Part shown: in pieces, positions 1 through 64,000 of the stretch
How positions within the stretch are numbered: position 1 is the stretch's first letter
Layout of the letters: each line of letters begins with the position of its first letter
DNA from: Saccopteryx bilineata
Lineage: Eukaryota > Chordata > Mammalia > Chiroptera > Emballonuridae
DNA: 64,000 nt
Reading direction: 5' to 3'
Assembly: GCF_036850765.1 (NCBI RefSeq)
Contig: NC_089496.1
Span: 105,421,767 to 105,485,766, forward strand
The notes under the pieces: generated by a model
Databases searched by the model: none
Seen by the model: the letters and a program-made list of their open reading frames with translations, nothing else
Told to the model about the DNA's origin: nothing
Made by a program: the position numbers and the translations under genes

Positions 1-1484
1 AAATTCTGTTTCCTCGCGTTCATTTCCAGAGGAGATCCTAATTCTTAGAACACATTATTATAAGAGTTGATGCATGATATCGCTTGACCTTTAAGCAACC
101 GACGGTTTGCATCAGAGTCGGTCAACAGTGGCCAGGCCTTTATCAAAAGCTATGACAAAACTCCTTTTATCCTCTTAAGAAGTTCATCTTTTTCTTCCAG
201 AACTATAATGGGAATCAGTCATTTTTTATTACGATCGCTTAATAGCCTAAATCAGCCCCTTCAGGTATGGCTGCCAATTTAGCTCTGATGCACAGTAAAT
301 ATTAAATCACACAGTTTTCTGCTCAACACATTTGTCCCTGACTCTAATTTGCATGGCATGGCCTGAATGTAATATTAAGTATGTGGCCCAATCAGTCTGG
401 CAAGAACGAGCTGATACCCGCACCCAGACAGCAGGGTCACATCGTCATTAGTTCTCCGATCTCTCGGTGGTCCCAACAGTCCATACTTAGGCGCCTCTCC
501 TTTCCAATGAAGAGTGCATGAAAAATGTCTGGCCGTCGAATAGTATTTTATAGTTTGCCAAGTGCTTTCACGACCGCTAGCTCATTTTTTTTCAAAATGT
601 ACAGTAGTACCTCTAACGGTTACAGTGATTTCTGTTTTCTAAAGGAAACTAAGGCTCAAGAAAGCTCCCGACTTGTCCGGGGACGTAGTCTGTAAGTGCA
701 GAGCTGGGCTCCGGCTCCGGCTTTCGGCCCCTCCCCCCAAGTACAATGTTCCTTCTCGTATATTGTGCCATTTCTCAAAATGTTGTGCTTGGGTATTGCT
801 TTGCGGTAAGTTTTATGGTGCACTCCAGGGCGCTATAAAAACACGAACATGCACTGAACATTGTCAGTCACAGTCACCGTTCTAATGTTTAAAGGCAATG
901 AGACGTGGGCTGGGATTGATGTTATGGTAACTCAGCATCATGGAGACAAATGCCTGGATGGTCTTGCTGAGTGTTACCGGCCACAACGGACCTGTGCGCG
1001 CTGACCTTGGCCAAGGTGAGAAAAGGGGTTGGCGTGAAATTCAAAGGGAGACCAGCTGCCTCTTCCTTCTCAGTGGCTCAGGACACTGTCCTTTGTCTTG
1101 CTCGTCTCCATACCTTTCCTCCGCAGCTTCTGCAAAAGGACACATTCAGTTCCTCCAAGAGCATCTTTAAATAAACTATACTTCTGTTTGGCTTCCTCGC
1201 ATTTGCATAGAAATGAAAGGAAGGCGGTGTTTTGGGTACAAAAATAACTTAATAGCAGCTTTGATATGAACTAAGGGCTTGCACGGCTTTGTAAGCGGTG
1301 GCAGGAACTTTACACTGATTGGGCACTTTGGCTGCAGGCTTGGGCATGCGTGGATGGGAGTTCAGCCCCCAGAAGAGACCCTCCCCCCCAGTCTTCATCT
1401 TTCCAGGTAAATGAGCTCTATGCCCCCTAGGCATTGACTAGGAGACTGGTCTAGGCTCTCCCCCAGTAAGTTGTTCAGATTTGC
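1..1484. other. Unique noncoding sequence, no gene seen
   Basis: I see no repeat family, RNA gene or convincing exon here. The short open frames between 673 and 1434 lack family resemblance and overlap on both strands. The first 650 bases are AT-rich, look non-repetitive and contain an octamer-like ATTTGCAT-type word near 347, so they could be conserved noncoding DNA. That is a guess only. Confidence 0.5.

Positions 1485-1515
<31 letters not shown>
1485..1515. repeat. (AAT)n microsatellite
   Basis: About ten uninterrupted trinucleotide units, directly abutting an antisense MIR tail. Confidence 0.95.
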
Positions 1516-1517
<2 letters not shown>

Positions 1518-1560
1518 GATTTATTGAGCATTGTTGTGTCAGGCGTCATGCTAAGTGCTT
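1516..1560 (-). repeat. MIR SINE 3' tail fragment, antisense
   Basis: The bases read as the reverse complement of the MIR tail, with the 'tttattgagc' word followed by 'ctaagtgctt'. A few hundred bases on, a MIR core is found in the other orientation, so these are separate old insertions. Confidence 0.6.
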
Positions 1561-1767
1561 CCCATGCGATAGAACACCAACTTTGAAGCCAAATGACCTG
1601 AGTTCCAAACCCACTCCACTGACTAGAAAAACGTTTATTTTTTAGCCCAGGACCAGGACATTAACTGGTCAAAACAGCCAACTCACTGGCCAAACTAGTC
1701 CAGCAGCCAGCAGTCCCTGCCCTGACGAGGCGACAGTCCATGAGCTTGTGGTGTCGTAATGTGGACA

Positions 1768-1870
1768 CTGCATTTGGAATCAGAAGGTCTCATCCGGACT
1801 TGGCCTTGAACTCAAGTCAAGTCATTTCTCTAAGTGTTAATTCCTTCTCTTATAAAATAATCCCATTCAA
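1768..1870 (+). repeat. MIR SINE core fragment
   Basis: Matches the order of MIR core words: a 'tttggaatcaga' start, then 'caagtcatttctct', then 'cttataaaataat'. Diverged, as expected for an ancient mammalian SINE. A second weak MIR-like piece lies at 1575-1630. Confidence 0.65.
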
Positions 1871-2034
1871 TAGTATTGTTCTAAGAAGCAAAGAATAACG
1901 TACATATTTCAGGGTGCTTTGTCAATCAAAATGTTTTTCATTAATTTTTGAAAACTTACATAATGATTTTTACTCTTTTTGCTCAGTTGTTGGTGAACTT
2001 GACTGTATCATCTGGTTATTTCTTGTCGTATAGA

Positions 2035-4993
2035 TGAAATCTGATAGTTTTTTTTTTTTTTTTCCTAGCAAATCTTTTTTTTTTTTTTTTAAATAATTTT
2101 ATTTTTTTAATGGGGTGACATCAATAAATCAGGATACATATATTCAAAGATAACAAGACCAGGGTATCTTGTCGTTCAATTATGATGCATACCCGTCACC
2201 CAAAGTCAGATTGTCCTCTGTCACCTTCTATCTTGTTTTCTTTGTGCCCCTCCCCCTCCCCCTTTCCCTCTCCCATTCCCCCCTCCCCCCCGTAACCACC
2301 ACACTCTTATCAATGTCTCTTAGTTTCACTTTTATGTCCCACCTACGTATGGAATAATGCAGTTCCTGGTTTTTTCTGATTTACTTATTTCGCTTCGTAT
2401 CATGTTATCTAGATCCCACCATTTTGCTGTAAATGTTCCGATGTCATCATTTCTTATGGCTGAGTAGTATTCCATAGTGTATATGTGCCACATCTTCTTT
2501 ATCCAGTCATCTATTGACGGGCTTTTTGGTTGTTTCCATGTCCTGGCCACTGTGAACAATGCTTCAATAAACATGGGGCTGCATGTGTCTTTACGTATCA
2601 ATGTTTCTGAGTTTTTGGGATATATACCCAGTAGAGGGATTGCTGGGTCATAAGGTAGTTCTATTTTCAGTTTTTTGAGGAACCACCATACTTTCTTCCA
2701 TAGTGGTTGTACTACTTTACATTCCCACCAACAGTGTATGAGGGTTCCTTTTTCTCCACAGCCTCTCCAACATTTGCTATTACCTGTCTTGCTAATAATA
2801 GCTAATCGAACAGGTGTGAGGTGGTATCTCATTGCTGTTTTGATTTGCATTTCTCTAATAGCTAAAGAAGATGAGCATCTTTTCATATATCTGTTGGCCA
2901 TTTGTATTTCTTCCTGGGAGAAGTGTCTGTTCATATCCTCTTCCCATTTTTTTATGGGATTGTTTGTTTGTTTGTTGTTGAGTTTTATGAGTTCTTTGTA
3001 TATTTTGGATATTAGGCCCTTATCTGAGCTGTTGTTTGAAAATATCATTTCCCATTTAGTTGGCTTTCTGTTTATTTTGTTATCAGTTTCTCTTGCTGAG
3101 CAAAAACTTCTTAGTCTGATGTAGTCCCATTCATTAATTTTTGCCTTCACTTCTCTTGCCATTGGAGTCAAATTCATAAAATGCTCTTTAAAACCCAGGT
3201 CCATGAGTTGAGTACCTATGTCTTCTTCTATGTACTTAATTGTTTCAGGTCTTATGTTTAGATCTTTGATCCATTTTGAGTTAATTTTAGTACAGGGGGA
3301 CAAACTGTAGTCCAGTTTCATTCTTTTGCATGTGGCTTTCCAGTTTTCCCAGCACCATTTATTGAAGAGGCTTTCTTTTCTCCATTGTGTGTTGTTGGCC
3401 CCTTTATCAAAAATTATTTGACTATATATATGTGGTTTTATTTCTGGACTTTCTATTCTGTTCCATTGGTCTGAGTGTCTATTTTTCTGCCAATACCATG
3501 CTGTTTTGATTGTCGTGGCCCTATAATAGAGTTTGAAGTCAGGTATTGTAATGCCCCCAGCTTCATTCTTTTTCTTTAGGATTGCTTTGGCTATTCGGGG
3601 TTTTTTATAGTTCCATATAAATCTGATGATTTTTTGCTCTATTTCTTTAAAAAACGTCATTGGAAGTTTGATGGGAATTGCATTGAATTTGTATATTGCT
3701 TTGGGTAATATAGCCATCTTGATTATATTTATTCTTCCTAGCCAAGAACAAGGTATATTCTTCCATCTCATTATATCTTTTTCAATTTCCCTTAACAATG
3801 GTTTATAGTTTTCATTATATAAGTCCTTTACATTCTTTGTTATGTTTATTCCTAAGTATTTTATTTTTTTTGTTGCAATCGTGAAGGGGATTATTCTTTT
3901 GAGTTCCTTCTCAGTTGTTTCATTGTTGGCATATAGAAAGGCTATTGACTTCTGAATGTTAATTTTGTATCCTGCGACCTTACTGTATTGGCTTATTGTT
4001 TCTAGTAGTCTTTTTGTGGATTCTTTGGGGTTTTTGATGTATAGGATCATATCATCTGCAAAAAGTGATACCTTTACTTCTTCTTTTCCGATATGGATGC
4101 CTTTTATTTCTTTGTCTTGTCTGATTGCTGTGGCGAGAACCTCTAGTACCACATTAAATAAGAGTGGAGAGAGTGGACAACCCTGTCTTGTTCCTGATTT
4201 AAGGGGGAAAGCCTTCAGTTTAGTGCCATTTAATATGATGTTAGCTGATGGTTTATCATATATGGCCTTTATCATGTTGAGATATTTTCCTTCTATACCC
4301 ATTTTGTTGAGAGTCTTAAACATAAAATTGTGTTGTATTTTATCGAAAGCCTTTTCTGCATCTATTGATAAGATCATGTGGTTTTTGTTCTTTGTTTTGT
4401 TGATATGGTGTATTACGTTAACCGTTTTACGTATGTTGAACCATCCTTGAGATTCTGGGATGAATCCCACTTGATCATGATGTATTATTTTTTTAATATG
4501 TTGTTGTATTCGATTTGCTAGTATTTTGTTTAGTATTTTAGCATCTGTATTCATTAGAGATATTGGTCTGTAGTTTTCTTTTTTTGTGCCATCCTTGCCT
4601 GGTTTTGGTATGAGGGTTATGTTGGCCTCATAAAATGTGTTTGGAAGTATTGCTTCTTCTTCAATTTTTTGGAAGACTTTGAGTAGAATAGGAACCAAGT
4701 CTTCTTTGAATGTTTGATAAAATTCGCTGGTATAGCCGTCAGGGCCTGGACTTTTATTTTTGGGGAGGTTTTTAATGGTTTTTTCTATTTCTTCTCTACT
4801 GATAGGTCTGTTTAGGCTTTCTGCTTCTTCTTGACTCAGTCTAGGAAGGTTGTATTGTTCTAGGAATTTATCCATTTCTTCTAGGTTGTTGAATTTAGTG
4901 GCATAAAGTTTTTCATAGTATTCTACAATAATTCTTTGTATATCTACGGTGTCCGTGGTGAAATCTGATAGTTTTTTTAACCTGCAAGCAAAT
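2035..4993 (-). mobile_element. 5'-truncated young L1 (LINE-1) with target-site duplication
   Basis: Minus-strand L1: T tracts at 2048-2090 are its poly(A) tail on the plus strand, followed by a C-rich (minus G-rich) 3' UTR and ORF2. The word tgaaatctgatag plus a T run occurs at 2035 and again at 4959, marking the TSD. The L1 body therefore runs from about 4958 down to 2075. The flank similarity continues past the T run (cct-agcaaat at 2064-2073 against cctgcaagcaaat at 4981-4993), so the duplication may be about 35 bp with a 3-bp indel. Alternatively the A tail is interrupted by 11 bp. The element begins in mid ORF2, so ORF1, the 5' UTR and the endonuclease domain are absent. Low decay of the reading frame and a readable TSD suggest a recent insertion. 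Confidence 0.93.
2332..4958 (-). pseudogene. L1 ORF2 C-terminal two-thirds: Z, reverse transcriptase, Cys domains
   Basis: ORF2p of LINE-1 nicks DNA and reverse transcribes L1 RNA at the target. An uninterrupted frame reaches from the insertion point to its natural stop at 2332. In the 890-codon open frame (which starts in the flank at 5004), residues 1-15 are flank-encoded and L1 protein begins near residue 16. The Z region is about 45-95, with the SPGPDG motif near 85-90. The RT first catalytic Asp is in SIDAEKAFD (Asp215), and the polymerase box FADD is at 315-318 (genomic about 4051-4062). The C-terminal Cys motif reads C745-x3-C749-x7-H757-x4-C762. Full ORF2p is about 1275 residues; the endonuclease half is missing, so this copy cannot move itself. 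The codon at 5004 is GTG, not ATG, so the open frame is not a proper gene start. No promoter is present. Confidence 0.93.
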
Positions 4994-5109
4994 AAAACAG
5001 CCACGAAACAAAGGTTGGGAAATGTGCCACCTCATAAAAATGGGGACCCTGTTCCTCTCCCCAGGAAGTGTAGCATTTATGTATATTTTTACCTATTAAT
5101 TGTATAATC
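4994..5109. other. Unique flank of the L1
   Basis: Short single-copy-looking stretch; nothing recognised. Confidence 0.5.
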
Positions 5110-5340
5110 CATCCATTCATTTACTGTACTTTTTCCCCACTTACCAGGCATTTTGCTGGGAAATAGGACGAATAATGCACAATCCTTGCCCTCGAGAGGT
5201 TAGTCAACCCCATAAACAATCACAATCCACTGTGTTAAGTGTAGGACTAGATCACTGAATGTTGCTGAGGAAATATTTATATGGGAAGGGAATTCACAGA
5301 AGACTTCCTGGAAGAAGTGACATCTAAGCTGAGTTATTAG
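5110..5340 (-). repeat. Ancient L2/MIR-like repeat fragment
   Basis: Word order resembles a widespread old mammalian repeat: 'ttaccaggcattttgctggg', then 'ccttgccctcgag', then 'gacttcctggaagaagtgacatct'. Family and orientation are uncertain. Confidence 0.4.
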
Positions 5341-8300
5341 TAGCTAATATATGGGGATGCTTTGTGACCCTCCAGGGGCAGATGGCAAAATGTGGTTGAT
5401 GGCCTGACCTCATTGTGAACTCCAATCCTGAAATTGCTAGAGAAAATTACTGAATTGGCTGAGAATGTTCTTCAGTAATCTGCCGACACCGTGGGGCTTC
5501 TGTGTTGCCCATGTCTTAGGGCAGATGTTTGCAAACCTGGCTTATTTAATGTGTGAAGTTTCTTCAGTGAACCATGCTTACCTTTAAAAAGTGAACTTCT
5601 CTTTCCTCAAATGACCATAACAACAGCACTCATATTTATGTAGGGCCATTCTGTGCTGAGGCTGAAGACAAGTGTGAATTCAGATGAAACTCTTGTGGAC
5701 ACTAAAACAAAATGAAGGGAATAAAATACAATCAGACCAGAATTTATGGAAGTGAGTTAGATATGCATCTCCACCTACACAGAAATAAACTCATTATTAC
5801 TCTAAAAGATTTTTAGGTTGCAACACCATAGAGTATTGTTCCATAAATACCATTTAGCATGCAGTAAAAATTACTGTGCTTACACCAGCTTGACAGTGTA
5901 TTGACTTCCCTGAAGGCAAAGGCTTTGGGCTATTAATAAGGATGAAGGCAGGGAAGGAGAGGATCAGAGGAGAGATCTAAGGAATGTCAAAATCGCACCC
6001 ATTTACTCCATAATTGGGTCTAGCAGGGCCATTTCTGGTTCCAATTTGCATGCTTAGAACTGGGTTGAACATTTGGTATTGCAGGCTGAGGGCTGTTAGT
6101 TTACCTGACTAAGAAATGTATCTCCCGTAACCAACAGTGAGGGGGTGGCGTGGGGTGGAGTTGGGGGAGCCTACTTCAGACTCAGATCTTAATAATGATC
6201 CTTGATACCAACTGCATATAGGAATTTATCCTCTAAATATTTATTCCCATGATGAGTGTTTACGTTGTAACGAGTGGTGTGTGGACAAATACTGTAATCA
6301 TTTTAAAGAGATTGTCTTAATAATATAAACTTGAGTTAAGAGAAATGTGCTCTGATGTCTGCCTTGTAAATTTGGTGCGCCACCTAGTGGACAGAAGAGA
6401 TTTTTTTTTTGTTTTTTTTTTAAATCAGAATACTTCTGGTAGTGGAATTATTTCACCATAACATGCTGAATGCTTCCTCCCCCAGAGAATCAATTGACCA
6501 TTTCTGGTCATGTGTGTTTGAAGTTGTTTTGAAACCCAAGGGTCTGTGTGATGCTTGTCTTCTCTTCATCCTCTTTTGTACATCAGTTTAGTCCTAACAC
6601 TTACTCACCTTCTGCTGAAACCAATTTAAACTGGTCTTAAGGGAGGGGGGTGTCAGAATTTACCAAATATGTAGAGAACACAGCGGACGAGGGCAGAAGG
6701 ACAACTGTGGGCAAGCGCTGGAGAGTGTGAAGGAGCCCACCACGCTCCCAGAAACAGCGTGCCCCCCGGGGCTGCAGACAGAGGTCCCTGGACGGCACCA
6801 TGGCCTGAGTGTGAAAGGCCTGCTGTCACTGCGAACAGGTTTGAGGTTTAGGATCAGAGCCCCTGGGGGTGTAAGCAGTGACTGGTGGGACCTGAGCTGA
6901 GTTGCAGAAAGACAGGCTGGGGTGCTGCAGGGAGAGGCCGGGGCAGGACGCCTGCGCTAAATAGGACAGCCTAAGGCAGAGGAGGGCCTGAATCCCCGTG
7001 AGATGGGGTGGGGCAGGGACCAGTGCAGTGAGGGGTTTTGATCTGAGATGATTATTAGGGTGTAGAACGTGGCTCCCACAGGCAGAGCAAAGGACAGTCT
7101 TGCCTTCTTTGTGTCCTGGCACCTTGCAGCAACCTGATGTGTGGGCAGCTGGGGGCCAGCACGGAGAGGGGTTCCCTGCCTGATTACTTCCATTGTCTTC
7201 ATGAGGAGGAGGGGGTAGTGTGCAGCCAGGAGCTTGGGGGAAGGTGGGATCTGAGAAGTAGAAGCCTGGCCAAGTTGTATCAAAGGTCCTGCTTGGGCCA
7301 GACACCGTGTGGTGACATGGGCATCTGTTCAGTGGGGGTCGCCCCTGTCCATGTTTATAACAAGCTGCCACAGCAAAGGGAAAGGGTGAAGTGTGAGGGG
7401 GGCCAGAGAGGGGGCGGACACCTCCCCGTCGTCACCATCAGCCCGTCCTGTGATCACAAACTGTCAACTACAGTCTGCTCTTTCAGACGTGAGCTTTGTG
7501 GTTAAGTATGGGTTCCCTGGGCCCCCTGCAGGCATCCTCCGCCTCGTTTAGCCCTGGCCTCCTTGTCTCCCGTGGAGACAAGAACAGAACTTGGGCCGTC
7601 CTCGGTGTGATGTTGTGCCGTGGGCTCATCCACACAAGGTGCTGAGTGCAGAGCCTTGCACTCCACGAGCTCTCAGCTGAGAAGAGCTATTCATTTTAGA
7701 AGGAGTGAGCATCCTTCAGAACACCCCATCTGGCCTACAAAGAACCAAGAACCTACTGCATCGGCCAGAATTGAGCATGTCCTCTGCCACCTGGCTCCCT
7801 GGGACGAGGACAGAGCTGATGGGTGACGCTTCTCCCACCCTCACCCCTCACCCCTCACCCTGTCCTTTCATTTCTGTTTAGTTTTAGTTTTTGGCTCCCA
7901 ACAATTACAAGAGAGTCTCACTGCGCATGCGTAGACATGCTCCGTGACTCCCATCCGTTCCCTTCGCTCAGCACAGGATATTTTTGCCCTACGGCGATCT
8001 GCAGAGCTGCAACATTAAATTTAATCTTGGCTAGTTTTGGGATTCATTGACACACTTCTTCGGGCTCTTCATGGAGGGGAAAGAAAACAAACTTTTCACT
8101 TCTTTCTGCATGTGCCCATCGGGATGGGAAAAAGGAACTGCTGTAATCAACGCTACATCTTCCCAGCAAGATGTGAGTCGGAGCCTGGGACAGCAGGTGC
8201 GCAGATAAATGTGATTTGTTGAGTACACAGAAGAAATAAATTAGGAAAGGCAAGAAGTAGAGAAATGAAGCCACACTCCCGAGCCCTCTGTTGGACAGAG

Positions 8301-8974
8301 CGGGTCTTGGGTCTTGAGCTCTGTACAAAATCTATGTGTTTCTACCAAAGGACAGGGTTTTGTCCTATGAGGTTCAACTCTTCGTGACTTCTGGGCACCG
8401 TTTTTCTGACATGGTTTTCCCAGGTGCCTTGCTTTGGGAAAAGCTTGTTGTTGTTTTTTAAACCACTAGCCTCCCCTTACCAGTTCCTGTAACTTCCTGC
8501 AGAGGCAAGGGACAAAACATCTCCTAACTTCCCAGAGTGCTGGGGACTCCTCTGCAAAGAGAGGAATAAATCCTCCTGGATTTTTTAAAGGTGATTATAA
8601 GAACAATAAAAAAGGTTCAGGAGGGAAAAAAAAGAACCATTAAAGGGGTAGAAGCTAAAGAACTTAATCTAGGACCCAGTGAAGGATGTGGGTGAAGGAC
8701 TGGCCATGAATCCTGAAAATGCTACAGTTCATCAGGTTCAAAGCCAGGGGCTTTTTCTGCTGGCCCGTGGGTCGTTGGTTTGTGAGACAAGAAACGGAGA
8801 GGGATGGGACACCCGGGGCCCGACAGGGCAAGCTCATTACCCCAGCGTGCTGTCTGCCCCAATCCCTCCGCTCCCCCCTGATCTCATGAACGTGACAGCA
8901 GGGTGTGGGCTCCGAGTCCTCTCTGAGTCAAAGGTGAGGACAGGAGTCTACATGCCAACCACCAGGCTCTGATC
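5341..8974. other. Unique noncoding sequence, no gene seen
   Basis: No repeat family recognised apart from a short T tract at 6402-6421. The longest open frame (6826-7371, minus) is proline- and cysteine-rich low-complexity translation of GC-rich DNA without any domain, so I do not call it. The GC-rich part at 6640-7620 could hide a small exon I cannot recognise. Confidence 0.45.
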
Positions 8975-9190
8975 CAATGTTGCTCTGCCCACCAGGGAAC
9001 AGCACTTAGCAGAGTTTGGGGACATCTTTTGATTGTCATGACTACAGGAGTGACACTAGCATCTAGTGGGTAGAGGCCAGGGGTGCTGTCAAACACCCTA
9101 TAGGGAGAGAGCATAGACATCCCGCACAACAGAGAACTTTCTGGTCCAAAACGGCAGTAGTGCTGAGGCTGAGAAAACCCTGTTCTAGAC
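8975..9190 (+). mobile_element. MER20 (nonautonomous hAT-Charlie DNA transposon)
   Basis: The internal MER20 words are present in order: 'gattgtcatgactacagg', 'agcatctagtgggtagaggc', 'aacagagaactttctggtcc', 'cagtagtgctgaggctgag'. The copy is old and its left end is eroded. A second copy lies at 52326. Confidence 0.8.
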
Positions 9191-10299
9191 CATTCCAGAA
9201 ACTTCCTGCTCAATCTCCCCCTCTCTAGAGTCCTGCCTTACAAAAGATCCAGCATCACACCACTCTTCCAAAGCAGTGCTCTAACCCACACGACTTCTGT
9301 GCACTTCCATGGTGAGGAGCCCAAGGCAGACCTTTTAATTTTAATGTGCACCAAACAAAAGATCTTACGTTTGCATTGGATCAAGTTTATCTGTTATCTA
9401 ATCCTGAGAGTAAGCTTTAAAAAATATGTCCATCCTGCCTGTGTCTTGCCCTATAAATTTCCCTTGCTGATAGAGTAACTTGGAGTCTCTCTGCTGTCAT
9501 GGGCATTAAGGACTATTGTGAATTTCCAAGTCAGTCCAGTGGTTGGTCAACAGTTCCCTGTGCCTCGTGTGCAAATGCTTATTTAAGACTTCCAGCTGGG
9601 CGGCTAGAGTAGGGCTGCCCATTGAGAGAGGCGGCCGCCCTCCCCAGGTATCCGCTTCCAGCGAATTTGTAGCTGTCTCTCCCTAAAGGAGGGCCTATGC
9701 ATAAAGGTATTTCTCTCCAACGAACACATGTACATCATTTGGTTCCAACTGTCATTATGCGCTAGAATCTCCCTGCCAATTTGCTGTTACCATCATCAAG
9801 TAAGTTCTGTGTCTCCGAACTCTTTCCCTGGGGGACATGGAATCCAAACGAAGGTCACATGCATCACCATTTCTGGCTCCCATTAAATGGTCCTTCCCTC
9901 CCCCTGCTGAAATGTAGGAAGGAATTGGTTCAGACCAGTAATGCACAGGGGAGAGAGCTGAAGGTCCCAAGAATGCTGTTCCCAAGACGGATGGGGAAAC
10001 TTCAAAATATCCCCTACTTTCCCCTTAAGATGTAAACTGTTTCTTCACTATTGGGGAAAATAGATGTGAATTCTCGGCCATGCTCATTAGAAGTTCCCCA
10101 GAAGTGACTAGTGCTGTACCTGCAACGCATACATGGCTTTTCCCTGCTGGAACATAGAAATGACCAGAATTGAAATGGCGTCCAGACTTTCTCATGTGAA
10201 TGAGTAGATGGCCCAGGACAAGCCTTGGACTCATCTTTATCTTTAACCGTAATGACTGTTTCTTGTCATCACATATTCTGCTGTATGCATCCTGCTTTC
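9191..10299. other. Unique noncoding sequence
   Basis: Nothing recognised; the short open frames overlap each other on both strands. Confidence 0.45.
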
Positions 10300-10420
10300 T
10301 TCTGGGTAATGTGGTGAAATGTGTCTGGACTTGAAGTCAGAGGCCTGGAATACAACCCTTCTGAGATCATCACCTGTTATTACCTCTCCAACTTCACGTC
10401 CCTGTTCACTCTGCTCAGCC
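10300..10420 (+). repeat. MIR SINE fragment
   Basis: MIR core layout: 'ctggacttgaagtcagaggcctgg', then a degraded splice-like middle, then 'cacctgttattacctctccaac'. Old and diverged. Confidence 0.55.
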
Positions 10421-10688
10421 CCCTGTCGCCCCCATCCCTAGAGCGTGGCAGCCATAGACCCTGTGCTGCTGTCTCTTCTGTGTGGATCACACTTCCTTTA
10501 GATATTCAAGAGTTTGCTCCACTATCACCTTCTCCACGAAGCCCACCCTGACCACCCTAGGTAAAATTAAAATCTGCCGCCACCCCAATTCTTCTGACCC
10601 CCTTTACCTACTCTACTCTTCTGAATCTCTCTACACTATGTTTTTTGTGTGTCTCTTCATCTAGAATAGAATTTAGATCTCTTATTAA

Positions 10689-10722
10689 ACATATTATATA
10701 TATATGGATATATATATACTTA
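10689..10722. repeat. AT-rich (TA)n tract
   Basis: Interrupted TA dinucleotide run. Confidence 0.8.
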
Positions 10723-10799
10723 ATTCTTGACCTATAAATCCAGTATTTTAATACAATGAATTTCTCTTCTCACCAATACTGTACATGATCTGTTTCGTT

Positions 10800-11035
10800 T
10801 ACTGATGTGTTCCAGATGCCTAGAACAATGCTTGGCCCCTTAGAGGCATTCAGGAAATAACTGTTGCTTTGCTTGTTACTGTTTCCATTTCATTTTGACC
10901 TCATATCAGCATGGAAATGTGAATGAAAGTCATTATTCTCTCAGAGCCTGTGATTATAAAAATTTTTAAATGGGGATTATAATAAGACCCACAAGGTTGA
11001 CTGTTATGCGGATTAAATGAGGTATGTATATTCAA
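10800..11035 (+). repeat. MIR SINE fragments
   Basis: 'agatgcctagaacaatgctt' resembles a MIR/L2 tail; 10935-11030 then reads as a MIR 3' half ('aaatggggattataataaga', then 'ggattaaatgaggtatgta'). Confidence 0.55.
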
Positions 11036-11419
11036 GCATTATGTGTAATATTGAGGAGAAGAAAATGGCCACATTGTCCCTAACTCATGCGGACCCAGAA
11101 GTGCAGCCCAGTGCCTTGCTCTGGCCCTTGTTAGGAGACCCCTGGGACCTGTCAGTGGACTGCAGTCTGTGCTGGCAGAGTGACACTCTAAGAGACAAGG
11201 GTCACTTAGGTGCCGCTGACAGGTGCTGACCGGCGCTGACCTGGGAAAAGAATGTGCCCTCTGCTGGTGACAGGGAGGGGCCCTCCAGTGCATGGTGTCT
11301 ACCTTTTGGGGTGTGAATAGATGCAGCAGGGGACCCCTAATGACACTGTGAAGATACCCACACATCTAGGGTAGAGAAGTGCATGACCAGAAGGGTACTG
11401 GCAAGCTTGGATCGAAAGC
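11036..11419. other. Unique noncoding sequence
   Basis: Nothing recognised in this interval. Confidence 0.45.
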
Positions 11420-12080
11420 ACTGGAAAAGGAGATTATTTTACCTTGACTTGAAATATAGCAGACATACAGAGAAGTGCCTAAAAAACACAGGCAAGTTTA
11501 ATGGTCATAAAGGGAATACCTTCGCAAGTACTGCCCAGGTAAGGAAATACAATATTACCTGCCCATCCCCAAAATATGTGTGCCCTTTCCTCATCACGCT
11601 GATACGCTGATCTTTGTGAAATCATTCCCTTGGCCTTCTTCATGATGTTAGCTCCTTCCTGTGCATCTCTAAGCATGATGGCTTAGTTTTCTTGGTTTAG
11701 AATTTTACATGAATGGAGTCCTCCTATCACATGTGTTTGCTTGTGACAGGTGTCTTTCACTCAACGTTGTGTCTGTGGAATTCATTCACGGAGATGTGCA
11801 TAACTAGAGTCCAATCCTCAGACTGCTGCAGTAATCCACTACTGAACAATGACCTGATTCATCCATTTGACCCCAGGGGTTGGTGGACATGCAGGTTGTT
11901 TATATTTTGCTGTGAGACACATTCTTGCTCCTGTATGCTGGCATTCTTGTGCAGAAGTTTCTCCAGGGTATTTTTCTGGTGATAACGTTTCTGGATCATT
12001 AACTAGGGGTATCCTTACGTTGAATAGGCATGCCAAACTCTTTTCCGAAGTGGATGTACCTATTCACAGTCCCATTATTG
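11420..12080 (-). mobile_element. Old L1 3'-region fragment, antisense
   Basis: Reads as the reverse complement of an old mammalian L1 3' region. The landmarks are 'catgaatggagtcctcctat', 'ttcactcaacgttgtgtctg', 'ttggtggacatgcaggttgt', 'gccaaactcttttccgaagt' and 'gtggatgtacctattcacag'. Too decayed for reading frames. Confidence 0.7.
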
Positions 12081-12734
12081 GTGGCTTTGAAGCATTTAAA
12101 GACACCCAACAATTCCAGCAGCAGGACCCCAAGATAACCACCATTGCCTTCAGGCAGGGAACTTTGACTAGTCCTTAGAGCTTGCCTCCCTCCTAGACAC
12201 GTGGCCTTTGTTCTCTTCCTACTGAAATTGAGCTTCCCTTCCCCCAGAGGATGGAGGAACACCACACATTATTCGTTAGTCAAAGTATCGCTCTCATTTG
12301 GAAAGGCAGGAGGGCAATTTAATACCCATTGTACAGATACTTTTGCCTCCTAGGTTGTAAATACTGAAGTAGTTTCCTTCGAGACAAGAAGGTAAATAGA
12401 AAACTGAGTTCTATAGTTTCTTTCTCGAGCTTGGATGAACTGCTCCCTGTATCTTTGCTGAGAAAAAAGAGGGTTCAAATAGTATATTCCATTTCAAGTC
12501 TGAACGAAACACCTCTCGGTACTCTGGGGTTGTAATTGGGTAAGACAGGCTGTAAGCATGCCTGAGAACTTGAGCGCTGTCCATTCAGGGAGTTTTCCTG
12601 AGGAAGGCGCAGCTTTGTTTTGACCCTTTCTACCGAGATTGGTCAGAATCAAAGATCTTCTATGTTGGAAGAGAATTCCATTATGGTCCTTTACTCAGAG
12701 AAACAAACCAAGCTGTATTTACCTACTAATTGTC
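12081..12734. other. Unique noncoding sequence
   Basis: Nothing recognised here. Confidence 0.45.
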
Positions 12735-12808
12735 TCAGTGTTACTAGGTTCCCCCAACACCTAGCAATGCCTTGCATACAGTAGGTGCTCAATAAAAGCC
12801 GAATGATG
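12735..12808 (+). repeat. MIR/L2 tail fragment
   Basis: Contains 'catacagtaggtgctcaata' followed by an 'aaaagccgaatgatgag' end, the common tail of L2 and MIR. Confidence 0.6.
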
Positions 12809-13013
12809 AGCTAAAGAAGTTCTTATAACCCTAAGTTGAGGGCAGTTTTGCTTAGCTACAATTTGTTTAAAATGCTGTCCTTTCCAATGAACGTCCCCAC
12901 AAAAAAAATGTTGTGGATCTCAAGAAATTTGACCAAGTCTCTGTTGTAAAGAGACATTAATTCAAGGCCTAATTATGACCTTGTCAAACGTCAATCATTA
13001 AATTCAGTTAACT

Positions 13014-13187
13014 GCCTGACCTGTGGTGGCGCAGTGGATAAAGCGTCGACCTGGAATTCTGAGGTCACTGGTTCAAAACCCTGGTTTCCCTGGTCAAGGC
13101 ACATATGGGAGTTGATGCTTCCTGCTCCTCCCCCCTTTCTCTCTCTCTCTCTCTCCTCTCTAAAATGAATAAATAACATCTAAAAAA
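13014..13187 (+). mobile_element. VES-type SINE (tRNA-derived) with 13-bp TSD
   Basis: The tRNA-like head ('gcctgacctgtggtggcgca' followed by a B-box-like region near 13070) is followed by a CT-rich tail and an A-rich end. The flanks aattcagttaact at 13001-13013 and 13188-13200 are an exact 13-bp duplication, the signature of L1-driven insertion. Confidence 0.93.
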
Positions 13188-13200
13188 AATTCAGTTAACT

Positions 13201-16095
13201 AAGAGCATATAAGAAATGCTAAGCCACCCACCGTTCTTGCCCCGTCTGGCATGGGAAATATTCTATGCGATTCCTCACATTCATTGTTCGGAGCCTGGTG
13301 ACATCATCATCAAGTCCTCCCGGAAAACACAACACCTTTCCATGCAGTAGTCAGACTTCTGGAGTGATCACAATGGAGGTTGAACCAACTGTAATGAGAA
13401 GCTGACAGCAATGAAGGAAATCTCCACCAAGGGCAACAAATCCTGCTCCCTTAATAAATCTCTGACAGAAAAGGACTGTCTGACATCTCAGGGCTGTGTG
13501 CCTACAAATTAAATCAGAGGAGATGTCTTGGTGATTGATATTGCAGGGAATCAGATAACTGAGTGGGCATGAGCTGATAATGAGATACTGTGGGCTAATT
13601 AGGAGGAGGACCAATGAATTGAATTCAGATGGAAAGCTGTGTACAAAAGCCATTGCAAGGAAAGGGGTAGGCAGCTGAGGAGACAAGAGGAAGTGGCCGT
13701 GCAGGGCGACAGTTCTATTGTTCTGGTTGATGAATCACCTGCTTATCCAATGAGCTAGGCTCAGAAACACGGAAGGCATGACAGGTTCCCCAGGATGGTT
13801 TGTGATCCAAATCGAATGGTCCAGGAGAGAGTTTGGGGTGGGAGTGGGGGATAGTGGAAACAGTATCCCAAGAATGTTATTGGATTTTGTATTCAGCTAC
13901 TCCCAAAGTGTGGCTCAAGTATGAAACAGTTAGATTTGTGGGGGATGGGGAGCCACTGGAAATAAAGACCTTACATTGAATACAAATTTCATAAATTAGG
14001 TCCCAGGGGGCTATGTGATTGAAAGGAGCACAATAGGAATGATGACATGTGCTCCGTGTGCTTGAGAATATATTTTTTACATCAAAGATTAGTAAGACAA
14101 TAGCCCGTTCTCCTTCCCTCTCCATCCCACCTCCTCTGCCCTGACCAAGATGCATTGTTGTTATTTTAAAGTTTATTAATTAGATTTTATTTGTCTATTA
14201 TTATTGGAATTATTCCCCTTAGAAGAACATGCACACACCCTCATTGGTCTCTCATTACTCCACCCCTGCCATGTTGGTCTCATCTCTAGTTTTGTTTTGT
14301 ACATCATGGCTGCGCTTTGGTGTTTGTAAGGGACTTGTAACAAGAGGTCATTGCCTATCTAACCAAAAATAAAATATGTCAATTTCTTCACTAGCCCGTA
14401 CCTCATTTCTCTCTCCTCCACTCATCTCTCTTCTTTGGAAGGACCCATTGAGCTCTTCAACTCACCTGTTGAGTTGTTCCTTTCTATACTCGCAGTGTTC
14501 ATGCCCGGGATCTCCCATTGTTTCTTACTCATTGTTCTTATTTCACCTTTCAAATCTCTCCCCTTTCCTTTTTGAAGATATTTATTGAGCTTATTTTCAG
14601 TTGCTCCAGTGCGTTGACTTTGAGCGCATGCGTGCTCTGCAGGGGTCTTGTTGCTACTCCCTCCTGCCCGTGCGTGTTCTCTCGGCAATTCCATGGCTGC
14701 AGGGAGTAACGTGGACCTGTGGCGAGTGTACTTCAAGCTGGACAGCCTCTGGTATTGCAGTCAGGAATCGACCACCCCCAGTTTGCTGTCTCCCCGGTAC
14801 CCTCATCCCTCACCCCAGCACCCCCTAGCGTCTCTCTTCCTCAGAGAACCTTGAGAACTGCTATTTTCTAATCTCCCTCTCTGCTCTGGGATGGGGGGGA
14901 TGTGAAGGGAACTATTCAGGGGCTGACTAGCCTCCCTACATGGGTTTGGGCTCCAACTCTGTCCAGTGTCACCTAAATGCCTCTCATGAGCACTGGGCTG
15001 GGTTGGTGCTTTGGCACTGAAGCAACAAGGATCAATAGTCCTCTGAAGTCAAGGAGGTAGGAAGGGTGCCCTCAGCCAACCCTCCCAAGCACCCTGCCCC
15101 CATGGCCCTGGGCTTCTCGTGGGCTGGCATCTTCCTTCTACACAGGGGCTCAACCACCTCTGTCTTTCTGGGAGTTTTTTATGGTTTTGATGTTAAGTCC
15201 TGGACCCATAACATGGCCTTTCTTAGCTTTTTGTCCCTAAAATCTTCAAAACTGGGTTTGAAGAAGAGAAGCAACAGCTTATTCTTCTAAAGAATATGAG
15301 TGCCCATGATTATAAGAACCAAGAAGCTTATAATCTATTAAATTCACAATACCTAGCACATAGTAGGTCCTGAATGAAACATTTCTACAGTGAAATGATA
15401 AACTCTTAAGATATTTTAGATGACATATAAAGTCATTTTTTAAATTTTAGACTTTTTATGCTTTGCCTGAGAAAAATGGCATTGTGTTAGGTAGCCTATG
15501 AAGACAGAGTGGTTGGGCTTCGATACCTCGCCACCAGGAGGGCCCCTGCGGAATGAATAGGGTGTGCAGGTACGAGGCAGGGGTCGGTTCCCAATTAAAC
15601 TTCCGTGTTTCTTTCTGATACCTAAGCTTCTCTGGCTCTGGGATCCGGTGCCAACCTGCGTGTCGTTACATTAACAGCGTGAGGCTCTCCGCGTAGATCA
15701 GTGCTGCGACTTTCCTTCTTCCTTGGAGCTCAGCACGTCCGCAGGACTGCAGACTGGACGTCGGTTCTCTAGGTCTCCCCAGAGGGTAGACAACCCTGAA
15801 GGGGAAACAGTGAAGAACTCTTTTTACTGCTTATTACTCCTTAAAGGAGAAGAAAAGACAGAATGAAAAGAGAGAGAAAGAAGGAGGGGGAGGGAAGGAC
15901 AAAGAAAAAGAAAAGATGGGGAGGGAAGGAAGGGCAGACGACAGACAGACTGCCCGCACCTGCTCTCCATTATCCTCTCTCCCTTGGACTTCTGCAGTGG
16001 CCTGCCCTGCGCCTCCAGCCATGGGTTTCCTCTGGGCTTCAGACGGGCTGTCGTGGCTACTCTGTAAGGTTTATGCTTGCCTCTTGTGGGAGGGT
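13201..16095. other. Unique noncoding sequence; purine tract at 15850-15935
   Basis: No repeat family or exon recognised. 15850-15935 is a nearly pure GA-rich tract; open frames over it are low-complexity artefacts. Confidence 0.45.
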
Positions 16096-16148
16096 GGTTC
16101 TGGGCAGATGGGCTCGCCACTAATGGATGTGCCCCAAGTCCACAGCCA
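16096..16148. repeat. 53-bp segment repeated at 17556-17608 (copy 1)
   Basis: 50 of 53 bases match the second copy 1460 bp downstream, in the same orientation. Weaker similarity extends about 40 bases upstream of both. Family unknown; possibly the end of an LTR or an old bat-specific repeat. Confidence 0.7.
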
Positions 16149-16384
16149 GTCTTAACACCTGTTCCACAGTGGCAACCCCGGACCCCTTCCTCTGTCTCCT
16201 GATTGCCCCCTGTCTGCTATTGTTTTGAAAAACAAACAAACAAACAAAAACAGGCGTCGTTTGTCCAGGAAACTGGAAATGTCCCCTGGCAGCCCCCTGC
16301 CTCCCCTCTGCCAGAGAGCAACTTTCCACACATCCGTCCGTCTGTCTGTTTCCCGTCAGGGTTCAGAGGGTCCTTTGCCAGTTT

Positions 16385-16468
16385 CTTCTATTTCCTCACC
16401 TTCTCCTCCTCCTCCTCTTCCCTCCCCTGCCCCTGCTCAGCTGCCTCTCCTTCCTCCTCCTCTTTGTT
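16385..16468. repeat. Pyrimidine-rich low-complexity tract
   Basis: Runs of TCC/CTC units with few purines. Confidence 0.7.
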
Positions 16469-16479
16469 AATCAGCATCT

Positions 16480-16660
16480 TGTTTATTGTTCACTTCATGG
16501 TACCAAGCAAGATGGAAAGGCTGTGTCTCATGAGTGATCTCGTTTCCAATGGAATGGATGGTATCAGCACATCGTACCTTTCCCTCTATTTCACAGACAA
16601 TGCTTTTGTGGCTCAGAGACATCAGCTGTGTTGAAGGTTGCACAGCTTGTGGATCCCATT
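16480..16660 (-). repeat. MIR SINE fragment, antisense
   Basis: Reverse-complement MIR layout: 'ttcacagacaatgc', then 'ggctcagagacatcagctgt', then 'gaaggttgcacagcttgtgg'. Confidence 0.5.
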
Positions 16661-16724
16661 AGCTACTTCTCGCTGGCCTTGAAACATGGGTATGTTTTGG
16701 TTACTAAGAAAATAAACGTATCTC

Positions 16725-17201
16725 GTGGCCAGGACATGGAAACAACCAAAAAGCCCATCAATAGATGACTGGATAAAGAAGATGTGGCACATATACACTA
16801 TGGAATACTACTCAGCCATAAGAAATGATGACATCGGAACATTTACAGCAAAATGGTGGGATCTTGATAACATGATACGAAGCGAAATAAGTAAATCAGA
16901 AAAAAACAGGAACTGTATTATTCCATACGTAGGTGGGACATAATACTGAAACTAAGAGACATTGACAAGAGTGTGGTGGTTACGGGGGGGAGGGGGGAAT
17001 GGGAGAGGGATAGGGGGTGGGGAGGGGCACAAAGAAAACAAGATAGAAGGTGACAGAGGACAATCTGACTTTGGGTGGTGGGTATGCAACATAATTGAAC
17101 GACAAGATAACCTGGACTTGTTATCTTTGAATATATGTATCCTGATTTATTGATGTCACCCCATTAAAAAAATAAAATTATATAAAAAAAAAAAAAAAAA
17201 A
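16725..17201 (+). mobile_element. Young 5'-truncated L1 3' end with 19-bp TSD
   Basis: Begins in the last ~70 codons of ORF2 (frame 16725-16943, ending ...IIPYVGGT like the L1 at 2332), continues through the G-rich 3' UTR and ends in a 20-base A tail. The flanks aagaaaataaacgtatctc at 16706-16724 and 17202-17220 are identical over 19 bp. The ORF2 tail is intact, so the insertion is young. It sits between the two copies of the 53-bp repeat. Confidence 0.95.
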
Positions 17202-17220
17202 AAGAAAATAAACGTATCTC

Positions 17221-17555
17221 ATTTGAGACACTGTTCTGTTTCTGTCCTTGCTAATGTATCTTGTCAAGCAGGTGGGCACCTGGGCTTCGATTTCCTCAGC
17301 ATCCCAACCTGCCTGAGTCTTGCCTGCCTTGCCTTCTGACTTCTGCACTTGGCCATTCTGCTGACATAGAGTGGTTTCTCCAAAGTCACCAATGGCCAAC
17401 TTCTCTGTAAACCAGTGGCCTTTCTAATCCTCTTGACCCCTCTGTAGCTGTTGATGCTGCTGCTGCTGGTCTTGACTTTGAAATTTCAGCTGCCAGCCAC
17501 TGTGGCTTAGGAAGCAGATTTGCACGGTCATTCAGATATGCTGTGGGCAGGGGGC
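17221..17555. other. Unique noncoding sequence
   Basis: No family recognised. Confidence 0.4.
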
Positions 17556-17608
17556 GGTTCTGGGCAGATGGGCTCGCCACTAATGGACGCGCCCCAAGCC
17601 CACAGCCA
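17556..17608. repeat. 53-bp segment repeated at 16096-16148 (copy 2)
   Basis: Differs from copy 1 at three sites, all C/T changes. Both copies read MASPSAQN-x-P in the minus-strand frame that starts in them, but the frames diverge at once after the shared part, so this is not evidence of coding. Confidence 0.7.
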
Positions 17609-19482
17609 AAAAGTGTAATTTCCTTTGAGGGTCCAGGGATATGAATTATCTTCAGAGTAGGAAGGATCTATTCTAGGTTTATAGCTATTTTTGCAGAAAA
17701 ACAAATTATTTACATTTTCTGAACGTTTGTGATGACCCTAGATGTGTAGATATTAAATTTTAAGAGCCTAACTAACTAATATTTACATTTGCAATTAAAT
17801 GTAAGTAACCCCGATAATACTACAGGAGTTCTGTGTCTTTAGGGACTGTGGCAGGGGGTGGGCGGGTAGGAATGAGAGGCGTAGTTCTCGTTTTTATTGA
17901 ATGGTTTGGGGGAAAATGAATCTTCCGGGGATATTCTCCATATAACTATTTGCCTGCGAGAGTCTCCTAATGACTCTCATAGGGGTTCAGCTGTGAACAT
18001 CACAGAATATTTATCTTCTCTGAGGATTTTGCGGTTTCTAGAGTGAGAGAGCAGTTCAAATAAAATAATTACCGATCTTGTTCCTCTGCCACATGGCCCA
18101 GAGAAGGTGAGGCATCTGGCTGATGGAAGGCATGGATGCTGGTGGTTTGGCACGCCCAAGAGACGTGGGTTGGCAGGTTATAAAACGAGAGTGTGGTTAT
18201 GGTTTGCATAGAGCTCCACACCATCCAGAGGAAGTTCACGCACACCATCCCACCTGCATCCTCCCCGCTCCTTGGGTTGGAGGCGGATTCTGACCCCAGT
18301 TTGCAGATTGGGAAGCAGAGAAGTCCCGACAGTCTATACTATTTGATTAAGTCTCCCTTTGCAGTAAAGGGAGACCCAGAGTCAGCACATGGGTCCTTAA
18401 CCCCAGCCCAAGGCTCACCCTCCTCTTTCTTTAAGCCCACTGTATGCAGTGATTAGTTCACTGTGGGGCACGGACTTTGGCAAAGAGGGCATGGAACAGG
18501 AGTGCAGGCCTTCAAAGGCATTCGGCTCACAAACATGAATGACGTTGCATAAAAGGAGAAATTTACTGTCCACAGAGGTAAAACACCTATCAAGTTGGTG
18601 TCGGAGGGCAGCATCCTTCTTTGAAAAGGACATATTTGCTACATGATTGAAGCTTGGCAGCCCCATGACAAAGGGCAGTAGGTGCTTCTAAGTGGAACCT
18701 GTCATCCACCAAGTCTAGAGGACATGTGGCTGGGTACACTGGAAGGCTCCCAGATGCTTCGGTATCATCCAAGCAAATTCTGGTTAGCACACCAACATCC
18801 AGAAAGGGGAGGCGATCTAGGAGTGATATAATTAAAATGCAAGAAAAAATGGAAGTTTCCCTCCCTCTCAAGCAAAAATGTGCGTGGAAAAGACATTTGG
18901 GGATGTCAGTCCAGCCACAGATCCCTGAGAACCAACCCCTCCCCCGCTGCACCCCTTTTTACACACACAAACACGCCCACACAGAACACCTGTATGTTAT
19001 GTACACATGCGCAGCCATGGACTCCCGGAAGCTGTGATTCTGTAATGATCCCCTGCTCTCCTGGACATAGGCGATGAGAGCAGGTGTGCAGAACGGACCC
19101 AAGCTGGACCACTCAGCACCTCGTTGTCCATATTGAAATTGAGACGATGCTAGTGGGCAAAGAGCACTAAGTGAGGTCACTGACCAGACTCTAGAAGGTT
19201 CCTACTTTGTTCCTCTCCATCAACTCTGTCCCTCAGCCTTTTCTTTGACTTCAGAAGCTCCTCCCTCAGTACCCTTCCCATAAACTCCACTCTGGGCTTA
19301 AGCTAATTCAAAGTGGGTTTCTGATATCTGTAGCCAAGAGAATCTCAACAGAATGGTGAGAGCGTCTCCCACAAATAATAAACACGCTCTCTCTGTAGAC
19401 TTCTTCATGTCTAAGGTAGATCAAGTTAAGTCAATGAAATTTCCTGGACCCCAGGAAATCCATTTTTAAAAAATATGATCAG
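17609..19482. other. Mostly unique sequence with a weak MIR piece (18220-18400)
   Basis: 18290-18340 shows antisense MIR-like words ('tttgcagattgggaagcaga'). The rest is unrecognised. Confidence 0.4.
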
Positions 19483-19703
19483 GCCTGACCTGTGGTGGTG
19501 CAGTAGATAAAGCATCAACCTGGAAATGCTGAGGTCACTTGTTCGAAACCCTGGTCAAGGCACATATGGGAGTTGATGCTTCCAGCTCCTCCCCCCTTCT
19601 CTCTCTCTCTGTCTCTCCTCTCTATCCCTCTCTGTCTTTCTCTCTCTCCTCTCTAAAAAATGAATAAATAAAATAAAAATAATAAATAAATAAAAAGCTT
19701 TAA
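19483..19703 (+). mobile_element. VES-type SINE with A-rich tail
   Basis: Same head as the copy at 13014 ('gcctgacctgtggtggtgca'), then a long CT tract and (AATA)n tail. The flanks near 19470-19482 and 19704-19716 both read aaatat...gatca with a 2-bp length difference, an imperfect TSD. Confidence 0.88.
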
Positions 19704-20789
19704 AAATATATGATCAATTTAGACAATTAACTATCGTAAGTTGAATCCTTATAACAAGGTGATCTCTTTACTTGGTAAGTTGGATAGCTTTTAAATAGCA
19801 TCTATTAGAAAAGGTTCCCTTTAATGCTTTTGAGAAATATGTGTGTGAGTGTTGGGTTTTGTGGTTTGGGTACCCACAGGCACACAATCTACTAACGTCT
19901 GCAAAATTAGTTCAATTCTCAATGTGGAATATGAAGAAATTTTAAATTTAAAGTCTGTTTTCATTTTCTGTCAATTATAAAAGACAATTTATGTGTTGCA
20001 GAAAGTTTGGAATTGTGTGACAATTGCATGCCAGGCAGTAAGCCCGAGAGATTTACCTATATTTTCTCCCATCCCAGCTACAATTGTGAGACAATCATTG
20101 TTCCTGTTGAAAGATGAGAATCTGTGTGTGTGTGTGTGCAAACCATTAAACCAAGCAAAAGTGTGAAGTGTGGACTAAGCATAAAAAAAATGCAGAAAGG
20201 CATAACGGTTACTCCAGACCATTCATAACACTTAAAACCACGCAGAGCGAATGTAGGCAGAAAAAGAAAGCTTATTTGGAGGACTCTATTCACATTTATG
20301 GTCTGCAGTCAATATAAACATGAAAAAGATTCTAAATATCCCTGCCATATTTGGCAAAAATGAGTACAGGAGAGACAGGCCCTGAAGACACTTGCATTCT
20401 GCTCCTTGCTGCTCAGGCAGGTAGGAAGCAGCGTGGAGTCAGGGAAAATACAAATGCGCCGGCAGCGTTGATGCGAATGTGAGTTGCATTGTTTCAGGAG
20501 GGTTGCTCTTGTGAACAACACCACAGCCATGTCAACAGGCAGATCTTTTGTAAAAGTGTTGGAAGTGTATTTCTCTCTTCTAAGAAGGGGATTGGTCAGA
20601 CACTGCATTTTACCTGCCCATGTGAAGTCAGTGAAACAATTTTAGGGGCATGCTTGAGTTTTCGAATTGACATCTGAGAGCTACTTTTAACGTTCTTAAA
20701 ATTTTAATTCAACAAGTCATCTATGTTCACCAGAAAAGTTTCAACATATAACTAATAAAAATAGAAACTCTCCTATTGACACACACATT
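19704..20789. other. Unique noncoding sequence
   Basis: Only a short GT run near 20120 is notable. Confidence 0.45.
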
Positions 20790-20978
20790 TTCTTTTATTG
20801 ATTGCTTTTAGAGAAAGAGAGAGGAAGGGGGAGAGAGAGAGAAGCATTCCTTTGTTGTTCCACTTAATTATTCATTCTTTGGTTGCTTCCTACATGTGCC
20901 CTGATCAGCGATCGAACTCACAACCTTGGTGTCTCTGGACGATTCTTTAACTGACTTAGCTCACCCGCCAGGGCCAAT
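20790..20978 (-). mobile_element. Older tRNA-derived SINE, antisense
   Basis: Left end has GA-rich (tail) sequence; right end is a diverged tRNA-like head ending 'cacccgccagggcc'. No clear TSD, so probably older than the VES copies elsewhere. Confidence 0.7.
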
Positions 20979-22589
20979 ACACAATTTAAATATTTTACAA
21001 AAATGAAGTTAAAACTGTTCTGTCACTTGCTTTATTTCACCAGGCAATGTTTTGTCAGTATTTTGTCATTGTTGGGAAACAAGTCTTCGCATGTCCTTCA
21101 CGTTTCTGCACGTTTCCCCTTAGTCCCAGATTATCAGCTCAAGGAGACTGAGACAGTAAACAGCCTTGGAGGCAGAGATAGTGTCACCCTTTGTGGCAAA
21201 GAGCGGGAATGCTGATTGTTCCTTATAAAACATTTGGGTTCCTTAAGCTCAGATTTCCTGCCTAAAATGCAGCCCACTTTTGATGACAATGCAGGTGTCA
21301 CCTGGACCTCTTCGTGTTATTCTTTGGAAAATGGAGCATGGTTACTGCTACTGCTGTGAGTAAGAAAGTCCTGTGTCTCAGACTCTGGAGTCTTGTATAT
21401 TTTGCCAGCATCCAGGGAAACATGCCCAACTTGTTAACCAAGGGGGGCAAAACCACAAACTCTTTGTGGTTCTTAGCAGTCATTTTACTAACCCCATTTT
21501 TCAAGATTACTCTTTTGACAGTTGCATTTTAATGCATGTGCTATGAGGTCTTTATTCATTTCCCTATTGTTGGATTCTTATGTTGTTTCCCCTGTCTAGC
21601 CCTTGAATATAATGTCTGTATATAATGCATTTATGTATCCATCTTTATAAATAATCATATTTTGGATGCAAATTCCACAAACTTTTACTCTTGATGAAAT
21701 AAGACACGATAACATTTGAGATTTTTCTGAGCGTTAAATAGTTAACTTCTATTGGCTGCTCCTCTCCCCTGGTCCTAGAAGTCAAGCTCACCCGGGGAAG
21801 GAGGTGGTGGACGCCAGAGTGACTGACAGTTGGAGAAAACCAGGAAAGGAGCGCAGCCCGGGGTCAGTGATTGCTTGGCCCGTTTGGGTCAAGAATGGCG
21901 AGCGCAGGCGCCAATGCTGGGAACTGAACCGTGAATTCCAAGCTCACGTCTGAGGAGAGAGGATTTGGGCATCCAAGGAGCATCAGCAGGTTTGGAGCAT
22001 CATCCTGATGCCCCCAGCCCCTTCCTTCTGTCTGGAGGACCCCTCCCAGGCACATCTTTAGTGCTATTAGTCTTCCTCACGCCATCTCGTCAGCCTGGCT
22101 GGGACCTACCCCTGGGTTCATTTTTCTCTAATCATACCCTGGGTCTGTTCACTGTTCTGAATCAACTGCAAGAAGACCAGGGTTGACTGAGTGGGGCCAT
22201 TGTTTATTTAAAGTCACAAAGGTATCTCTGAAAACAAACAATCCTTTGCAAGAATAAAATGGCATGTGTGATAGAATTGGAAACAATAGCTGTCACTTTG
22301 TTCAAAGTTCTTCTGCAGATGGCAGCAGGATTTTTTCTCTGAATATCAGGGGTGACAATCTGTCTGTAGTTTCTCCCCAGTACCATAGTATTGGGGTGGT
22401 GCGGGCTAGGGGTGGGGACAATAAATTGGATGTAAACTCCCTAGGTTTGCTGCTATAATACCCCTCCTCACTTACTGCCACCGGCCATGCTGCGGTGTAC
22501 ACATCTGGGTGTCTTCCACATCAGCAGTTGCACCGTATATAGATAACACAGCAGAGAGATTTAACCCACGGGGGCTTTGGAATTGGGCA
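20979..22589. other. Unique noncoding sequence
   Basis: No gene or repeat family I can name. 22200-22460 is AT/GC-balanced and non-repetitive. Confidence 0.45.
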
Positions 22590-22812
22590 GACATTGTTAT
22601 GAGCCTTGCCTCTCCTCCACAGTAGCTTTTATAACCTTGGCCTCTCAGAACCTCCATGTCCTCATGAACAAATGGGGATAATAATGGGGATCTGCCTCCC
22701 AGGGCGATGGGACAGATTTAATGAAACAATGTGCCTAAAGAGCTTATTAGCATGTGGCTCATGGCAGGAAATCATTACGGCTGCTCTTATTACTGTTATT
22801 AAATCTGTGGTC
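22590..22812 (+). repeat. MIR SINE, nearly complete
   Basis: MIR order is clear: 'ggcctctcagaacctccatg', 'gaacaaatggggataataat', 'gacagatttaatgaaacaat', 'agagcttattagcatgtggc'. Confidence 0.75.
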
Positions 22813-24009
22813 CACGCAGAGACCCAGCTAATTCCAGACAGGCTATGATGACTGCTCCAATGAGGTATGATTACCATTATTATTTTGGGGGCAGGCTTCT
22901 CCCTTGGGCAGCCCGGACTGTCTCCGCATCTCTCCAGCGTTAACAAAGGCAGCTCCTGTGATAGAGAGCGGTCACACCGAGCACGTCCCCTCTTCATGCC
23001 CCAGCATCGTGTTTAAGAATATGCAAGAGTTCTTTATCTCTGGCAATAAACTTTAAAAATAAATGAGCTAAAGCTATGGGCCAAGGAATGAGAGCTCTCT
23101 GTCTTTAACTGTAACCTGCACAAGGAAGATACCCAGATGCCTAGATCTAAGCTTTAAAAACCTCCATAAGGATGAGACAATAGTTAATGACCCTGGAGAA
23201 GCCCCCAAGGGTAGCAACCTTGTAAGTCACAACGCCCGCACATCCTCCAGTCGTTTTCCTCTGATCTTCAGGAAGCCTGTGCTACTGCAGATCCAGAAAC
23301 TGTGCCCTAGGCATCCTTGATCTTGATCCCCTCAACCTCTGTTCTAACACCCTGAAACTGTAAGATTAATTGACCGTGATGATGAGTTTTCCAATACTCA
23401 GAATTTGAAAGTACATGTTTTCCAATACCTCACACTAGAATACATCTCAGGAAGCCAAGACTTCCACTGATTCCCTCTTATGCTGGCAAACTGAGAGGTA
23501 GGGCATGTTCGCTGGACCCAAAGTCAGACAAACCACAGCTGATTGTGAAGTCTGCGGATGCCGAAACGGACTTCTATACCCAGCAAATAGTCATGGCTCC
23601 ATAATTCCATTTAACTGGTTGCTCAGCTCTTTTTGAAAGGCATTATTAAGCTTGTTAGAGAGTCTCAAAGGGAATTGGTTTCATTAAGCAGCTAAACAAT
23701 TAGACCTTGGAGTACTTAAGAAGATTACAGGCAGATGAATAGTACTGCAAAGGGGCCCTGATATGCATCCCAGAACTCAACGGGCAGACATAAAGATTCA
23801 TAAACGTCCTTTCTCAGAATGCATTCTTTTTCCAGTTACCACTAATTGGTTATTTTTCCAATGCAGACATCCATTGTAAAAAAAAAAAAAAATGTATTCT
23901 GTACATATATAATTTTTACAATGTGTACTACAGATAAGCTAAAAGAAGGAAATAACTTATTTCACAAAATAACTCATGTTAATCATACTTTCAGCTTCCC
24001 ATAGCTTTA
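22813..24009. other. Unrecognised sequence
   Basis: 23030-23400 has the composition of an old interspersed repeat, but I cannot assign a family. A 15-base A tract lies at 23878-23892. Confidence 0.35.
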
Positions 24010-24620
24010 TATAGGACAGCCTGGGGACCAAGAGTATGGGGTCCACAGTCATGTCACTGAATGTATCGCCTACTTCTATCACTTACTGACTGGGTGATGC
24101 GGGGAATTCACCTTCAACTTTGTTTGATTCCATTTTTCTTATCTGTATAATTGGGATAAAAAGAGTACCATCCTTGGCCTGACCAGGCGGAGGCGCAGTG
24201 GGTAAAGCGTCGGACTGGGATGCGGAGGACCCAGGTTCGAGACCCCAAGGTCGCCAGCTTGAGCGCCAGCTTTGCTCATCTGGTTTGAGCAAAAGCTCAC
24301 CAGCTTGAGCCCAGGGTCGCTGGCTCAAGCAGGGGGTTACTCGGTCTGCTGAAGGCCCGCGGTCAGGGCACATGTGAGAGAGTGGTCAATGAACAGCTAA
24401 GGTGTTGCAACGCGCAATGAAAAACTAATAATTGATGCTTCTCATCTCTCCGTTCCTGTCTGTCTGTCCCTGTCTATCCCTTTCTCTGTCTCTGTAAAAG
24501 AAAAAAAAAAGAGTACCATCCTTCCAGTGTTTTAGGAGGAATAAATGAGATAATAAATACATCTAAAGTCTTTAAAATGAGTGGCTGGCACTTGGTAAGC
24601 ATTCAAGAAATGCTTTTTAG
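24010..24620 (+). repeat. MIR SINE split by a younger SINE
   Basis: MIR sense pieces lie at 24010-24175 and 24509-24620: 'cacttactgactgggtgatg', then 'cttatctgtataattgggat', then after the SINE 'ggaataaatgagataataaa' and 'tggcacttggtaagcattca'. The two halves are contiguous once the SINE at 24176-24508 and one TSD copy are removed. Confidence 0.85.
24176..24508 (+). mobile_element. Long VES-related SINE with 15-bp TSD, inside a MIR
   Basis: tRNA-like head with a B-box-like ggttcgagacc at 24235, then a longer body than the other VES copies, a CT-rich segment and an A tail. Exact TSD aagagtaccatcctt at 24161-24175 and 24509-24523. At 333 bp it represents a different, longer subfamily from the approximately 175-bp copies at 13014 and 19483. 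Confidence 0.93.
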
Positions 24621-24914
24621 CTATTTTATATGTCATATATAGACAGTATACAATTAAAATGGGATTTTATTGTAAGCACTTTTATAACCAGCTTTTAATT
24701 TAATAGCATATTGTAAAGACTTTTCTGCATAAATACCTGCATATTACTTTATCATTTTTAATGGCTATATAATATTCCAGCATATGAGTATTTGATAAAT
24801 TACCAGCTAGAAGCTAAGCATGGTGGCACTGCCTGCCAACCTCAGTTGGGTTTGGATACTGTCTTTCTACATCAGTGTGTACCTGTACAGTTTATTGTAT
24901 TTTAAGATTGCTAA
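24621..24914. other. AT-rich sequence, possible old L1 fragment
   Basis: 'ttaatggctatataatattcc' type wording at 24760 is seen in antisense L1 3' regions. Too short to be sure. Confidence 0.3.
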
Positions 24915-25095
24915 GCCCTGGCTGGGTAGCTTGGCTGGTTAGAGCATTGACCAGAAGTGCAGAGGCTTCCTGTTTGACCCCTGCTCAGGGCCCCTGCAGG
25001 AACAGAACCCTGTTTCTGTCTCTCTGTCTTCCTCTCCCTACCTCCCTCTCCCTCTCTCTAAAGTCAACAAAAAGAAGCATTTTAAAAAAGAATGC
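24915..25095 (+). mobile_element. VES-type SINE, older copy
   Basis: Head 'gccctggctgggtagcttgg', then 'cctgctcagggcccctgcag'-type middle, CT-rich tail and A-rich end. TSD not resolved. Confidence 0.8.
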
Positions 25096-26991
25096 TATAT
25101 AAAAATTGGTAGAAATAAATAAAGGTTTGCTATTAATAAAAGCAAACCATAAAAGGTTGCTATTAATGGTAAGAATTATTGGTCTTATAAGTGCATTACA
25201 GTGAACAAAGGTAGAATGCAATATATATTTTATATTGAAAAGCATGTACAAAATGGAGGAAAAATATTGTCAATATTTCCCTATGCCTAAAACGCAAGTG
25301 TAGGTAGATGTTCCATAGTCTATTTGTATCTCTTGAAGAACAGAAACCATCTTCCAAAGTGTATTATATGTATGTCTTCAACTTTCATGCATTTGACTGA
25401 CGTCCAAAAGAAAGGTCCTGCCTGGGAGCATTTGTCAGCTTTGGGAGGAAGCCTGAGCCAAGTGCAGAGGGCGGGGCTCCCAGGGACGGGTGGGAGGAGG
25501 AAGCCATGGTGGATTCTGCAGGTGGTCCTGAAGCTGAGAGTCCATCGCCCTGAAGACCTCACTGACCCAAGTCTCTCTTCTCCCTATACTCCAAAGGACT
25601 GTTCCCTGAGGACCCCCAGAGCAGGTGCGCAGTGGGAGGGCGTGGAGTGAGGTCTGGGGAAGAGGCACAAAGAGTTTGAGGAGAGACCCACCCTGAAGCC
25701 AGTAACATGCTCATGGATGTAAGTAGCTTTTTGTGCTAATTCTGGAATGAGGACACAGGGCAAAGGGGGTGTAAAAACAAATCAGCTCCAGAGAAATGAG
25801 ACAGAAATACCTGCTGTGGGTCTAGCACGCCAAGCACATTGTACGTGTTCATTGAATTCTGAGGAGATGAAGGAATGGACCCCTTTCCGTCACGTAAAGG
25901 AAACAGAAGAGCATCACTTATCGTCTTCAGGCCTCTGTGCTGGTTGTCACAAGTCTCCCTGGCTGTTCTCGGTTGTCTGCTCACTGTGTCTTTTATCTGC
26001 TCTCGTTTAGAGGAAAGGGGGCAAAGGGACTGGCTTTGGGGGTGAAGCTGCTGCAGATGGTTCTGCAGAGACTCTGGGGATGGCACACCCTGGGCATCAC
26101 CCAGTGGCAGTCGGCAGTGCCAACTCTGCAGAAAGGTGGGGACGCAAGCTGAGGATGGCTGTGACTCCCAGAGAGTGCTCAGGGGACAGAGAGACATCCC
26201 AGGCAGAGGGAGAGGGGGTTGAGAAGGGAGTGGGTCACGAGAAAAGCCGAGGCAGCGAGTGTGCCCTGTCCCTGTCCACCTGCCCGACGCCTCAGAATCC
26301 TGAGATTCCTGTTCCTTCCCCGATAACTATCATTAGTTTCAGTGGATACTTTCAATTAGTTCCACACTCAGCTGTCCGCAGCCTCGTCCTCCCCACTGTT
26401 CAAAGCTATTACCAGGGAATAGAAAAGAGGCAGCTCAGTTGGGATCTTGGTTTTAAATTTTCATCAAGGAGAGAAAAATCAGCAAAACCGCTGAGTTTAT
26501 TCCAAGTGCTATATAGCACAGCGTCTGACCACGAAGATGCCCGCTGTCTGAGTTCCTGGCGGGCAGGCGGGCGGGCAGGCAGGCGGGCGAGGGAGCGATG
26601 GGACTCCAGTCCTCCAGCGTGCAGCTCTTCCCAGGTTTGCACAGGGTGGCAGACGGCAGGTCCCCCCACCCCCACTACTGCATTCTTTCCTGAGAACTGC
26701 AAAGAAAGGCCAACCCTCTTTCCCTTGTGCTGTTCCCGTTCTCCAGTGCCTCCCTGGGTAAAGACCACAATACTTTATACACTGTCACGTATATGACCCC
26801 AGCTGCTGGCCCCGAGTTTGTGGAAGCCACACCTCACTTCTCTGGGGCTGCTCCCAGCCAGTGAGCACATCAGGGACACTGAGGTAGGCCCATCCATACG
26901 CGACGCGGGACTCCTCTTACCCGTGACTTCAGCTTGAGAACGCCCTGTGGGTCTTCCCGAAACTTTCTTGGAACTGCCATGTAGTCTAAGA
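25096..26991. other. Unique noncoding sequence, GC-rich in part
   Basis: The 238-codon open frame at 26080-26796 (plus) and the overlapping minus frame at 26409-26768 show no domain, so neither is called. A short GGGCAGGC-type array lies at 26559-26592. Confidence 0.4.
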
Positions 26992-27262
26992 CAGTGGTCC
27001 CCAACCTTTTTTGGGCCACAGACTGGTTTAATGTCAGAAAATATTTTCACGGACCGGCATTTAGGGTGGGACGGATAAATGTATCACGTGACCGAGACAA
27101 GCGTCAAGAATGAGTCTTAGATGGATGTAACAGAGGGAATCTGGTCATTTTTTTAAAATAAAACATTGTTCAGACTTAAATATAAATAAAACGGAAATAA
27201 TGTAAGTTATTTATTCTTTCTCTGTGGACCGGTACCCACGGCCCGGGGGTTGGGGACCACGG
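26992..27262. mobile_element. Nonautonomous hAT DNA transposon (271 bp) with 8-bp TSD
   Basis: The terminal inverted repeats are 'cagtggtccccaacc' on the left and its complement with one change on the right ('ggttggggaccacgg'). Outside them gtctaaga occurs at 26984-26991 and 27263-27270, an exact 8-bp TSD as expected of hAT elements. The interior has no reading frame. hAT activity is known to be recent in some bats, which fits the intact ends. Confidence 0.92.
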
Positions 27263-27399
27263 GTCTAAGACTCCACCACTGTCCCTTTCTCCCCTCCCCC
27301 ACTCACAGGTGTCAGACTAGCATGGCGGCCGTCCAGCCCTCCCAGAGATCTCTCCTTCGCAGGTGTATCTCGCACAGCTAATCCCATCTTGGTGTCAGC

Positions 27400-27865
27400 T
27401 TTTTCCTTTTTTTGTTACTTTTATTATTTATTTTCTTTTTCATTGAATTTATTGGAGTGACACTGTTTAACAAAATCATACAGGTTTCAGGTACACAATT
27501 CTACAACACATTTTCCGTACACTGTATTGTGTGATCACACCCCCCCCGAGTCAAGTCTCCGTCCATCACCATTTGTCCCCCATACACCCGACGCCACCTC
27601 CCCCCACTGCCCTCCCCACAGCGGTCACCACGCTGTCATCTGTGTCCATGAGTTTTTTCTCTTTTTTTCCTTTTTTGCTCAATCCCTCCACCCCCACACC
27701 CAACCACCCTCACCCCTGACAGCTGTCAGCCTGCTCTTTATCTATCCGTCTGTCTCTATTTTGCTTGTTAGTTCATTTTGTTCGTGAGAGTCCACATATA
27801 AGTGAAATCATGTGGTACTTGTCTTCCTCTGATTGGCTTACTTCTTTTGGAGGGATTGAACCAAT
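27400..27865 (-). mobile_element. L1 3' UTR fragment, antisense, older subfamily
   Basis: Reads in reverse as an L1 3' end: T-rich start, 'ttggagtgacactgtttaac', C-rich middle, then 'gagagtccacatataagtga' and 'gattggcttacttcttttgg'. Its 3' UTR differs from the young L1 copies here. Confidence 0.75.
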
Positions 27866-27949
27866 GTCGACATTTAGTAGAAGTAAAGAATTAGCCATTA
27901 GATGTTAGAGTAATGTTTCAAGAGACCAACACTAGAAGGAGAATAACAG

Positions 27950-28150
27950 ATTTAATGTCACCAGCCCTGGACTAAATCACTTACTAGCTTTACAACCCTG
28001 AGCCTATAAAATAGAGAGGAAAACAGTAATACTAACAGGTATTAATAATACAAACACAGAGTCTTATAAGCATCAAATGAAATTATTTGTTTAGATAAAC
28101 TTTGTACCCTGTAAAAACCTTACTAATGCTGTTTATTAATCATGACACAT
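27950..28150 (+). repeat. MIR SINE fragment
   Basis: 'ctaaatcacttactagcttt', then 'cctataaaatagagaggaaa', then 'atcaaatgaaattatttgtt' follow MIR order. Confidence 0.6.
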
Positions 28151-28184
28151 AATAATGATGATAACACTTTGCTGTCAGAAACTC

Positions 28185-28922
28185 TGAACTGTCTTTACTC
28201 GCAAGCCTCTGACTCCGAATATATAGGGCTTATCTATCCTGCAGTTGCATTCACTTCTGACTCTACGTAGCCATTAGCACAGACCCCAAGTTTAAGGTTC
28301 CGACCGGTCAGACTGTCTGCTCTTTAGACACCGACGCAGATTTCAGGCCTTTTGGACTTCTGACCAAACGGCTGTCAGTCAGGTCCCTCTGACCCCCTCC
28401 TCTGGTTTGATCGTTTGCTTGAACAGCTCATAGAACCCAGGGAATGCTTTATTTACTGTGCCTGGTTGGTCATAAAGGCAGTAACTTGGGAACTGCCAAA
28501 TGCAAGAGAGGTGTAGGCCAAAGGACGGGGGACTTGCTGCTCCCAGGCCTCTCCGGGGCCATCGCATTCCAGCCCCTCCATGTCTTCCCAGCCCGGAAGC
28601 TCTCCAAACCCTGGCAGTTAGGAGTTTTTTTGAAGAGGTTTCACAATAGAGGCATGATCAATTAAGTCATTGGTGATTAAACTCCATCAATCTCTAGCCC
28701 CTTTTCCCCACCCAGAATTTGGGGTGTGAGGCTACAAGTTTCAACCCTCCAATCACGTGGTTGGTTCCTCTGGCCACCAGCCTCATCCTGAACCTGTCTG
28801 GCCTCGTTATAAATCACAGAAGTTGCTCTTGTCACTCCTGACACTCAGGGTTTTAGAAGCTCTGTGCCAGGAACCAGGGACAAAGACCCAATATGTATAA
28901 TATATTCTTATTATCAATCACA
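28185..28922 (-). mobile_element. Ancient ERVL/MaLR-type solo LTR, antisense
   Basis: The interval matches the layout I associate with an old mammalian ERVL-group LTR: 'cattcacttctgactctacg', 'cattagcacagaccccaag', 'ccggaagctctccaaaccct', 'caatcacgtggttggttcct', 'ggttttagaagctctgtgcc'. The minus strand begins tgtgattg at 28922. No internal viral genes flank it. Confidence 0.65.
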
Positions 28923-29324
28923 GAAACCAAAACACACTTTGTTGTCAGAAACCAGGTGCACTAAAATGCTAGCCATGAGAATGGGTTCTGGGCAGGAATT
29001 CTCTCCCTGCGGTGGGGAAACACCGTTCTCCCAGAGCAGGAGCAGAAGGAGAAGGGCTGAGGACGTGGGTGTGCAGTCAGTTGACTTTCAGTAGCTGTGT
29101 TCTTCTTGCGGCCTCATCCTAAATTAGCCAGCCTCTCTTTCTCTCATCCTCTTGCCTAGACAGTTACCAGAGAGCATCACCTATTCAAGGTGAACCACTT
29201 TCTGGTGTCTCCGGTTTCCTTTACACAACCCAGGAGTCTTGACCAGACCCCTCTAATGCAGCCCACAGATTTCTATTTCATTTGAAGCATAGCTTTTCAT
29301 TAATCTATGTTTAGTAAGAATAAT
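28923..29324. other. Unique noncoding sequence
   Basis: Nothing recognised. Confidence 0.4.
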
Positions 29325-29480
29325 ATACTGCTCACAAAAATTAGGGGATATTTCAAAATATATATGAAGCCATAAGAAAAGAAGCATTTAATTTTTTTAA
29401 ATTAAACAAGAACATCAGAAAAGCAAACAACAAGTCAAAGAAAGTTGTTTGATTATCCAGATGAGATGCAAAACTAACTT
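29325..29480. repeat. Possible mariner-like transposon end (weak)
   Basis: Starts after a TA with 'ctgctcacaaaaattagggg', the style of a Tc1/mariner terminal repeat. I cannot find the matching inverted end within the next kilobase, so it may be truncated. Confidence 0.25.
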
Positions 29481-30271
29481 TTATTTTATTGGTGAGAATG
29501 CACTATACCAAAGGCTGAAAGTATTGGAGTATCTGCATGTTCCCTGACCCCCTCATTTCTGTGAGCGTGGTAGAGTTGGGGAAGATCTACTCTTAGAGTG
29601 AAGGTTCTCTAACAACAGTGTCACAGGGCACTTTCCTGTGATCCAAGAGTGGGAGGAGGAGCTAGCGGCCTGGGAAGGTGAAGAGTTTCATGAGGACTCC
29701 TGAGGAGCATGTGGTGTTATTGAGCTAAGACAGGTCAAGCCGGGTAATGCTCAGCAGAAACTTTGCGATACCAGTGGACCTTGCGTATCAGCCTATAGTC
29801 TTCACCATGAACCTTCAACCTCTGTACCTGGTCCATCAAGTCAGTGCTGCCTGCCCTCTGTTTCCTCTCATTTCAGCCTTCACCCGGGGTTAACTGATAA
29901 ATAGCCCAATATCCCAATTTAGCCTTATTTATAAAACTGGCATGTTTTGCCACTATTGTTACCAAATGCTTTTATTTGTTATTATTCACATTAATTTACG
30001 CCCTCCTCCCGGATATATCCCGTCCCATCTGATATGTTCCTGGCACTGAAATAGCCACAGGGCCAGAGGAGTGAATGATGTCCCTACATTAGCTCAGCTT
30101 TCCCTGAACCGAGCCTGGAAAGGAAGCTGGACCCATGAGAACAGAAAGGCTGCTGCGTGTGCCTTCAAGAGGAGTTCACACAGGGAGCTCTGAGAATGTG
30201 GAGCAGAGAGAACCACCCTCACACAGGCCCAGGGAGGTGAGACCCAGACAAGTCAACTAGTTTGCTCAAGG
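29481..30271. other. Unique noncoding sequence
   Basis: No family recognised. Confidence 0.4.
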
Positions 30272-31086
30272 TCGTGTGTTAGTTTCCTAAGGCAGCCATA
30301 ACAATGAACACACACTGCTTATAACAGTAGAAATTCACTCCCGGTTGAGGAGACCAGAAGTCCGAAATCGAGGGGTCAGCAGGGCCGGGCTCCCTCTGAA
30401 GGCTGTAAAGGAGAATCTTCCTTGACTTCCCATAGTTTTCCGTGGCTGCTGACAATTGTTGCCTTGTATCACTCCTGTCTCTGCCTCTGCCATCACATGG
30501 CCTTCTTCCCTGTGTGTGTCCCAAGTCTCCTCTCTTTAGGACATCAGTCAATGGATTTACTTTTTTTTTTTTTTTTACTTTTCTGAAGTGAGAAGCAAGG
30601 AGGCAGAAAGACAGACTCCCGCATGCACCCAACCAGGATCCACCCAGCATGCCCACCAGGGGGCGATGCTCTGCCCATCTGGGGCATTGCTCTGTTGCAA
30701 CCAGAGCCATTCTAGCTCCTGAAGTAGAGGCCATGGAGCCATCCTTAGCCCCCAGAGCCAACTTTGCTCCAATGGAGCCTTGGCTGCAGGAGGAGTAGAG
30801 AGAGACAGAGAGAAAGGAGAGGGAGAAGGGTGGAGAAGCAAATGGGTGCTTCTCCTGTGTGCCCTGGCCGGGAATTGAACCCAGAACTTCCATATGCTGG
30901 GTCACTGAGCCAACCGGCCAGGGAACCAGTCAATGGATTTAGAGCCCACCCTAAAGTAGTATGACTTCACCTTAGCTTGATTATATCTATAAAGAACTTA
31001 TTTCCAAATAGGACCATAGTCATAGTTACTAGCAGGTAAGACATAAACTTATCTTGGGAGGTGATTTAACAATTCAACCCAGAACA
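30272..31086 (+). mobile_element. MaLR (MLT1/MST-type) LTR split by a SINE
   Basis: Sense-orientation MaLR LTR pieces at 30272-30559 and 30942-31086. Landmarks: 'tgtgttagtttcctaaggca', 'agaagtccgaaatcgagggg', 'ctccctctgaaggctgtaaa', 'cacatggccttcttccctgt', then 'gagcccaccctaaagtagta', 'tttccaaataggaccatagt' and an 'attcaacccagaaca' end. The SINE at 30560-30926 interrupts it. Confidence 0.88.
30560..30926 (-). mobile_element. VES SINE, full-length type, 15-bp TSD
   Basis: The head on the minus strand runs in from 30926 ('ccctggccggttggctcagt'). The plus-strand left end is a T tract (A tail). Exact TSD cagtcaatggattta at 30545-30559 and 30927-30941. Minus-strand open frames across this interval are SINE sequence, not genes. 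Confidence 0.95.
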
Positions 31087-34000
31087 GGGCATATAGTCAA
31101 CTAATGTCACATATTTGTGTATCGGTTGTAATGCCACTCAGGGCCGACTCTCCACTAAGACTCCAGAGGATCTTGCACACCCTTTCCCCATCCTTCTGCA
31201 GAGACTCCCAGCCCACCACACCCCGGGGCATTGCCTTTCCTTCAGCCCCCTCCCCCTGTCCCACTGCTGTGACCACCTGAGGTCTTCGCTCAGCCTGGGG
31301 CTCCGGGCTGCCTCCCAGAAACACCTGTCGGGTCCTCATGTGCTGAGCCTCCCTCTTGACTCCCTTTCAGAGAGGAAGTGGCAGGATCTTAGCTGAAGGA
31401 AGCCATGGTTCCTTCTGATTTTCAGACTGGAGCTGTTAGAAGACAAATAATTTTACCTGCTTAACCCTAATGTGCTTTTATGCTGCCTGACCCACCCCAT
31501 CCCCCCAAAACTTTTCCCTCTTTGTATTATCTTGCCAACGTCTCCAGGGGCTCCACTGGGCCAGCCATGATGGAGGCTGGCAGGAAGAGGGCAGAGAGGG
31601 GGCCAGCCCATCTTGCCACAGGTGGAAAGTTCTGAGCATTGGTAGATAATGAACTAAAGTTACAGAATGTATTTAAACATTCCCTCATCTGAGCGAGCTT
31701 AAGACCCCTAAGCGTCTTCTCTGAACTACACAGAGAGGGATAGGATAAAAGATGCTCTGATTGAATTCCTACATTAGAATGAAAGCCCCTGTCCTGTGCG
31801 TGTCATTATTTTTCCATTATCTTAATGCCTCGCTTAATGAGGATTTTCACAGCCCACTCGCCCAGTTCCGGGAGCTGAGCAGCGAGATTGCATCGTCCGC
31901 CCTGTGGATGCAGATGCCGCTTCCCTGCGGACGTGACTGTCCTCCTCACGTCGCGGTCTCGTCGGTGATAGCCACGGATGGGGCTGCATGTGCCCGACGA
32001 AGGGGGAAAAGCAACTGCCACTTCATCCACGTGGGATCCTCCCCCTCACCACCTTCCAGGCGTCATATCGCCGCAGAAGCTGCCCCTTCAGAAGGGACCC
32101 ACGGTGCTGAGGATGGCAGATTGGCAGCTCCGGGCACCAGGGCCACTCTGGATGCTACACAGTCCATGTGTGACATCGGACAATACATTTTTTTTTAATA
32201 CGTGCGTTTCAGACTTCATTCTTCCCCAACACGTGACAGTTTCAGAATTGCCTGCTTGTCTTTGTCTCTTCTCAACCCCCTCCCCCTTCCTGAATGCAGA
32301 GAACAGAAAGGGCAACGTCTCTGTGAATCCTGTTGAGAAAGGAGATCAGCCCGAACATACCCCCCCCCCAGGCAGTTTCATGGGGAAGGAAAAGGGATAA
32401 CCAGTCCAATGGTCATGACAGTGACAAGCAAGTATGGCAGCAGACAGGACGGTACGGATGAAGGAGAGGGTGCTTCCGGCACGGGAGAGGGAGGAAGCCC
32501 CACCCTGGGGCGAGAGGGAAGAGAGGAAGATGCGAGACCTTAGGAGGAGTTGTGACAGACTTTTCCCTGGGAGCCCCACGGATGGTTGAAAGAGACCTAC
32601 GTAAAATGAAATCCTCCATGGGTTTCTCCGATTGGGGTTGTACAAATGTGGCTCTCCCCTGAAACGGGGCCACGCGGCACCCAGTTTTATCAGCAAATGA
32701 TCTTGTTTGCTGGCCACTCCGCGCCCATCTATCATCCCGGCCTCGGGACTCGTTGGAAGGGGTGATACCTCAGTAATATAGGCTCTTAGAGGAGGAAGGC
32801 ACTTCAGAGAGATAACCGAGTCTAACCTCCAGTTTAATTCGAGAAACCTCTTCCTGCCCCCTGGCCTGGCCTCTGCTGGAAGGGTCACAGTAACAGAACC
32901 TCAGGTCCCGTTTAGAGCCAATCTAATTATCGTAAAACTCATGCCTCGGAGTCGGATACTTAACAATGGTTGAATTCTTGCCCCCTGAGTGAAAGGTTCC
33001 TGGTCAGGGTGTCTGTGAGGGGACTAAGTGGCACCGTGGATGTGCTTATTATGAGGACAGCCTCGTGTCCTAGTGCCCTTGGATTGAGTTTACTTGTTGA
33101 CCAAACACCCCGTCAGTTCAGTGGGGGGAGAGAGACCCAGTGGGAAACATAAATAAAATAATTGACCTGAAGGAGTTTGGCTTTTAAAATAAGCTCTGGC
33201 GACATGCTAATACCCAGCTCTGTTCTATTGACTTGGGGAAAGCATTTTTGAAAGACCATCTGCACCAGGTAGGGAGAGAACCTTGGGAATCTAGTACTGT
33301 CCCCAAGGACTGATCAGAGTCCATCTATGTAGGGGACTTCTTAGCATTCCTTTAGACAGCCTTACATTTAGTGAGCTTGATATCTAAGAACATATCGTAG
33401 GAATCGGGGGTCTTAGGACATCTGACAGTAAAAATAGAAAAGAAACGACTGTAAGAAAAAATCCAAAATAATTACTTAAGAAGGGAGCAATTGAAGTCCA
33501 TTTATTTTTCTTCTTTCTGCATATCAACACTTTGTACAATCAAGTTACAATATCTTGATATAAAGTTTATCGTTGACCTTTGCGTGTGCTCTTATGTCAA
33601 CGATTTCACCTTGTCCTGCCTCAGTTTCTACATCTTCAGAGCACACCCATTCACAGAGGTGCTAGGTAAGGGCCTTTCTTTGAACACCCTATCGTTCTAG
33701 CGGCTGAAAATTTCACTTACGGGCAAAAAGGCTGCCACCCATTCCGTAAAAGCTTTCTCCTTCGCAGCCAGGTAATTTTCCTTAGAAATCATCACACATT
33801 TTGTTAACAACTCTATGCATGTTGCCTCAGAAATAAGACAAGAATGAGAGACATTTTGAGTCTTGGAAATCGTGGGCTAATAGAAGAGCTGTCCCATTGA
33901 CAGCTTGACCCCTAGAGGATGGGTGTCTTATGGAGCATATTGACACCTGGTGTACCGAGTGAAAATCGGCACCTTTCAGACGAGTGAGCATCCTTTGAGT

Positions 34001-34334
34001 CTGTCCCGCTTCGGGGACATGACTGCCATTCATCGGGCACACAACCTGAGTGTTTTCTTTTCCAAGATGGAGTCACTTGAGCCTGACCGACCGGTCCAGG
34101 AAACTGTGATGCAGGCTGAGGTGCAGTTTCCAAGCACTACAGGGGTTTTTGTAAATGGCATAAGTTCATAAATATCAAACAACATCTCACACACAACACA
34201 CACACAAAATATGTTCATGTTGAAATATACCACACACAAAATATAATATTCCCTATTCACCTGAAGAATTGAAAGAAAATCTGGATTCATCCTTAGCATG
34301 TTGGATTTGTGTTGGGCGATGTGATAAAAATGCA
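31087..34334. other. Unique noncoding sequence
   Basis: No exon or repeat family recognised. Moderately GC-rich parts (31090-31400, 31840-32120, 32340-32890) give open frames of 80-180 codons on both strands without domains. 31800-32000 is an evolutionarily plausible conserved noncoding stretch, judged by texture only. Confidence 0.4.
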
Positions 34335-34440
34335 GTATTTGGAGATGGACAGACCAGCTCGCTAGCTCTGTGGCTGAGTATTTACCCCTCTGAATTTCAG
34401 TTAGTTCATCTGTAAAACAGGCATGCAGTAGGTTTCTTTC
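34335..34440 (+). repeat. MIR SINE fragment
   Basis: 'tagctctgtggctgagtatt', 'ctctgaatttcagttagttc', 'atctgtaaaacaggcatgca' follow MIR order. Its 3' part falls in the segment copied in inverse to 35655-35898. Confidence 0.6.
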
Positions 34441-34624
34441 TCCTTCTATGGGGAATCTTAGGTATCTGTAATCCGATGGTACGGTTTATAAAATCTTAGG
34501 AATATTGTCTATATTTTACTTACTTTTATATTTCCTTTCGAGCTTTTTCTGGTACACAGGATAGCAATAGATTTCCAGTTGGAGCCGCGCCCCTTGCCTC
34601 GTGATACAAGGAATCAGGAAGAAA
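34381..34624 (+). repeat. Segment A: source or partner of an inverted copy
   Basis: 244 bp whose reverse complement is found at 35655-35898 with two mismatches seen by eye. Similarity stops sharply at both ends. See the insert at 35548-35898. Confidence 0.93.
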
Positions 34625-35429
34625 CACTACACTTTCTCATCACTGTGATTACTAACTTGCTAAAGCATTTAAATTAATAGCAGACCCCAGGTCCCAATCC
34701 TTGATTCAATACAGGGATAAAGGGGCGCATATCCTAGTTATTTATGCTGTTATCTTGTTGCTTCTTTGGAGACGAAGCTAACTCTTGTTCATCTGCCTAC
34801 ATAACCCGCATTTGACACAGAATTTTCAGATATGCACACGCAAACTGTGCTGCCTGATGTAATGCATATTATCCCTTGTGGGGGGATAGGGAGAAGAAAA
34901 TACATGCATTTGCAAAAAAAATTAGAGTGTATCGGGGGGCAGTGGAAATATGGTCGTAGCACTCTGATTCTCATAAACGACAGTGTCTGCACCAACAATG
35001 TTGTTGCCTATTCAATAGCCACCCCGCCAGCACCTCCCTGCTGGAGGAGCCTGGGTCAGTGATGAACGGAGACCAAAAATGCCAGAAACCCCCTTCTATC
35101 TGCCCTTCTAACAGCCACAGGGCCAATTTGGGTCCAGAGACGTTAGGGGAAGTATCTTGAGGGTCTTCTCGGGAAGACCTTGCTCCCTGAGTCAGATGGG
35201 AGGAAGCTCACACTTCCTTCTGGACTTTTTGACTCGGATGATAGCAGAGGCACTAATTCGGTGTCCAGACACCACTGAGTTGCTTAGCAACCCCAATAAT
35301 CAACTCTTTCCAGAATTTCTATGTGGGGAAAAAAAACATAGTCCTTACAGTTTAAATTCCCTTTTGTCTGCTTTCCAGATGAAAAAAAGTCTCCTCCAAC
35401 CTAGGGGATACAGTCCATAATAGCATAAC
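34625..35429. other. Unique noncoding sequence
   Basis: Lies between segment A and the interrupted L1 3' end; nothing recognised. Confidence 0.4.
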
Positions 35430-35482
35430 AACTTTGTATCATGACAGATGGAAACGAGACACATTGTGGTGATCGTTTCGTA

Positions 35483-35483
<1 letters not shown>

Positions 35484-35522
<39 letters not shown>
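35484..35522. repeat. (GT)n microsatellite
   Basis: About 19 uninterrupted units, 25 bp left of the inverted insert. Confidence 0.97.
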
Positions 35523-35524
<2 letters not shown>

Positions 35525-35547
35525 TTATATATATTATCTATGGGGAA

Positions 35548-35896
35548 TCCTCCTGGGGGCCCCAGGGGGATGTGATTTCCTGCTAGCTGTACCCTGGAGG
35601 GTCATGCGGGAGCAGTGCATTTGGGAGGACTGAGAGAAGGTCAACTTTTTATCTTTTCTTCCTGATTCCTTATATCACGAGGCAAGGGGCGTGGCTCCAA
35701 CTGGAAATCTATTGCTATCCTGTGTACCAGAAAAAGCTCGAAAGGAAATATAAAAGTAAGTAAAATATAGACAATATTCCTAAGATTTTATAAACCGTAC
35801 CATCGGATTACAGATACCTAAGATTCCCCATAGAAGGAGAAAGAAACCTACTGCATGCCTGTTTTACAGATGAACTAACTGAAATTCAGAGGGGTA

Positions 35897-35898
<2 letters not shown>
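35548..35898 (-). repeat. 351-bp compound inverted insert joining copies of both flanks
   Basis: Its reverse complement is segment A (34381-34624) joined to segment B' (36130-36241). 35655-35898 matches A inverted and 35548-35659 matches B' inverted. The two matches overlap by five bases (35655-35659), i.e. the join has 5-bp microhomology. Mismatches by eye: two in 244 and two in 112. On the plus strand A and B' lie 1505 bp apart, and the insert sits inside that gap, in an old L1 3' end, between a (GT)n and a (TA)n array. No TSD, poly(A) or terminal repeat supports a transposon. Template switching during replication-based repair is the simplest idea; misassembly is possible. Confidence 0.92.

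Positions 35899-35949
<51 letters not shown>
35899..35949. repeat. (TA)n microsatellite
   Basis: About 25 TA units directly abutting the right end of the inverted insert. Confidence 0.97.
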
Positions 35950-35951
<2 letters not shown>

Positions 35952-36129
35952 AATCACTACAATGTATACCTGAAGCTAATAGGATGCTCTACCTATGCCA
36001 ATCATACTTCAATTAAAACGAAAAGCATCCTTTTAGGCGCCCCTCCCACCCTTCCACTCTTGCTTGGAGCCTTTGTGCTTCTCACTTTCTGTCCTGGTGT
36101 AACCCTGGCACACACAGTATACTGTCAAG

Positions 36130-36241
36130 AGAAAAGATAAAAAGTTGACCTTCTCTCAGTCCTCCCAAATGCACTGCTCCCGCATGACCCTGCAGGGTAC
36201 AGCTAGCAGGAAATCACATCCCCCTGGGACCCCCAGGAGGA
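36130..36241 (+). repeat. Segment B': partner of an inverted copy
   Basis: 112 bp whose reverse complement is at 35548-35659 with two mismatches by eye. Confidence 0.92.
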
Positions 36242-37616
36242 GAGGTGGAGGAGGGCTGTCCTGAACAAGTCAGCGAGACTTCAGAGCGGAGCAAGAAGGG
36301 ATGGCAGGCACAGGTGGGTTGTTGGCACCGTCAAGCTGCCTAGGAATCTTTTCAGGTTCTTGAAGGAGCAGTAGGTCCCCATAACTGCCCCGTGACCCTG
36401 ACTAGGAATCGTGCTGAGAGCTGTGAGCTGAAGCCCCCCCCAACGGCAGTGATGACAGAAGGCTGAGCTGTCCCCTTGTCTGAGCCCTGAGGGACAGGAG
36501 CAGAGAGAAATGCCATTGGCAACCGTGATCCACGGTGGCTGTCGTGAGGAGGAAGCAAGAGTCTGCAGCCTTTGCTTTGATGAGTGATGCTTTGCGGCGT
36601 CCCCCTCCCCCCGAGACACTGGACCGGCTGGGGAGGACCAAACGGTGGGATCTGCTGAGTTGCTAGATGGGGGACCCTGCAGCTCACACGTCCCTGGCTC
36701 TCTGACATTCCCCTCTTATGATTCACCCTGACATCAGTGCAGCAGAGAAGGAATTTGTTTCTCTGTGTTCTTCACCCCTCCCTGTGGAAGGAGAATAGCG
36801 TCCTCGCACCGGGAGATTAGGAGGGAGTGAGGTCCCACATCGGGAGCTGGTCCAACCGTGAAGGGCCAGGACTCCCCGCAGCCTTTGGATGGCGGGTTTC
36901 GCAGGCTGCCTGGCAAAGACGCTCACCCTGTGTTGACCAGGCGGCCACTGGTCAAGTTAATCAATCACTGATTGGCTCCTTTTGCCGAGAAGTAAAACTC
37001 TTCGAAGTATGGCCTAGGAGCTGGGTGCTTCATTCATGAACATTGGCAATCACGAGGTTTCTGCATGGCTTGGAACGGCTCACATACATTTAAATACATT
37101 ACAGCCTCTCCGATTCTTTGTACGTGATTTTGCCTACCCAGCAGAAAACAAAGTGGAAATTTGGCAAGAGAGGGGGGGTCAAGTTAATCACAGACCAGCT
37201 GAATTTGTTAGCTTGTCTGTGGGTGTTGCTAATACCCAGCCATGCCAACAGAGCTGTGCACACATAAGCATCACAGCATTAACAATCATAACAACCAATG
37301 CTGTTAAATGTGCCAGACACGAATAATTGGTACCCTTTAGTTCTCACTACCCTATGCAGTAGGTACTTCCTATCTGTGTGGCTTTGGACGAGTTAATCCC
37401 TCCAAGGCGGTTCATGCCTGAGCCAGGCCTCAACGCGATCTGTCAGACTCGACGTAGGGCCTGAGTTTGAGACAACTGTCCCATACATAAAACAGAATCC
37501 CCGAAAGGCATGGCTCTGTTGGCCCAGCCACAGAGCATGAAAGGGTCTCCAGAATAACCCTGAAATCCAGCCTAACTTTCCAGGCTTTCCAGGCTCTTAT
37601 GTGGTTTTAATAGGAG
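36242..37616. other. Unique noncoding sequence
   Basis: No family recognised apart from weak antisense MIR-like words near 37340-37400. Confidence 0.4.
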
Positions 37617-37620
37617 GTGT

Positions 37621-37672
<52 letters not shown>
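37617..37672. repeat. (GT)n microsatellite
   Basis: About 28 units with one interruption near 37625. Confidence 0.97.
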
Positions 37673-37674
<2 letters not shown>

Positions 37675-38511
37675 GGCTCACAGGGACACTCCAGGCTATT
37701 AGGACAGAAAAACTTTTAAATGAATTTAATTTTGTTCCGTGTGTAGCCTCGCAGACCAGAGACAGTAAAGGAAATCTTTGGAAGAGCCAAGCACTTACTT
37801 AAACCCTAGGAGAGCCCTCATGGCCAAACCTAGGTAACGCAATAATTCGAGTAGGATTTTCTATTCCTTCTGCATTTGAGCACCACGAGCCAGTAATTAG
37901 CTATAAAGTTCCCTGGGCTATTAGCAGTATAAAAGTTGAGGAAGCATGTTAAAACACACATGACACCCAAAACTTGAAAACAAGCAACCAAGAAAAAAAC
38001 AAAAACCCATCTTATTTTGCCTTTCGATTTGGCTGACTCTCATCAAACACAATTTCGTTTTATTTAATCGAAGATAAAAGATGTAACAACTCCATTTACA
38101 AAGTGAGGGAATGATCTGCTCTGAATCATTGGCAATTAGAAAGCGTGCACATATTTCATTATGTGAGACTGGCTGTACGTTCATTTTTCAGCCCATCCGT
38201 TAGTGGGAAATATTGGCTGTGCCTATTAGTGGCTGTGTTCAACAAATGGTTCATATTTAAAAACTCATTTTCACTTTTCAGAAGCACTTTGGAAGTGATG
38301 GCTTTGTTGACACCGAACACTGCTGATGGCTGGTGCCCGCTATGAATGCTGCAGATAGACCCACCCGGCCGAGCTGGCTCGTGGGACAACGTGTTATGTG
38401 CACTTGGAAGCCGAGCTTTCTCGCTGTGCCCACGGCACACGCCACCGGAACCTCTTTCTGCTCTGCCATAACAGATGTAATTTGGAAAACAGAACTCAGC
38501 TAATGTGGGTT
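37673..38511. other. Unique noncoding sequence
   Basis: AT-rich and non-repetitive; nothing recognised. Confidence 0.4.
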
Positions 38512-38882
38512 GATTATGCCCCCCTCCAAATTCATATGTTGAAGTCCAGACGCCCAGTACCTCAGTATCTGACTGTCTTTGGAGATGGGATCCTTAAAGA
38601 AGTGATTAAGTTAAAAGGAGGCCCTTTGGGTGGGCCCTCATCCAATCTGATTGGTATCTTTATAAGAAAAGATTAGGACACGGACTTGTACACACTTGGA
38701 GGAAGGACAGCGTGTGGGCACAGAGGGGAGAGGTCTCTGGAAGCCAAGGAGAGAGGCCTCAGGAGGAAACAAACATACCTTGACCTTGGGCGTCTAGCTC
38801 TGGAACTGTTCGGAAGTTCATTTCTGTTGTTTAAGTCTGTGGTATTTTTATTTGGCAGCCCTGGCACACTAGACATCAGCCT
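38512..38882 (-). mobile_element. MaLR (MLT1/MST-type) LTR, antisense
   Basis: Reverse-strand MaLR landmarks: 'aattcatatgttgaagtcca', 'tttggagatgggatccttaa', 'agtgattaagttaaaaggag', 'ggtgggccctcatccaatct', 'ggtatctttataagaaaaga', then 'ctgttgtttaagtctgtggt'. Confidence 0.85.
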
Positions 38883-38936
38883 GGTATCATTGGGTACAGC
38901 GTTAAGCTGGGGCTAGATTGGAGATAAGGTGATGAT

Positions 38937-39283
38937 TCTTTTTTATTTTTTAAGTGAGAGGAAGGGAGATAGAAAGACAGACTCCCACATGCGCCCTGGT
39001 GCCCAGCAACCCCTGTCTGTAGCCGATGCTCAGAATCAATAGAGCTATCCTCAGTGCCTGACGCTGACGCTTGGACCAACCAAGCTATCCTCAGCACCCA
39101 GGGCCAACGTTTGGACCAACCAAGCCACTGGCTGCAGGAGGGGAAGAGAGAGAGAAGGGGGAGGGGGAGGAGAAGTGAAGCAGATGGTCGCTTCTCCTCT
39201 GTGCCCTGAGCAGGGATCGAACCCTGAATGTGCTCACGCTGTGCCTACGCTCTATCCACTGAGTCAAGCGGCCAAGGCCAAAT
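38937..39283 (-). mobile_element. VES-type SINE, antisense, with internal rearrangement
   Basis: T-rich left end, 'agacagactcccacatgcgc', then 'tgtgccctgagcagggatcg' and the tRNA-like head at the right end ('ccactgagtcaagcggccaa'). The phrase 'caaccaagc' with neighbours occurs twice near 39080 and 39116, a small internal duplication. TSD weak. Confidence 0.82.
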
Positions 39284-42200
39284 GTGTTGATTTTTCATTT
39301 TCCCAATCTTTCATCCAGAAAGCAGTTTAATTGTTTAAAGTTTTTACAATTTTTCAAGACCCAGAGGCATACAAAGCTTGACCTATGCACAGGACATTTT
39401 AGGGAGCACACGCTTGGGAGCTGGCCGGGTGCTGGGACCCCAGCGTCATCTTTCAGGAGCCGTGTGACCTTGAGCAGATCACAGAACTTCGTGGGGATGC
39501 AGGCTTCCCCTCCGCGAAGTGGAGGTAACGCCTCCCTTGCAAAGCGGTGATAGGGAAATGCTATGAGTGGCGAGCTTGCCTGGACACATCAGATAACCAG
39601 TGAATGGAATAGAATAGCCTCTCATGGGGAAGGAGGAAGGAAATTTGATTTTGTTCAATGTACAAAAAAATCCAAACAAAGGGCACCCCAGAGACACCTG
39701 ACGAGCAAGGTTAGCGCTGACCTTCCATGCCCATGCCCTTGGGCTGGGTGCCTCAACACAGGGAACTAATAGTTATGGAAACCCAGAGCTGTCCTGGGGA
39801 CTCTGTGTCATGGGAAATAACCCTGTGACATTTCTCTTATATATTTTTAAAAACAGCTTTAAAGGAAAATCAATATAAGCAGATTTCCATTTTTTTTTAG
39901 TTAGTCCAACCTGTCTTTCTATACAAAGGAAATTAGACTTAATATAAGTTGAGATTCAGGTTTCTTCAATTTCTAATCTTTAACCTAATAAGAAGGACTC
40001 CATTTATCAAACAGATACTGTAGGCCAGTTAGCACTAGATGTAATTAGTTTTCCTCTCCTACAGGCTGAGGAAGTAGCTATTGTTGTTGAATTAGCCCCA
40101 ATTTAACAAAAGTAATAGCTGTCAGGGGTGAAGGCTTGGGCCTGGAGGTTGTAGTTGAAAAGGCAACACTGCCTTTGATGAGAAGCTCTACAAGGGTGCC
40201 ATGACCTGACCTGTTAGCCCCGCCCCCTGACGTCACAGGCCGAAGAGCCATGAAACAGGGCCATAGACCTGAGTCTTCTTGGGGACAGGAGAGTGATGGC
40301 AGAAACAAGCCCTTTGGATCCTGAGGATAAAATGAGCTGATGTGTCAGTATGTGCAAATCATTTAGGACAGCTTCTGGCACATGGCCAGCATTTTGTGAC
40401 ATAGGCTGGCATGGCTGACTAGTCGAACCTGGCTGACTGACCCTGTACGCTGCCTCACTGGTGAATCAACTCAGCTGGTGGCACCTCTCACTGCTCACCA
40501 CGTGTCGTTATCAAGAGAGGGCTGTGGAGCCCCTGCATGCCTCCTGGTTGACCGTCTCAGGCTCCTCTCTGCGCCTCGGGGTGGTCAGGACCTGCTGTGC
40601 GGCACTGGTGGCACCTTAGCAATGCCGTCTAGGCACCAGCCACCAGGTTCTCCAATCCACGAAGCTCGTAAGGGCAGGAATTCAAAACACTTACTTTGGG
40701 GATGAAGAGTGTTTTGTGATTCAGAGAGCAGACGTCATCACAGGCGAAGAGGGAATTTCTGTGGCTGAGACTACCTGAGGCACAGAGTGGAGCCAGAAAC
40801 TCCTGAGGGTAAACCAGGTTGAAATATTAGGTTGTAGGCGCACAAACAAACATCAGTCCCTCCCACATGGTTCCAGACATACCACTCTGGTTGGTGAGGG
40901 TTGGTGTGTTTTTTAGAAATGATTTTGTATTTGTGCTCAGCACAAGGATTTCAGGCCAGGCTGGAATATAGGGTGTGAGGGCGGTCGTGCATTGCAATGT
41001 CACAAAACACCATCGGAGAAACGATTAAAGAAGCAAAAAGGGAAAATGATTTCTAAACTATTGATAAAAAGGGGAGTTTCTTCTAACAAACATAAGAACA
41101 CAGCTCACTCATTCATTCGTTCATTCACTTGCTTATCTGTTTATTCAGTAAATGTGCATGGGCTTCTACGTGTGCAATGCGTGAGCACAGAGGGATGAGC
41201 AAGGCTGGGTCCCGGTACTTGGGAAGAGGGAATAGTGGATCAGTGATCATGCTTGACCTCGTGTGGGTACGACGTCCATGTCCTGGACCTACTTTCAGCC
41301 TTGATGGAATTGGGGCATAACATCATCTCACCCCCAGGGCTGGTAGTTTTATCCCCCTTGGCGAGGGTGAGGCAGTTGAGACCTTCCTGAGAATAGAGAC
41401 TGTCACCCTGCTGAGACCCCACTCCTGAAATTCTGCACGCTTCCATCTAGCTCTTCCTCGCTGGAAAGTGCTCTGGGGCATTGCCAGACTATCCATCCAT
41501 CCTAGCAGTTTGCTTTCTCGTTTGTATTGTCCCTCTCTCTTTTCCTCCCCTCCCGCTAAAGTATGAATGATATATCCCATAGGCACATATAATTAAGGAA
41601 AGAAAATTAAGCCTAATATATCCTCACCCCATTCTGCTTGTGCTCACTTACTCTCTGTGCTCATTAATACCCCTATAGCTTACATCAGGAAGAAGAGGGT
41701 AGAAATACGAGTTGCTGGTGATAGGGGAGACACTGCCCTCTTACTTAGCTTGAAATGCCATCAAGTGATGAGCCCTCATTGGGCACCTGCTGCATGTTCT
41801 TACTCAGTACAGTGAAGGACACAGGTCAAAGATGGGCGTGTGCCCAGCCAGCAGCCCCAGGCTGAGGGACAAGCTAGCATTCAGTCAGAACAAGCTTCCC
41901 AGCGTTCTCCGCACACACCCTTTCTGTCCTGCTCCCTGTCCCTGTCCCACCTCACTCACCTGCACCTTCTGATCAGTCCCCGATCCAAAGTGGGACATTG
42001 CAGCACAGCTGTGTGCAGGCGGCCATTCTGCCGTGGGGTGTGTTTTACGACACAGGTGCACTGGCGAGCCTGTCCAAATGCAAAGCTCTTGCTGTGGGTT
42101 ACTGAGCCTTTTGCATGGCACCTTTCCAGTCTTTATTTCCAGTCCATTTCTCCATCTTCATCCCCTCCTGCCCCACCCCGTGTCAGAAAGACAGTTTTTT

Positions 42201-42344
42201 CTTCTTTTTCTGTATTATCTAAACTGTTTTTTGAAGTATGCTCTTTTACTTAGGGGTGTTTTCTAAAAATCTATTAGATTGAAATTTTTCTCTATGGATA
42301 TATTCCTTGCTTTGGAAAAGTCATTATAAGGTAGGTGAATGCTA
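39284..42344. other. Unique sequence with scattered ancient repeat pieces
   Basis: MIR-like words at 39455-39540 ('gtgtgaccttgagcagatca') and 40320-40400 ('ttctggcacatggccagcat'), and an L2/MIR-like start near 41105 ('attcattcgttcattcactt'). No gene called. Confidence 0.4.
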
Positions 42345-42637
42345 TTAAGTACCATGGGGGCCTGAAATTTGAAAAAAAAAAAAGTATTACATAAAGTTAT
42401 TGAACTCAAGTTTTATTTATCATGAGATTCATACAACTCCTCATCACTGTCAAAACTGCCATCCATTAGCTTGTCCTCATCTGTGTCTGATGATGAATAA
42501 AATCTTCATATATTGCCTTGCCCTCAGTTCCATCTATGGCTTTTGAAATGCCACAACCCCTGTATCAGACGCACCCAGTTTTTAGACCCCAAATTTTTTG
42601 GAAAAAAAGTGAGTCTTATACATGGTGAAATACGGTA
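42345..42637 (-). pseudogene. Degraded pogo/Tigger-like DNA transposon fragment
   Basis: On the minus strand the interval starts with taccgtatttcacc (an apparent terminal repeat), then T- and A-rich terminal sequence. It then encodes a DGTE-type motif and an acidic serine/aspartate tail ending at a stop near 42421, read after one frame change. Pogo-like DDE transposases commonly end with a DGTE(D) motif and an acidic tail. The body of the transposase (helix-turn-helix and DDE domain) is missing, so the left end seems joined straight to the C-terminus, as in an internally deleted derivative. The other terminal repeat was not found. The family call rests on a short motif. Confidence 0.5.
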
Positions 42638-43427
42638 TCATTTGTGTATGCTACCAGCTACCGAGAGAGGAGAGAGAGGACCATTGGAGATTTACCCCAG
42701 GCTTCCCTCTGCAGTTGAAGAGGAGAGCAAGTGCCCATTTGGACGAGACTGCTGTCCGAGTGGGGCTGTTGAGACAGCGTGAGCAGCCCCTGTCCAGCTG
42801 GGAAGGTAGGTCGGGATGGTTTATATTTTAGGCAGTCTGAACGTGTAGAAAGGACAGAAATTCCCAGCACTTCCTGAGGTGTGGCCTTCGCGCCTCAGAG
42901 CATCAGTTTTCTTATCCATAGAATGGGCGTGGCAGTTCTTACTGTCCACAGGAGATGTTAGGGGAGAATGAACACCACGATCTTTTAAACCTGAATGAGA
43001 AAAGCCTGAAAAGAAATTGGCCTGAACTTGGCTCAGTTTTACACCTCCAGGGTTAACCAAGTCCCACCTATGGTGGCATTTGAGGCTGGGTAACAAAGTA
43101 GACAGGCATAGTATGGGCACATTGTGTGAGTGTGTGGGATGCTATAGGATGATCTATACCCCTGCAGGTGCGGTTGAGTTCCCACTGTCAGCCATTTTAA
43201 GTAGAGATCAGTCCAGGAAATGAAAACTCAGGAGAGGAGGCTTAGACACAGATAAAAGAAGGAAGAAAATGCCAACTTTTCATCTAAGCAATCCAGGGCC
43301 CACTCTGGGACATCAGGGATCTTCCAGGTTGGCGGAATCTGGGGATGACTTGAGAGGCAGGCTGGTCATGAGTTATTCTCAAGCTATAGTTACCATTCAT
43401 TTCTCCCAGGCATCCAGTGACCTCTCT
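42638..43427. other. Unique noncoding sequence
   Basis: No family recognised. Confidence 0.4.
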
Positions 43428-43433
43428 CTCTCC

Positions 43434-43469
<36 letters not shown>

Positions 43470-43833
43470 TTGTATTTCTCCAAAGTTAGAAGCAGGGAGG
43501 CAGTCAGACAAACTCCCGCATGCACCCTACTGAGATCCACCTGGCAAGCCCACTAGGGGGCAATGCTCTGCTCATCTAGGGCCATTGCTCCACTGCAATT
43601 GGAGCCATTCTAGTGCTTGAGGCAGAGGCCATAGAGCCGTCCTCAGAGCCTGGGCCACCTTTGCTCCAATGGAGCCTTGGCCGCAGAAGGGGAAGAGAGA
43701 GATAGAAAGGAAAGAGAGGGGAAAGGGTAGAAAAGCAGATGGGCACTTCTCCTGTGTGCCCTGGCCGGGAATCAAACCTGGGACTTCCACACGCCAGGCT
43801 GACGCTCTACCACTGAGCCAACCGGCCAGGGCC
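43428..43833 (-). mobile_element. VES SINE with CT/GA-rich tail and 14-bp TSD
   Basis: Head on the minus strand from 43833; body words 'ggagccattctagtgcttga' and 'tttgctccaatggagccttg' shared with the copy at 30560. The TSD reads ccagtgacctctct at 43414-43427 and tcagtgacgtctct at 43834-43847 (two mismatches). The tail is a long CT microsatellite on the plus strand. Confidence 0.92.
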
Positions 43834-45559
43834 TCAGTGACGTCTCTTGCCCGCTGCAACTGAGGAGTGCAACTGTAAGGGATCACGGGGAGTGTTTTCT
43901 CCAGTCCTCTTCCCTGGTGCCTCATTGAGTCCCTTTCCTTGCTTTATTACCACCTCATGATTGCCAGCCACTTCCTTTCCTTTTTTTTTTAATTCATGGT
44001 TACAATTTAATCTACTTTTAAAAGGTTGTTTTCATCACTTTTATTTAAACTGCCTTTTCCCGCCCATTTCTGAAGGTCAGTCTCATACTTCTGTGAAAAC
44101 TCTCTAAGCTGCTGGGACCACGTGTCCAGGCGGCTCTGGGAGGAGAGAGGAACGATGTCTTTCTTGTGCACAACACTGTCCGTTGCTTGCCCTAGCGTTG
44201 GGGTGGGCGTGGGAGTGATGGAGGGTTAGGGAGAGTGGAGAAAAGACAACCCCTAGACTCTCTCCCTTAGTCATTTCTGCTGATTTTGTTTATGTGCATT
44301 TACCCCTAAACATTTTCATGTGCATTGCTGAAGAACTAAGATATCCCCGTCCTTCATCACGGTGCAGTGTCAAACTCTGACCCTTTCACAGCGATGCGAT
44401 GATAGCCCATACTCAGATCTCATCCACTGTCTCCACAGAGTCTCTCTTCGAAGGTTTTCCCTCTGGTTCGGAACCCAGTGCAAGGACCCGCGTTTTATCT
44501 CGTCGTTTTGTCTACCGCTGGTTTTCAGCTTTACGTGTTGCTGGAAATGGCCATTCCTGAAGAGCACAGGCTGGTTATTTTGCAGAATGTTCCTCAGGAT
44601 AGTTTGGCATTCCCTGGTGATGAGGTTCAGGTGAAGCGTTTTCAGCAGGAATGCCACAGAAGTGCCCTGGGTCCCTGCTCAGACCTGCGAGCGGCTTGTA
44701 AGTACCATCTCGAGGAATTTGGCAAAATATTCTAAGAATATATAAGAAACAAGGCTCTCAAAAACATTTCTGGACTTCAAATCAGCCACTCTGGAAAATG
44801 AGAGCAAACCTTCGCTGTAACGGGAAAGTACAGTTCATAAATACAGAGTCTCATAATTAATCATCATGAGAATAACTGTTTTGATTTTCATATTTTTCTG
44901 ACTCTGTGTAGAAAAGAATTTCGATTCGGTCTAGCAGTTTGAAGAGTGGAATGTGCACATCGGTGACAGACAGGAAAAGAGTGTGGGAACGTAAGGTCAT
45001 TTTATTAGTGCCAATGATTGTTTCATTTCAAGGCACCTAATGTTTGGAGAGGCAGAGTTGCTTTGTTTCCACTCTTGGTCTCTTCATCTCGGTTCTAAGG
45101 ATCGGTGTTTCCGTGAGTGTCCTCAGGCGGCTGCTGCCTGAGCCTCGGAGATGCCGCCGTGCTGGCTCACAGCGGCAAATAGTTATCATCTCATTTCATT
45201 CAAACGATGTTATTATCGCAAGATGTAACACCGCCAACACAAACTGTCTCTGACAGTCTCATATTTCTCTTGTTTAAGAAACAGCTGTCAACGGGATCTG
45301 GGTGAGCTGAGCAACTGACAAATTAGGGGAAATTATATCTTTAATCAATCACACTGGCCTCAAGTCATGAAAGCTAATTTTGGTTCATAGATACCTACAC
45401 ATAATAATACCATTTAGAAACTCCTTCCATCACAGGCATCTAGTAATTTTTATGGTTTTTTTTCTCATTTGTGGTAAAAAAAAAAAAGTCTAAAAATTAT
45501 GCACTTTAAATATAAAGACCTACACAGATATATAAAAAAAAGAACAGAAAAACACATAT
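43834..45559. other. Unique noncoding sequence
   Basis: No repeat recognised. 45150-45400 is AT-balanced, non-repetitive sequence of the kind often conserved near developmental genes; this is a texture-based guess. The frames at 44362-44735 lack a recognisable domain. Confidence 0.4.
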
Positions 45560-46910
45560 TAGGTAACACATAAGAAAGCTGGTATGGCTATATTAATACC
45601 AGTCAAAATAAATTACAAGAGAAGGACTCTGAGCGGGGATTTAAAGGAGCAATTTATAGTGAGAAAAGTGTCAATTCATCAGGATACATAATGACACAAA
45701 ATGTATGTGGTCTTCAGAATCAATACAAATGATGTATTCCTTTCAAAATTCAAAATCTCATACATAGCCCATGAGGGAAAAAAATAAAAAGAGACATAGA
45801 TGTAGTTGAAGATGTTAACATCTTTCTCCCAGTAATTGACTGAAAACATAGGTAAAAAATAGGAGGCTATGGAAGGTTTGACTAACATTCTTCGTGAACG
45901 TGGCCTCACTGGCACTTACTGGACAGCCGTAGAACACCCCTTCACTTCTCCAGAAGGCAGGGAGCATTCACTAGGAGAGACCGTATGGTAGGCCATAACA
46001 TATCTCTCAGTAAATTTCAAAATATTGAAATCTCTGAAAGTGCATCTTTGAATCACAGCCCAATTAATCTGGAGCAATAAGATATCTAAAAAGTCTCCAG
46101 CTGCTTGGAAATTGAACAGCACACTTCTAACTGACGCATAAGTCAAGGAAGAAATCTTAAGTGATAAGACAACATTTGCACTGAAAAATGTTTTCATTTT
46201 TCAGAACCACAGTGTATCAAAAACTCAAGGTTTCTACTAAAGCGTTGACTTCAGAGAAATTTATAGTTTTTTTGTTTGTTTGTTTATTTTTATTCAGTGA
46301 GAGGAGGGGAGGCAGAGAGACTCCTACATGTGCCCTGATTGGGATACACCCAGCAAGCCAACTAGGGGGCAATGCTCTGCCCATCTGGGGTGTTGCTCTG
46401 TTGCTCAGCAACTGAGCTTCTCTTAGCGCCTAAGGTGGAGGCCATGGAGCTATCCCCAGTGCCTAGGGCCAACTCGTTCCAATAGAGCCATGGCTGCAGG
46501 AGAGGAAGAGAGAGAGAGAGAGAGAAGAGAGAAGGGAGGGGCAGAGAAGCAGATGGGCACTTCTCTTTTGTGCCCTGACTGGGAATCAAACCCGGGACAT
46601 TCACACACCAGGCTGATGCTGTACCTCTGAGTCAACCAGCCAGGGCTGAGACATTTATAGCTTTAAATCTCAAACTGTGGATTTGAAATCTTTCTTCTTA
46701 TTTAACACAACTTTCCACCTTGTGAGACTAGAAAAATGTGGGTGAATTAAACCCAATATATATTGAAAGGAAGGAAAGAAAGATAAGAATCAAAATCAAA
46801 GAAACAGAAAGTAGATGGAGAATAGAGAAGATTAACAAGGACAATAGCCAGTTGTTTGAAGAAATTGGTAATGTTGATAATCCCTTAGCAAGACTGACGT
46901 TACCCATTGA
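45560..46910 (+). mobile_element. Old L1 ORF2 fragment, sense, split by a SINE
   Basis: Pieces at 45560-46266 and 46661-46910 follow the endonuclease-domain part of old L1 ORF2. Landmarks: 'agctggtatggctatattaa', 'gtcaattcatcaggatacat', 'gaacaccccttcacttctcc', 'taggccataacatatctctc', 'tggaaattgaacagcacact', then 'agccagttgtttgaagaaat'. Many stops; pseudogenised. This is a different L1 lineage from the young copies. Confidence 0.8.
46267..46647 (-). mobile_element. VES SINE with 13-bp TSD, inside old L1
   Basis: T/G-rich left end (tail), full VES body, head at the right end ('gagtcaaccagccagggc'). TSD gagaaatttatag at 46254-46266 and gagacatttatag at 46648-46660, one mismatch. Confidence 0.93.
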
Positions 46911-47459
46911 AGGTTGATCAGAGAGCCTGAGCCAATATGAGTTATACAGAATATGGGATATAAAAATCTGACCGTATGCAACTGGGGCTCCATGTGAAGC
47001 AACTGCTTCAGGGGTTGATAAGGAGGCAGGAAGTGGGAAAAACCAGGAAGGACCAACTGGAACCTCCATCTTTCACCGGCCACTAAGCATTCTGCTTCAA
47101 AGTCTCAGGTTACATGCTGGTGCACTTGCCATGGAGCTGCGTGAACATGTGGGTCCAGAAGGAGGAGATCCAACAGGAGCTGGAGGACCCATAAGGTGAC
47201 CCCGCAGAACAAGGCAGTGCAGGAGCCGAGCACTGCCTGCCAGCCCCTAAGCTGGTCTCCACTTCCCGTCTGCCTTTTACATCTCATGTTCATTTCTCCT
47301 GGACCCAATTCTGGCAAATACAGTTTTTGGGGGGCAGGTGGATACAATACCTAGCTTCCCTGATTGAGGAAACAGAGAAGGAAGACATAGATTTCCAACA
47401 TCAGGATTGAAAGTGGGGACATCACTGCAGATTTTATAGACATCAAGAAAAGAAGGCCC
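46911..47459. other. Unrecognised noncoding sequence
   Basis: No gene or repeat identified. Confidence 0.35.
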
Positions 47460-47642
47460 AGCCTTGGCTGGTTAACTCAGTCCATCAGAGCGTCATCTGG
47501 AAACAACAGGGTTGTGGGTTTAATCTCCAGTCAGGGCACACACGGGAAGCAACCAATGAATGAACAACAAATGAATGCTTCCCTTCCCCCTCTCCTCTCT
47601 CTCCCTTCCTCTCTCTGCCTCTCTAAAAATAAATAGATAAGA
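47460..47642 (+). mobile_element. VES-type SINE (first of three in a cluster)
   Basis: Head 'ccttggctggttaactcagt', B-box-like 'gtgggtttaatctccagtca', CT tail and A-rich end. Confidence 0.82.
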
Positions 47643-47647
47643 AATGA

Positions 47648-47790
47648 AGCTCTGGCTGGATGCTCAGTTGGTTGGAGCATTGTCCCGAAGCACAGAGGTT
47701 GCTGGTTTGATCCCCAGTCAGGGCACACACAGGAAGAGCTCAATGTTCCTGTCTCTCTGTCTCTCTCTCCCCGACTCTCTCTAAAATTAA
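47648..47790 (+). mobile_element. VES-type SINE (second of cluster)
   Basis: Head 'ctctggctggatgctcagtt', B-box-like 'gctggtttgatccccagtca', CT tail. Its A-rich tail appears to have seeded the purine array that follows. Confidence 0.82.
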
Positions 47791-47797
47791 GAAAGAA

Positions 47798-47849
<52 letters not shown>

Positions 47850-48072
47850 AGGGAGGGAGGAAGAGAAAAAGAAGGAAGGGAAGGGAGGGGAGGGGAGGGG
47901 GGAGGGGAGGGGGGAGGGGAGGGGAGGGGAGGGAAGGGAAGGGAAGGGAAGGGAAGGGAAGGGAAGGGACGGGAAGGGAGGGGAGGGAAGGGAGGGGAGG
48001 GGAGGGGAGGGGAGGGGAGGGGAGGGAAGGGAAGGGAAGGGAAGGGAAGGGAAGGGAAGGGAAAGGAAAGAA
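47791..48072. repeat. (GAAA)n to (GGGAA)n purine array
   Basis: 282 bp of almost pure purine: (GAAA)n, then mixed GGGA/GGGGA units, then (GGGAA)n. The 146-codon minus frame over it encodes only low-complexity Phe/Pro/Ser/Leu and is not a gene. Confidence 0.96.
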
Positions 48073-48298
48073 GGCCCTAGCCAGGTATCTCAATTGGTAA
48101 GAGCATTTTCCCAGTACTCCAGGGTTGCAGGTTCGAATCCTGGTCCGGGCATATACAAGAAGCAAGCAATGAATGCACAACTAAGTGGCCCAACAGATGT
48201 TTCTATCTCTCTCTCTCTTTCCCTCTGCCTCTCTCCCCCTCCCTCCCTTCCTCTCTCTCTCTCAAACCAGTAAATAAACTAAAAAAATTTAACAAACA
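48073..48298 (+). mobile_element. VES-type SINE (third of cluster)
   Basis: Head 'gccctagccaggtatctcaa' and a perfect B box ggttcgaatcc at about 48130, then CT tail and 'aataaactaaaaaaattt' end. Part of a tRNA-like head only, so not a tRNA gene. Confidence 0.88.
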
Positions 48299-51200
48299 AG
48301 CTCAGGCTTCTTTGTTGCTTATCCTCTACTTTTCCTGGTCAGGTGTGCTCCCAGGAAAAAAGGTTACATTCACAAAGAAAAAAGAAGAAAAAAAAGAAAA
48401 GAGACATCAAATTACCCAGCTTTCTCATTTCCTTGCTGAGTGAAATATTTCAATGTATTAAAGCAAAAAAAAAAATGTATGTACTAGATCACTTAGAGCA
48501 TCAGGATTTATTTTGCAAAAAAATTCTTCAGGCAGCACAACATGGACTTGTTTCATGGAAGATCATTATTCCATCGACAAGCTCAAGGGCAAGAACAAAG
48601 AAAGTGAAAATCGTTCGCTGCTGTGCATTAAAGATCGGTGAAAGATGGAGAGAAATTTTCTGAAAGGAAAATTGATGTGCCCATAATACCTTCAAGCAGA
48701 ACTGCACAGGCCCTATGACTCATGTATGCCCAGGGAGGGCATCTTTGTACATGTTGCAGCTCCTGTGTTCTCCTATAACACTGGTTCTTTGCTTTTCGTG
48801 GTCAGGAACGCATGACGTGACATTATTCACTAAGCAGAGGGTTTTTTGGGGTTTTTTTTTTCCGAATAGTGGCCATGCCAAGGGGCCCACAAATCGGGTT
48901 TCTGCTTCCTCTGCCCATACAGAGAGGACAGAGCATGGCATTCCCAGAAGTGTAGTAGAGCCCCATTGTGACAGTATCTCCCATACTTAGTGTATGCTGG
49001 AAGGCCATGTAATGAGAGGGGCACACGAGGTCCTGCTGCCATTTGCCTCTGCCTCTACTCCCAGTGGAGAAATGTATCTGATGAGTTAATTCACACTGAG
49101 GTACGCAGGTGCCTTCTCGACTTCTTACCTGATTAAAAAGACACCTGGAGAAATCAACCACAGTACGAATTTGTAATGGGGAGTTTTCAAGCACCTGGGA
49201 GGCTGGGGTTGCGAGAGATGTGAGCACTGTGGTGTTATGTGGGGGGGGGGGGGGACTTTCAGACTCTGAATCCTTGTTTTCTCCCTCCAGACAGGCTTAG
49301 TGACTCTATCGAGCGCCAGCTCCCTCGTGGCCAGGTGGGGTAGTACCAGCCCGGCCTGGGAGCTGGAGATCATTAGCTCCCTGGCTGACAGTTGTTTCCA
49401 TCATTTCCAATAAAGCTGTGGTTTCTGGCCCCCGAGAGACCTGGGGTGCTCGTTACCAGCCTGATCCTGTCTCTTGTTATAGTTCATGCCTTCTGGCAGA
49501 ATTTAGGAAGTGGCATCATCGTTCAGAGTTCTGAAAATGCCTCTAGAGGAAAGAGCTGCTCAGTACTCCCTGGGTCCCGAAATCACCTTCCGGAAAAGAG
49601 TTATTATCCATCACAGGTCAGAAGACACCGGCGTGAGCACCTGGAACGAGGGTTAATTGAGACGGGCAATTGTGCCAACACCACCAAGAATGCAGCGAGC
49701 GTGATTCGATACGCCGTCTCGTCCTTGTAGAATTAGTTGCGGTTTTAAAGCCCGGCGGCTTGATTATCTGTTGAAACTTCATCCAATTACATCTTCATAG
49801 TTTTGGTCTTACTTCATGTCATTCTGCTAATTGGTTTCCGTATCTACTTGTGCCAATTGCTACCACTATACTCTTTAAAAACAAGAACACAACAGAAACT
49901 ATTTTACTAAAAGGATTTTAAAATGTAAATTATCTTATCTCATATTGTCTCTTCATTTTTAAATTTTTTCTGGAGGGGATGGGTGCCAGAGAACAGGAGG
50001 AAGGAATTGGCCAAATCCAGCGATGCGTGGGCTGAAATTCAGCTTGAGCAGCGTGCTGGAGAGCATCACCGCGCGAGGGGCTCCTGGGGCTCTGGGATTA
50101 TTCCCAGGCAGCCACTGCGCACTGCGCATGCTCCGTGTGCCGCCCTGTTCCGGGTCCTTCTCAGCCTAAGTGGGATCCCCCGAGTGCCCGTGAGAGCCAC
50201 CCCCAGCTTCCCAAAGGTGGGGAGCCATCATTCACACTCAAGACGCTGTGCTTCTGGGGCTTTTCCCCAGACAGTTCAAATCAGGACAATGTCAAGCCAA
50301 CAATTCCTTCCTGAAGTTCTTTCAATAAATGCTGGTAGCTACTGGATTACCATCTCTTCCACAGCCTTCTATTTGGAAAATAATACTGAGTTGAAGAAAA
50401 GCATCCAGTGCAACATAAAACAAAACCGTTCTTATCTACAGGCCATTAAAAGACTTGGGTTAAGAACTGGGGCTGTGTTATATTCAGGTGGCTCTGAAGA
50501 CCAGGTCGGCAAGGACGCACCTCCGATTCCTTGTCATCCACTGGTGCTAACAGGGCTTGCCAACCCAGGGTGTGCAAATGAGGGCTCCTAAAACAAGAGA
50601 GGGATTTGAGATTGCTGTGTCCACTGGTCTCCAATCTGTATTTCAAAAGCCAGAGACATTAGGGGCTGCCTCCAAGGCTTTAGCTGTGCAGAGTGGTCCA
50701 GAGGGTGGACAGACCTCAGAGCTGCAGTTCCCCACCATGGCCTCCAACAGATGGGGCTTCCCTGTCATCTGCCTTATGGTTCCATACCCCTGGGAAATTC
50801 TATGCATGGAAAGGGTTCTACGACTTTGAAAGTAATTGCCTACTCCAGCATGCTAGAGAGGGTTGCTGATGGAGTACTCTCTTTGGGGCAAAATAGTGTG
50901 AAATAGCACCCATTTTGATGAATAACCAAGTGAGACCTGGGGTGCAGACAGCACTATGATGTTGGTTTCTTTTGTTCTGGCATCCGGTGCCCCTTGTCAG
51001 CCCTGGGGCTGTGCCTAGGGAACCTGCCCCAGCAATAGGAGGAGGGAGTGTTCTCCTGCCTGTGATTGGTCACCCTCGCCCACCCAACATCACGTGTGCG
51101 GAAGCCAAGCCTGCGTAACAGAGCCTAGAGATACTTTCAGACACTCAATCCCACGTTTCCTTGCAGGTCTGCATAACATAGCTTACTTAGAAATAGACAT

Positions 51201-51509
51201 TCCTACGGTTGGGTACAGCGCTGCTTTTATTGCCATAGGCTAGGGTTCAGTGGGTAGAGCTATTAACATTTTTTTTTCTCCTTTTTCTCAGTTCATGACA
51301 AGAGTAAAGGATGGTTTCAGGGAAGAGTTAATAAGAATATGCATCTAATGGATATTGCAAAATGTTTGCTTTATGGTAATAGATAAGGCCCTGTTGGAGC
51401 AAATCCTGTATAGCCCCAATTCCTGGGTGTCTGTCAGGATAGAGTGATGCACAGACTCTAGAGGTGAGGCTGCCCGACCCTCCAGAAGCTCGGGTCTGTG
51501 AGAAATTAG
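48299..51509. other. Unique noncoding sequence; G14 run at 49241-49254
   Basis: No repeat family or exon recognised. The 202-codon frame at 49983-50591 has no domain and no exon-like boundaries. 49590-49880 is non-repetitive and a candidate conserved element by texture. The G14 run is prone to sequencing error. Confidence 0.4.
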
Positions 51510-51700
51510 AAACAGGTTGTCATTTATTGAGTATTTAGAGTAAGCCAAGGCTTCTGTAAATGGCATCTCTAATTCTCAAAAGAACCTTTTGTGTTAAGTA
51601 TTCTCATTTTGCAGATAGGGAAATGAGGCCCAGTAAAGTTAATTTCTAAGCCCCCAAGCTTTCAAATTCAGATCTGCCTGACCTGTTCCTTTCCTGCTTC
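51510..51700 (-). repeat. MIR SINE, antisense
   Basis: 'tgtcatttattgagtattta', 'attctcattttgcagatagg', 'gaaatgaggcccagtaaagt' follow reversed MIR. Confidence 0.7.
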
Positions 51701-52325
51701 CAATACTACTCTGTTTGCACACCTCCGGTGACAGGGAGCTCACTGCCTTCTGGCAGCACAGCTGCGTGCTGGACAGAACCGACAAATAAGAAGCACTCAG
51801 TGTTGAAATGACCTGTTTGTCCTCCTTTTCCTATTTATGCATCTTTACTCAGAGCCTTCCCTCCCTTCTTTCCTACCATAAATGGTTATTTTTATTTCAA
51901 ATTACGTAAAAGAAAATTGAAGGATCAAAATTTCAGAGTAATTGGGTTGATGTGTGTGACACACATTTATTAGGCAACCGAAGATGCCCACCCTGGCTTG
52001 TTTTCTCCCTTCCCAATTAGTTCGCAGACCACTAAAAGGAACATCGCTAGAAGAAGACATGTTTGAAGGCGAAGATGGAAGCAATAGCAGTTTGTACTGA
52101 TCTAGGGAAGGCAGTGGCTTAAGAACTTTAATAACCTGGTCCCGGGAGTTCCGTTGGACTTCACTAGATTTTGGTTGCTCTTCTAGGACGTGTTCTCAAC
52201 CGAGTTCTACTGCTGGTACGAGAATCAACAGGTAAATGTGCTTCCAGGTAATTGATAAACACCTTTAGTGTAGAGGATTCAATCGTAAGAGAATAAATCT
52301 TTTCATTGCCTATATGTTTGACAGC
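51701..52325. other. Unique noncoding sequence
   Basis: Nothing recognised. Confidence 0.4.
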
Positions 52326-52531
52326 AGTGGTTCTCAGTAAGGATGGCTTTGCCCCAGGGGATCCTTGATGATACCCAGAGACATTGTTGGCTGTCACAAC
52401 TGGGAAGGTGGGTTGCTATTGACATCTAGTGGGTAGAGGCCTGCAGTGTTGTGAAATGTCCTAGTTGGACCAGCCCCTCTGCAGAGAAAAATCTGCTTCA
52501 ATATGTTAGTAGTGCTGAGATTTAGAAACCC
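52326..52531 (+). mobile_element. MER20 (nonautonomous hAT-Charlie)
   Basis: Left terminal 'cagtggttctcag', then 'ttggctgtcacaactgggaa', 'gacatctagtgggtagaggc', 'agtagtgctgagatttagaa'. Better preserved at its left end than the copy near 8975. Confidence 0.85.
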
Positions 52532-52548
52532 CCAAACTTTAATACCAA

Positions 52549-52549
<1 letters not shown>

Positions 52550-52584
<35 letters not shown>
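52550..52584. repeat. (AC)n microsatellite
   Basis: About 17 units. Confidence 0.97.
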
Positions 52585-52587
<3 letters not shown>

Positions 52588-53772
52588 TAGTAAGAGGGAA
52601 CAACATAGCTATTGATTTCACAATACAGATATAATTATAGTAATTTAACGTTGGTGCCCACTGTAATATCAAGAATCAATTGAAACGAATGGGACATAAT
52701 TCAGTTAAAAATCACAACTTCAACAGTTATCAGTGTCCAATGGAAACATTGCCAGCCGTCCTTTTCCTGTAGAAATTGTTGAATAACAATCCATCATACC
52801 ATGTTTCTGGGAAGCAGATAGCTTAATTCTCAGGTTTCTTGAAGACAATTGAACAAACAAATTCAGGGATAATATCGTGCATGTAGTCTTGGCATTCCCA
52901 CGACAACAATGGAAGGAGACTTTGACCTTTAAACCCGAAGACAAGGGAGGGGAGCACCTACTACTAGCAAGCTCTGGGCAGTCATTTAAGCCTCGGGCTT
53001 CAGTTTCCCAGACCTAAAAAGGAAAATAGTGCAAAAGCATCTGACACATTAAGGTGATCACCTTATCAAACAAAACACGGCAGCCCCCTGTTAAGTATAA
53101 AACGCTATCCTGTTGGAGAGCTTTACATGGAGATTCATTATTATAAGTGCAAGAAGACGCTGCAGACATAAGAAATGGCCCAATAGTATGTAAATTCTTA
53201 ATAACAAGCCCTAAAATAGTTATGCCCCAGTCAGTTCAATCCCAGATTTTGTCATTCTTTTCTAATCAAACACAATTATGTGAATTAAATGCTTTTTAAT
53301 ATTTTCCCGAAAGTAGATTATGGCAGTGCACCTGGAGCTTTCTCTATCATCAACAGAATAGATACTCTGAGAAGCAGAATGGTTGAATGAGTTCTGAAAT
53401 GAGACTAGAGAGAATGAAAATAGATATGGGGGGGAAGAAAAAGATATGAAACCATCTTCAATTAAGTAAAACCAAATAGAAGAAAAGAGACATGTAGGTC
53501 AAAATCTAGGGTAGAGAGTACTCTTCCCTTATGGTTTTCTGACATATAACAGCTTTTTCATGTTTCAAAAGGACAGCAAGGAGACCTTACTAAAAATAAG
53601 CTTGTATTGAATAACTGGAGGTAGAGGGCAAGTACTTTTTAAAAAGAAAAAAAAAAAAAAGGAAGCACAATGTCTCCAAGAATTTATTTGATAATTTGAT
53701 TTATTTTTCTGAGTAACATGGAAGTAAGATCAGCTAGACCTGCATCCCTCTGTAAAACTAAATTTAAAAAAT

Positions 53773-53805
<33 letters not shown>

Positions 53806-54479
53806 TTCAGGAACAAAGGACCTCTCTGAATTTATAGTGTAAGGAGATGCACTTTACGAATTAAATACAATGCCGGTCCAAGAGCGATTTTCCATAATGA
53901 AGAAAATGAAATTCAAGGGGAAATTATACCAAATGAACCTTCTTAAAGCCCACATTTGATTCACTCACTTCCTGCATCACAGCAAATTCAAAGGCCAACA
54001 CCAGCTCCCCATAAATCCAAGGTCTACGCTCCCCTGCCCTTCTGCCCACACTGCCCACCTATTTCCTGCTGGTCCATAGCAGCTCTTCTACGAAACTCCT
54101 TCCCTGAACGGTGGCTGTGCTCCCTGTGCTCCTGTGCTTTCCTCTCTTGATAGATGCTCTTGCAGTTTCATTCGTCTAGATGGCCAGGAAGGCCAGTTGC
54201 TTCCAAAATCCCTGGAACATTACCTGAGGCCACTAGATAAACCCAGGCTCTCACACCACCTGAGTCCATTTGCAGAAACAGACTCATACTGAGCCCAGGT
54301 CCTGGGCTAACCACACCCTGCCCATTCGGTATCTTCCACCAAAACTAAACAGATAACATTTTGCTGTGTATGTCTGGCCATGAAACTCTCTTGGAAATAA
54401 AACATTGCAAATGCAGTTAAGTCCCAAATGCACTTCTCATTTCTTTCCTTCATACCCTTCCTTTAAAGAGGTCAGTCTA
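52585..54479. other. Unique noncoding sequence with MIR piece and (GT)n
   Basis: MIR-like words at 52970-53060 ('gggcagtcatttaagcctcg', 'cttcagtttcccagacctaa'); a (GT)n run at 53779-53806. The rest is unrecognised. Confidence 0.4.
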
Positions 54480-55203
54480 CTGTTCTGAGGCTGATGTGAG
54501 TTATTACCATAAATGTATTTTTGTCATTCCTACAATAATTTCTATAGTATATAGCTATATATAGACAGTGTTTTGTGTGTTTTTAAATTTTAGGTAAATA
54601 GTAGAACATTTTATTTCTTTGGCCATTGTGTTTTTTCATTCAATATCATGTCTTAAAAATGGTTCCATTTAGATCTAGTTCAGTCTCCCATTTAATTAAT
54701 AGACTTCATATTTTTTAAAATCTATTTCACCAGTGTTAGGTGGCTTCTGTTACTTGCTATGTAATGACAGCTGCAGGGACCACTCATGCACATATGAGCT
54801 GGGTGCAGATGTGAGTTTCTCTGGAGAAGAATGGACTGAGAGATGGCAGATTGGTTGGTGGAGTGGTCCCGTCTACTGACGGGCACTCCCACCAGCAATG
54901 GGACAGGATGCCCATTTCTGTACATTGTCACCAACACTTGGTATAAACAGGCCCATTAAAAATCCTAAACCAATGTGTGTCCTAGTATCTCATTGCTGTT
55001 TCCTTTTTGTTTGATTTGAGAGGGGTTGAGAATATCTGCATATAGTTATTGACTGTGCGTCTTTCCTCCTCCAGGAATCACCTGTTGTATTATTTTCCCC
55101 ATCTTTCTATTAGGTTGATCTTTTTAAATTGGAATTCTTTATATATTCCAGTTACTGGTACTTTGTCAGTTACATGGATCACAAAATCTGTCCTTATCTT
55201 TTC

Positions 55204-55605
55204 TTTTTTCTTTTTTTTTTTTTGTATTTTTCTAAAGTTAGAAACGGGGAGAGACAGTCAGACAGACTCCCGCATGCGCCCGACCGGGATCCACCCAGCA
55301 CGCCCACCAGGGGCGACGCTCTGCCCACCAGGGGGTGATGCTCTGCCCCTCCGGGGCTTCGTTCTGCCGCGACCAGAGCCACTTTAGCGCCTGGGGCAGA
55401 GGCCAAGGAACCATCCCCAGCGCCCGGGCCATCTTTGCTCCAATGGAGCTTCGACTGCGGGAGGGGAAGAGAGAGACAGAGAGGAAGGAGAGGGGGAAGG
55501 GTGGAGAAGCAGATGGGCGCTTCTCCTGTGTGCCCTGGCCGGGAATTGAACCCGGGACTTCTGCACACTAGGCCGACGCTCTACCACTGAGCCAACCGGC
55601 CAGGG
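55204..55605 (-). mobile_element. VES SINE, 16-bp TSD
   Basis: Well-preserved full-length VES body with head at the right end. Exact TSD ctgtccttatcttttc at 55188-55203 and 55606-55621. An 18-bp phrase 'ctctgcccaccaggggg'-style is duplicated internally near 55310-55340. Confidence 0.95.
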
Positions 55606-55734
55606 CTGTCCTTATCTTTTCATGCTTATTTTCTGCCTCTTGGCAAGAGAGTTGATAATTTAGACAATCTTATCTGATATTTTTGTTTGTTTGTTTGTCA
55701 CTTGCGCTTTTCCTATCATTAAAAAATAATCCAA

Positions 55735-56094
55735 GCCCTGGCCAGTTGGCTCAGTGGTAGAGCATCGGCCTGGCGTGCAGGAGTCCTAGGTTTGATTCCT
55801 GGCCAGGGCACACAGGAGAAGTGTCCATCTGCTTCTCCACCCCTCCCCCTCTCCTTCCTCTCTGTCTCTCTCTTCCCCTCCCGCAGCCAAGGCTCCAGTG
55901 GAGCAAAGTTGGCCCGGGCGCTGAGGATGGTTCTATGGCCTCTGCCTCAGGCGCTAGAATGGCTCTGGTTGCAACAGAGCAACACCCCAGGTGGGCAGAG
56001 CATTGCCCCTGGTGGGCATGCCGGGTGGATCCTGGTCAGGCACATGAGGGAGTCTCTCTGCCTTCCTGCTTCTCACTTCAGGGAAAAAAAAAAA
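55735..56094 (+). mobile_element. VES SINE, sense
   Basis: Head 'gccctggccagttggctcag' with A box, B box 'ggtttgattcctggcc', body and an 11-base A tail. The flanks (aaaaataatcc and aaaaattcatcc) give an approximate TSD. Only 130 bp from the antisense VES at 55204-55605, so the two could form a long hairpin in RNA. Confidence 0.92.
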
Positions 56095-56304
56095 TTCATC
56101 CCTACTCTGCTGTCATAATGATATTTGCCTGTGCTCTCTTCAAAAAGTTTTATGGTTTTGTTTTTGACATGTGTGTCTTTTACACAATGGAAATTAATCT
56201 TTAATATGGTGGGTGATAATGACCTAATGTCATCTTCTTCCAAAATGAAGACAGCTCATTATCCCGGAGTCACTAGCTGTTTGGTCTGTTTTTTTCCTAC
56301 GGGT

Positions 56305-56565
56305 TTTTTTGTTTTTTAAGGTATGAATTCTTTCTTTTTTTATTTTTTTTAAATTACTTATTCATTTTTAGAGAGGAGAGAGAGAGGAAGAGAGAGAGAC
56401 AGATAGGGAGAGAGAGGAGAGAGAGAGACAGAGAGAGAGAAGGGGGGAGGAGCTGGAAGCATCAACTCCCATATGTGCCTTGACCAGGCAAGCCCAGGGT
56501 TTTGAACCGGCGACCTCAGCATTTCCAGGACGACGCTTTATCCACTGCGCCACCACAGGTCAGGC
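56305..56565 (-). mobile_element. Short VES-type SINE (GA-rich), 12-bp TSD
   Basis: Same subfamily as 13014: head at right end ('ccaccacaggtcaggc'), GA-rich middle, T-rich left end. Exact TSD tttcctacgggt at 56293-56304 and 56566-56577. The tail region holds 'aaggtatgaattc' between two T runs, a small 3' extra piece. Confidence 0.93.
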
Positions 56566-56844
56566 TTTCCTACGGGTGTTAAAGCCAGCTCTATTGTGTA
56601 CTAATTTTGCATACATATGTGGTTCAGTTCCAGGCTGCCCAGCGTGTTCCACTGGCCGTTGTATGCGTCCCCAGGCCAGCGCTGCATGTTTGGTGCCCTG
56701 TGCCAGTGTGGTCAGCTTTGCTCTCTAGGAAGACAAGTCTTGTTCCTCACACACATGGCAACGTTCTTCAAATGCCTTAGCATCTCTTCACCTCTGTCAA
56801 ATTCTGGGAAAAACTTGTTAGGTTTTTCATTAAATTATCAATGA

Positions 56845-57365
56845 CGGGAAGCAGCACGGCAGATTGGGAAATCCTGTCCAAGGGGTCCTATACTGCCCCT
56901 TCATTTGGAGTTAACCCTCAAGGACCCCTACCAGGACAACTTTGGCAGATGGGTGTTACTCATATACCTTCATTTGGCAAACAGTCGTATGTCCACATTA
57001 CAGTGGATACATATTCCGGATCTATAGAAACCTCTGTCAGAACAGGAGAGGCTGCTAAGCATGTTATAGCTCATTGTCTGTATGCATTGTTCTATTATTG
57101 GATTTCCTAAACTGGCTAAACTGAAAATGCTCCTGCATATGGAGCAAAAGCATTTACTGTATTTTGTCATGCTTACAATCTTTAAAGTTAAGGTATTATT
57201 AAAGTGTACTCAGCAAACATTTTAAGGTCAATTTAAAAAAAAAATTTAAAGGGGGTAGTCATATCCTGGAACTCCTACGGGTCTACCATATCATGCTTCT
57301 TACTTTAAAAAAAAAAAATTTACATTTCTTTTGAATGCTGATGAACAGGAGACACCAAATCTTTT
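56845..57365 (+). pseudogene. Class II ERV integrase remnant (betaretrovirus-like)
   Basis: Integrase joins viral cDNA to host DNA using a D,D-35-E site. The first open stretch (to 57108) carries the 'QLWQMGVTHIPSFG' and 'YVHITVDTYSG' core motifs and 'HVIAHCLYA' of betaretrovirus-like enzymes. After a frame change come a degraded second catalytic motif near 57125 and a short 'NADEQ' piece near 57335. All three catalytic positions look lost: the first Asp is Gly, the second is Glu, and the expected Glu of the third motif is Lys. Stops and frame changes interrupt it and the stretch before the third motif is shortened. It is a dead fragment without LTR or other pol domains. Confidence 0.82.
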
Positions 57366-57419
57366 TTGCCTGCAAACTACTACCTTCTTTATTAGATCCA
57401 GCTAATAACACTGTTTTGT

Positions 57420-58090
57420 CTTTTTCCAAATAGCTCCAGATATATGGAAAAGATTTATATAGGTGGATGGGGATCCTCAAACCCCTCAGCGAGATCTTCT
57501 GAGCATGGCTTTTAAGATACCAAGAGGCAGAAAAAGCCCAATAGAGATCAGGGGAACTACCAGCTTTTAGGATACGCCCTTAAAGGCTCCAACGCTCCAA
57601 AGGGGTCTCATAGGATGCCATCTGGGTCCTGCTTCAATAGTGGAAAGGAAGGTCATTGAGCTAAAGCCTGCCAGGCTTACATGCCTCTGCTGTGAGGAAA
57701 CAGGGACACTAGAAGGGAGGCTTCCCCCTTGCTCCTCTAAGGGAGGGTTCAGTCTCTTCCAGCCCTGCTCCAGCCACCTATGACCTAACCTTGCCCAGAA
57801 TGCTGGAGTTTGCCACTGAAGGCTGAAGGTGCCCAAGGCCGTCGGCCCCATCTACGACACTGTGGATGAGCCTAGGGTATTTCTTCCAAGAAGCAGATAA
57901 ACTGATCTCATTTGCACAAGGGCCACTTAACTATGTTTTGCCTGAATAGTCAGGTTTTTTATTCTTCCCTCAAAGATTTCTGTTGTGGGTATTGATAGTC
58001 CTATTTTCTGCTGCTTTGCTTACTATATAGTGTTTCCTTTATCCCTCCTACCTCAATGCCCCACTCAAATTTCAGGCTGGGACCTACTCC
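57420..58090 (+). pseudogene. Class I ERV gag (capsid end, zinc knuckles) and protease remnant
   Basis: In order: a capsid C-terminal piece ('PDIWKRF', then 'PQTPQRDLLSMAFK') at about 57425-57520; two decayed CCHC zinc-knuckle regions at about 57610-57720, the first with one Cys changed to Ser and a stop next to its His; then a protease-like stretch at about 57855-58080. That stretch has an 'EPRV' start, lacks the catalytic DTG at the expected place, and ends in a 'CPT..SGWDLL' motif near 58058. Two knuckles followed directly by protease suits gammaretrovirus-like ERVs. It lies downstream of a betaretrovirus-like integrase, an order no single provirus would give. Several stops and frame changes; non-functional. 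Confidence 0.65.
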
Positions 58091-58584
58091 TAATTTAGAG
58101 CTCTCTTTCCCCCTTTTGCCAACTTCTATTATGAATCTACTTTTGCCACCCAGCTTAGTATATCCCAAGGTTCTCTTTACCATGCCACAGTCGCAGAGCT
58201 CCAGGGAAAAGCAACCTGGTCTCATCTCTCCAGGCAGAGGAGAACAGAAGCTCCATATCCACGCATGCTGCAAATGGCTTTTCCAGTCTACCTGAATCAT
58301 TACCAGCTAGAAGCAGCGGTCATTGGGACTTGGACATGAGCTGCAAAGTATAGAATGGTGACAACAATTCCAGTGCCATGAGGACTTTTCCTGCGTGTGG
58401 ACTTTTCCTGGACTCCTGCTCCCTGTGACAGCTCCTAACAGACTGAACTGTGGTTGGGTTGCATTTTTCAGGAATTTGGCATGGTGATGGGGCCAACTTG
58501 GACTTGATGAACATGTTAAGGACACTACTCTTTTATGGATTCTTGCTGTATTGCCCAAGAGTTTGCTTAAAGGCTTTTAATCAC
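58091..58584 (+). pseudogene. Unassigned part of the chimeric insert, possible ERV pol end
   Basis: A stretch at about 58150-58240 is reminiscent of the C-terminal (GPY/F-type) end of a gammaretroviral integrase, which would mean a large deletion of RT and integrase core. The 58245-58584 part I cannot assign. Confidence 0.3.
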
Positions 58585-59039
58585 TGTAAAGAAAATAGAA
58601 GACTGGATAAAGAAGATGGGGCACATATACACTATGGTATACTATTCAGCTAGAAGAAATGATGACATCGGATCACTTACAGCAGAATGGTGGAATCTTG
58701 ATAACATTATGCGGAGTGAAATAAGTGAATCAGAAAAAAACAAGAACTGCAGGATTCCATACATTGGTGGGACATAGAAGCGAGACTAAGAGACATGGAC
58801 AGGCATGGGGTGGTTACGGGGAGTGGGGGGAGGGGAGGAGGGAGAGGGGGAGGGGAGGGGGAGGGGTACAGAGAAAACTGGATAGAGGGTGACGGAGGAC
58901 GATCTCTCTTTGGGTGATGGGTATGCAACAGAACTAAATGACAAGATAACCTGGAAATGTCCTCTTTGAATATATGTATCCTGATTTATTGATGTCACCC
59001 CATTAAAATAAAATTTTATTTATAAAAAAAAAACAAAAA
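58585..59039 (+). mobile_element. L1 3' end within the chimeric insert
   Basis: Starts in the last codons of ORF2 ('gactggataaagaagatggg'), continues through the G-rich 3' UTR and ends in an A-rich tail. It is slightly more diverged from the L1 at 2332 than the copy at 16725. Confidence 0.93.
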
Positions 59040-59204
59040 AAATTATCAATGAAGTGATAAGAAGGTGATGTCTCCTTTATAATCAATCTTCCCACGTACA
59101 AAATGGTATTTAGGCCTCCTTCGACATCTTCAATAAGGTCTTTTTGTTCAAGTTTGTTTTATCTGCAAAAGTCTGTTGCAAATATGAAGTTTGGTGTCTT
59201 TTTT

Positions 59205-59237
59205 TTATAAAGATTTATTTATTCATTATAGAGAGGG

Positions 59238-59268
<31 letters not shown>

Positions 59269-59390
59269 AGAGAGGAACATAAAGCATCAACTCCCATATG
59301 TGCCTTGACCAGGCAAGCCCAGGGTTTTGAACCGGCAACCTCAGCATTTCCAGGTTGACACTTTATCCACTGCGCCACCACAGGTCAGGC
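59205..59390 (-). mobile_element. Short VES-type SINE, 13-bp TSD
   Basis: Head at right ('ccaccacaggtcaggc'), (GA)n middle, T-rich left end. TSD tggtgtctttttt at 59192-59204 and 59391-59403. Closely similar to the copy at 56305. Confidence 0.93.
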
Positions 59391-59650
59391 TGGTGTCTTT
59401 TTTAATTACGTCTTCTAGTTAAAGTTTCTGGGGTGTAAGAACGGTATTGATGTTTTAAATACCCATCTTCTGTCGAGCAGCCTTAGAATCACCCTACGTG
59501 TTCTAGTAGGTTTTCTGTAGGTTCTCTTAGAATTTTTGCGTCAACAGAAATTTTGTCTGCAAACAACGTGATTTTGTTTCTGCCTCTGTAATTCTTACAT
59601 ATTTTTTATCTGACTACACTAATTTAAAACCTCTTGTGCAATCTTGAGAA

Positions 59651-60055
59651 GATGCAGTGATTGAAGCAATTCGGGGTTTTTTCTAACTTCAAGGGGAATA
59701 TGTGTCAAGTCCCAATCCTTAGGTATCAGACTTCTGTATGGTGTAGGAAGACCCTTTATCAAACAAGAATGTTTTCTCCTAGTCCTAGTTTTCTATCTTT
59801 CTTTAGAATAAATGGATGTTCAATTTTGAGAAATAACTTTTTGACATTTGGGAAGCAGGGCAGTAACACACTTAGAGAGCGGGCTCTGGTGTCCATCCCT
59901 GGAACAGAACGAACGTTAGATGACGCCTTCTGGCTAAGGGCACATGGTTCTCAAACTTGTTGGTATAAGAACCTCTTTCCACTCTGATAAAAGATTGAAG
60001 ACTGCAAACAGTCTTTTGTGAATTATGTAGCTATCCATATTTATCATGCTAGAAA
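59651..60055. other. Unrecognised noncoding sequence
   Basis: Probably continues the old L1 in part, but I cannot place it. Confidence 0.3.
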
Positions 60056-60069
60056 TTAAAACTGATAAA

Positions 60070-60471
60070 AAAGCTTTGGTACATATATACTATGGAATAC
60101 TACTCAGCCATAAGAAATGATGACATTGGATCATTTACAACAACATGGATGGGCCTTGATAACATTATACTGAGTGAAATAAGTAAATCAGAAAAGACTA
60201 AGAACTATATGATTCCATACATAGGTGGGACATAAAAATGAGACTCAGAGAATGGACAAGAGTGTGGGGGTTACGGGGTGGGTGGAGGAGGAGAGGGTTG
60301 AGGGAGGGGAGGGGCACAAAGAAAACCAGTTAGAAGGTGACAGAAGACAATTGGACTTTGGGTGATGGGAATGCAGCATAATCAAATGTCAAAATAACCT
60401 AGAGATGTTTTCTCTGAACATATGTACCCTGATTTATCAATGTCACCCCATTAAAATTAATTAAAAAAGAG
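60070..60471 (+). mobile_element. L1 3' end, 5'-truncated, 14-bp TSD
   Basis: Begins inside the last codons of ORF2 ('tactatggaatactactcag') and ends after the G-rich 3' UTR in a weak A tail. Exact TSD ttaaaactgataaa at 60056-60069 and 60472-60485. It belongs to a related but older subfamily than the 16725 copy. Confidence 0.93.
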
Positions 60472-60485
60472 TTAAAACTGATAAA

Positions 60486-60868
60486 TTTTTAAAGTATGTG
60501 TTGATTTATATTAAAACAATAACAATCCATGGTAAGATAAATAGTATAATTTTGTAAATGAAAAGCAACATAGTCTCCAAAACAAAACCAAGTGGGGCGT
60601 GAATACATAGTATCCTTGTTAAATTTATCCCAGTCTATTTCAGGTGTTAGTATACCACCGCCCGGCTTCCGTAGGACCTCGCCTACAGCACCTCCCAGCC
60701 TTCCTGTTATCAGGGTCATACATTTCATTTCTGCCCTGTTATGAACCACACAATATAGGCTCTTCTCTTATTTTTGCTGTAAACAGTGAATTTTCTTTAA
60801 AGAAATTTTTTAAAATAACAACAAAGAGCTTTTAAAATTTACACACACACACACACACACTCTCACAC

Positions 60869-60899
<31 letters not shown>

Positions 60900-61499
60900 C
60901 CTGGGATCTGACGGCAAGCTTTGATTTCTGGAACAACCTTTTAGCTTGTTTAGCCACATGCATTAGTTGTGATTGCTGCATCATAGGACAACTTCCCTAA
61001 AAATAATATGCTAACTTGTAGAAGGCTTGGTTGGGGCGGCCCCTCCTGCTGGACCACACACGACCTTCACGTTTTAGATATTTTTACTCTGGTGGCTGTA
61101 GAGGAAGCAGCAGAGGAAGCCTTACTATGTCGCGTTTTCTTCTTTCTCTCCCACTTACTTCCTTGTTCTGCTCTTACAAATGTAGATACATGGGGCCAAG
61201 GACAGAGTGGCCTGAGGACTGTGGGTCCCAGCCACAAGCTGCGCAGTTTCTGTTGGCCCAAAGGTCTGCGTGACTTATCACTGTCATCCAGTGCTGTCTC
61301 CCTGCTCCATGTCTGGGAGCCCCACCCTGGCCCAAGCTGCTGAGAGGAGAGCTGGGACAGTCATAAAGACACAGAGATGTCCTGCCGCCCCCTCCCAGGA
61401 CTGGAGGCTCTTTCAGGCCTTCCTGGAGTCCTGTCTCTTCCACTGACAGAAAAATCAGTGCATTGGAGGTCCTGGGAAGAAAACATCGTGCTTTTCCTT
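60486..61499. other. Unique noncoding sequence with (AC)n at 60841-60897
   Basis: The AC array has a TCTCACACC interruption in the middle. No gene recognised; the 111-codon frame at 61008-61343 has an overlapping minus frame and no domain. Confidence 0.45.
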
Positions 61500-61722
61500 T
61501 ATCTTCTTTCCCTCTCCTCTCTTGCTCTCCTTCCTCCTATTTCCCCTCCACTCCCTCTGAACCTCTCCCTCCCTTCCTTCCTCCCTTCCTTCTTTCCTCC
61601 CTCCTTCCCTCCCTCCCTTCTTCCCTTCATTCCTTCATCCCATGCTCTCCTTCCTCCTATTTCCCCTCCACCCCTCTGAACCTCTCCCTTCCTCCCTCCC
61701 TCCCTCCCTCCCTCCTCTCTCA
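61500..61722. repeat. Pyrimidine-rich tract with a 120-bp tandem duplication
   Basis: A phrase of about 50 bases starting at 61523 recurs at 61643 with few changes, so the tract grew by one tandem copy of a 120-bp unit as well as by CCTT slippage. Confidence 0.85.
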
Positions 61723-61749
61723 ATGAACATACATTGAGCACTGTGGTGA

Positions 61750-62184
61750 ATAATGAAGCCGAATAATATCCCCCCAAGAGATGGCCATGTCTTAATACCT
61801 GGAACCTGTGACTGTGTTACTGTCGGTATCAAAGGGGACTTTGCAGACGGGATTAAGGGAGAACAGGAAGAGTCAGAGTCGGAGAAGAAGTAATGTGACA
61901 AAAAGCGGGAGAAATTTGAAGATGCTCCGCTGCGGGCTCTGAAGACAGAGAAAGAGGCTGAGTGTGAGGGAGGCAGCTCAGAATCTAACTGGAAAAGGCA
62001 GGGAAATGGCTCCTCCCCCCACCCCCCAGCCTGGGCGGAGAGGGGGGGGGGCACAGAGCACAGCCCTGGGATACCTTCCTTTCAGGCCAGTGACACCATT
62101 TTGAACTTTTGACTTCTGAAACCTTACCAGAATACATCTGTGTGGTTTTAGACCACTAAGTCTGTGCTCATTTGTTACAGCATC
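61750..62184 (-). mobile_element. MaLR-type LTR, antisense, diverged
   Basis: Reversed MaLR landmarks: 'gagatggccatgtcttaata', 'cctggaacctgtgactgtgt', 'ggactttgcagacgggatta', later 'gttttagaccactaagtctg' and 'tgctcatttgttacagcatc'. The LTR element at 62191 inserted near its end. Confidence 0.75.
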
Positions 62185-62190
62185 GATGGT

Positions 62191-62892
62191 TGTAAAGCCA
62201 GTATCCACGGCCACCATCACAGCCTCCTGGCCCATGCAGGTTCGCATTAGATTTGGATAGATGGTAATGAAACAATGGAGCCAAGAACTGGTGGGCCATT
62301 ACCTTTAATCCTAGCTTGCACCGGGCGGGCAAGTAAAAACACACTGGTCTCCAAAACCCACTCATTCAGCACTCACAAAGCTACTGACTTATCCGAGTTT
62401 CCTAGCATCAAAGGGTTCTAGCTCACTAGCCTCATTCTCCTTTGTCCCCCATCTCCTTCTTTCTGCACAAACTCTGCACTAACTGGTTTCTCTTTCAGCA
62501 TTCCGCAATCTTGGCTGCTTCTCCTGGCCTCCTCCATGTGCCCTTTCTCTGCTCTCCTTTCTGCTCTCTCCTCTAATGCTAATCTCAGGAACCAAGAGAG
62601 AGCAAGCTCTCAGTCTGCCCCACTTTATAGTGTAGAAATCCAAACCCTTAATCCAATATACAAACAAGAAAGTCTCTGATACAAAGTCACTTATCTGAGG
62701 CATGCTGGGATTCCTCATGAGAGTGCACCACCCCACATCATGCAATCAGTCAAGGGTGTGGGGAAAAGCTTAGTCTTAAAACTAAGCCTTAGGCTATAAC
62801 CACCCTGCCTGCTTACAGCCTGTCCCCCACACCCAATACAAACTATAAGTGAGCAAACATATATATCAATTTACAAACTTATTTGACCAACA
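62191..62892 (-). repeat. 3' LTR (702 bp), TG...CA
   Basis: On the minus strand it runs from TGTTGG at 62892 to TTTACA at 62191. A TATA-like ATAAAG word lies at about 62623-62629 and an ATTAAA polyadenylation-type word at 62304-62309, so U3 would be about 265 bp and R-U5 the rest. A small palindrome (gagagc-aa-gctctc) lies just downstream of the TATA at 62598-62611. TATA and poly(A) roles are inference. Confidence 0.85.
62623..62629 (-). promoter_or_regulatory. Putative LTR TATA box
   Basis: Minus-strand CTATAAAGTG about 265 bp into the LTR; expected transcription start near 62595. Confidence 0.45.
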
Positions 62893-62907
62893 TTCCACCC
62901 CTTTTGC
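62893..62907 (-). other. Polypurine tract of the LTR element
   Basis: Minus strand reads gcaaaaggggtggaa immediately before the LTR start TGTTGG. This fixes the orientation of the element and its LTR boundary. Confidence 0.85.
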
Positions 62908-63141
62908 TCGCTTCACAATCTGAAGCACAGGTATTTCTGCACAAGGAAATTAGGCACATTACACAAATTACAACAGCACAAATCATACAGTTTCAACAAT
63001 TACAAAGGTACATTTCACCAGTCTCTGAGCACTTAGCCCAAAGTGCAAAATGTCCACGGCCTTCTTTCTAGCCATGGGAAAAGCTTCCCGGGGCAGGGGA
63101 GTGCTTCCAGGAAAGCCTCCCCCCACCCCCATCAGGGTATT

Positions 63142-63927
63142 TCACATTGGCCAAAATCTGTAAGTCCATCCAACAAAGGAGCCAGTGCTCACTCTGGTCG
63201 TAATCCAGGAATCAGTCCAAGCACATGGGGCCTCAGTCACCCCCATCATCCCTGCCATCCTGGCAGGTTTTACACTGTTCCAAAGAGGAGCACGTGGCAA
63301 TGCAGTCAGCATTTCCATCTCTGCTCTGGAGAGCATGATGGCACTCACCCTTATGTCCCAAAATTGCAGACCTACCAGGGGCATAGCAGGTACTCCTTGC
63401 TGTTGGGCTCTCACCTTCTGGAGACTGCGGATTGCAACTCCAGCCCGATTCTCCTCATCCTCCAAAGAGGAACTGAAAACACCAGCTCCCGCTGCCAGGC
63501 TCGAGCCCTGGGCTGCTGCAGCCTTCTGCTCCACTGGCCTTGCAGCCCTAGCTCTGGCCTCAGCCCCAGCCTCCCACCACTGCTGGCTCTCCACAGTGTC
63601 CAGGGAAATCTGCAACTCATGAACCTGTGAATCCTCCTCCAGCAACTGCTGTATTTCCAAGCAAATCTTGTGAACCAGGTCGGCCTCCTCCTCTGGTGCT
63701 TGCTCCAGCTCCTGGGTCGGCATCTCTTTCTCCCACATTTGCCCCAGTTCCTTCCACTTCTTGGTTTGCAGGTCCTGGGAAGCCTCTTCCACAGAGCTCT
63801 TGGTTTCCTCATGCATGGCTGTAAACATCAGCCAGCCTATAGCCCCCAAAAGGACAGCCATGGGGAACCATAACAGCAGCCAGTCCTCTACTCCACCACT
63901 CAAAGGTGGTGGTGGCTCCATACTCAT
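63142..63927 (-). CDS. Predicted membrane/coiled-coil protein of a nonautonomous LTR element
   Basis: Not recognised. The open frame extends upstream to a TTG at 63936; the first ATG is at 63927 (261 codons) and the next, at 63921, has the better context (A at -3, G at +4; 259 codons). Counting from the TTG codon, residues 6-17 are short and proline-rich (PPPPL). Residues about 18-41 are one hydrophobic segment (DWLLLWFPMAVLLGAIGWLM), so a single-pass membrane protein is likely. Residues about 45-110 are Glu/Gln/Leu-rich with heptad-like spacing, consistent with a coiled coil, and hold one Cys. 115-150 is Ala-rich. The rest is low in recognisable features. I see no Gag CCHC motif, protease DTG, RT box or Env features. 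It starts only 33 bases inside the 5' LTR, where gag would normally begin. It could be a captured host gene, a diverged gag/env piece or a chance frame. Confidence 0.5.
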   Translation of the reverse strand: MSMEPPPPLSGGVEDWLLLWFPMAVLLGAIGWLMFTAMHEETKSSVEEASQDLQTKKWKELGQMWEKEMPTQELEQAPEEEADLVHKICLEIQQLLEEDSQVHELQISLDTVESQQWWEAGAEARARAARPVEQKAAAAQGSSLAAGAGVFSSSLEDEENRAGVAIRSLQKVRAQQQGVPAMPLVGLQFWDIRVSAIMLSRAEMEMLTALPRAPLWNSVKPARMAGMMGVTEAPCAWTDSWITTRVSTGSFVGWTYRFWPM

Positions 63928-63959
63928 CTGTATCAAATCTTGCCACAGACTACGCCAAA

Positions 63960-64000
63960 TGTAAAGCCAGTAGCCACGGCCACCATCACAGCCGCCTGGC
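63960..64000 (-). repeat. 5' LTR, inner end only (cut by window edge)
   Basis: 41 bp matching 62191-62231 with two mismatches. Confidence 0.88.

What the first reader, a model, noticed from the sequence alone, without database searches (positions are those of the whole stretch)
62191..64000. Small LTR element whose only long frame encodes a membrane/coiled-coil protein instead of Gag-Pol
Seen: two LTR copies in the same orientation, TG/CA ends, a clear polypurine tract, 1067 bp internal sequence, and one frame of about 260 codons filling the gag position with a single hydrophobic segment followed by a heptad-rich acidic region. Known: nonautonomous LTR elements usually keep a decayed gag or no ORF. 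Inference: an open frame this long may be kept by selection during amplification, so the protein could help packaging in trans, anchor particles or RNA at a membrane, or interfere with a helper virus. N-terminal tail, one membrane pass and a coiled coil is the plan of restriction factors such as tetherin, but I see no sequence link to it.
Basis: partly seen in the sequence, partly recalled or inferred. Interest (0 to 1): 0.8.

Follow-up and report, generated by a model that had tools for sequence, protein, structure and literature searches.

The report
Bat LTR element with gag-position ORF
A short, pol-less endogenous retroviral element in a sac-winged bat keeps one open gene that seems to start inside its LTR, reads through the primer-binding site and would make a membrane-anchored helical protein; longer, younger relatives carry the same gene start on a gag-sized frame, so it looks like the retained front part of a Gag-position gene rather than a captured foreign one.

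Summary
The element is real and lies on the minus strand: 702-bp 3' LTR, polypurine tract, 1,067-bp internal part; only 41 bp of its 692-bp 5' LTR are in the window. The genome is taken as Saccopteryx bilineata. There are 1,346 LTR/PBS junctions at up to 3 mismatches. Target duplications are 5 bp in 16 of 26 scorable copies and the PBS fits tRNA-Ser: a class III/MaLR-like, pol-less family. The ORF is a real gene: frame integrity is kept in shared indels, and comparison with a divergent young family gives pN/pS 0.69 (bootstrap 0.54-0.88; other frames 1.07, 1.22). Within the main family N/S is about 1. The window copy's last ~50 codons are frameshifted. The young family has 5.5-kb LTR-to-LTR spacing (4 copies) and a 573-576 codon frame in 57 of 150 listed copies, 51 of them without a stop in the matched part. 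So the window ORF is most likely the N-terminal part of a Gag-position ORF. Start codon, capsid domain, integrase, expression and function are not shown. A tetherin link is unsupported.

The parts
62191..62892 (-). 3' LTR, 702 bp, TG...CA; CTATAAAG at LTR position 263, ATTAAA at 584, in-frame ATG at 594
62893..62905 (-). polypurine tract AAAAGGGGTGGAA directly before the 3' LTR
   Evidence: read from sequence
62893..63959 (-). internal part, 1,067 bp; one search scored 40 of 4,551 candidates (the window copy among them) at 86-100% identity, over 1,012 to 1,067 of its bases
63303..63957 (-). part of the ORF in the family frame, from the PBS to the 1-nt gap near internal position 657
63142..63302 (-). 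rest of the window copy's open frame, frameshifted against 52 of 54 other copies; low confidence in the AF2 model
63823..63879 (-). hydrophobic segment (residues 64-82 counted from the U5 ATG), likely membrane pass
63936..63957 (-). primer-binding site: 10 nt fitting a tRNA-Ser 3' end, 3 extra nt (TGT), then T-arm-like complement; lies inside the open frame
   Evidence: tRNA-Ser 3' end recalled
63960..64000 (-). end of the 5' LTR (41 of 692 bp); the rest is outside the window at C7:105485767-105486417

Best explanation
This is one copy of a large, pol-less, MaLR-like class III LTR family of Saccopteryx. Its single ORF is the retained N-terminal part of a Gag-position gene: it most likely starts at an ATG near the R/U5 border, runs through the tRNA-Ser PBS, and has a ~60-residue N-terminal tail, one membrane pass and an acidic helical stretch. 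Longer relatives (5.5 kb LTR to LTR, ~575-codon frame) carry a homologous ORF start and are candidate sources of enzymes. Likely mechanism: the LTR drives an RNA; a relative supplies reverse transcriptase and integrase in trans; the short membrane-anchored Gag-like N-terminus helps its own RNA reach or join the helper's particles. Shown: element anatomy, 5-bp duplications, family size, frame retention, between-family constraint, and the longer relatives with a gag-sized frame. Inferred: start codon, transcription, translation, membrane insertion, trans supply and the protein's role.
For: Two LTRs, PBS and PPT. 5-bp TSD in 16 of 26 scorable copies, no 4- or 6-bp match alone; control 1 of 650. 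1,346 LTR/PBS junctions, 0 in the reversed-pattern control. tRNA-Ser-like PBS in 368 places, 0 in control. Behind 60 of 60 fetched exact junctions (60 of the 100 listed of 1,346) lies this internal part: 54 cover it to position 380; of the other 6, five begin with it and are then interrupted, and L113 matches another copy of the family throughout. Beyond-chance sense ORF. Shared indels in frame. Between-family pN/pS 0.69, JC 0.59, bootstrap 0.54-0.88, frames +1 and +2 at 1.07 and 1.22. The U5 start is readable in L133, L134, L136 and L138 as well as in many main-family copies. Young family: 57 of 150 listed copies with a 573-576 codon frame, 51 of these without a stop in the matched part; LTR spacing 5,494-5,500 bp in 4 copies (arithmetic).
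Against: Within the main family shared variants show no amino-acid constraint (N:S 19:5 against 148:59 private; one threshold even gives excess N, 32:5 against 216:88, p=0.05). pN/pS is 0.95-1.09 in the first part and 1.8 in 425-650. Old copies L138 and L140 give 0.91-0.96 for U5+PBS+TM. The frame test weakens to p=0.10 without homopolymers, and a 1-nt deletion at 714, within the last codons and outside the counted range, is shared by 2 of 28 copies (4 of 54). Only the first 142 residues of the long frame were read; no capsid domain was tested. Among the 150 listed rve hits none lies in the same orientation within 12 kb of a listed young ORF. The ATG at internal 39 is present in only 18 of 54 copies, and any in-frame M in the upstream open stretch in 34 of 55, so the start is not proved.
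Confidence: 0.6

Rival explanations
1. The open frame is kept for the RNA, not for the protein: an open ORF from the LTR onward shields the element RNA from nonsense-mediated decay or is needed for packaging, while the amino-acid sequence hardly matters.
For: The frame is kept but shared amino-acid changes run at the neutral ratio inside the main family, and substitution density is the same in the ORF and in the 3' non-coding part (21.6 against 18.2 shared, 51.7 against 51.0 private alleles per 100 bp).
Against: Between families the ORF frame is constrained at the amino-acid level (0.69, bootstrap 0.54-0.88), and the hydrophobic segment is kept in 71 of 77 scorable copies (no neutral expectation was worked out for this).
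Confidence: 0.2
2. A gag remnant with no function: the deletion left the first part of gag, and copies simply inherit an open frame from a few source elements.
For: N/S near 1 within the family; stops and frameshifts occur in single copies; 34 of 54 copies are open over the first 130 codons.
Against: LTR pairs span K 0.032-0.170 in 36 scorable copies, so sources were active over a long time, yet no shared frameshift was counted in the ORF against 8 in the shorter 3' part (p=0.015; 0.10 without homopolymers). The PBS indel between families is a multiple of 3.
Confidence: 0.15
3. A trans-acting interference or restriction-like protein: a membrane-anchored coiled coil made against a helper virus.
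For: Membrane segment plus helix; the young member L134 shows a heptad signal, 32 of 1,000 shuffles.
Against: The same ORF start sits on a gag-length frame in the longer relatives; no sequence or fold link; no heptad signal in the window copy.
Confidence: 0.05

Closest known systems
ERVL-MaLR (THE1/MST/MLT)
   Same: Described as LTR elements of the ERV3 group whose internal part has one ORF for a putative gag and no env or pol (PMC10735291, passages seen); 5-bp duplications are recalled for that group and found here.
   Different: tRNA-Ser PBS, a frame that runs from the LTR through the PBS, a membrane segment, and younger LTR pairs; no sequence comparison with MaLR internal parts could be made.
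HERV-S / HERV-L (class III ERVs)
   Same: Class III; HERVS is grouped with HERVL and MaLR, and absence of zinc fingers in their Gag is noted (PMC4724089, passages seen). The Ser primer of HERV-S is recalled.
   Different: No pol seen here; relation untested by sequence.
Gammaretroviral glycosylated Gag
   Same: A Gag form predicted to have type II membrane topology (PMC3847932, whole short text seen) that initiates in the leader (PMC3423011, start of abstract in the listing).
   Different: There the start lies in the leader; here the frame begins in the LTR and the PBS is inside it. No sequence comparison made.
Foamy virus Env leader protein (Elp/LP)
   Same: About 60-residue cytoplasmic N-terminus, then one membrane segment, type II (PMC7828637, passages seen).
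   Different: Elp is part of Env and has a WxxW motif; here only WxxxW spacings are seen in the translations read, and the ORF sits at the gag position.
Tetherin (BST2)
   Same: N-terminal tail, one membrane pass and a helix (recalled plan).
   Different: No sequence or fold match; longer tail; retroviral gag position.

Membership tests
ERVL-MaLR / class III LTR element | 5-bp target-site duplication | tested here: met
   16 of 26 scorable copies exact 5 bp; control 1 of 650. The window copy itself has none that is exact
ERVL-MaLR / class III LTR element | single gag-position ORF and no pol or env in the short element | tested here: met
   1,067-bp internal part with one long sense frame and no Pfam match in it
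ERVL-MaLR / class III LTR element | sequence relation to ERVL gag or MaLR internal parts | not testable with these tools
   no repeat library at hand; no Pfam match over cut-off
Gag | first frame after the PBS in longer relatives, gag-sized | tested here: met
   573-576 codons in 57 of 150 listed young copies, 51 without a stop in the matched part
Gag | capsid domain | tested here: inconclusive
Autonomous helper of this family | long copy with reverse transcriptase and integrase | tested here: inconclusive
   0 of 60 fetched exact junctions; young 5.5-kb family found, but no same-orientation rve within 12 kb among 150 listed of 5,132 candidates; PF17921 search not answered
Tetherin-like restriction factor | sequence or fold match | tested here: not met
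   Pfam, PDB sequences and BFVD folds
Foamy virus Env leader | WxxW motif in the N-terminal tail | tested here: not met
   only WxxxW spacings in the translations read by eye

The most novel reading that the evidence does not exclude
A retroviral lineage in emballonurid bats evolved a membrane-anchored Gag N-terminus whose start codon lies in the LTR and whose coding frame includes the primer-binding site, so that tRNA priming and protein sequence are locked together (the PBS indel between families is a multiple of 3). Its pol-less offshoots amplified for many millions of years keeping only this part under selection, as a minimal packaging, targeting or interfering protein.
Probability: 0.3. 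Interest if true: 0.75.

Novelty: new variant of a known kind. Interest (0 to 1): 0.5.

Why it matters
MaLR-type elements are very abundant in mammals, yet why they keep a gag-like ORF is open. Here is a younger case in which the short form and longer relatives sit in one genome and the frame can be tested. An ORF that begins in the LTR and is translated through the PBS would also be an unusual way to start a Gag-position protein and would place a membrane anchor at its front.

Tried and rejected
Captured host gene: no support. Two protein searches found the same nine Saccopteryx predictions at E <= 10, and a search among longer proteins found one of them; in viral contigs 57 pattern matches were seen and none confirmed. 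Chance ORF: rejected for the sense strand. Antisense gene: the 197-codon antisense frame is matched by 91 of 2,000 shuffles of the ORF region. Known domain: none over cut-off (L134 has three Pfam hits below their cut-offs); PDB: two hits at E 0.5 and 0.78 for the window ORF, none for L134. Viral fold: none at E <= 0.001 among 27 listed, on a weak model (mean pLDDT 62.8, pTM 0.30). Helper behind the same PBS: none in 60 fetched. A PBS and an rve hit 9.6 kb apart on C3: the PBS belongs to an ordinary short copy (L128). Literature, listings only; in these seven listings I saw no paper that describes this family, which does not prove that none is in print.

Limits of the samples: PBS-sampled copies are exact matches to a 28-nt pattern, 60 of the 100 listed of 1,346, nearly all on two contigs; 6 of 60 were dropped for the alignment. 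DNA-sampled copies (28; L037 dropped for a nested copy) are the most similar to the window. Protein-sampled copies L040-L068 were left out of the within-family selection tests, but 3 of the 14 main-family copies (L046, L053, L059) come from that set; L135 (ORF lost) was dropped there. L086 and L034 are the same element by coordinates, so the pooled 82 hold one element twice. In one search a change was scored in several thresholds and frames, the other two frames scatter from 0.6 to 1.9; p-values are not corrected. One search counts 20-705 without 385-425, that is 645 bp of ORF. In one search the tool reads through stops inside the match, so 6 of the 57 gag-sized frames hold one stop.

Full report
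What is there. The element lies on the minus strand of the window. Its 3' LTR is 62191-62892 (702 bp, TG...CA), followed by the polypurine tract AAAAGGGGTGGAA (62893-62905) and a 1,067-bp internal part up to 63959; 41 bp of the 5' LTR are in the window. The genome that holds the window (G000, 2.61 Gb) shows the complete 5' LTR at C7:105485726-105486417, 90.5% identical to the 3' LTR; K for this pair is 0.076. G000 is taken to be Saccopteryx bilineata because four of its contig lengths equal those given for S. bilineata proteins. The window copy has no exact target duplication; CTATC on one side and CCATC, set off by one base, on the other are my reading.

Family. A 28-nt LTR-end/PBS pattern has 1,346 places with up to 3 mismatches and none for the reversed control. 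In 16 of 26 copies with both ends found the flanks repeat exactly 5 bp, as in class III/MaLR elements (recalled). LTR pairs of 36 scorable copies give K from 0.032 to 0.170, median 0.083; at an assumed 2.5e-9 substitutions per site and year (recalled order of magnitude) that is about 6-34 million years. A tRNA-Ser-like PBS pattern has 368 places, control 0 (tRNA recalled); copies such as L139 belong to the main family and lack the 3 extra bases that the window copy has in its PBS.

The ORF. The frame is open for 285 codons inside the window and goes on upstream into the 5' LTR; from an ATG near the R/U5 border it is 308 aa. 52 of 54 other copies have one more base at internal 657, only L049 and L052 share the gap, and the copies mostly end near internal 719-725, so the last ~50 codons of the window copy are frameshifted. 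No shuffle of 2,000 reached 240 sense codons; 79 did when both strands counted. In-frame ATGs: somewhere in the upstream open stretch in 34 of 55 copies (not always the same ATG), internal 39 in 18 of 54, internal 99 in 52 of 54, internal 144 in 54 of 54. The LTR start is readable in divergent relatives too, which is why I favour it, but it is not proved; a start at 99 or 144 would lose part or all of the membrane segment. That segment scores 1.6 or more in 71 of 77 scorable copies; 5 more have a stop in it. AF2 gives long helices with low overall confidence (pLDDT 62.8, pTM 0.30); residues 204-285 of the 285, which include the frameshifted part from about 233, are below 50. Heptad spacing is not better than shuffling in the window copy or in five relatives, but is in L134 (32 of 1,000).

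Is it under selection? Within the main family: pairwise pN/pS is 0.95 (54 PBS-sampled copies) and 1.09 (28 DNA-sampled) in the first part, 1.8 in 425-650, and 0.92-0.94 in the 3' part without ORF; the other two frames of the ORF part scatter from 0.6 to 1.9, so the measure is noisy. Shared variants show the neutral N:S ratio (19:5 against 148:59 private; at one threshold excess N, 32:5 against 216:88, p=0.05). Shared stops are 0 of 24 at eight or more copies and 2 of 76 at four or more, against 14 of 221 private variants; neither difference is significant. What is kept is the frame: indels shared by three or more PBS-sampled copies are multiples of three in 8 of 8 cases (3 of 3 outside an acidic repeat that itself tends to vary in such units) against 6 of 20 private ones. 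In the DNA-sampled copies no frameshift is shared in 645 counted bp of ORF against 8 in 296 bp of the 3' part, with 15 and 16 private ones (p=0.015; 0.10 without homopolymers); a 1-nt deletion at 714, in the last codons and outside the counted range, is shared by 2. Between families: 14 main-family copies against L133, L134 and L136 give 0.69 (JC 0.59; bootstrap 0.54-0.88; 0.1% of bootstraps at 1 or more), while frames +1 and +2 give 1.07 and 1.22. Against the old copies L138 and L140 the ratio is 0.96 (main) and 0.91 (young) for U5+PBS+TM and 0.68 and 0.64 after it.

Where it comes from. L133, L134 and L136 belong to a second family. The 40 best of 2,861 candidates match the L134 ORF part at 98-100%, the 100% being L134 itself, so it is young. 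A protein search with its first 142 residues lists 150 of 18,382 candidates; 57 of the 150 have a frame of 573-576 codons, 51 of these without a stop in the matched part. LTR-to-LTR spacing, from coordinates of the U5 search and the ORF places, is 5,494-5,500 bp in 4 copies, 6,189 in one and 13.6 kb in one; a same-strand pair of ORFs is 5,497 bp apart. In the main family a same-strand pair is 1,775 bp apart, about internal part plus one LTR. So the young family has roughly 5 kb of internal sequence (its LTR length was not measured) and a gag-sized first frame. I therefore read the window ORF as the N-terminal part of a Gag-position gene. Not shown: what lies after residue 142 of the long frame, and any integrase; among the 150 listed rve hits (of 5,132 candidates) two lie within 12 kb of a listed young ORF and both are in the opposite orientation.

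Comparison. MaLR elements are described as having one putative gag ORF and no pol or env (PMC10735291, passages); HERVS, HERVL and MaLR are grouped in class III (PMC4724089, passages). The tail-plus-membrane-pass plan recalls glycosylated Gag (PMC3847932, whole short text) and the foamy virus Env leader (PMC7828637, passages); these are resemblances of plan, not membership. The WxxW motif of the foamy leader was not seen.

Verdict. A real, partly misread observation: a pol-less LTR family of a known kind, with an unusual frame across LTR end and PBS and a membrane segment, and with longer relatives in the same genome that make the question testable.

Noticed in passing
window 34381-36241: Two near-perfect local inverted duplications (34381-34624 with 35655-35898, 99.2%; 35548-35659 with 36130-36241, 98.2%) that meet at 35655-35659 and abut TG and TA repeats; may be a recent template-switch rearrangement.
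   Followed up: no
P0008 (S. leptura) and P0007 (S. bilineata): NCBI-predicted proteins in which a piece of this ORF is joined to unrelated sequence; P0008 is named glycine cleavage system H protein-like and carries Pfam PF01597. Annotation artefacts or exonised copies.
   Followed up: no
L133, L134, L136 and the 150 places: A young LTR family in this genome with the same ORF start; 44 of 150 listed copies have the same frame length of 575, which suggests recent activity.
   Followed up: partly
main-family PBS (window 63936-63957): Three extra bases (TGT) inside the primer-binding site of the window copy and of the 100 listed exact places, while other related elements keep an uninterrupted tRNA-Ser fit; the frame is kept.
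   Followed up: partly
L074, L122, L037 and others: Copies of this LTR family are often found inserted in or next to one another.
   Followed up: no
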